Source: Dictyoglomus sp. (GTDB lineage: Bacteria > Dictyoglomota > Dictyoglomia > Dictyoglomales > Dictyoglomaceae). From it: a stretch of 35,288 bases of DNA. The stretch lies in contig JANXBZ010000012.1 of NCBI GenBank assembly GCA_025060475.1, positions 48,146 through 83,433 on the forward strand. The letters are read 5' to 3'. The notes beneath the pieces were generated by a model that saw only the letters and a program-made list of their open reading frames with translations, searched no databases and was not told where the DNA came from. Of the stretch, positions 1 through 35,288 are shown piece after piece. Positions within the stretch are counted from its first letter, which is position 1. The number at the start of each line of letters is the position of its first letter. A program made the translations under genes and the position numbers.

Positions 1-64
1 TAATCCAGAAAATACAAAAAATGGATGGCTAAGAATACTGAAAGTAATAAATGAGGATATTTGA
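1..64 (+). CDS. 3' end of an unidentified CDS (partial)
   Basis: Reading from base 2 gives 20 sense codons ending in TGA at 62-64; the peptide begins NPENTKNGWLRIL and ends NED-I. The amino-acid make-up looks coding, and the gap to the next gene is normal for a gene end. The fragment is too short to assign a family. It could also be chance open frame. Confidence 0.35.
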   Translation, partial: NPENTKNGWLRILKVINEDI

Positions 65-193
65 TAACTTTCCTGTACTGTAAAATTAATGACTGAAGGA
101 GTAAAGGAAATAATAAAATTTGGATTTGAGAAAAGATAAGATGTGTAATAGAAAATATTTCCTTATAAGAGGAAATTATTAGAATACAAAACA

Positions 194-224
194 TTGTTCA
201 ATCCTAAGAAAGGAGTGCTTTATA
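194..224 (+). promoter_or_regulatory. Candidate promoter for the yqeY-atp operon
   Basis: TTGTTC at 194-199 and TTTATA at 219-224 (preceded by TGC, an extended -10 pattern) are 19 bases apart. A start about 7 bases downstream would leave a short leader carrying the AAGGAGGAG ribosome-binding site at 233-241. The spacing is long and the -35 weak, so this is only the best candidate in the 65-246 gap. That gap also holds a 7-bp stem (ATTTCCT/AGGAAAT, 157-176) of unknown role. Confidence 0.3.
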
Positions 225-246
225 AATATATCAAGGAGGAGAATTT

Positions 247-702
247 ATGCTATATGAAAAGATCACAAAAGATTATCTTAATGCAGTTAAAAACAAAGAT
301 TCTTTTAGAGTAGAAGTATTAAGTTTTCTTCGTTCCGCTATAAAATACAGAGAAATTGATCTAAGAGAAAAGGGGAAAGAAATAACTGATGAAGACGTGA
401 TAGATGTTATAAATAAGGAGATAAAAAAGAGAAAGGAAGCTATTGAACTTTACAAAAAGGGTGAAAGGTTTGATCTTGTAGAGAAAGAAGAAAGAGAGTT
501 AAAAATTTTAGAAGAATATCTTCCCGAGCAGTTATCTGATGAGGAGTTAAAGGATATTTTAAAAAGAATAATAAAAGACGTAGAAGCGAAGGATATAAAG
601 GATTTAGGTAAAGTAATGAAGTCTGCAATGTCAGAATTGAGGGGGAAAGCAGAAGGAGAAAGGATTAAAAAAATAGCAGAGGAATTGTTAAGAGACAAAT
701 GA
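247..702 (+). CDS. yqeY: GatB/YqeY-domain protein
   Basis: A 151-residue protein matching the YqeY family in length and character: a charged helical N-terminal half (LRSAIKYREIDLREKGKEITDED) and a C-terminal helical domain (LPEQLSDEEL, then DLGKVMKSAMSELRGKAEG). The same tail domain occurs in the GatB subunit of the tRNA-dependent amidotransferase, where it contacts tRNA; the role of stand-alone YqeY is not firmly established. The start is set by AAGGAGGAG 6 bases upstream. Its TGA overlaps the atpZ ATG in an ATGA, so it is probably co-translated with the ATP synthase genes, although no direct functional link is known to me. Confidence 0.9.
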   Translation: MLYEKITKDYLNAVKNKDSFRVEVLSFLRSAIKYREIDLREKGKEITDEDVIDVINKEIKKRKEAIELYKKGERFDLVEKEERELKILEEYLPEQLSDEELKDILKRIIKDVEAKDIKDLGKVMKSAMSELRGKAEGERIKKIAEELLRDK

Positions 703-902
703 AGAAAAAACCAAGATCTCCATGGGAGATTTTTAATCTTACCTTTTCTCTGGGAACAAGTGTTTTAGCATCCCTTCTTGTAGGAGTATTTCTTGGATAT
801 TATCTTGATAAAATTTTTGGGACTTCTCCTGTTTTTCTTCTTGCAGGAATTGCTTTGGGGATTTGGGTGGGATTTCGTGACATCTTTAGAATTTTGCGAT
901 AA
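699..902 (+). CDS. atpZ: AtpZ-like ATP synthase accessory membrane protein
   Basis: A 67-residue protein with two hydrophobic segments (about 18-35 and 43-58) and the AtpZ/AtpI layout: an N-terminal KKKPRSPWEIF patch, then a glycine-rich GVFLGYYLDKIFG hairpin and GIALGIWVGFRDIFRI. Small proteins of this family sit at the head of F-type ATPase operons; roles in c-ring assembly and in Mg2+/Ca2+ uptake have been proposed. It overlaps yqeY by 4 bases (ATGA) and is itself overlapped out of frame by the next gene. Assignment rests on pattern and position. Confidence 0.8.
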   Translation: MKKKPRSPWEIFNLTFSLGTSVLASLLVGVFLGYYLDKIFGTSPVFLLAGIALGIWVGFRDIFRILR

Positions 903-1206
903 ATATCTAAAAATAGCAATAGTTATTTTATTAATCGGTTTGGGATTTTATCTAAGGTATTCATATATCTCTTCTTTGACTTTTGGTTTTTCAGGGAGTA
1001 TAATCTCTATTTGTTGGTTGGCAAAAAATATTAAAAGGTATGGAATAAAGAATTATAAGAGGAATGTATTAGGAAGATATGTTATATTAATTATTTTGTT
1101 TTTAATGAGTCTCAAGGCAGAGCTTTTAGGAGTTCTGCTTTTTCTTTTAGGATATGTAGTGGGACAGTGGTTTATGATTATTAAGATCTGGAAGGAAAAG
1201 AAGTAA
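877..1206 (+). CDS. atpI: AtpI-family ATP synthase subunit I
   Basis: An open frame extends upstream to an ATG at 793, deep inside atpZ, but the GTG at 877 (GGGTGGG just upstream) is a better start and gives 109 residues with only a 26-base overlap. Four membrane segments are visible, around residues 12-26, 31-47, 66-80 and 83-101, with a basic loop (KNIKRYGIKNYKRN) between the second and third. This is the layout of AtpI (ATP synthase I), a c-ring assembly factor. The TAA overlaps the atpB ATG by one base (TAATG). The family is weakly conserved, so the call leans on topology and operon position. Confidence 0.7.
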   Translation: MTSLEFCDKYLKIAIVILLIGLGFYLRYSYISSLTFGFSGSIISICWLAKNIKRYGIKNYKRNVLGRYVILIILFLMSLKAELLGVLLFLLGYVVGQWFMIIKIWKEKK

Positions 1207-1862
1207 TGGAAGAGATAGGACCAAGGGTTATATTTGAAATAGGAGAATTTAAGATAACGAACACCTTTCTAAGCTTACAAATTATAAGTATTTTAACATT
1301 AATAATAAGTTTCTGGCTTTCTTATAAGCCTCAAGAGGAAATTATTAAAAAACGTCAAAGCTTAGTTGAGGTACTTATTGAGATGTTTCAGAGATATTTA
1401 GGGGGGTTTTTAGGAGAAGAAAAAGCTTTAAAATATTTTCCTTTCTTTTCAAATCTATTTCTTTTTATTCTTCTTTCAAACTGGTCAGGTCTTATTCCAG
1501 GTTTTAATTCTCCTACTTCTGATTTAAATGTAACTATTGGATTAGCATTGGGAACTATTATTTATATCCAATATGTAGCAGTTAAAGAAAAGGGAAAAAA
1601 ATATCTAAAAAATTTTATTTCTCCTTCTCCCCTTTTTCTTCCCATTAATATATTGGAGCAAATTACTCGTCCTGTTTCCCTTGCTCTACGACTCTTTGGA
1701 AATATTACAGGAGAACATATTGTGTTAGCTATAATTTCTCTAATTGCTCCTTTGATTGTTCCTGTTCCTATAATGGCTCTCTCCATGTTTATGGGTTTTA
1801 TTCAAGCATTAATCTTTACTACTCTTTCAGCTGCCTATTTGGCATCAGTATTTGAAGAGTAA
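1206..1862 (+). CDS. atpB: F0F1 ATP synthase subunit a
   Basis: A 218-residue polytopic membrane protein, the stator half of the ion channel of F0. The hallmark SLALRLFGNITGEH motif is at residues 158-170, with the essential arginine at R162 facing the c-ring carboxylate; SNWSGLIPG (91-99) and the C-terminal QALIFTTLSAAYLA helix (200-213) are also typical of the family. Its length is close to short bacterial a subunits. It begins with TAATG coupling to atpI and is followed by atpE, the canonical order. Whether the channel carries H+ or Na+ cannot be read from this subunit alone; the c subunit hints at Na+. Confidence 0.96.
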   Translation: MEEIGPRVIFEIGEFKITNTFLSLQIISILTLIISFWLSYKPQEEIIKKRQSLVEVLIEMFQRYLGGFLGEEKALKYFPFFSNLFLFILLSNWSGLIPGFNSPTSDLNVTIGLALGTIIYIQYVAVKEKGKKYLKNFISPSPLFLPINILEQITRPVSLALRLFGNITGEHIVLAIISLIAPLIVPVPIMALSMFMGFIQALIFTTLSAAYLASVFEE

Positions 1863-1875
1863 AGGAGGTTTTATC

Positions 1876-2133
1876 ATGATAGAGTGGATTATTATTGTTT
1901 CCATAGTTACCGCGGGTTTCTCTATTGCTTTAGTGGGTATGTTTGCTGCAAGAGCTCAAGGAAATGCTGCTTCTTCTGCTTTTGAAAGTGTTGCTCGTCA
2001 GCCAGAAGCAGGAGATCAGATAAATAGAATGCTTCTCTTTGCTTTAGCTTTTATTGAAACCATAGTTATATTTACATTATCAATTTCCTTTATATTACTT
2101 TTTGCTAATCCTCTTTTAGGGAGACTTAGATAA
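1876..2133 (+). CDS. atpE: F0F1 ATP synthase subunit c, with Na+-type ligand residues
   Basis: An 85-residue hairpin of two membrane helices that forms the rotor ring. An in-frame ATG at 1852 exists inside atpB, but AAAGGAGG at 1861-1868 places the start at 1876. The polar loop ESVARQPEA (37-45) is typical. The ion-binding carboxylate is E61, followed by T62. Q28 in helix 1, E61, T62 and F66 align without gaps at a constant offset of 4 with Q32, E65, S66 and Y70 of the Ilyobacter tartaricus Na+ c subunit. The tyrosine position is phenylalanine here, so the signature is incomplete. The helix 1 glycine repeat is partly replaced by alanine and serine. Confidence 0.96.
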   Translation: MIEWIIIVSIVTAGFSIALVGMFAARAQGNAASSAFESVARQPEAGDQINRMLLFALAFIETIVIFTLSISFILLFANPLLGRLR

Positions 2134-2137
2134 ATCT

Positions 2138-2875
2138 ATGTTTAATTTTAACGTATTAACTGTATTTTCTTCTATAGTTAACTTATTGCTCCTTGCATGG
2201 ATCATAAAAAGATATTTCATTGGTAATCTTCTAAGGATAATGGAAGAAAGGAAAAGAAGAATAGAAGATGCAATAAAGAATGCAGAGGAAAAGCTAAAAG
2301 AGGCAGAAGAATTAAGAAAAAGAAGAGAAGAAAGACTCCTTTCTGCGAGAAGTGAAGCGTCAAAAATTGTGGAAGAGGCGGTAGGAAGTGCAGAGAAAAT
2401 AAAGCAGGAAATAATAACAAAAGCAGAAGAAGAGGCAGAAAAGATAATTTTAAAAGCTCATGATATAGCAAAAGCAGAAAGAAAAAGAGCGTTAGAAACC
2501 TCGAGAGAGGAGATTATTTCTCTTTCAAAGCTTATTATTCGTCAATTCTTTATCAAATTTCTCCCCCAAAATTCTCAAGAGCTGTTTTTGTCTTCTTTTT
2601 TAGATTCCTTTGAAAATTATATTCCTAAATTAAGTGCAAATTCTATAAAAGAAATAAAATTTATCTCCTCTAACAAATTAGATTCTAGTCTTATAGCTAA
2701 AATTGAAAAAAAATTAAGAAGTATTATCCCAGGAAATTGGAAATTTATTTATGAAGAAGACCCATCTATTATTCTCGGTTTTAAGCTCTTTATTGGAGAA
2801 TATCTTTTAGATCATTCCTTAGAATATCATCTTAACCAGATATATCAATATATAAAGGAGACAGAAAACATATGA
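2138..2875 (+). CDS. atpF: ATP synthase subunit b fused to a delta-like C-terminal domain
   Basis: 245 residues against about 160 for an ordinary b subunit. Residues 1-25 are a membrane anchor (VFSSIVNLLLLAWIIKRY), and residues 30-130 a long charged coiled coil (EERKRRIEDAIKNAEEKLKE and onward), the peripheral stalk. From about residue 165 the sequence resembles the C-terminal domain of subunit delta: ISSNKLDSSLIAKIEKKL, then EEDPSIILGFKLFIGEYLLDHSLEYHLNQI, which parallels the delta pattern 'D-P-sliGG...iD-S...L'. The N-terminal six-helix domain of delta is not visible, and no separate atpH lies in the operon. Long b subunits in operons without atpH are known in the N-ATPase ('alternate F1F0') group, but this operon has canonical gene order. 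It overlaps atpA by 4 bases. Confidence 0.88.
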   Translation: MFNFNVLTVFSSIVNLLLLAWIIKRYFIGNLLRIMEERKRRIEDAIKNAEEKLKEAEELRKRREERLLSARSEASKIVEEAVGSAEKIKQEIITKAEEEAEKIILKAHDIAKAERKRALETSREEIISLSKLIIRQFFIKFLPQNSQELFLSSFLDSFENYIPKLSANSIKEIKFISSNKLDSSLIAKIEKKLRSIIPGNWKFIYEEDPSIILGFKLFIGEYLLDHSLEYHLNQIYQYIKETENI

Positions 2876-4378
2876 ACATAGCAGAAACTATATTAGGAAT
2901 TCCATGGAAGGAATTAGAAAAAAGAATAGAGAGATATAATTTTTCTCCAAGACTTTCTAATATAGGTTATGTTAAATATGTAGGAGATGGGGTAGCTCAG
3001 GTTTCTCTCTTAGATGATTCCTTCTTAGGAGAACTCGTTGTCTTTTCTTCAGGAGCTCTTGGAATGGTTTTAAGTCTTTCTGAAGATTTTGTGGGAGTAA
3101 TCCTTCTTAGCAAAGATAAAGATGTAAAGGAAGGAGATTTAGTATATTCTACAGGAAAAATAATACAAGTGCCTGTAGGAAGCAGTTTCTTAGGAAGGGT
3201 TATTGATCCCCTCGGAAATCCCTTAGATGGTCTTGGAGATATATATCCTGAAGAATATTTACCTATAGATAGACCAGCTCCAACTATTTTTGATAGGGAG
3301 CCTGTAAAGGAACCTCTTTATACAGGAATAAGAGTTATAGACGCTTTGATTCCCATAGGACATGGACAAAGGGAATTAATTTTGGGAGATAGACAAACAG
3401 GAAAAACTACTATTGCAATAGACACTATTATAAATCAAAGAAAATATGGAACTATATGTATATATGTAGCTATTGCTCAAAAAAGGACCAATATTGCTCG
3501 TATTTATCAAACATTAAAAGATTATAAGGCTTTGGCAAACACAATTATAATCGCTACTTTTCCTGATCAGCCTCCTTCTATCCGTTATCTTGCTCCTTTT
3601 TCTGGATGCACTATAGGAGAATATTTTATGATGCAGGGAGAAAAAGTATTAATTGTATATGATGATCTTACAAAACATGCCAATACATATAGAGAAATTG
3701 CTCTTTTACTAAGGAGAATTCCTGGAAGAGAGGCATATCCTGGAGATATTTTTTATCTTCATTCTCATCTACTGGAAAGATCTGCAAAACTTAATATTAA
3801 AAAAGGCGGAGGATCCCTTACTGCTCTTCCTATTGCGGAAGTTCTTGCGGGAGAAATATCTACATATATTCCTACAAATTTAATTTCTATTACTGATGGT
3901 CAAATTTATTTAGATACTTCCTTGTTTAATGCTGGAATAAGACCTGCTATCAATGTGGGACTTTCAGTATCGAGGGTTGGAGGTTCCGCACAACCAAAAG
4001 GTATGAGACAAGTTGCAGGTATGTTGAGATTAAGTCTTGCTCAATATAGGGAATTTTCTTTATTTTTAGAATTTGGAACAGAGCTCGATGTAACTACAAA
4101 AAAGAAGGTAGAAAGAGGATTAAGAGTAGAGGAGATCTTAAAACAAGGAGCTCATGAGGTCCAGCCCATTGAAGAACAGATTATTACCTTTTATCTCTTA
4201 AATGGGGGCTTTTTGGATCTTTATCCTGTAAGCGAGGTAAAAAAGGTTGTTTCAAAATATATGGAGTATATCTCTACGAAATATTCACCTTTATTATCTT
4301 TGATAAGGCAAAAGTTAGAATTAACAGATCAAATTATTTACGAACTTCATAATAGTTTTCAGGAGTTTCAGAGAGAAT

Positions 4379-4407
<29 letters not shown>
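2872..4407 (+). CDS. atpA: F0F1 ATP synthase subunit alpha
   Basis: 511 residues, full family length. The N-terminal beta-barrel domain contains VGDGVAQVS (37-45), followed by the nucleotide-binding core with P-loop GDRQTGKT at 172-179 and DRPAPTIFDREPVKEPLYTG before it. VSVSRVGGSAQ near residue 366 contains the arginine finger that reaches the catalytic site of beta, and GTELDVTTKK lies in the C-terminal helical region. Alpha carries non-catalytic sites in the alpha3-beta3 head of F1. The N-terminal amphipathic segment (WKELEKRIERYNF), which normally docks with delta, is kept although delta lacks its usual docking domain here. The gene overlaps both atpF (4 bases) and atpG (29 bases). Confidence 0.98.
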
Positions 4408-6655
<2,248 letters not shown>

Positions 6656-6656
<1 letters not shown>

Positions 6657-7090
6657 TGTCTAAGAAACTTTTGCATTTAGAATTAACAACTCCAGATAAA
6701 GTTATTTTTAAGGGGGATGTGACTTATATAGTTGTTCCTGTAGAGGATGGACTTTTAGGTATTCTTCCTGGACATATAAATACTCTAGCCCATCTTACCA
6801 TTGGAGTTATGAAAATAGTTTATAATAATGAATATCACTACTTTGCTATAGGAGAAGGCTTTATGGAAATAATTGATAATAATGTATATATAGCTGTAGA
6901 TTCTGCAGAAAGAGCAGAAGACATTGATGTATTAAAGGTAAAAAAAGAAAAAGAGGAATTAGAACAACTTCTCTCTCAGAAGAAGGCAATCTCTCAGAGA
7001 GTTCAACTTTATACTTCTCTTCAAAAAGCCTTAGCAAAACTTAGGGCTGTAAAGAGCTTAGAAGAATCTAAAGGTTCCAAAGAGCAATAG
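6656..7090 (+). CDS. atpC: F0F1 ATP synthase subunit epsilon
   Basis: 144 residues in the two-domain epsilon layout: an N-terminal beta sandwich (LELTTPDKVIFKGDVTYIVVPVEDGLLGILPGHINTL, in segments) and a C-terminal two-helix arm (about 85-140) rich in Lys and Glu, which in other bacteria can inhibit ATP hydrolysis. ATG 6656 overlaps the atpD stop (TGATG); a TTG one codon earlier is possible but less likely. The 3' end runs 23 bases into the oppositely oriented glpP, with no clear terminator between them. It is the last gene of the ATP synthase operon. Confidence 0.94.
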
Positions 7091-7652
7091 ATGTTGTAGA
7101 TACTCCTACTGCTCCTGCATTTAAAATATCCCGTGCTTCTTCGGGAGTTCTAATTAATCCTCCTGCAATTAAAGGATAGGAAAGTTGATTTTTTAATTCT
7201 TCACCTAAATGAATAAATATAATTCCAGGTAAAATTTCAACAAAATCAGGATCTGATGTTTGCATTATCTTTACTCCTGTTGCTAAGGCGGACGAGTCTA
7301 GTACAAAAAATCTTTGTATTGCAATTAGTTCCTCTTCCTTTGCTTGTTGTATAAGGTTTGTTCTTGTAGTTATTACCCCATCAATTCCTACTACTTCTCC
7401 AAGATATCTTAACGCATATTTATCTTGGGCTAAGCCTTCTAAAAGATCAAGATGAATAAAGACTAGCTTATCATGTTTTTTAATTTCCTGAACCACATTA
7501 GGAAGGGTTAAAATATTGGTTTTTAACAGGAAAAGAACCTTAGTTTTACTTTGAAGAGCTTGAGTTAATCTATCTTCTTCTCTTACAGCAGCAATTATGG
7601 GACTACTCTTTAAAATTTGAAGAAAATCACTTTTTTTAATCTTTTTTTCCAT
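7068..7652 (-). CDS. glpP: Glycerol-3-phosphate-responsive antiterminator (GlpP)
   Basis: 194 residues with the full GlpP fold signature: SPIIAAVREED near the N terminus, VFIHLDLLEGLAQDKYAL, GIDGVITTRTNLIQQAK, RFFVLDSSAL, FVEILPG, LIAGGLI, and an end of AVGVSTTSIALWNL. GlpP proteins are TIM-barrel-like RNA-binding antiterminators that, with glycerol-3-phosphate, allow read-through of terminators before glp genes. No glpF, glpK or glpD is in the window, so its target lies elsewhere. AGAGGT lies about 7 bases before the ATG. It has its own strong promoter (7701-7730) and converges on atpC. Confidence 0.9.
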   Translation of the reverse strand: MEKKIKKSDFLQILKSSPIIAAVREEDRLTQALQSKTKVLFLLKTNILTLPNVVQEIKKHDKLVFIHLDLLEGLAQDKYALRYLGEVVGIDGVITTRTNLIQQAKEEELIAIQRFFVLDSSALATGVKIMQTSDPDFVEILPGIIFIHLGEELKNQLSYPLIAGGLIRTPEEARDILNAGAVGVSTTSIALWNL

Positions 7653-7690
7653 TTTAAACCTCTTTATATTAAAGATTTTTTGATTATTTT

Positions 7691-7710
7691 CTGATAGAAA
7701 ATTATATCAG
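7691..7710. repeat. Inverted repeat over the glpP -10 box and start site
   Basis: CTGATA (7691-7696) and TATCAG (7705-7710) form a 6-bp inverted repeat around an 8-base centre. It covers the glpP -10 box and the expected transcription start, a position suited to an operator. It is short, so chance cannot be excluded. Confidence 0.35.
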
Positions 7711-7730
7711 AAATTTGCTTATTCTGTCAA
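7701..7730 (-). promoter_or_regulatory. Promoter of glpP
   Basis: Reading the minus strand, a perfect TTGACA (7730-7725) is followed after 18 bases by a perfect TATAAT (7706-7701), preceded by TGA, an extended -10. The predicted start is near 7694, giving a leader of about 40 bases before the glpP ATG. Confidence 0.78.
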
Positions 7731-7746
7731 AAATTTATGGTATAAT
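7715..7746 (+). promoter_or_regulatory. Promoter for the surface protein/ABC operon
   Basis: TGG-TATAAT at 7738-7746 is an extended -10. The best -35 match, TTGCTT at 7715-7720, is 20 bases away, so the promoter may depend on the extended -10. It interleaves with the divergent glpP promoter, whose -35 lies between the two elements. A strong GGGAGGAAG ribosome-binding site follows at 7781-7789. Confidence 0.55.
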
Positions 7747-7792
7747 ACTTAAAAATGTTCTTATTATGAAATAATATCCTGGGAGGAAGATT

Positions 7793-10700
7793 ATGAAAAA
7801 AACTCTTATCTTCTCGTTTGTATTCTTCATCTTTCTTCTTTCTTTTTCCTTTGCTCAAAGTATTCAATGGAAATCTGGTTATCCAAGAGCAATTCCCGAT
7901 GGAAAAATTGAGCTTTCTTGGACCTCAACAATTTCTGGAACTTATTCCATATATCGAGTAAAGGGAGAAGGAAATCCCTATCCCAATAATTTTTATACTC
8001 AGACCACGTTAACTACTTATACTGATACAAATACAGAAGATGGAGTTTTATATAGTTATGTAGTCGCTATATACGATGGAACTCAAACTCGAACAACTTC
8101 TATAGGTTCTGCAAAGGCGGATAGAACAAAACCTATTATTGATAATTTAAATGCAGTTCCCAACCCCTTTTCTCCAGATGGAGATGGATTTAGAGATAAG
8201 ATAACCATATCCTTTAATTTAAGTGAATATTCTATAGTGACCATTACATTGCAAGATAAAGATGGAAATATTTATACTCCTCCAGAATGGAATAATAATG
8301 TATGTCCTACTCCAAAAACCTATTACTTTGAATGGGATGGATATGGAGTTTTTGGTGGAACTTACAGGGTTCCTTCGGAAGGTTTTATTATATATACGAT
8401 AACTGCGAGAGACTATGCAGGGAATATTAATTCCGCTACGGGAAGGTTCATCTTAGATATTCCTGATATGGAGCTTGCTAATTTCTATGGAATGCCTAAT
8501 CCTTTTAATACTGTACTACTCAGTGATACAATATATAAAGCTTCCTATTCAAGAGATGGATATAAATTCCCTATGGATGGAAGTGGAAACATTTTTAATT
8601 TTTCTCCCCAGTTTTATTTAGATCAATCTGCAATTTTACTCGTAGGTGCCTCTTTTCAATTTGATATTCTTCAAAGGCCAGGGGGCTCCTCAAATACTTT
8701 AAAAAATACACGGGTAAAAATCTATGATTCTAAGGGAGCACTGGTAAGAAGTATTACCCTTCCCACAAATCTTTCTGGAAGTGGAAATTTCTATTGGTAT
8801 GGAGAGAAGGATCCTCAACTTATCAAAGATGATCCTAATATAATAGCTTCTTGGTGGTGGATGATTACTGGTGTTCCTTATGGAGAATATAGATTGGTTC
8901 TTTCCGCAACCTATACCATAGCCCATCCTGATGATCCTGCAAGAGAATTAGAAATCCCATTAAAAGAAATCACAACCATTATTAGAATTCAAGAAATTTC
9001 TCCTCCTCAAGTAGATACTACTCCTCCGAGGGTTATTTCCTTTACTCCTGAAGATGGAAGTTTAGTATCTCAGATTTCTTCAGTTTCTGCAGTATTAGAT
9101 GACGGACCAGGAGTAGGGCCAGATTTAGATGCATCAAGTATATTGGTCAAAGATAACTTAGGAAGATTAATAGGAGGAATAAAATCCCACAATGGAGTAA
9201 ACACTCTATACTGGAGTTTTACTTCTACTTTGACTTCTGGACAGTACTTTATTGAAGTTATTCCTATTGATAAAAATGGAAATATAGGTTCCCTTTCAAG
9301 ATCTTCTTTTATAATAGACAATTCTCCTCCTCAAATCTTAAACGTATATCCTACGGGTAATGTGGTCTCTGTAAATCAAATTAGAGTTTCTTATAGTGAT
9401 ATTGGTTCTGGTTTAGATTTTTGGGATAATTATCCTCTTCCTCCCTCAAGATCCCATGTAAAAATCTATACTCCTAATTTGGAGGAGATTACATTATTAT
9501 TTGATAAAAATCTTTCATCAAGTATATATGCCATAGCAAATATTCCCCAAAACATTCTAACAAGAGATGGGAAATATGATCTGGTTATTTCCTTAATAGA
9601 TAAGGCAGGAAATAGTAGTTCTACTTATACATATTTTGTATTAGATAGGACTGCTCCTTATATAATAAGTACTTCTCTTACTCAAACCTTAATAAACTAT
9701 ACCCTTTCTCAGATAAAGATTACTGTAAAGGATGATACTGTAGGGATACATACTAATACTCAAAAAACCTTTTTAGAATTAAAAGATTCCACATGGAATC
9801 AAGTTCCTTCTACTCTTACTTTAAATGTTATAAATCCAAAAACTGTAGAATTAGTTTTGAATATTTCTTCTACATATACTTGGATAGAAGGAGATTATTA
9901 TTTAACTATTAAGGTATCAGACTTATTAGAAAATGTTCTATATCTTCCCCAAAAATTTACTTTAGATCTGAAATCTCCTCAGATAATAAGTATTTTTCCT
10001 ACGGGCAATGTTAAATCTGTAGAAAAAATAGAGGTAGGATATTCTGAGTTGATGAGTGGAATAGATTTTATAAGATCAAGAGCAACAATTACTTTTCAAG
10101 GATCCTCAACATCTACGTCTTTTATACCTTCAGAATCAACAGCTACAAAGCTTGTTGCAAGATTTGGGCAAGAGGTATTTAGCGTTGATGGTACATATAA
10201 TATCGAAGTAGTTATATATGATCAAGCAGGAAATTCTGCAACAGCTGTATCTATCTTTACCTTAGATAGAAAGGGTCCTAAAATAAAAGAAGTAAGTCCC
10301 ACAAGAAATTCTATATTGGTAATAGGTCCTCAAAATGTCTGGGCAAGGGTTGAGGACGAAAATTTAGGGATAGACTTTGGATTGGCAAAAACCTTTATAA
10401 AATTATATGATCCTAAGAATCAAGAAATTTTAGGAACTTATACCTATGAGAAATCAACAGATGATAAAACAGGAACATTAACCTTACAAATAACTGGATA
10501 CACATGGACCAATGGTATATATACCGTAAGAATAAAAGTATCTGATAAATTAGATAATACAACAGAAGAAACCTATACTTTTAGACTTCAACAGGTCCCC
10601 CAAGAAACTGGAGATTTGGTGGTCTCCCATAAAGTCTTTTCTCCTAATAAAGGAGATTTAAGAATAGATTATCAATTTCAAGGAGTATCTGGAAATATCC

Positions 10701-10918
10701 AAAGAGTAGAAATAGAAATCTATTCCTTAAATGGAACATTAGTAAAGAAAATAAGCTCTCAAAACTATAACGCTCCTCAGGTCCAAGGTACAGTATATTG
10801 GGATGGAAAAGATGAAAGAGGAAAGTTGGTTCCCAATGGTTATTATCTTGTAAAGGCGATAATTACCGAAAGTAGTGGAAAAAGGGTTAGATTTAAAGGA
10901 ATTGTGGTCATGAAGTAG
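7793..10918 (+). CDS. Large secreted protein with FlgD-like and Ig-like repeat domains
   Basis: 1041 residues. A signal peptide covers residues 1-21 (MKK plus a Phe/Leu core, ending SFA before Q22). A fibronectin-like domain (about 25-110) precedes a FlgD-like segment with the acidic NPFSPDGDG motif at 124-132 and a second one from about 232 (MPNPFN). From about 405 to 930 there are Ig-like units, each opening with a P-P or S-P step: TTPPRVIS, NSPPQILNVYPTGN, RTAPYII, LKSPQIISIFPTGN, RKGPKIKEVSP. The C-terminal 100 residues form a FlgD-Ig domain (VFSPNKGD, then YWDGKDERGKLVPNGYYLVK). No membrane anchor follows, so it is probably exported and surface-associated. Similar C-terminal domains act in cell-surface display elsewhere, but function here is unknown. 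It is 10 bases from the barrel gene and probably co-transcribed. Confidence 0.85.
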   Translation: MKKTLIFSFVFFIFLLSFSFAQSIQWKSGYPRAIPDGKIELSWTSTISGTYSIYRVKGEGNPYPNNFYTQTTLTTYTDTNTEDGVLYSYVVAIYDGTQTRTTSIGSAKADRTKPIIDNLNAVPNPFSPDGDGFRDKITISFNLSEYSIVTITLQDKDGNIYTPPEWNNNVCPTPKTYYFEWDGYGVFGGTYRVPSEGFIIYTITARDYAGNINSATGRFILDIPDMELANFYGMPNPFNTVLLSDTIYKASYSRDGYKFPMDGSGNIFNFSPQFYLDQSAILLVGASFQFDILQRPGGSSNTLKNTRVKIYDSKGALVRSITLPTNLSGSGNFYWYGEKDPQLIKDDPNIIASWWWMITGVPYGEYRLVLSATYTIAHPDDPARELEIPLKEITTIIRIQEISPPQVDTTPPRVISFTPEDGSLVSQISSVSAVLDDGPGVGPDLDASSILVKDNLGRLIGGIKSHNGVNTLYWSFTSTLTSGQYFIEVIPIDKNGNIGSLSRSSFIIDNSPPQILNVYPTGNVVSVNQIRVSYSDIGSGLDFWDNYPLPPSRSHVKIYTPNLEEITLLFDKNLSSSIYAIANIPQNILTRDGKYDLVISLIDKAGNSSSTYTYFVLDRTAPYIISTSLTQTLINYTLSQIKITVKDDTVGIHTNTQKTFLELKDSTWNQVPSTLTLNVINPKTVELVLNISSTYTWIEGDYYLTIKVSDLLENVLYLPQKFTLDLKSPQIISIFPTGNVKSVEKIEVGYSELMSGIDFIRSRATITFQGSSTSTSFIPSESTATKLVARFGQEVFSVDGTYNIEVVIYDQAGNSATAVSIFTLDRKGPKIKEVSPTRNSILVIGPQNVWARVEDENLGIDFGLAKTFIKLYDPKNQEILGTYTYEKSTDDKTGTLTLQITGYTWTNGIYTVRIKVSDKLDNTTEETYTFRLQQVPQETGDLVVSHKVFSPNKGDLRIDYQFQGVSGNIQRVEIEIYSLNGTLVKKISSQNYNAPQVQGTVYWDGKDERGKLVPNGYYLVKAIITESSGKRVRFKGIVVMK

Positions 10919-10928
10919 GAGGTTTACT

Positions 10929-11825
10929 ATGAAAAGATTAATTTTCTTATTTTTAATTCTTTTTCTTATTATTCCATCCTTTGCTCAGGAGATATATGGA
11001 GCTTTTTCTTCTACAGGTCCTACTTTTGGATGGAATCCTCGCGCTTTAGGTATGGGAAATGCCTTTTGTGCTATTGAAGGAAGTATAGATGGAATTATCT
11101 TTAATCCTGCAACTATCTCTCGTCTTTTGAATTCACAATTTAGCATTTCTTATAATTATTTACCATTGACCACTGAAAGTTTAGGATTTGGAACAGAAAT
11201 GTATATATCTTCATCTTATATTGCCTTTGGAGTGCCTGATACGGGGCTTTGGGCTTCTGGAGTTTTTTATACCCGTATTTCTCCTTCGGAAGATCTAGGA
11301 ATATTATATGTAGAGAATCAATTAGCATATTCTGCAGCAAAAACTTTAGATTTTATGGGAATAAAAAATTTAGCTTTAGGAATTAATCTTAAAAAATTGT
11401 GGATAAACATGCCCTCTCCCTATAAAGGGGATGGATGGAGCGTGGATTTAGGTATTCTTCTAAGACTATTTTCTAATTTTAACTTGGGATTTTCTGCTCA
11501 AAATCTATTTTCTTCCTTAACTTGGTATGATGGGGAAAATGTTTATGAAGAAAGACTTCAGAATTGCTTTAAAGTAGGATTATCCTATCAATCTTCTAAA
11601 TTTATTCTTGCTCTAGACTTAGATTTTCCTAGTTTAAATTATCACGTGGGATTAGAATATTTCTTTGATCCTATATATCTTAGATTAGGTTGGAATATAG
11701 ACTCTCCAACTTTTGGTTTGGGGTTTAGAAGTCCTGATGGAAAATGGAAGATTGATTATGCTCTTCTTTATTCTCTAGGAATTGGAGGAATACATCATAG
11801 AATTGGGCTGTCTTTGATGTTATAA
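10929..11825 (+). CDS. PorV/UPF0164-like outer-membrane beta-barrel protein
   Basis: 298 residues with a signal peptide at 1-19 (MKRLIFLFLILFLIIPSFA). The mature start carries the family pattern GPTFGWNPRALGMGNAFCAI, then IDGIIFNPATISRL, as in PorV/PorQ and UPF0164 proteins. The rest is alternating hydrophobic and polar beta strands with many aromatic residues, ending in LSLML. AGGAGG lies 6 bases before the ATG. Family members are outer-membrane barrels; some help surface secretion, others are probably porins. The neighbouring FlgD-like secreted protein and solute importer fit either role. Its presence supports an outer membrane in this organism. Confidence 0.8.
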   Translation: MKRLIFLFLILFLIIPSFAQEIYGAFSSTGPTFGWNPRALGMGNAFCAIEGSIDGIIFNPATISRLLNSQFSISYNYLPLTTESLGFGTEMYISSSYIAFGVPDTGLWASGVFYTRISPSEDLGILYVENQLAYSAAKTLDFMGIKNLALGINLKKLWINMPSPYKGDGWSVDLGILLRLFSNFNLGFSAQNLFSSLTWYDGENVYEERLQNCFKVGLSYQSSKFILALDLDFPSLNYHVGLEYFFDPIYLRLGWNIDSPTFGLGFRSPDGKWKIDYALLYSLGIGGIHHRIGLSLML

Positions 11826-11854
11826 TGGAGAAAAATTTTCAGGGAGGTAAAATT

Positions 11855-12961
11855 ATGAAAAGAGTATTTAGATTAACCCTTCTAATTTCTTTAATTCTCC
11901 TTTTAATCTTTACTATGGTTTCAGGACAATCAAGGAAAATAAAAATTGGAATTATTACAGGAACTGTAGCCCAAGGCGAAGATGAATATAGAGCAGCAGA
12001 AAGAGTAGTAGCAAAATATGGAGCAGAAAGGGTAATTCATAGAACCTATCCTGATAATTTTATGGCGGAACAAGAAACAACTATTTCACTTATTACGGGT
12101 CTTGCTGCAGATCCCAATGTAAAAGTTATTGTGATAGCCCAAGCAGTCCCTGGATCTTTAGCAGGACTAAGAAAGGTAAGAGAGATGAGACCTGATATTC
12201 TCATTGGTTTTGTAAGTCCCCATGAGGATCCAGAAATGGTGAATAAAGAGACTGATTTTGCTCTTGATCCTGACCAAAGATATCGTGGAAGATCTATAAT
12301 CAGACAGGCAAAGAAGATGGGAGCAAAGGTATTTATTCACTATTCCTTCCCAAGACATATGTCTTATCCATTGTTAGCTGAAAGAAGAAGAATTATGGAA
12401 GAAGAATGTAAAGCTCAAGGTATTCAGTTTGTTTTTGTTACCGCTCCAGATCCTCTTGGTGAGGGTGGTCTTCCTGCGGCTCAACAGTTTATTCTTGAAG
12501 ATGTACCAAGACAAATAGCTAAATATGGTCCTAAAACAGCCCTATTTAGTACAAACTGTGGAATGCAAGAGCCATTAATTAAGGCTATATTGCAACATGG
12601 TGGAATTTTTGTAGAACAATGCTGTCCCAGTCCAACCCATGGATATCCAGGAGCATTGGGAATTAAGATACCACCTGAGAAAAAAGGAGATATGCCTTAT
12701 ATTTTAGAACAAATCAGGAAAGCTATAGCAGAAAGAGGTGGAAGTGGCAGATTTGCAACTTGGCCAGCTCCTGTAAGCATAGTTAATACTTTAACTGCTG
12801 TGGACTATTTAGTAGCAGTAGCAGAAGGAAGAGCAAAGAAGAATGATATGACTTTAATAAGATCTTTTCTTGTTAAGAATGCTGGAGTTCCTGTTACTGT
12901 TAATAAATATAAAGAGGCAGGTCAACTATACTTAGTAGTATTAGGTTCTGTTGTCTTTTAA
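11855..12961 (+). CDS. DUF3798-type periplasmic solute-binding protein
   Basis: 368 residues. An upstream in-frame ATG at 11825 overlaps the previous stop, but AGGGAGG at 11841-11847 and the signal peptide (MKRVFRLTLLISLILLLIFT) favour 11855. No lipobox cysteine is present, so a soluble periplasmic protein is expected. The mature part, KIKIGIITGTVAQGEDEYRA and onward, with VIVIAQAVPGSLAGL and a Cys-containing ALFSTNCGMQEP / FVEQCCPSPTHGYPGALGIK region, looks like the DUF3798 family, related in fold to sugar and nucleoside binding proteins. The ABC ATPase and two permeases downstream make it the likely binding component of that importer. The ligand is not evident. Confidence 0.8.
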   Translation: MKRVFRLTLLISLILLLIFTMVSGQSRKIKIGIITGTVAQGEDEYRAAERVVAKYGAERVIHRTYPDNFMAEQETTISLITGLAADPNVKVIVIAQAVPGSLAGLRKVREMRPDILIGFVSPHEDPEMVNKETDFALDPDQRYRGRSIIRQAKKMGAKVFIHYSFPRHMSYPLLAERRRIMEEECKAQGIQFVFVTAPDPLGEGGLPAAQQFILEDVPRQIAKYGPKTALFSTNCGMQEPLIKAILQHGGIFVEQCCPSPTHGYPGALGIKIPPEKKGDMPYILEQIRKAIAERGGSGRFATWPAPVSIVNTLTAVDYLVAVAEGRAKKNDMTLIRSFLVKNAGVPVTVNKYKEAGQLYLVVLGSVVF

Positions 12962-12997
12962 ATTTTTTAATTTCATTTTCCAAGGATATTATTAATA

Positions 12998-13039
12998 ATG
13001 AGGAGCTAAGATTGGGAAATCCTAATTTTAGCTCCTCAT
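12998..13039 (+). promoter_or_regulatory. Long mRNA hairpin between binding-protein and ATPase genes
   Basis: The arms 12998-13016 and 13021-13039 pair over 19 bp with an AAAT tetraloop. Seventeen pairs are Watson-Crick; 13010-13027 and 13014-13023 are G-U wobbles, so pairing is continuous only in plus-strand RNA. No T-run follows, so it is not a standard terminator. Its place just after a binding-protein gene fits an RNA stabiliser or processing site that keeps binding protein in excess over the transporter. Confidence 0.75.
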
Positions 13040-13060
13040 AGTTGTTAAGGAGTAGAGAAA

Positions 13061-14641
13061 ATGCTTGAATTTAGAAATATATCAAAGGAATTTTATGGTA
13101 ATTATGTTCTTAAAAATCTAAATATAAGATTAGAAAAAGGAGAAATATTAGGACTTGTAGGAGAAAATGGTGCAGGAAAGTCTACACTTATGAATATACT
13201 ATTTGGCATGCCTGTAATCTTTGATACCGGAGGATTTGAAGGAGAAATATATTTAAAAGGAAAAAAAGTAGATATAAAAAGTCCTAAGGATGCTATGGAT
13301 TTAGGTATTGGAATGATCCATCAGGAATTTATGTTAATTCCAGGGTTTACAGTCTTTGAAAATATTAAGTTAAATAGAGAATTAACAAGACCAAATATTT
13401 TCTCTCAGATTATGAAGAGCCCTAAATTAGAAACCTTAAATATTCCTTTAATGCGAAGAGATTCAAGAGAAGCACTAGAAGAAATTGGATTAGGAATTGA
13501 TGAGCTTTTGCCAATAATTGGTTTACCAGTTGGATATAAACAATTTGTAGAGATTGCAAGGGAGGTAGATAAAGCAAAAAATAACAATTTAGAGTTATTA
13601 GTTTTTGATGAGCCTACTGCTGTACTTACAGAATCAGAAGCGGAAAGACTTCTAGAAATTATAAGAAACTTAGCTAAGAAAGGGATCTCAATAATATTTA
13701 TAAGTCATAGATTAGATGAAGTAATAAAATTATCCGACAGAATAATAGTATTAAGAGATGGAGAAAAGGTTGCAGAGAAATTAAGTTCCCAAACTAATGT
13801 TTTAGAATTAGCAGAACTTATGGTAGGAAGAAAGATGAAATTAGATATTGGAGTAAAAAGGAAAAACCCTTCTGATGGAGAGGTTATTTTAAAAATAAAA
13901 GATCTTTATGTAGATATGCCAGGTGAGAGAGTAAGAGGTGTAGACATAGAAGTAAAGAGGGGAGAAATTTTAGGTATTGGTGGCTTAGCAGGACATGGAA
14001 AAGTTGGTATAGCTAACGGGATAGCTGGGCTTTATCCTGCTAAAGGAGAAGTAAAGTTCAAGGGAAAGGATTTTACTCTTAATGATCCCTTAGAATTTTT
14101 AACGAAAGGTATGGCTTTTCTTTCTGAAGATAGAAGAGGGGTAGGGTTGATGTTGGATGAATCCTTGGAATTGAATATAGGTATTACCGCTTTCTATATA
14201 AAAGGAAGGTTTTCTAAGGAATTTTTAGGAATTAGATACTTAGACTCCAAATCTTTAAGGGAATGGGCTTTAAAGATGATTAAAGATTTAGATATTAGAT
14301 GTATTGGACCTCAACAATTAGTGAGAAGTTTAAGTGGAGGAAATCAACAAAAAGTCTGCATAGCAAGGGCTTTAACATTAGAGCCTGAAATTTTATTTGT
14401 TTCAGAACCCACAAGAGGGATTGATGTGGGAGCAAAACAAAAGGTTTTGGAGCTTTTAGTAAAATTTAATCAAGAATTAGGAATGACAATTGTCTTTACA
14501 TCATCAGAGCTCCAGGAACTTAAGGCGATTTCAGATAGAATCGCTATTGTTCATCAGGGAAAAATTGCAGATATACTTTCTCCTTTTGCTTCTGATGCAG
14601 ATTTTGGTTTAACTATGTCTGGACTAAAGGTGAGATCATGA
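13061..14641 (+). CDS. ABC importer ATPase with two nucleotide-binding domains (RbsA/NupA-like)
   Basis: 526 residues, the usual length for tandem ATPases of the sugar/nucleoside (CUT2) importer class. Domain 1: Walker A GENGAGKST at 34-42, Q-loop IHQE, a degenerate signature LPVGYKQF, Walker B LLVFDEPTAVL, and H-loop FISHRLDE. Domain 2: a divergent P-loop GGLAGHGKVG, a clear signature LSGGNQQK, and FVSEPTRGIDVGAK, where the Walker B aspartate is replaced by serine. Degeneracy in one half is normal for this class, so domain 1 is probably the main hydrolysing site. It overlaps the next permease by 4 bases (ATGA) and lies 21 bases after the hairpin. Confidence 0.92.
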   Translation: MLEFRNISKEFYGNYVLKNLNIRLEKGEILGLVGENGAGKSTLMNILFGMPVIFDTGGFEGEIYLKGKKVDIKSPKDAMDLGIGMIHQEFMLIPGFTVFENIKLNRELTRPNIFSQIMKSPKLETLNIPLMRRDSREALEEIGLGIDELLPIIGLPVGYKQFVEIAREVDKAKNNNLELLVFDEPTAVLTESEAERLLEIIRNLAKKGISIIFISHRLDEVIKLSDRIIVLRDGEKVAEKLSSQTNVLELAELMVGRKMKLDIGVKRKNPSDGEVILKIKDLYVDMPGERVRGVDIEVKRGEILGIGGLAGHGKVGIANGIAGLYPAKGEVKFKGKDFTLNDPLEFLTKGMAFLSEDRRGVGLMLDESLELNIGITAFYIKGRFSKEFLGIRYLDSKSLREWALKMIKDLDIRCIGPQQLVRSLSGGNQQKVCIARALTLEPEILFVSEPTRGIDVGAKQKVLELLVKFNQELGMTIVFTSSELQELKAISDRIAIVHQGKIADILSPFASDADFGLTMSGLKVRS

Positions 14642-15690
14642 AAGAAAAAATAAATTTTCTTATAAAAAACTTTGGTATTCCTCGTCTTATTATTTTATCC
14701 TTTCTAGTTGTTCTTCTTTTTCTTGCTCTAATATTAGGAATGGACGTAAGAAGACTAATATCTGATTCTTTAGTAAGGGTAGGAAGAAATGCATTATTGG
14801 TTTTAGCGTTACTACCTCCAATTAAGGCAGGAATTGGGCTTAATTTTGGATTACCAGTAGGAATTATATGTGGTTTAGTGGGGTTAGTTTTAGGATTAGA
14901 GTATAACCTTATTGGATTTTATTACTTAATTTTTTCCTTTACTATAGGAGGAATTTTAGCCTTTTTAGCAGGACATCTTTATGGTACTCTTTTAAATAAA
15001 GTAAAAGGACAAGAAATGATGGTAGGAAATTATGTTGGCTTTGCAATAGTTTCTTTAATGTGTTCTTTCTGGCTTTTAGCTCCTTTTAAAAACCCTTCTC
15101 TAATATGGGCGATTGGTGGATCAGGTCTTAGATATACTTTAGTATTACCTTCGGAAACATCGCAACTTCTAGATAGAGTTCTATCTTTTAGTATAATGGG
15201 AATAAAAATTCCTACAGGAACTTTTCTTATTTTCTTTCTCTTATGTTTATTAACTTCTTTCTTTTTCAAAACAAGGATTGGTATAGCTATAAGTACTATA
15301 GGCTCTAATCCTATTTTTGGAAAGGCATCAGGAATGAACATAGATAAACTTAGAAGATTTTCTATTATTCTTTCTACTATTTTAGGGAGTTTTGGGATAA
15401 TAGTTTATGCCCAGAGTTTTGGTTTTGTCCAATTATATACTGCACCTTTAATGATGGCATTTCCAGCAATAGCTTGTATTTTAATAGGAGGTGCTACTCT
15501 TAGAAAAGCAAATATAATGAATGTAGTTGTAGGTACTTTTCTTTTTCAATCGTTACTTACAATAACATTACCGGTCATAACTCAAGTGGTAGCAATCTCT
15601 GGAGAGGCAGGAGATATAACCGAAGTTTTAAGAGTGATAATTAGTAATGGAATGATTCTTTATGCACTAACCAGAAGAGGTGGTGATTAA
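14638..15690 (+). CDS. ABC importer permease 1 (branched-chain/ribose permease family)
   Basis: 350 residues with about nine to ten hydrophobic segments, starting after a short basic N terminus (MKEKINFLIKNFG). The central LLNKVKGQEMMVGNYVGF and FKTRIGIAISTIGSNPIFGKASGMNIDKLRR segments match the cytoplasmic coupling loop ('G...rAvG.n..aA...Gi') of the BPD_transp_2 permease family. A late glycine-rich IACILIGGATLRKA is also typical. It pairs with the second permease to form the membrane channel of the importer served by the ATPase upstream. Confidence 0.9.
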   Translation: MKEKINFLIKNFGIPRLIILSFLVVLLFLALILGMDVRRLISDSLVRVGRNALLVLALLPPIKAGIGLNFGLPVGIICGLVGLVLGLEYNLIGFYYLIFSFTIGGILAFLAGHLYGTLLNKVKGQEMMVGNYVGFAIVSLMCSFWLLAPFKNPSLIWAIGGSGLRYTLVLPSETSQLLDRVLSFSIMGIKIPTGTFLIFFLLCLLTSFFFKTRIGIAISTIGSNPIFGKASGMNIDKLRRFSIILSTILGSFGIIVYAQSFGFVQLYTAPLMMAFPAIACILIGGATLRKANIMNVVVGTFLFQSLLTITLPVITQVVAISGEAGDITEVLRVIISNGMILYALTRRGGD

Positions 15691-16756
15691 AATCAAGAAG
15701 ATAATAAAAATCCTCACATCTTATCCTGTACCTTTTGTTTTTTTAATCATATCCTTATTAGGTTTATGGATTTCAGAAATTCCTTTACCTATTTTTCTGA
15801 ATGATATTATTATTAGAATGGCAAGAAACACCTTTTTAGTACTATCCTTAATAATTCCTGTAGTTGTAGGTTTAGGACTAAATTTTGCAATAGTTATTGG
15901 AGCTATGGCAGGACAAATAGGTGCTATGATATCAGTAGAATTAGGTCTTACAGGGTTTATAGCTTTTATTGTGGCATGTTTTATGGCTTTTCCCTTGGCA
16001 ATATTTTTTGGTTTTTTAGTAGGAAAACTCTTTAACATAGCAAAGGGAAGAGAAATGATTACAGGTTTTATTGCAGGATTCTTCGCTAATGGTATTTATC
16101 AATTTATTTTTCTTTTTTTAGCAGGCTCCCTTATTCCTTTTCGAAATCCTATATTGCTTCTTTCTCAAGGATGGGGAGTAAGAAGTGTCGTAGATCTACA
16201 TAATCTTCAATATTCCATTGATTCTCTGTGGAGAATAAAATTTTTCTTAGGGGAGTATTTTATTAATGTTCCTCTTTCTACCTTTATACTTATTGCTTTT
16301 TTAGCTATTAGTATAAATTTTTTCCTAAAAACAAAGTTAGGACAAGAGTTTAGAGCAATAGGACAGGATCCTCATATCTCTTTAGTCTATGGGATTAATG
16401 TAGATAAAAACAGAATACTAGCAACAATTATATCAATAGTCTTAGCTTCTATAGGACAGTTGATTTTTCTTCAGAATCTTGGTACTATGAATACCTATTC
16501 CAGTCATGAACAAGTTGGTTTATTTTCAATAGCAGCACTTTTAGTAGGAGGTGCTTCAGTACAAAGGGCTACTGTGTTAAATGCAATTTTAGGAACTTTT
16601 CTTTTTCATACTTTATTCATAATTTCTCCTCAAGCAGGACAAAAACTATTTGGACAGCCACAGGTTGGAGAATATTTTCGAGTTTTTATAGCTTATGGAA
16701 TTATTGCTTTAACCTTAGCCCTTCATGCTATGAAAAGAAAAGAATTTCTAAAATAA
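15680..16756 (+). CDS. ABC importer permease 2 (branched-chain/ribose permease family)
   Basis: 358 residues, similar in layout to permease 1: multiple membrane helices, LFNIAKGREMITGFIAGFFANG, then KTKLGQEFRAIGQDPHISLVYGINVDKNRI as the coupling loop and IAALLVGGASVQRATVLNA near the end. It starts at GTG 15680, overlapping permease 1 by 11 bases (a second GTG follows at 15683), with AGAGG just upstream. Two different permeases with one double ATPase and one binding protein is the standard make-up of nucleoside-type importers. Its TAA lies inside the left arm of the terminator that follows. Confidence 0.9.
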   Translation: MVIKIKKIIKILTSYPVPFVFLIISLLGLWISEIPLPIFLNDIIIRMARNTFLVLSLIIPVVVGLGLNFAIVIGAMAGQIGAMISVELGLTGFIAFIVACFMAFPLAIFFGFLVGKLFNIAKGREMITGFIAGFFANGIYQFIFLFLAGSLIPFRNPILLLSQGWGVRSVVDLHNLQYSIDSLWRIKFFLGEYFINVPLSTFILIAFLAISINFFLKTKLGQEFRAIGQDPHISLVYGINVDKNRILATIISIVLASIGQLIFLQNLGTMNTYSSHEQVGLFSIAALLVGGASVQRATVLNAILGTFLFHTLFIISPQAGQKLFGQPQVGEYFRVFIAYGIIALTLALHAMKRKEFLK

Positions 16757-16786
16757 AAGGGTGAGAAGATATCTCACCCTTTTATT
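16752..16786. terminator. Bidirectional intrinsic terminator between the ABC operon and rtcB
   Basis: A perfect 15-bp stem, 16752-16766 with 16772-16786, and a 5-base loop AGATA. It has A4 before the GC-rich core (GGGTGAG) and T4 after it, so it works in both directions. The left arm contains the permease stop (16754-16756) and the right arm the rtcB stop (16774-16776). Confidence 0.92.
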
Positions 16787-18234
16787 ACTGCTATAGGTTT
16801 CATCTGGGCTACTTTTAAAGATAATCCAGCATTGTGGACTACATTTACCACATCTACAACATTTTTATATGCTTCTGACGCTTCCTCCACTATGGAAGCT
16901 TTAGATGCTGCTCTTATAATAATTCCTTTTTCCAAGAGTTCCCTCTCAATATCTGCGGCTTTTCTTCCACTTCTTAATAACTGTCTTCTGCTTTGAGTTC
17001 TTCCTGCACCATGACAGGTAGAGCCAAAAGCAATCTCCATAGCTTTAGGAAGACCAATAAGGAGAAAGGAAGATCTTCCCATATCTCCTGGAATTATAAC
17101 GGGCTGTCCAATATCTTTATACTCTTCAGGAATATCAGGATGTCCTTTGGGAAAGGCACGAGTTGCTCCCTTTCTATGAACAATAACCTCTTCCTTTTTA
17201 CCTTCTACTATATGTTCTTCTAATTTTGCAATATTGTGAGCAACATCATATATTAACTTTAATCCTAGTTTTTCTGCTCCCATCTTAAATACTTTTTCCA
17301 TTGTTTCTCTTACCCAATGGGTAATCATCTGCCTATTAGCCCAAGCAAAATTTGCAGCAGAACACATAGCTTGAAAGTAATCCTGTCCCTCAGGAGAATC
17401 AAAGGGAGCACATGCCAATTGTCTATCAGGAACATTAATTCCATATTTATTCATAGCTTGGGTCATCACTCTAATATAGTCTTCGGCGACCTGATGTCCC
17501 AAACCTCGAGATCCTGTATGAATCATTATCACAATCTGGTTAGGAAATAATCCTAATTTATCCGCAATTTCAGGCTCAAAAATTTTACTTACCACCTGAA
17601 CCTCTAAGAAATGATTTCCCGAACCTAAGGTTCCTAATTGGAACTCTCCCCTTTCCTTTGCTTTTTTGGATACTTTATCAGGATTTGCAAATTTTAGATA
17701 ACCTCCTTCCTCTATTCTATTAAGATCCTCCTTCCAGCCATAACCTTGTTTTACAGCCCAGCTTGCTCCATAGGCTAAGACTTCATCTAATTCCTTACCT
17801 TTTACTCTTAACTCTCCTTCGGATCCTACTCCTGCGGGAATAGCAGAAAAAAGAGCATCTACTAATTCCTTTAATTTAGGTTCCACTTCTTCTTTTGATA
17901 AGTTAGTTCTAATTAGTCTTACCCCACAATTAATATCATAACCTACTCCACCAGGAGATATAACTCCTCCTTTCTTTTTCATAGCAGCAACTCCACCAAT
18001 GGGAAAGCCATATCCCCAATGAATATCAGGCATAGCAAGGGACGCAGAAATTATTCCAGGAAGACTTGCTACATTTGCTACCTGTTCAGGAGACTGATCC
18101 TGAACAATATCTTTAATAAGTTTCTCATCTGCAAAAATAATCCCAGGAACCTTCATAAAAGGTTTATAATTCTCAGGTATTCTATACCTGTAATCATCTA
18201 TCTTTTCTAAAGGACCCTTCCATTGGTCTCCCAT
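16774..18234 (-). CDS. rtcB: RNA-splicing/repair ligase RtcB
   Basis: 486 residues. RtcB joins 2',3'-cyclic phosphate or 3'-phosphate RNA ends to 5'-OH ends using GTP and Mn2+. Numbered from ATG 18234, the metal and catalytic residues are all present: D100 and C103 (GYDINCGVR), H208 (GSGNHFLEV), H239 (MIHTGSRGLGH), H333 (DVAHNIAK), and the guanylated H408 (CHGAGRTQSRR). They sit at a constant offset of 4-5 from the Pyrococcus enzyme. A GTG at 18243 is in frame but forms part of the GGAGGTG ribosome-binding site, so ATG 18234 is preferred. The usual cofactor archease is not seen nearby. It ends within the shared terminator. Confidence 0.95.
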   Translation of the reverse strand: MGDQWKGPLEKIDDYRYRIPENYKPFMKVPGIIFADEKLIKDIVQDQSPEQVANVASLPGIISASLAMPDIHWGYGFPIGGVAAMKKKGGVISPGGVGYDINCGVRLIRTNLSKEEVEPKLKELVDALFSAIPAGVGSEGELRVKGKELDEVLAYGASWAVKQGYGWKEDLNRIEEGGYLKFANPDKVSKKAKERGEFQLGTLGSGNHFLEVQVVSKIFEPEIADKLGLFPNQIVIMIHTGSRGLGHQVAEDYIRVMTQAMNKYGINVPDRQLACAPFDSPEGQDYFQAMCSAANFAWANRQMITHWVRETMEKVFKMGAEKLGLKLIYDVAHNIAKLEEHIVEGKKEEVIVHRKGATRAFPKGHPDIPEEYKDIGQPVIIPGDMGRSSFLLIGLPKAMEIAFGSTCHGAGRTQSRRQLLRSGRKAADIERELLEKGIIIRAASKASIVEEASEAYKNVVDVVNVVHNAGLSLKVAQMKPIAVIKG

Positions 18235-18265
18235 TATTTTCACCTCCAGGGAACATTTGTTTATT

Positions 18266-18300
18266 TTGTTTTATTTGTTTTTTCATCTATAATAATTATA
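18266..18300. promoter_or_regulatory. Divergent promoter region of rtcB and yjbQ
   Basis: TATAAT at 18288-18293 (plus strand, with a weak TTGTTT 16 bases upstream at 18266-18271) would start yjbQ. A second TATAAT on the minus strand at 18300-18295 would start rtcB, with no clear -35. The two boxes lie back to back, one base apart, so both polymerases could not bind at once. Confidence 0.45.
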
Positions 18301-18335
18301 CCTTTAAAATATAAATTGGGAAGGAGGTTTTAGAT

Positions 18336-18734
18336 TTGTTCTTTGAATTTACAGTCTCTACACCTTCAAAGACTGCTTTAGTAGATATTACTGAAAAAAT
18401 TGAGGATTGTATTAGGAAAAGTAATGTAAAAGAAGGAAGATGCTTTATTTTTATTCCCCACACTACTGCAGGGGTCATTATAAATGAAAATTATGATCCT
18501 AGTGTTGTGAGGGATATTCTAAACACTCTTGAGAAATTAATTCCTTGGAGCATGAATTATTCTCATGCGGAAGGAAATGCTCCTGCACATATAAAAAGCA
18601 CTATTCTTGGGAATCAGGTGGTAGCTTTTATTCAAAATGGAAGATTAAAATTAGGAACGTGGCAGGGAATATTTCTTGCAGAGTTTGATGGCCCAAGGGT
18701 AAGGAAAGTTTGGGTTGACATAGTTGGAGAATAG
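18336..18734 (+). CDS. yjbQ: YjbQ/UPF0047 family protein
   Basis: 132 residues, the usual family length. Visible motifs: FIPHTTAGVIINENYDPSV (44-62) with the conserved histidine, NYSHAEGNAPAHIKSTILG, then GTWQGIFLAEFDGPRVRKVWV at the end. E. coli YjbQ has been reported to have weak thiamin phosphate synthase activity; the true role is uncertain. Start at TTG 18336, set by AAGGAGG at 18321-18327. It is divergent from rtcB. It should not be confused with archease, a different small family often found beside rtcB. Confidence 0.9.
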   Translation: MFFEFTVSTPSKTALVDITEKIEDCIRKSNVKEGRCFIFIPHTTAGVIINENYDPSVVRDILNTLEKLIPWSMNYSHAEGNAPAHIKSTILGNQVVAFIQNGRLKLGTWQGIFLAEFDGPRVRKVWVDIVGE

Positions 18735-18759
18735 GTTTAAACTCTTAAAAAGAAGGTAA

Positions 18760-18780
18760 TCCCTTATTTTTTAGAAGGGA
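18760..18780 (+). promoter_or_regulatory. Small hairpin that may cover the ribosome-binding site of the 25-residue ORF
   Basis: TCCCTT (18760-18765) pairs with AAGGGA (18775-18780) around a 9-base, T-rich loop. The right arm overlaps the GGGAGG (18777-18782) that precedes the ATG at 18790. The stem is only 6 bp, and weak at high temperature. Confidence 0.3.
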
Positions 18781-18789
18781 GGAATAAGT

Positions 18790-18867
18790 ATGGCTTGGTA
18801 TTGGTGGGTAATAATAATTGTAGTAATAATACTCTTAATTTGGTATTTCACAAAAGGAAAAAAATAG
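18790..18867 (+). CDS. 25-residue single-span membrane peptide (hypothetical)
   Basis: The frame opens at ATG 18790 with AAGGGAGG at 18775-18782, 7 bases upstream, and closes at TAG 18865-18867. The peptide starts MAWYWW, continues as an unbroken run of Val, Ile and Leu for about 13 residues, and ends WYFTKGKK. An aromatic belt, a hydrophobic core and a basic C-terminal tail are what a small membrane peptide needs, with the tail probably in the cytoplasm. It lies between yjbQ and a palindrome or terminator. No family recognised; the good ribosome-binding site and regular composition argue that it is real. Confidence 0.65.
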   Translation: MAWYWWVIIIVVIILLIWYFTKGKK

Positions 18868-18890
18868 TTAAAGTTTTTGGGATTTTTGCT

Positions 18891-18924
18891 TTAAAAGGGA
18901 TGGGATTAATCCCATCCCTTTTAA
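18891..18924. terminator. 34-nt perfect palindrome, probable terminator or operator before pncA
   Basis: The sequence reads identically on both strands over 34 bases. As RNA it folds into a 15-bp stem with a TTAA loop, with A4 before and T4 after a GGGATGGGA core, the same build as the terminator at 16752-16786. It ends 4 bases before the pncA ribosome-binding site, leaving no room for a promoter after it. It may therefore be a leaky terminator or attenuator, or an operator; a weak TGC-TTTAAA box at 18887-18895 overlaps its left end. Confidence 0.7.
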
Positions 18925-18939
18925 TATGGAGGTGAAAAG

Positions 18940-19488
18940 ATGAGATCAGCTCTTTTAATAATTGATATGATATTTGATTTTGTATACGGTAAATTTGGAA
19001 ATCCTTATGCTCAAGGAATAGTTCCTAAAATAAAGGATCTCATAGATTCTGCACGGGAAAATAATATTCCTATCTTTTATCTTGTGGATACGCATTCTAA
19101 AAATGATCCTGAAATGTCTCTTTGGGGCGAACATGCTATGGAGGGAGAAGAAGGCTCAAAAATAATTTCTGAGCTTTCTCCAAAGGAAGGAGATTATATA
19201 ATAAAAAAGAAAGTTTATAGTGGTTTTTTTGAAACAGATCTTGAGAAAAAATTAAAGAATTTAAATATTAGTACTTTATATCTAACAGGAACAAGTACCC
19301 ATATTTGTGTTCTTCATAACTCTGCTGATGGATTTTATCGAGGATTTAAAATTGTAGTGGTATCTGATGCAGTAGCATCTTTTGTTCCCGAGGAACATGA
19401 TAGAGCTTTAAAGTATATGAAGGAAATTCATGGTGCTGAGATTATAACTTCTGATGTAGTAAAGGAGAGGTGGAAAAAAGGTGAATGA
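18940..19488 (+). CDS. pncA: Nicotinamidase-like isochorismatase-family hydrolase
   Basis: 182 residues with the catalytic triad of the cysteine-hydrolase family: D9 (LLIIDMIFDFV), K91 (KKKVYSGF) and C123 (GTSTHICVLHNSADG). D50 and H52 (VDTHS) and H65 (WGEHAMEG) match the metal-binding part of nicotinamidases. The reaction would be nicotinamide to nicotinate plus ammonia. The next gene, overlapping by 8 bases, encodes nicotinate phosphoribosyltransferase, which strongly supports this role over other isochorismatase activities. GGAGGTG precedes the ATG directly after the 34-nt palindrome. Confidence 0.85.
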   Translation: MRSALLIIDMIFDFVYGKFGNPYAQGIVPKIKDLIDSARENNIPIFYLVDTHSKNDPEMSLWGEHAMEGEEGSKIISELSPKEGDYIIKKKVYSGFFETDLEKKLKNLNISTLYLTGTSTHICVLHNSADGFYRGFKIVVVSDAVASFVPEEHDRALKYMKEIHGAEIITSDVVKERWKKGE

Positions 19489-20665
19489 TTTTTTGGTTGC
19501 AAAACCTGAAGAGATAAAAAGGGGATTAGCGACTGATGCTTATTTTATAAGAACTGAAGAGGTCTTAGAGGGTCTTGGTAAAAATCCCTACGTGGTAATG
19601 GAACTTTTTACTAAATCTTTTCCTGATAAAAATTATCTTTTTGGGGTTTTTTTAGGTGCTTTTGAAGTTGCAAAACTTCTTGAGGGTTTGCCTATTGATG
19701 TTTATGCCATGGAAGAAGGAGAGATATTCTTTCCTTATGAACCTGTTATCCAAGTTATGGGTAGATATAAAGATTTTGCAAGATATGAAACTTCCATATT
19801 AGGGTTTGTTTCTTTTTTATCAGGAATAGGAACAAAATCTGCAAGAATAAGAATTTCTGCGAAGGATAAAAAGATCTATAGTTTTGGAACAAGACGTCAA
19901 CATCCTTTTTTAGCTCCTACTGTAGAATATGCCACCTATGTATGTGGATTTGATGGAGTATCCAATGTCCTTGGAGCAGAATATTTAGGGAAAAATCCTG
20001 TAGGAACTATGCCCCATGCATTAATTCTTGTAATTGGAGATGATAAATCCGCTTTCATTGCTTTTGATAAGTATGTAGATGAGAAAATTCCAAGAATTGC
20101 TCTAATAGATACTTTTGGGTCTCCTATAGTTGAATCTATTTCTGCTCTAGAAGCTTTGGGTTCAAAGCTACAAGGAGTAAGATTAGATAGTAAAGATTAT
20201 ATTTATCTTGTTAAAGACATAAGATGGGAATTTAAGAGAAGGGGATATGAAAATATTATGATTTTTCTCAGTGGTGGTTTAGATGAATATGAGATAGAGA
20301 AATATAGAGATTTAGTAGATGCCTTTGGGGTTGGAACGAGAGTAGCTAACGCTCCTGTTATAGATTTTGCATTAAAAATTGTAGAAGTAGATGGAGAACC
20401 AAGGGCAAAATCAGGGAATATGCCAGGAAGAAAGCAAGTTTTAAGAGATAAAAATTATAATGATATAATTCGCCTTTTTAAATCTGAGATATTACCAGGA
20501 TATGAACCCTTATTAAAACCTCTCATAGAGAAAGGAAAGATAGTAAGAGATATGGAAAACGTAGATAAAGTTAGAGAAAGAATATTGACTAAATTGAAAT
20601 CTTTACCCGAAAATTTAAAGATAATAAAGGGTGGAGAAATTCCTACAATAAAGTTTGAACCTTGA
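19481..20665 (+). CDS. pncB: Nicotinate phosphoribosyltransferase
   Basis: 394 residues. It converts nicotinate and PRPP to nicotinate mononucleotide for NAD salvage. Family features: TDAYFIRTEEVL near the start, FGTRRQHPFLAPTVEYATYVCGFDGVSNVLGAEYLG, GTMPHALIL, LIDTFGSPIVES, GVRLDSKDY, and the phosphate-binding FLSGGLDEYEIEKYRDLVDAFGVGT near residues 268-290. It belongs to the shorter bacterial/archaeal class. Start at GTG 19481, inside pncA, with AAGGAGAGG upstream. The promoter of the next operon overlaps its stop codon. Confidence 0.93.
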   Translation: MNDFLVAKPEEIKRGLATDAYFIRTEEVLEGLGKNPYVVMELFTKSFPDKNYLFGVFLGAFEVAKLLEGLPIDVYAMEEGEIFFPYEPVIQVMGRYKDFARYETSILGFVSFLSGIGTKSARIRISAKDKKIYSFGTRRQHPFLAPTVEYATYVCGFDGVSNVLGAEYLGKNPVGTMPHALILVIGDDKSAFIAFDKYVDEKIPRIALIDTFGSPIVESISALEALGSKLQGVRLDSKDYIYLVKDIRWEFKRRGYENIMIFLSGGLDEYEIEKYRDLVDAFGVGTRVANAPVIDFALKIVEVDGEPRAKSGNMPGRKQVLRDKNYNDIIRLFKSEILPGYEPLLKPLIEKGKIVRDMENVDKVRERILTKLKSLPENLKIIKGGEIPTIKFEP

Positions 20666-20690
20666 CGATTATATCCATTTTTGTTAATAT
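20662..20690 (+). promoter_or_regulatory. Promoter of the rpmH-rnpA-yidD-yidC-jag-mnmE operon
   Basis: TTGACG (20662-20667) and TAATAT (20685-20690) are exactly 17 bases apart, with TG at 20682-20683 in the extended -10 position. The -35 box overlaps the pncB stop. The start near 20697 leaves a leader of about 33 bases with GGGAGAGG before the rpmH ATG. Confidence 0.75.
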
Positions 20691-20729
20691 TACCTTTGTA
20701 TTAAATTTAGGAATAGAGGGAGAGGTAAA

Positions 20730-20864
20730 ATGAAAAGGACTTATCAGCCAAAGAAACATCATAGACAAAGAGTTCATGGATTTTTAAGAAGAATGAGAAC
20801 TCCTGGTGGAAGAAGAGTTTTAAAAAGAAGAAGAGCAAAAGGAAGAAAGAGATTGGCGGTATAA
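20730..20864 (+). CDS. rpmH: 50S ribosomal protein L34
   Basis: 44 residues, the standard L34 length: [18 protein letters not shown], then [20 protein letters not shown] and KRLAV. This nearly invariant, very basic protein binds 23S rRNA. GGGAGAGG lies just upstream of the ATG. The rpmH-rnpA-yidD-yidC-jag-mnmE order is widely conserved; in many bacteria dnaA and the replication origin lie on the other side of rpmH, but here pncB does. Confidence 0.98.
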
Positions 20865-21254
20865 TTGAGTTTATTTTCCTTTCCAAAACATGAAAGACTC
20901 AAAAAGAAGAAGGATTTTAAAAGAATCATAAAGGAGGGAAGGGTCTATACCTTTCCTCCTTTTATGGTATATATAAGAAGGGGAAGTGATGTTAGAAAAA
21001 TAGGGATAATTGTTAATAAAAAAGTAGGATCTGCAGTAGTGAGAAATAGATTAAAAAGATTAGTAAGGGAAGTTTATAGATTGAATAGACCTTATCTTGT
21101 CGATGATGTGGAGATGATTGTGATTATAAAACCCTCAGATAGAATAATTAAAAATTTCTGGGAAATGGAGAAAATTCTAAAAAAAATATGGCAGAATGCT
21201 AATATTTTTAAAGATGTTGAAAAAAGTAGTAATTCTTCTAATAAAATTTTATAA
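20865..21254 (+). CDS. rnpA: Ribonuclease P protein component
   Basis: 129 residues. RnpA is the protein cofactor of the RNase P ribozyme that trims tRNA 5' ends. The N-terminal [19 protein letters not shown] and the RNR signature [19 protein letters not shown] (54-72) are both clear. Translation starts at TTG 20865, the base straight after the rpmH stop; no separate strong ribosome-binding site is seen, so re-initiation by ribosomes finishing rpmH is likely. The 3' end overlaps yidD by 41 bases. Confidence 0.95.
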
Positions 21255-21468
21255 ATATTTTATATCTCCAGCTCTTCCTCATTCCTGTAGATTTTATCCC
21301 ACATGCTCCACATATACTTTAACTGCCATTGAAAGATATGGGATTTTAAAAGGAGGGCTTCTGGGAATTAAAAGAATACTAAGATGTCATCCCTTTAATC
21401 CAGGAGGCTTTGATCCTGTTCCAGAATATATAAGAAAAGAAAAATTAAATAGGAGGAAAAAAGAATGA
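21214..21468 (+). CDS. yidD: Membrane protein insertion efficiency factor YidD
   Basis: 84 residues from ATG 21214. An in-frame ATG six codons earlier (21196) is possible, but [19 protein letters not shown] matches the family start. The diagnostic [20 protein letters not shown] (24-43) with three cysteines (C25, C31, C58) and [14 protein letters not shown] (57-70) are complete. YidD helps YidC insert membrane proteins and sits on the cytoplasmic side of the membrane through its N-terminal amphipathic helix. It overlaps rnpA (41 bases) and yidC (ATGA). Confidence 0.95.
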
Positions 21469-22094
21469 TACAATTTTTAGTGGATATCTTAGGAAAAATA
21501 TTGGAATTTTTTTATTCTTGGACTAATAATTATGGACTTGCCATAATTTTCTTGGTTATTTTTGTTAGAATTATTTTATACCCTTTGGTTCAAGCCCAGC
21601 TTAAATCCCTTCTTCTTATGCAAAAGATACAACCCGAGATTCAAAAACTTCAACAAAAATTTAAAGATGATCCCCAAGCTCTAAATAGAGAAATTATGCT
21701 TCTCTACAGACAATATAAAATAAATCCTGCTATGGGATGTTTACCTTTAATTCTTCAATTTCCCATTCTCATTGCCCTTTATCAATTACTTGTAGGTTAT
21801 AAATATGCGACTACCCCTACCTTTCTTTGGATCTCTGATCTCACAAAGCCTGATGTTCTCCTTTTACTTCTTATGGGAGTAACCCAGTATTTTTCAGGAA
21901 AAATAACTGCTTTTCCCGCTTCTCCCGAGGCAAGAAAACAACAGGAACTAAATAATATTATTATGTCTGTATTATTTACAGGTATGTTCTACTTTTTTAA
22001 TATACCTGCAGGGGTTATGCTTTACTGGTTTACTTCTAATCTTTTCCAACTACTTCAACAGTTTATAGTAGTGAAGCTTCATTTAGGAGGCTAA
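21465..22094 (+). CDS. yidC: Membrane protein insertase YidC (Oxa1 family)
   Basis: 209 residues, the short form without a large periplasmic domain and without a lipobox. TM1 (about 24-44) contains R35, the conserved groove arginine ([11 protein letters not shown]). A charged cytoplasmic hairpin ([27 protein letters not shown]) follows, then [23 protein letters not shown], and two to three further helices ending [17 protein letters not shown]. It inserts proteins such as ATP synthase subunit c, alone or with SecYEG. It overlaps yidD by 4 bases and precedes jag by 4. Confidence 0.95.
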
Positions 22095-22098
22095 TAAT

Positions 22099-22716
22099 AT
22101 GAAAGAGGTGGAAACTGAGGGAAAAACTTTAGAAGAAGCTTTAAAGAAGGCCCAGCTTATTCTAGAAGTTCCTTTAGAAGAAATAGAATATGAGATTTTA
22201 GAAATAGGAAAAGAGGGAATTTTAGGAATTGGAGCTAAACCCTATAGAGTTTACGCTCGAATAAAAAAGAAAGCTGATGATATTTTAGAAGAATTTTTAA
22301 AAAATATTTTGAAAAGAATGGAATTAAAAGTTAGAATTAAAAAGATAAAAAAAGATAATAACATTTTATTTAGCGTTGAAGGGGAAAACTTAGGTAGGAT
22401 TATTGGATATAATGGAAGAACTTTATCCGCCCTTGAATTTATCTTGAGATTATATGGTGCAAAATTAGGGATACAGGAAATAATTACATTGGATATTGAT
22501 CATTACAGAGAAAGAAGAGAATTTCAACTTATAAATTTAGCGAAGAAAATAGCAAAAAGGGTAAAGGAAGAAAAAAGAAAGATAGCTTTAAATCCTCTTC
22601 CAGCAAGGGAAAGAAGAATCATACATATAGCTTTACAAGAAGATCCCTTTGTCTACACCTATAGTGAAGGAGAAGAACCTAAAAGAAGAGTAATCATAGC
22701 TCCAAGGGAAGAATGA
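22099..22716 (+). CDS. jag: Jag/KhpB RNA-binding protein
   Basis: 205 residues in three domains: Jag-N (1-50; EVETEGKTLEEALKKAQ, then EILEIGKEGILGIGAKPYRV), a KH domain with the GYNG loop at 103-106 (LGRIIGYNGRTLSALEF), and an R3H domain with R172-x3-H176 (ARERRIIHIAL). In Firmicutes the protein pairs with KhpA and binds many RNAs, affecting cell shape and division. It is placed between yidC and mnmE as usual and overlaps mnmE by 4 bases. Confidence 0.95.
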   Translation: MKEVETEGKTLEEALKKAQLILEVPLEEIEYEILEIGKEGILGIGAKPYRVYARIKKKADDILEEFLKNILKRMELKVRIKKIKKDNNILFSVEGENLGRIIGYNGRTLSALEFILRLYGAKLGIQEIITLDIDHYRERREFQLINLAKKIAKRVKEEKRKIALNPLPARERRIIHIALQEDPFVYTYSEGEEPKRRVIIAPREE

Positions 22717-24098
22717 AGAAATATCTAAGTGATGATATAGTTGCTATATCCACTCCTCTGGGACATAGTGGGATAGGTGTGATTCGTCTCTCAGGCCCCA
22801 ATGTGATTTCCATTGTTAAGGATATTTTTATTCCTTTTAAAAAGAAAAAGGATATAAGTAAAGTTCCCTCTCATACTCTTCATTATGGAAAAATTTCTGA
22901 TGGGAAAAGAATTATTGATGAAGTTATGGTAGCGATTTTAAAAGCACCAAATACCTATACAAGAGAAGATATGGTAGAAATATATGCTCATGGAGGGCCT
23001 ATCCCCTTACAAGAAATTTTAAATCTTATCTTAAATAAAGGAGCAAGACTCGCAGAAAAGGGAGAATTTACAAAAAGAGCCTTTTTAAATGGAAGAATCG
23101 ATCTTCTACAGGCGGAAGGAATTTTAGATATTATTTATGCAAGAAGCTCAAAATCTTTAGATATTGCTATTAGAAAATTAGAGGGAGAATCATCGAAAAT
23201 TTTAAAAGAGATAAAGAAGGAAGTTGAAAGATTGAGAATATACTTAGAGGCAGTTTTAGATTTTCCAGAAGATGTTAGTGATTTAGAGAGAAAAGAGTGG
23301 ACTAATTCTTTAAAAAATTTATCAGAAAAGGTAAAAAATCTTATTGAAAGGGCGGAAAGGGGAGAATGGCTTAAGGGAGGATATAGAGTAGTTCTTGTGG
23401 GAAGACCTAACGTGGGAAAATCAAGCTTATTTAATGCATTAATGAGAGAAGAAAGAGTTATAGTAACACCAATTCCTGGTACCACAAGGGATTATATTGA
23501 AGGTGAGTTAATCCTATCAGGATACCTCATAAGATTGTTTGATACTGCAGGAATTAGAGAGCCAAAGGATGAAATTGAAGCTATTGGAATTAAAAAAACT
23601 CAAGAGATAATTAAAAAGGCTAATTTAATACTTTTTTTGATCGATATTTCCGAGCCTTTAAAAAGAGAAGATGAAGAATTATTTAAAGAAGTATATAGAG
23701 AGGATGCAAAAATTATCTTAGTTTTAAATAAAATAGATCTTGAGATAAAAATTAAAGAAAGAGAATTAGAAGAGAAATTTCCAAATGTACCTAAAATTTA
23801 TATATCCACTTTAACCAGGGAAAGACTAAGTTTGTTAGAAGAAATTATAGTAAATCATATAAAAGAAGAGGAATCTCTTGATGTTCTATTTTTCAATACC
23901 TATCATCTTCAAGAATTAAGGAAGTCTTATGATCTTTTATCTCAATCCCTAGAGATTCTTGAAAAACCCCTTTGGGGTATGGATGTTTTGGCGGAGAATC
24001 TTTTTGAGATAGAAAAAATCTTTGGTAATATCTTGGGAGAGGAAGTTTCTATTGATATAGTTGATAAGATTTTTGAGAATTTTTGTGTGGGAAAATAA
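22713..24098 (+). CDS. mnmE: tRNA uridine-5-carboxymethylaminomethyl modification GTPase MnmE
   Basis: 461 residues. With MnmG it modifies U34 of several tRNAs using a folate-derived carbon. The N-terminal folate-binding domain begins DDIVAISTPLGHSGIGVIRLSGP. The G domain is inserted in the helical domain: P-loop GRPNVGKSS (230-238), a TTRDYIEG switch I, DTAGIRE switch II, and LNKIDLE. The essential C-terminal FCVGK places C458 in the CxGK motif. All parts are intact and family length is normal. Confidence 0.97.
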   Translation: MKKYLSDDIVAISTPLGHSGIGVIRLSGPNVISIVKDIFIPFKKKKDISKVPSHTLHYGKISDGKRIIDEVMVAILKAPNTYTREDMVEIYAHGGPIPLQEILNLILNKGARLAEKGEFTKRAFLNGRIDLLQAEGILDIIYARSSKSLDIAIRKLEGESSKILKEIKKEVERLRIYLEAVLDFPEDVSDLERKEWTNSLKNLSEKVKNLIERAERGEWLKGGYRVVLVGRPNVGKSSLFNALMREERVIVTPIPGTTRDYIEGELILSGYLIRLFDTAGIREPKDEIEAIGIKKTQEIIKKANLILFLIDISEPLKREDEELFKEVYREDAKIILVLNKIDLEIKIKERELEEKFPNVPKIYISTLTRERLSLLEEIIVNHIKEEESLDVLFFNTYHLQELRKSYDLLSQSLEILEKPLWGMDVLAENLFEIEKIFGNILGEEVSIDIVDKIFENFCVGK

Positions 24099-24110
24099 AG
24101 GGAGGATAAT

Positions 24111-24983
24111 ATGGAATTTTGGATAATTATTTTAGGTATTGTTCAGGGAATAACAGAGTTTTTACCTATAAGTAGTACTGCTCATTTGATATTGATTCCA
24201 TATTTTGCCAAAGTACCAGATTTTGGACTTACCTTTAATGTGGGAATCCATCTTGGTACCTTCTTAGCAGTTCTTTTTTATTTTATAAAAGATTGGATAG
24301 AGATTTTAATGGGATTATTCAAAGGTGGAGAAAAAAGAAGATTATTAGGATTAATTCTTATTGCTACCATACCTGCTGGGTTTTTGGGATTATTACTTGA
24401 TCCTATTGTAGAAAAGATTTCCCAACCCCAAACTTATTCTTTTTCTATATGGGTTATTTTATTAGGTGTTATTTCTTTTGGAGTAGTATTTCTACTTTTA
24501 GAAAAACAATCAGGGAAAAATTTAGAAATAGAAGATCTTGATTATAAAAAAGCGCTAGTTATTGGTTTTTGGCAGGTATTATCTCTATTTCCAGGAGTAT
24601 CAAGATCAGGATCTACCATAGCGGGAGGTATGTTTACAGGATTAAAAAGAGAATCTGCAACTAAATTTTCCTTTTTTTTATCCCTTCCTATAATTGGAGG
24701 TGCAGTGTTTTTTAAGCTTATAGATTTAGTAAAGGAAGGCAGTAAGGAATTTTCTTTGATTTTCTATGGAACTATAATCTCCTTTATTGTAGGACTTCTT
24801 TCTATTCATACCCTTTTGAATTATGTAAGAAGAGCATCCTTAGAAGTTTTTTCTTATTATAGATTTATCCTTGCTTTATCTATAATATTTGCCTTTTTTA
24901 ATCTCCAAATTATATCCCTTTTTGTATTTTTTATGGGAATTCTATATTTAATTATTAAAATATCAGCATCTAATAAGAAATGA
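24111..24983 (+). CDS. uppP: Undecaprenyl-diphosphatase
   Basis: 290 residues. UppP (BacA) dephosphorylates undecaprenyl pyrophosphate in the membrane to recycle the carrier lipid for cell-wall and glycan synthesis, and gives bacitracin resistance when abundant. The two signature loops are present: VQGITEFLPISSTAHLIL (11-28) and PGVSRSGSTI (161-170). About eight hydrophobic helices are visible. GGGAGG lies just before the ATG, 12 bases after mnmE. Its last codons overlap the ABC ATPase gene by 4 bases (ATGA), tying it to the exporter that follows. Confidence 0.96.
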   Translation: MEFWIIILGIVQGITEFLPISSTAHLILIPYFAKVPDFGLTFNVGIHLGTFLAVLFYFIKDWIEILMGLFKGGEKRRLLGLILIATIPAGFLGLLLDPIVEKISQPQTYSFSIWVILLGVISFGVVFLLLEKQSGKNLEIEDLDYKKALVIGFWQVLSLFPGVSRSGSTIAGGMFTGLKRESATKFSFFLSLPIIGGAVFFKLIDLVKEGSKEFSLIFYGTIISFIVGLLSIHTLLNYVRRASLEVFSYYRFILALSIIFAFFNLQIISLFVFFMGILYLIIKISASNKK

Positions 24984-25873
24984 TTATTATAGAGACCAAG
25001 AATTTAACAAAATACTATGGAAAATACAGAGGAGTTATAGATTTGAATCTGGAAATTTATGAGGGAGAAATTTTTGGCTATCTTGGTCCTAATGGAGCAG
25101 GAAAAACCACAACAATAAGATTATTATTAGACCTTATAAAACCCACAAGAGGGAAAGCTTTAATATTTGGGAAAGATGTAAATAAGGAAAAGAGTATAAG
25201 GGCAAAGATAGGTTACTTACCTGGAGAGTTATCATTATATGATAATTTAACAGGGAAAGAATTTTTAATCTATATGGGAAATCTGAGAAGAAGAATTGAT
25301 TTTAAATTTATGGAAGAGCTTTCTGAGAGATTTAATTGTGATCTTTTAAAACCTATAGGAACTCTATCTCATGGAAATAAACAAAAGATTGGTTTATTAC
25401 AAGCCTTTATTCATAGACCCTCTCTTTATATATTGGATGAGCCCACATTGGGTTTAGATCCTCTTGTTCAAAGGGAATTCTATAAATTGATTTCTGAGCT
25501 TAGAAGAGATGGGAGCACTTTTTTCTTATCCTCTCACATTCTTCCAGAAGTAGAAAGAATTTGTGATAGGGTTGGAATTATTAAAGAAGGTAAAATTGTA
25601 GCCATTGAAAAGATAGAAAATTTAAAGAAGAAAGCGTTAAGAAGAGTTGAAATACATTTTTCTGAGAAAGTACCTATAGAATATTTTTCAAATCTTCCTG
25701 GAATTAAAGAGCTAACTCAGGAAGATAATATAATAAAGTTTACCGTAATTGGATCTTTAGATCCAGTTATTAAAAGATCCAGTCAATTTGAAGTTATAAA
25801 TATCATTAGCCATGAACCAAGTCTTGAGGAAATATTTATGTCCTTTTATGGGGAGAGTAAAAATGGGGCTTAA
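24980..25873 (+). CDS. ABC exporter ATP-binding protein (BcrA/CcmA-like)
   Basis: 297 residues. Walker A GPNGAGKTT (36-44), Q-loop region IGYLPGELSLYDNLTG, signature LSHGNKQK (LSGGQ variant), Walker B YILDEPTLGLDP, and H-loop LSSHILPE are in order. The C-terminal 70 residues form the small beta domain common in drug and bacitracin exporters of the BcrA type. It overlaps uppP by 4 bases and the permease by 11. The substrate is unknown; a lipid-carrier-directed antibiotic is one possibility suggested by uppP. Confidence 0.93.
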   Translation: MIIIETKNLTKYYGKYRGVIDLNLEIYEGEIFGYLGPNGAGKTTTIRLLLDLIKPTRGKALIFGKDVNKEKSIRAKIGYLPGELSLYDNLTGKEFLIYMGNLRRRIDFKFMEELSERFNCDLLKPIGTLSHGNKQKIGLLQAFIHRPSLYILDEPTLGLDPLVQREFYKLISELRRDGSTFFLSSHILPEVERICDRVGIIKEGKIVAIEKIENLKKKALRRVEIHFSEKVPIEYFSNLPGIKELTQEDNIIKFTVIGSLDPVIKRSSQFEVINIISHEPSLEEIFMSFYGESKNGA

Positions 25874-26681
25874 AAGTATCTTTGGAAAAACCTTAAGGGA
25901 CAGAAAAAGGACTATATTAGGCTGGTGTACAGGGTTTCTTATATATGCTTTTTTCATTCTATCATTGTATCCAACTTTTAGCTCTGAAAATGAAGTAATT
26001 ATTAATTATATAAAATTATTTTCGGATATGCCTTTTTTAAAATTATTTGGAATAAATTCTGAGAATATTTTAGAATTCACTACTCCTGAAGGATTTTTAA
26101 ATCCTGAGTTTTTCTATATGGTAGCTCCTCTATTGATTATTATCCTAAGTATTGCCTTAGGAAGTGATGCCATTGCTGGAGAAGAGGAGAGAAAAACTAT
26201 GGATCTTCTTCTCTCAAATCCCATATCAAGGTCAAGAATTGTATTAGAAAAGTTCTTAGCTATGACCTTTATTATATTTTTAGTTCTTATCTTTTCTTAT
26301 ATTGGATTCTTAATAAGTATTTTCCTTTACAAAATAAATATTAATGTTATTAAGATCTTGCAATCGGAGATCATGCTGGGATTATTAGGTTTATCCTTTG
26401 GAAGTTTAGCTTTTTCTATGGGATGTATAACGGGAAATAGAGGAAAAAGTATTGCCATAAGTTCTGTCATTGCAGTAATATCTTACCTAATAAATGCCTT
26501 ATCCAATATTAGTTCTCTTATAAGAAGATTTAGGTTTATATCTTTGTTTTATTATTATGGAGGAGACAATCCTCTTAAAAAAGGTATTTATTTCCCCCAT
26601 CTAATTGTAATTATTTCTTTTATTTTAATTCTGTTAATGATTTCTCTTCTATCCTTTGAGAAAAGAGACATAAAGATTTAA
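25863..26681 (+). CDS. ABC-2 type exporter permease
   Basis: 272 residues from ATG 25863, chosen because ATGGGGAGAG lies 6-15 bases upstream and the start overlaps the ATPase end; an open frame reaches back to 25812 inside that gene. After a basic segment (KSIFGKTLRDRKRTI) come six hydrophobic helices with a large extracytoplasmic loop between the first and second. The cytoplasmic AGEEERKTMDLLLSNPISRSRIVLEKF motif is diagnostic for ABC-2 permeases. It forms the membrane part of the exporter with the ATPase just upstream. Confidence 0.88.
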   Translation: MGLKSIFGKTLRDRKRTILGWCTGFLIYAFFILSLYPTFSSENEVIINYIKLFSDMPFLKLFGINSENILEFTTPEGFLNPEFFYMVAPLLIIILSIALGSDAIAGEEERKTMDLLLSNPISRSRIVLEKFLAMTFIIFLVLIFSYIGFLISIFLYKININVIKILQSEIMLGLLGLSFGSLAFSMGCITGNRGKSIAISSVIAVISYLINALSNISSLIRRFRFISLFYYYGGDNPLKKGIYFPHLIVIISFILILLMISLLSFEKRDIKI

Positions 26682-26700
26682 TATTTAATTTTTAACTGAA

Positions 26701-26713
26701 CGAACGTCGTTCG
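26701..26713. promoter_or_regulatory. Palindromic candidate operator for the TetR regulator
   Basis: CGAACG-T-CGTTCG, a perfect 6-1-6 inverted repeat, stands out as a GC-rich patch in an AT-rich spacer. It lies 19-31 bases before the TetR start codon, a typical autoregulatory position. Its left flank (TGAA) would extend the half-site to TGAACGAACG, but the right side does not match this extension. Confidence 0.55.
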
Positions 26714-26731
26714 AAAAAGAGGTGATTAGAA

Positions 26732-27313
26732 TTGAGAATTAGTAAGGAACCAGAAATTAGAAAGAAGGAATTTATAGAGACTGCCCTAAAACTTTTTCTT
26801 ACAAAGGGATATGAAAAGACATCGATTAGAGATATTTTAAGAGAGGTAAAAGGATCTCCTGGCATGTTTTATTATTATTTTTCTTCTAAGGAAGAAATTT
26901 TTGAGTCTGCCATCCATTATTATGGGGAAAATTATATAAAAAGGCTTTCAAAGATTTTTCAGGATGAAAGCTTATCTATAGCAGAAAAATATAATAGTGT
27001 TGTAAAAGAAATTATAAAAGCTTTTGATGATCTTAAATCTATTTCTGATTTATATTTTACTTCTCAATATTTTCCTTTAAGGGTAAAAATAGCCTTTAAA
27101 ATCCTTGATGGGTTAATAGCTCCCCTTTCTGAACTTATCGAGAAAATTAAGAAGGATAAAAGCATTGATAGTAAAAATATGGCAACTTTTATTCTCTACG
27201 GAGTATATGGAATATTACATCATAGTTTAAAGGAAAATCATCCCCCAAATATCCAAAGCATCATGAATATGGCTCATTATTTTGCAGAGAAGATAATAAA
27301 TTTATCAACTTAA
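26732..27313 (+). CDS. TetR/AcrR-family transcriptional regulator
   Basis: 193 residues. The N-terminal helix-turn-helix (about 10-58) reads ETALKLFLTKGYEKTSIRDI, then KGSPGMFYYYFSSKEEIFESA, the standard TetR pattern. The C-terminal ligand-binding part is divergent, so the inducer cannot be guessed. Start at TTG 26732, with AGAGGTG at 26718-26724. A palindromic site lies just upstream. It is followed 13 bases later by an MMPL exporter and probably controls it together with itself; control of the ABC exporter upstream is also possible. Confidence 0.92.
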   Translation: MRISKEPEIRKKEFIETALKLFLTKGYEKTSIRDILREVKGSPGMFYYYFSSKEEIFESAIHYYGENYIKRLSKIFQDESLSIAEKYNSVVKEIIKAFDDLKSISDLYFTSQYFPLRVKIAFKILDGLIAPLSELIEKIKKDKSIDSKNMATFILYGVYGILHHSLKENHPPNIQSIMNMAHYFAEKIINLST

Positions 27314-27326
27314 GGAAGGTGAAAAG

Positions 27327-29375
27327 ATGAGAAGGTTTTATATTTTTGCCTTTAGAAATTCTAAGTTTATATTTATCCTATCTATTATAATTTTTATCCT
27401 TTCTCTCTATTTGAACTTATTCTTAAAGATTAATTATGATTTGTATTCCCTTCTCCCTCAGGATGTATCTTCCGTAAAAGCCTTAAATATGCTGAGAAAT
27501 ATCTTTAAAGTAGGAGAAGAGGCCTATGTTTTAATATCTTTTAAAGATATTGAAGAGGTAGAAAAATTAAAGAGGGAAATATCAAAAATAAATGGAGTTT
27601 CAAAGGTATCATGGGTTTCAGACCTTCAGGATATTTTTCTCCCCGAATATTTCTGGGAACAAAGTATAAAAGAAAATTTTATAAAAGGAGGATATACTCT
27701 TCTTAGGATATCCTTTTCAGAACCTTCCCAGAGTCCTCTTACAGAAAAGGCTGGAAAAGAGATTAAAAAATTACTTCCTAAGAACAGTTTTTTTACGGGA
27801 AATGTAGCAATAGCTCAGGACTTAAGTGATATTACTCAAAGAGAAACCATAAAATATTTATTTATTGGAAGTTTATTTGTTATTATCTTTCTCTTTCTTA
27901 TTTTCCCTTCCATGTATGTTCCTTTTATTATTTATTACAATATTTTCTTATCTATCCTTATAAACACAGCAATATCAGTTATTTTTAGAGAGGAGATAAG
28001 TTTTATATCTCGAATGATTGTGGGAATTCTTCAGATGGGTGTTACCATGGATTACGCTATCTTTCTTTATCACAGATATGAAGAGGAATCAGAAAAAAGG
28101 AGTAAAGAGGATGCAGGATGGGAGGCGATAAAATCCACAGCTAGGAGTATAATTGCCAGTGCAGGAACCACTATTGCTGGATTTTGGGCCATGACCCTTA
28201 TGAAATTTGGCTTAGGAAAGGACTTAGGGTTTATTCTTATTAGAGGCGTAATTATTTCTTTTATTCTTTCTATTACCCTCCTTCCTGTACTTTTTTATCA
28301 TTTTCACAATAAATGGTATCACTCAAAAAGAAGAGTATTAAGATTATCAGGAGAAAGACTTTCCAATTTTATACTCCAAAAAAGATACTTCTTTTTTGCA
28401 CTTTTTATATTAGGAGCCATATCATTATTTTTAATACCTAAGTTTCCTATGGATTATAAAATTCTTAGGGGACTTCCTGAAAATGTACCTTCTATTATAG
28501 GGCAAAGAAAATTAGAAGATTTGTTCAATAAAAGGTCTACCATATTTATTATAGGAGAAGAAGATCCTCTAAATTGGCAAAAAATAGTAAAAATTTTGAG
28601 AGATAATGAAAAGGTATCAGGAATTATGGGATATTATGCTATGGTAGATTATCTTCTTCCATCTTACATGATACCTTTAAATATAAAGGAAAGTTTCTTA
28701 AAGGGAAAGCTTTCCTATATCTCAGTAGATACCCTAATAGACTATGGCACCAATGAGTCTTACGAATTCACAAAGGAGATAAGAGAAAAAATAGAAGATA
28801 GATTTAATGTAAAAATTACTGGCATTCCTGTTCTAAATTATGACTTGAAAAATATAACCACAAAGGATTTAGAGAAGGTAAATATAATTTCCATAATCTC
28901 TATATTCTTAATAATTGCTTTGTCTTTTCTTTCCCTTCCTATTCCCATTTTTCTTGTATTTACCATTGAAATGGCTATTACCATAAATTTATTTATAGAT
29001 TATATTATTTATGGATTCCTATTCTTTTCCTCTAATCTCTTCATATGTGCCATCCAGCTTGGTGCCACCATAGATTATGCAGTACTTATAACTTCAAGAT
29101 ACTTAGAAGCTAAAAGAAAAGGTCTTGATAGATTTTCTTCTGCAAGGTTTGCCCTTGGAGGAATAAATAGTATCATTAATAGTGCAGGAACCATGTTCTT
29201 GATTTCTCTTCCTTTGGGAATTTTTTCTGATATTTTTATGGCAAAGAATCTTGCCATGCTTATAAGCAGAGGTGCTTTGATAAGTGTAATTTTTGTTATC
29301 TTTTTTGTGGTACCTCTTTTGACAGTAATTGATCCTATTTTAGATAAGTTTGGATTTATAAGAAAGGAGGCATAA
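27327..29375 (+). CDS. MMPL-family RND-type exporter
   Basis: 682 residues built as two similar halves, each with one helix, an extracytoplasmic domain, then five helices. The helix-four motifs GVTMDYAIFLYHRYEEE (D242-Y243) and GATIDYAVLITSRYLEA (D583-Y584) carry the acidic residues used for proton (or Na+) relay in MmpL proteins. Helices cluster at 15-33, 175-330, 353-370 and 515-670. MMPL exporters move lipids, hopanoids or drugs. AAGGTG precedes the ATG. The next gene, 3 bases on, encodes a secreted partner candidate. Confidence 0.9.
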   Translation: MRRFYIFAFRNSKFIFILSIIIFILSLYLNLFLKINYDLYSLLPQDVSSVKALNMLRNIFKVGEEAYVLISFKDIEEVEKLKREISKINGVSKVSWVSDLQDIFLPEYFWEQSIKENFIKGGYTLLRISFSEPSQSPLTEKAGKEIKKLLPKNSFFTGNVAIAQDLSDITQRETIKYLFIGSLFVIIFLFLIFPSMYVPFIIYYNIFLSILINTAISVIFREEISFISRMIVGILQMGVTMDYAIFLYHRYEEESEKRSKEDAGWEAIKSTARSIIASAGTTIAGFWAMTLMKFGLGKDLGFILIRGVIISFILSITLLPVLFYHFHNKWYHSKRRVLRLSGERLSNFILQKRYFFFALFILGAISLFLIPKFPMDYKILRGLPENVPSIIGQRKLEDLFNKRSTIFIIGEEDPLNWQKIVKILRDNEKVSGIMGYYAMVDYLLPSYMIPLNIKESFLKGKLSYISVDTLIDYGTNESYEFTKEIREKIEDRFNVKITGIPVLNYDLKNITTKDLEKVNIISIISIFLIIALSFLSLPIPIFLVFTIEMAITINLFIDYIIYGFLFFSSNLFICAIQLGATIDYAVLITSRYLEAKRKGLDRFSSARFALGGINSIINSAGTMFLISLPLGIFSDIFMAKNLAMLISRGALISVIFVIFFVVPLLTVIDPILDKFGFIRKEA

Positions 29376-29378
29376 GAA

Positions 29379-30725
29379 GTGAAAAAGGGAATTATAATCT
29401 TGATCTTTCTTTTAATGATTTTAAGTATAAGTTCTTCTTCAGGAATAACTGTAAGAAATGATGAGAGTATATATGTATTATTAAATTATGATGGAAAGGT
29501 AAGAAGAGTTGATCTTGTAAATTGGATAGAGATAAGGGGAAGGGGGAGATTTTCTATAGTAAAGGAAGGAAGGTATTTAAAAAATGCAAAATTATATAAC
29601 GAAGATACTCAAATCAGCATTAATTCTCAGAGTATAAGAATATCAGGAGATTCAAAGGGACAAAAAAATTTATATCTTACTGCATCCTTAAATAAAAAGC
29701 TTCCTTTAGATTTTAAAATTAGTTATAAATATAATGGGAAAATATCAAAACCTGAAGAATTTATAGGAAAAAAAGGAGACTTGGAAATAGAGGTAAAGAT
29801 AAAAACCCTTGAAGATTTACCCTTTAGATTAGTTATGTCCTGTGAATTTTCTGCAGATGATTTTCTTTTAAAAAATCCTGAGGATTTTATGGTCATGGTT
29901 CTTGGAAAGACCGTGAGACTTACTGGATTTACCTATCCTATTCCCGAGGGAAAAATTAAATTATTATTAAGGGGAGAAAAATTAAGGATTCCTGCTTTTA
30001 CCTTTACTGCTCTTCCCTCTCTTCCTCCTTTAGATCTTTCCATGAAAAATCAAGGGAAAGCTTTCTTGGATGCTTTAGAAGGATTTCTTTTATTAAATCA
30101 AGCTCATCAAAAAATTTTAAAGGGCATTTTAGATAATCTCAATTCTCAAAATATTAATATTCCTCAAGAATTTTTAACTCTTCCCTTTACCCTCGTAAAA
30201 TATCAAAACAAAGCTTACATAATATCAAAGGAGCTTGAAAGTTATCCCCAGAATTTTTTAAAACTTTATAATTTTATTAAAGAGAAGGCAAAGGAAAAAG
30301 AGGAAGAAGATTGGAAGAAGGCATTAGATATAGCAGAAGAAGTAAGATTTGAAATAGAGAAGAATAACTTTGCAAAGGAAGTAAAAGAGATAGGAGATTT
30401 TATAAGTGATCTTTCCTTTGAGAGTCAAAAAGCCCTAAATCTTATAAATACTTCCCTTCAAGGAATACAAAAAATAGAAGAACTTATGAATACTATGCTT
30501 TATGGTGGAGAAATAGAGAGGAAGAAATTACCAGGGCTTATCGATATGGAAAAGAATATTAAACAAAGCATAGAAAAACTACAAGATAATATAAATTCTC
30601 TTGAGAAAGTAGAGAAAAAGATAAAAAATTGGGAGAATAAATTAAAGAATTACAATTTTGCAGGGAAAATCCCAGGAGCAATTTCTAATGTAAGATTTTA
30701 TTTCAGAATTGAGGAAAAAAGATAG
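29379..30725 (+). CDS. Secreted protein with C-terminal coiled coil, partner of the MMPL exporter (unknown function)
   Basis: 448 residues with a signal peptide (MKKGIIILIFLLMILSI, cleavage near 21). The mature start, TVRNDESIYVLLNYDGKVRRVDLVNWIEI, is beta-rich and continues to about 215; residues 235-430 are mostly charged helices with heptad-like spacing. No second membrane helix is visible, so it is probably periplasmic or surface-located. Start at GTG 29379, 8 bases after AAAGGAGG. Position suggests an adaptor or substrate-handling partner of the MMPL protein, an inference only. Its stop directly abuts the converging gene. Confidence 0.75.
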   Translation: MKKGIIILIFLLMILSISSSSGITVRNDESIYVLLNYDGKVRRVDLVNWIEIRGRGRFSIVKEGRYLKNAKLYNEDTQISINSQSIRISGDSKGQKNLYLTASLNKKLPLDFKISYKYNGKISKPEEFIGKKGDLEIEVKIKTLEDLPFRLVMSCEFSADDFLLKNPEDFMVMVLGKTVRLTGFTYPIPEGKIKLLLRGEKLRIPAFTFTALPSLPPLDLSMKNQGKAFLDALEGFLLLNQAHQKILKGILDNLNSQNINIPQEFLTLPFTLVKYQNKAYIISKELESYPQNFLKLYNFIKEKAKEKEEEDWKKALDIAEEVRFEIEKNNFAKEVKEIGDFISDLSFESQKALNLINTSLQGIQKIEELMNTMLYGGEIERKKLPGLIDMEKNIKQSIEKLQDNINSLEKVEKKIKNWENKLKNYNFAGKIPGAISNVRFYFRIEEKR

Positions 30726-31175
30726 TTAAAATATAATTTGGGACGATAAAGTAATTAAAGTAACTATAAGAGAGGCAATAAACACTCCAAAGGATATAGC
30801 TATGAAGGATTGCTTTAAAGTTAATCCTAAAACCCTTGCTAAAATTGCTCCAGTAAAGGCTCCTGTTCCAGGAAGGGGTATGGAAATAAAAACTAGAATA
30901 GAAAAAACAATACCAGAAGGGTATATTTTTAGTTTATTTAGCTTATTTTTTACAAATCCTTCATAATATTTTTTAAAAGGATCCCTATGGAGTAATATTT
31001 TTCCTAAAAAATCTATGCCTGTATATACGAGGACTCCCATAAGAGTATTTCCTAAAAAGCTTGCTAAAAATACTTCAGGAAGAGAGAGTCCTTTATATAT
31101 TCCATAGGGAATAGATGCTCTACATTCTCCTACAGGTATCATAGATAGTAAAAATACTTCCAATAACAACTTCAC
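30726..31175 (-). CDS. COG2426-type small multidrug export family membrane protein
   Basis: 149 residues. The N-terminal EVFLLSMIPVGECRASIPYGIY and the later ISIPLPGTGAFTGAILARVLGL match the small multidrug export family: two glycine/proline re-entrant-like motifs between about four helices. Family function is poorly known despite the name. The start is GTG 31173-31175 with no ribosome-binding site; a TGATATAAT box lies only 9-17 bases upstream, so the mRNA is probably leaderless. It converges on the secreted-protein gene with no gap. Confidence 0.85.
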   Translation of the reverse strand: MKLLLEVFLLSMIPVGECRASIPYGIYKGLSLPEVFLASFLGNTLMGVLVYTGIDFLGKILLHRDPFKKYYEGFVKNKLNKLKIYPSGIVFSILVFISIPLPGTGAFTGAILARVLGLTLKQSFIAISFGVFIASLIVTLITLSSQIIF

Positions 31176-31183
31176 AGCTTATT

Positions 31184-31192
31184 ATTATATCA
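31184..31192 (-). promoter_or_regulatory. Extended -10 promoter of the small exporter gene
   Basis: On the minus strand TGA-TATAAT ends at 31184, eight bases before the GTG start at 31175. No good -35 is seen at the right distance. Transcription should begin within about three bases of the start codon. Confidence 0.6.
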
Positions 31193-31202
31193 AAAAAAGA
31201 AT

Positions 31203-31495
31203 TTATTTTTTTACAATTTCTTTTAGTTTATCAATAAAAGTAGTAAATTCTTTATCATTAAAGGAGTCGTCTTTTATTCTAATCCTTGGCCCAGAGAAAA
31301 GGGTAACTCCAGGCAACTTTACTAAAAAAGTCAATATCAGTTATTTGATCCAATCTATTAAAAGATTACTATTATAATTCCAAGTGGTAAAAGTATAAAA
31401 ATTAAAAAGACCTCTAATGTTAGATTAACATAAATTTCTGTTGAGAGTTTCTCTTTAGTTTCTTTGTTAATAAAAAACTTCCCTATTTGATTTTC
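31203..31495 (-). pseudogene. Decayed small membrane-protein gene
   Basis: Three coding-like stretches lie in order on the minus strand in three different frames: 31495-31361 (GKFFINKETKEKLS, then a hydrophobic span EVFLIFILLPLGIIIVIF and TAA), about 31350-31315 (NRLDQITDIDFFSKV), and 31313-31203 (PGVTLFSGPRIRIKDDSFND, then KEFTTFIDKLKEIVKK and TAA). Joined by two frameshifts they make one plausible protein of about 90 residues, a membrane helix followed by a soluble tail. The family is not recognised. It fills most of the 31176-31613 gap; the rest holds the promoters of both flanking genes. Confidence 0.5.
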
Positions 31496-31573
31496 TTATT
31501 GATCCTTTTCACTCTTTATTTAGAGCTATTAAACTGTAACTCAGGTTATACTGTTCTTAAATGACTTTTATCC

Positions 31574-31603
31574 TTTTCAGGAAATTAGTAATTATGGTAT
31601 AAT
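31574..31603 (+). promoter_or_regulatory. Promoter of cysS
   Basis: TTTTCA (31574-31579) and TATAAT (31598-31603) are 18 bases apart, with TGG before the -10 as an extended element. The cysS ATG follows the -10 by only 10 bases, so the transcript should begin about 3-5 bases before the start codon. Confidence 0.7.
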
Positions 31604-31613
31604 TCTTAATACT

Positions 31614-33005
31614 ATGGAGTTATATCTTTATAATACTTTGACAAGAAAAAAGGAGATATTTAAACCAATAAATCCACCTTACGTGGGTATGTATACTTGT
31701 GGTCCCACAGTTTATAATTATGCTCATATTGGAAATCTTAGAACCTATATTTTTGAAGATGTTTTAAAAAGAGTTCTTCTTTACAATGGATATAAAGTGA
31801 AACATGTAATGAACATAACCGATGTGGGACATTTAACTTCTGATGCAGATGAAGGAGAAGATAAGATTGAATTAGAGGCAAAAAAAGAGAAAAAAAATGC
31901 TTGGCAAATAGCAGAGTTTTATACAAATGCCTTTAAAGAAGATATTAAAAAATTAAATATTTTAGATCCTGATATCTGGTGTAAAGCAACAGATCACATA
32001 GAAGATTTTATATATCTTATAAAGATCTTAGAAGAAAAGGGATATACATATAGGACCTCTGATGGAATATATTTTGACACATCAAAATTTCCTGATTATG
32101 GGAAGTTAGCAGGACAAAGTTTGGAAGAGATTCTCCCTGGAGCAAGGGTTGAAGTAAATCCAGAAAAGAAAAATCCCTGGGACTTTGCCCTCTGGAAATT
32201 TTCTCCGAAGGATGTAAAAAGACAAATGGAATGGGACTCTCCCTGGGGAGTGGGATTTCCTGGGTGGCATATCGAATGTTCTGTAATGTCTACAAAATAT
32301 TTGGGACAGCCCTTTGATATTCATTGTGGAGGAGTAGATCATATTCCTATTCATCATACCAACGAAATAGCTCAATCAGAAGCAGCTTTTGGAAAACCTA
32401 TGGCAAATTACTGGCTTCATGGAGAATTTTTGGTTCTTGGGGAAAAAAGAATGGGAAAATCTGAAGGAAATTTTATTACCTTAAGTGTATTAGAAGAAAA
32501 AGGTTATAATCCTTTAGCTTATAGATATTTCTGCTTTTCTGCCCATTACAGATCTCCTTTAAGATTTACCTGGATTGCTATAGATTCTGCCCAAAGAGCA
32601 TTAAATAGATTATATGAAAATATAAAAAAATACCCTAAGGTTGATGTAGAATTCCATAAAGAATATGAAGAAAAGTTTCATTTGGCTATTAATGATGATT
32701 TAGATATGCCAAAGGCTATTTCAATTCTTTGGGAACTTATTAGAGATGATAGTATAAGACCTGAAGTAAAAAGGGCAACATTAATTCAGTTTGATAAAGT
32801 ATTGGGACTTTCCCTTGATAATCCACCAGAGATAAAGATTGAAGTTCCCGATGAAATATGGGAAATGTTAGAGGAAAGAGAAAGAGCAAGAAAAGAAAAG
32901 AATTGGGAAAAGGCGGATAAAATTAGAGAGGAGATTAAAAGTAAAGGATATATAATTGAAGATACTCCTCAGGGACCTAGGATAAAGAAATTAATAAAAA
33001 TATAA
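31614..33005 (+). CDS. cysS: Cysteinyl-tRNA synthetase
   Basis: 463 residues, normal length. It charges tRNA-Cys. The zinc ligands C29 ([15 protein letters not shown]), C222 (HIECSVM), H247 and E251 ([11 protein letters not shown]) keep the spacing of the E. coli enzyme (offset 13). The HIGH-equivalent AHIGN is at 37-41. The KMSKS loop reads RMGKS at 279-283, with the second lysine and serine kept. A C-terminal helical tRNA-binding region ends [20 protein letters not shown]. No ribosome-binding site lies before the ATG, and the -10 box is 10 bases upstream, so translation is probably leaderless. It overlaps the glycosyltransferase gene by one base. Confidence 0.97.
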
Positions 33006-33895
33006 TGGAAATAAGTGTTATTATACCCACCCATCAGAGAAGAAATCTTTTAAAAATAATTCTTCCTCCTATATTAAATCAGGATTTTTCTCTTCCCTAT
33101 GAAGTAATTGTTTCCGATGATGGCTCCTTGGATGGAACTAAAGAATTGATAGAAGAGTATAATAATTTTCCAAATTTAAGATATATATATTCTTCCGAAA
33201 GAAAAGGACCTGCACATACAAGAAATCTAGCTCTTAAAATTTCTCAGGGGAAATTAATAGTTTTTATAGATAGCGATATATATGTTAAAAATGACTTTTT
33301 AAGAAACCATTATGAAATCCAAAAAAAGAATAATTTTAATGTATTGGTTCAGGGACCTGTAATAAATACCTATAATTGGGAAAAACCCTGGGAGGAGAAG
33401 TTTAAATTGAGAGATATTTCTTCTGCCTATTTTGCTACAGGTAATGCAAGTATATCTAAAGATATCTTGATAAAAGCTGGTTTTTTTGATGAAAATTTCT
33501 CCTTTTATGGATGGGAAGATTTGGAGTTGGGAATAAGATTAAAAAAAATGGGGGTTAAAGTGATAAGATCTGAAGAAGTGATTGTCTGGCATCTTTGTAT
33601 TCCTCCTGATTTTAAGAATCTTTCTTATCTTCTCAATAAGGAGAAAGAAAGGGCAAGATCCGCTGTTTATTTTTATAAAAAACATCCTACCTTAGAAGTC
33701 AAGATGATGATACAGCTTGGAAAAATTTATGAAATCGGAAATTTTATTCAGAGACTAGGAGGAATAATAAATGAAAAAAATATAGAAAAATGGTGGAATT
33801 GGGCAGAAAAGAGAAAATATCATACCCTTTCCCAAATTTTTCTATCCGCTCTTTTAAATAAAGTCTATCTAGAAGAATTAAGAAAATATTTATAA
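33005..33895 (+). CDS. Family 2 glycosyltransferase
   Basis: 296 residues of the GT-A fold: [16 protein letters not shown] at the start, nucleotide-binding SDDGS (37-41), GPAHTRNLAL, the metal-binding IDSD (88-91), and a late FYGWEDLELGIRLKKMG with the catalytic-type acidic pair. It would move a sugar from a nucleotide donor to a glycan or lipid acceptor. It has no membrane helix, so it is cytoplasmic. It starts with TAATG coupling to cysS. Its 3' end overlaps the opposite glycosyltransferase gene by 31 bases. Donor and acceptor are unknown. Confidence 0.9.
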   Translation: MEISVIIPTHQRRNLLKIILPPILNQDFSLPYEVIVSDDGSLDGTKELIEEYNNFPNLRYIYSSERKGPAHTRNLALKISQGKLIVFIDSDIYVKNDFLRNHYEIQKKNNFNVLVQGPVINTYNWEKPWEEKFKLRDISSAYFATGNASISKDILIKAGFFDENFSFYGWEDLELGIRLKKMGVKVIRSEEVIVWHLCIPPDFKNLSYLLNKEKERARSAVYFYKKHPTLEVKMMIQLGKIYEIGNFIQRLGGIINEKNIEKWWNWAEKRKYHTLSQIFLSALLNKVYLEELRKYL

Positions 33896-34941
33896 ATATT
33901 TTTTGTTTTCTCTATCATACTTTCCAAAGTAAATTCCTTACAAAATCTTTCATATCCTTTCTCTGCCAATTTTTTCCTTAAGTTGTCATCTTTAATTAAT
34001 TTTTCTATGGCAAGGGCTAAACTTTTTGAGTCCCTCGGAGGAACCAAAATTCCATTAACTCCCTCTTCTATAATTTCAGGAGTTCCTCCAACCCTTGTCG
34101 CAATAACAGGAACTTTTAAAGAAAGGGCTTCTAAAAGGGAAAGGCTTAAAAATTCAGAAAGGGATGGTAAAACAAAGATTTTAAAATTTTTTATATAATA
34201 TTTGGCATGGGGAAGGGAACCTAAAAAATAAACTTTATCCCTTACTTTTAATTTTTCTGCTAGCTTTTCTAAATTTTTTCTTTCTTCTCCGTCTCCAATA
34301 AGGACCAATTTAATATCTTTGTAGTCTTTCTCTACAATACTAAAGGCAGAAATTAAGTAGTTTATTCCCTTACTTTTAGAAAGACGAGCAACGGTTCCTA
34401 TAATAAAACCATCGATTCTTAATGGTAAATCCCATTTTTCTGAAGTCTCTGATATCCCATTATGAATGAGTACTAATTTATTCTCAGAAAGTCCCATCTT
34501 TCTTAAGAATCTTCTATCATAATCAGAGACACAAATTACTCTATCTCCCCATTTATTATTTATGAAAGCTGATAAGAAATAATCTATAGAGGGAAAGGAT
34601 GTAGCATAACCATGACAGGTAAAAAGGACAGGAATATTAGGAGAAATCTTTTTACTTATATAAACTAATTCATGGGCTCCATGGATATGGATCAAGTTGG
34701 GATTAAAATCCTCTATTGTTAATTTTAAGATTTTCTTATACTTTTGAAAATTGAAAAAAGATAAGAAAGGAATTTCTTTGTATGGAATTTTATTTTCTTC
34801 TAACAAAACAAAACCCTTTCCCCTTGGACTTACAACTAATATTTCGTATTCCTTTCTTAACTCTTTTATGAGCTCTACTACATGGATCTCTGTCCCCGCA
34901 AGATTAAAATAGGGAAGAAGATAAAGAATTTTAGGTTTCAT
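33865..34941 (-). CDS. Group 1 (family 4) glycosyltransferase
   Basis: 358 residues from ATG 34941; an in-frame ATG nine codons earlier (34968) exists, but MKPKILYLLPYFNLAGTEIHV is the family start and gives a coupling overlap of 11 bases with the gene upstream. The GT-B pattern is clear: N-terminal Rossmann half with HIHGAHELVY, IGTVARLSKSKGINYLISAF at the domain joint, and the donor site EFLSLSLLEALSLKVPVIAT with the E-x7-E pair, then GGTPEIIEEGVNGILVPP. It probably adds sugars to a surface glycan. It lies downstream of an O-antigen-ligase-like gene in the same operon. Confidence 0.92.
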   Translation of the reverse strand: MKPKILYLLPYFNLAGTEIHVVELIKELRKEYEILVVSPRGKGFVLLEENKIPYKEIPFLSFFNFQKYKKILKLTIEDFNPNLIHIHGAHELVYISKKISPNIPVLFTCHGYATSFPSIDYFLSAFINNKWGDRVICVSDYDRRFLRKMGLSENKLVLIHNGISETSEKWDLPLRIDGFIIGTVARLSKSKGINYLISAFSIVEKDYKDIKLVLIGDGEERKNLEKLAEKLKVRDKVYFLGSLPHAKYYIKNFKIFVLPSLSEFLSLSLLEALSLKVPVIATRVGGTPEIIEEGVNGILVPPRDSKSLALAIEKLIKDDNLRKKLAEKGYERFCKEFTLESMIEKTKNIYKYFLNSSR

Positions 34942-35288
34942 AAAGGTTTTGATTTCGTAACATGCCAATTAAAAGAGGAACATGTACAGTGAAAATATCA
35001 TCTACAAGTCCATGTCCTATAAAAGTCATAATCATACTTAGAATTAATATTTTACTAAAATTCTTATTAGATTTAAAACCTAAGTATATTTGGCGAAAAA
35101 GCCAAAAAAAGAAAAGAAAGGATCCAATAATTCCCCATCCTGTAAGAAAGTAAAAATAGACACTATGAGTAGTTGTTGTAGATCTTAGGTCTAAAGCTAA
35201 AGGATGATTAGGATCTATTTTAATACAATATCTAGGATAATAGTATATAAATTGACCAGGCCCTACCCCAAAGAAGAGATTATCTTTT
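34931..35288 (-). CDS. O-antigen ligase/polymerase-like membrane protein (C-terminal part, runs off the window)
   Basis: 118 C-terminal residues ending at TAA 34933-34931. The fragment begins DNLFFGVGPGQFIYYYPRY, then TTTTHSVYFYFLTGWGIIGSF, followed by two hydrophobic helices around a basic loop and VDDIFTVHVPLLIGM. The pattern 'fGvGpGqf ... H(N/S)-xYl-x-ltGwGiiG' is typical of Wzy/WaaL O-antigen ligase-like proteins (Wzy_C family), membrane enzymes that polymerise or attach surface polysaccharide. The upstream part is missing. It overlaps the glycosyltransferase gene start (ATGAAACCTAA). Confidence 0.75.
   Translation of the reverse strand, partial: KDNLFFGVGPGQFIYYYPRYCIKIDPNHPLALDLRSTTTTHSVYFYFLTGWGIIGSFLFFFWLFRQIYLGFKSNKNFSKILILSMIMTFIGHGLVDDIFTVHVPLLIGMLRNQNLYET

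Follow-up and report, generated by a model that had tools for sequence, protein, structure and literature searches.

A conserved 25-codon gene of Dictyoglomaceae encodes a putative single-span membrane microprotein

A conserved small gene in Dictyoglomaceae

Comparative sequence analysis indicates that positions 18790-18867 of a 35,288-nucleotide stretch of Dictyoglomus sp. DNA (the whole stretch analyzed, hereafter the window) are a real, selectively conserved protein-coding gene. Its product, of 25 residues, is predicted to cross the membrane once, and we see about an even chance that it is an accessory or regulatory microprotein that works by binding sideways to a larger membrane protein. 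A very small gene that lies outside the searched family libraries can thus be established as real through sequence comparison alone. The gene is a concrete target for the function of single-span microproteins in poorly known anaerobes, and Dictyoglomus, being culturable, provides a place for testing their role.

The gene and its putative signals are arranged as follows.

18715 to 18743, plus strand: sigma-70-like promoter, TTGACA-N17-TAAACT, whose -35 box overlaps the final yjbQ codons.
18775 to 18782, plus strand: ribosome-binding site AAGGGAGG, in which GGAGG ends 7 bases ahead of the ATG.
18790 to 18867, plus strand: small gene of 25 codons and a stop, encoding MAWYWWVIIIVVIILLIWYFTKGKK, a predicted single-span membrane microprotein.
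18894 to 18921, plus strand: terminator-like hairpin AAAGGGATGGGATTAATCCCATCCCTTT, with a short T run behind the stem.

At these positions the first-pass annotation had proposed a small gene, of a size usually missed, that would encode a single-span membrane peptide and have its own ribosome-binding site. Re-translation reproduces the position, frame and translation exactly, AAGGGAGG lies at 18775-18782 with a purine-rich equivalent (GGAGG or GGGGG) at the same position in all seven Dictyoglomaceae genomes, and the sequence evidence set out below supports the gene. Domain searches identify yjbQ (UPF0047) on its upstream side and, downstream, a member of the isochorismatase family and then a gene whose product has quinolinate/nicotinate phosphoribosyltransferase domains. 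The annotation's remark that this position gives no clear role is borne out: the neighbors differ in Atribacterota (EF-G-like, leuS-like) and in viruses (lysis genes), so that yjbQ and nicotinamide salvage tell little about the function of the small gene. A little downstream, at 20730-22094, the window holds frames that by eye resemble rpmH, rnpA, yidD and yidC. YidC is an inserter of small membrane proteins; the proximity of its gene by itself says nothing about a link.

A search of 41 genomes recovers the small gene in all seven Dictyoglomaceae (E 6.5e-11 to 2.2e-9), and a profile search finds a single copy in each. Matches in three genomes outside the family and second matches in two genomes reach only E 0.16 or worse within frames of 173-821 residues; these (G013, G023, two in G024 and the second in G004) were dropped as long-frame or weak matches. 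Inspection of the close relatives for frameshifts and stops shows that all seven genomes keep the 25-codon frame, with no stops. The peptides are 80-100% identical to that of the window, and 19 of the 25 positions are invariant across the seven Dictyoglomaceae.

The pattern of base changes points to purifying selection on the frame. Variation affects 25 of the 75 columns of the codon alignment, 18 of them third codon positions, and among the 21 genome pairs the 7 with unsaturated dS have dN/dS values of 0-0.063. The six relatives differ from the window's gene by 5-18 bases, yet by only 0-5 residues (0, 1, 1, 4, 5 and 4). Random placement of equal numbers of base changes, with 20,000 trials per relative, gives means of 3.9-12.2 residue changes (P ≤1.5e-4 for each relative) and introduces a stop in 39-76% of trials. 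The non-coding flanks, compared by eye in the seven genomes, are far less similar than the frame. A structured RNA in place of a protein was considered and rejected: the fold of 18735-18940 has an unremarkable z of -1.05 against shuffles, and the changes fall mainly on third positions. An Rfam search of the window returned no RNA family match.

Promoter-like box, hairpin and probable transcription unit

The small gene looks like a complete transcription unit of its own, which would be transcribed alone into a predicted transcript of ~175 bases and translated into the 25-residue microprotein. A promoter-like box, TTGACA-N17-TAAACT or TTGACA-N17-TAGAAT, stands 60-82 bases 5' of the ATG in all seven genomes, agreeing with 10-11 of 12 consensus bases at a spacer of 17; when the sequence upstream in each genome is dinucleotide-shuffled 500 times, 0-19 of the shuffles reach its score. 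TTGACA-N17-TANANT has a single exact match in the window, the box upstream of the small gene. Five matches occur when one mismatch is allowed, which is the chance level, and the four promoter-like sites found near the small gene, with 2.8 expected, are not above chance, so the weight for the promoter rests on conservation. Because the -35 box overlaps the yjbQ coding sequence, this conservation could itself stem from coding. In G006, however, the sequence 5' of the small gene differs, and yjbQ is found on a separate contig with the rtcB-like neighbor it usually has; the small gene there retains TTGACA-N17-TAGAAT, and the yjbQ tail reads TGAGCA versus TTGACA in the other genomes. This separation is one event, from one fragmented genome that is 72% complete.

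A terminator-like hairpin follows the frame in all seven genomes, its sequence differing among them; that of the window starts 26 bases past the stop. Three genomes (G003, G004 and G006; loci L003, L005 and L006) have more sequence separating the hairpin from the nicotinamidase-like gene. This stretch contains TTTGCTATAATARTAGCRAA, an inverted repeat that is imperfect, includes a TATAAT box, is perhaps an operator and is absent from the window (18922-18939) and its two nearest relatives.

The hairpin raises the alternative of a leader peptide, in which translation of the Trp-rich frame would control read-through into the nicotinamidase-like gene. The frame has four Trp codons and the hairpin follows closely, and only ~18 bases separate the hairpin from the next gene in the window and its two nearest relatives; the nicotinamidase-like gene therefore probably depends on read-through, which makes a leader role possible, alone or in addition. 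Conservation, however, extends beyond the Trp codons to the entire hydrophobic core, and the downstream genes differ among Dictyoglomaceae, Atribacterota and viruses. The one candidate competing pairing seen in the window uses bases 5' of the ribosome site and by eye is not retained in the relatives, and the unexceptional fold score and the Rfam result likewise argue against a leader, which we regard as highly improbable. A hairpin sequestering the ribosome site (TCCCTT of the window pairing with AAGGGA) was rejected because the other genomes, read by eye, do not keep it.

A type I toxin peptide restrained by antisense RNA would likewise be a short hydrophobic single helix, and the Dictyoglomaceae peptides have a charged tail. 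We nevertheless give this reading hardly any weight: the gene is present in one copy per genome and conserved family-wide, and the 321-base stretches of the seven genomes hold no minus-strand promoter-like site of at least 10 of 12 consensus bases. Weaker minus-strand sites (9 of 12) are present in the window.

Relatives in Atribacterota

Homologues of the small peptide outside Dictyoglomaceae, 22-30 residues long, occur in Atribacterota and on four virus contigs. A degenerate pattern run over the genome collection returned 40 stretches. Nine were judged to contain a small frame of the family type: six come from Atribacteria/Atribacterota, and the other three repeat known Dictyoglomaceae genomes. 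The remaining 31 were judged chance, among them a Cyclobacteriaceae frame of 59 residues that includes a similar string (L045). Strong ribosome sites precede Atribacterota small frames such as MADLAWYWWAAIIGAIAYLIWYFAGD.

Profile A4 matches 19 of 50 Atribacterota genomes, and the wider profile A5 adds G430 as the twentieth carrier. The setting is distinct from that in Dictyoglomaceae: an EF-G-like gene lies directly upstream in 18 of the 20 carriers (the G426 contig begins at the peptide locus, and the upstream of G430 is outside the count), and a leuS-like gene lies farther downstream, both named by eye. A hairpin follows the frame in all 18 loci in which a script located the frame, out of 19 tried. 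Ahead of the frame, TTGTTT or TTGTCT, a gap of 16-17 bases and TATAAT are found in six of these 18 loci, and no such box in the other 12.

Of the 30 Atribacterota genomes without a family match, 20 were inspected downstream of their best EF-G-like match. A script that listed every W-x-W string there, and hydrophobic frames preceded by a ribosome-site-like sequence, yielded no countable member. The place is mostly N in G427, where the end of a similar frame (YYFYGE, stop) is legible by eye and was left uncounted; L336 and L342 have WYWII strings ~790 bases on, with no fitting small frame. Matches in G278, G398, G412 and G439 and the second matches in G387 and G424 were dropped as long-frame or weak. 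The second match in G426 (L176, G426:C129) is a separate 33-residue frame, MEWYWWALIGVGVVVIGYVKIKVLQKMRDKSKK, which has a good ribosome site, sits after a permease-like gene and was not counted.

Two samples of 386 genomes contained no further member outside Dictyoglomaceae and Atribacterota. One returned the seven Dictyoglomaceae and one weak match containing a stop; the other returned 20 Atribacterota, two Dictyoglomaceae and one match inside a 502-residue frame. This wider distribution is drawn from the two samples and one strict pattern, and divergent members elsewhere are possible.

Viral members and lysis genes

Four viral contigs (L072, L099, L115 and L136) carry members, each in a region with lysis genes. 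An LLH holin (PF09682, E 1.1e-6 and 1.6e-6) is located 3' of the peptide in L099, directly next to it, and in L115, after one lipoprotein-like frame. The other two contigs encode a glucosaminidase endolysin 5' of the peptide (L136, E 1.2e-7; L072, E 4.5e-10), in L072 at a distance of ~0.9 kb with other genes in between. Immediately 5' of the WYWW peptide, L072 and L136 also have another very small hydrophobic frame (MGIIQWLIGGALGIIYFLWWISLLEYFV and MIFSWLIGGGLLAALIMWWLSLFQYF, respectively), and they share a downstream protein containing EVFPGFTI. Relaxed viral patterns added no firm member, the 124 matches parsed comprising the four known cases and the ambiguous L258, a possible fifth viral member whose frame, MIMFLGLAWYWWVAIILFLLWVIKTT, sits in an apparent phage replication region. 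The phage collection gave no DNA or protein match.

Of the 20 Atribacterota carriers, 13 have a relative of the L115 holin, as do none of the five Dictyoglomaceae searched, which makes Atribacterota plausible hosts of the four viruses. Loci L197-L206 of Atribacterota hold a chromosomal LLH holin (PF09682), followed in several by an M15 peptidase (PF08291) and a small protein with a weak resemblance to YvrJ. This is a phage-like lysis cassette retained by many Atribacterota genomes (13 of 20 searched).

These viral neighborhoods make lysis control the main rival to an accessory role: the peptide would be a phage holin- or antiholin-like helix, its chromosomal copies domesticated or restraining phage lysis. 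Consistent with this are the placement of all four firm viral members, the L115 holin relatives in Atribacterota, and matches of five of the 27 aligned members to phrog_297, the PHROG holin family, which are very weak (best E 0.54). The four viral cases, however, form two pairs of similar arrangement and perhaps two events, and L258, if a member, sits in a replication region. The chromosomal copies are single and conserved in place, and their neighbors at the Atribacterota and Dictyoglomaceae loci are not lysis genes. Dictyoglomaceae lack relatives of the L115 holin in the five genomes searched, and reading 10 of the chromosomal holin loci turned up no WYWW frame. Taken with these points, a lysis peptide appears unlikely.

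Probable common origin of the peptides

Profile A6, built from only 21 Atribacterota and viral sequences with no Dictyoglomus rows, was run on 41 genomes. It recovers the small gene in all seven Dictyoglomaceae at E 1.1e-6 to 1.6e-4, against a best match of E 0.0128, within a 502-residue frame, in the 34 others. The profile thus provides good but not final evidence that the Dictyoglomaceae, Atribacterota and viral peptides share a common origin, the sequences being short and hydrophobic and their neighborhoods differing.

Convergence on a generic Trp-flanked helix would explain the likeness differently and leave a gene that is real but restricted to Dictyoglomaceae. Hydrophobic 25-mers carry little information, the gene neighborhoods are dissimilar, the pattern yields chance matches (only 9 of 40 stretches judged members), and similar strings occur in other settings in L045 and L258. 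The recovery of all seven genes by a Dictyoglomus-free profile, together with the exact WYWW-WYF spacing and small-gene architecture common to both groups, speaks against convergence, which we rate as distinctly unlikely.

Peptide form and proposed role

Alignment of the 27 members reveals an invariant W-Y-W and a second aromatic cluster that closes the hydrophobic core, as expected for a helix anchored at the two membrane faces. For one 30-residue Atribacterota member, AlphaFold2 predicts a single helix over residues 2-27 with a mean pLDDT of 91.7, a single-sequence model of limited weight. The Lys-Gly-Lys-Lys tail, which the first-pass annotation had counted as part of an idealized single-span peptide, holds for Dictyoglomaceae, to which it is confined among the 27 members; elsewhere short, often acidic tails stand in its place, so charge sets no common orientation.

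Because the peptides fit no known family, we infer function from form and setting only. In the accessory reading, which we prefer, the microprotein would pass through the cytoplasmic membrane a single time, its helix being short (~18 residues) and its depth set by an N-terminal Trp-Tyr-Trp-Trp ring and a C-terminal Trp-Tyr-Phe ring. It would contact a larger membrane protein side by side as an accessory or regulatory single-span subunit, and phages would have recruited this small helix to their own lysis regions. Expression, membrane insertion, orientation, the protein partner and phage uptake of the helix are all parts of the model that we infer. Against an accessory subunit, no partner gene co-occurs across both phyla and the viruses, and no named family supports such a role. 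A helix shared between host and phage, with which Atribacterota and Dictyoglomota guard or tune a membrane protein and whose phage copies time lysis via the same contact, seems to us a rather improbable extension.

Comparison with known families and systems

The window peptide has no Pfam match at E 0.001, and the 27 members match no convincing Pfam family (best BatA 0.0059, FtsH_ext 0.052 and, for one member, FixQ 0.49). Five members compared with NCBIfam show nothing approaching the cut-off, PADLOC assigns none of the 27 to a defense system, and the peptide matches no solved structure. PHROGs likewise offers no convincing family for the 27. Eight of them match phrog_13092, a 58-position phage family of unknown function, with a best E of 0.0051 that counts for little in a library of 38,880 families; the peptide of the window has no match to it. 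None of the titles and abstract openings listed by the literature searches concerns this peptide. As far as searched, in the libraries and literature named, the peptides form a new family of a known kind, the single-span bacterial microproteins; GMSC-type catalogues may hold it unnamed.

CydX, KdpF, AcrZ and MgtR are small single-span bacterial accessory proteins that usually go unannotated. The peptide resembles them in size class, in its one hydrophobic helix and in being of a kind often overlooked by annotation, but differs in having no Pfam or NCBIfam match and no larger partner gene alongside.

Small transmembrane proteins also occur in phage lysis cassettes, as described in PMC9671378. 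The viral members are alike in lying in holin/endolysin regions, whereas the chromosomal members lie elsewhere, and the peptides stand apart in their 22-30 residues and fixed WYW motif. Holin_LLH (PF09682), which adjoins two viral members, is a separate protein of >100 residues and no homologue of the peptide.

In form the peptide also resembles the WALP peptides, synthetic models of a helix with Trp at both membrane faces. Trp is placed at both faces here too, but WALP is a designed sequence, whereas the microproteins are a natural family with defined conservation.
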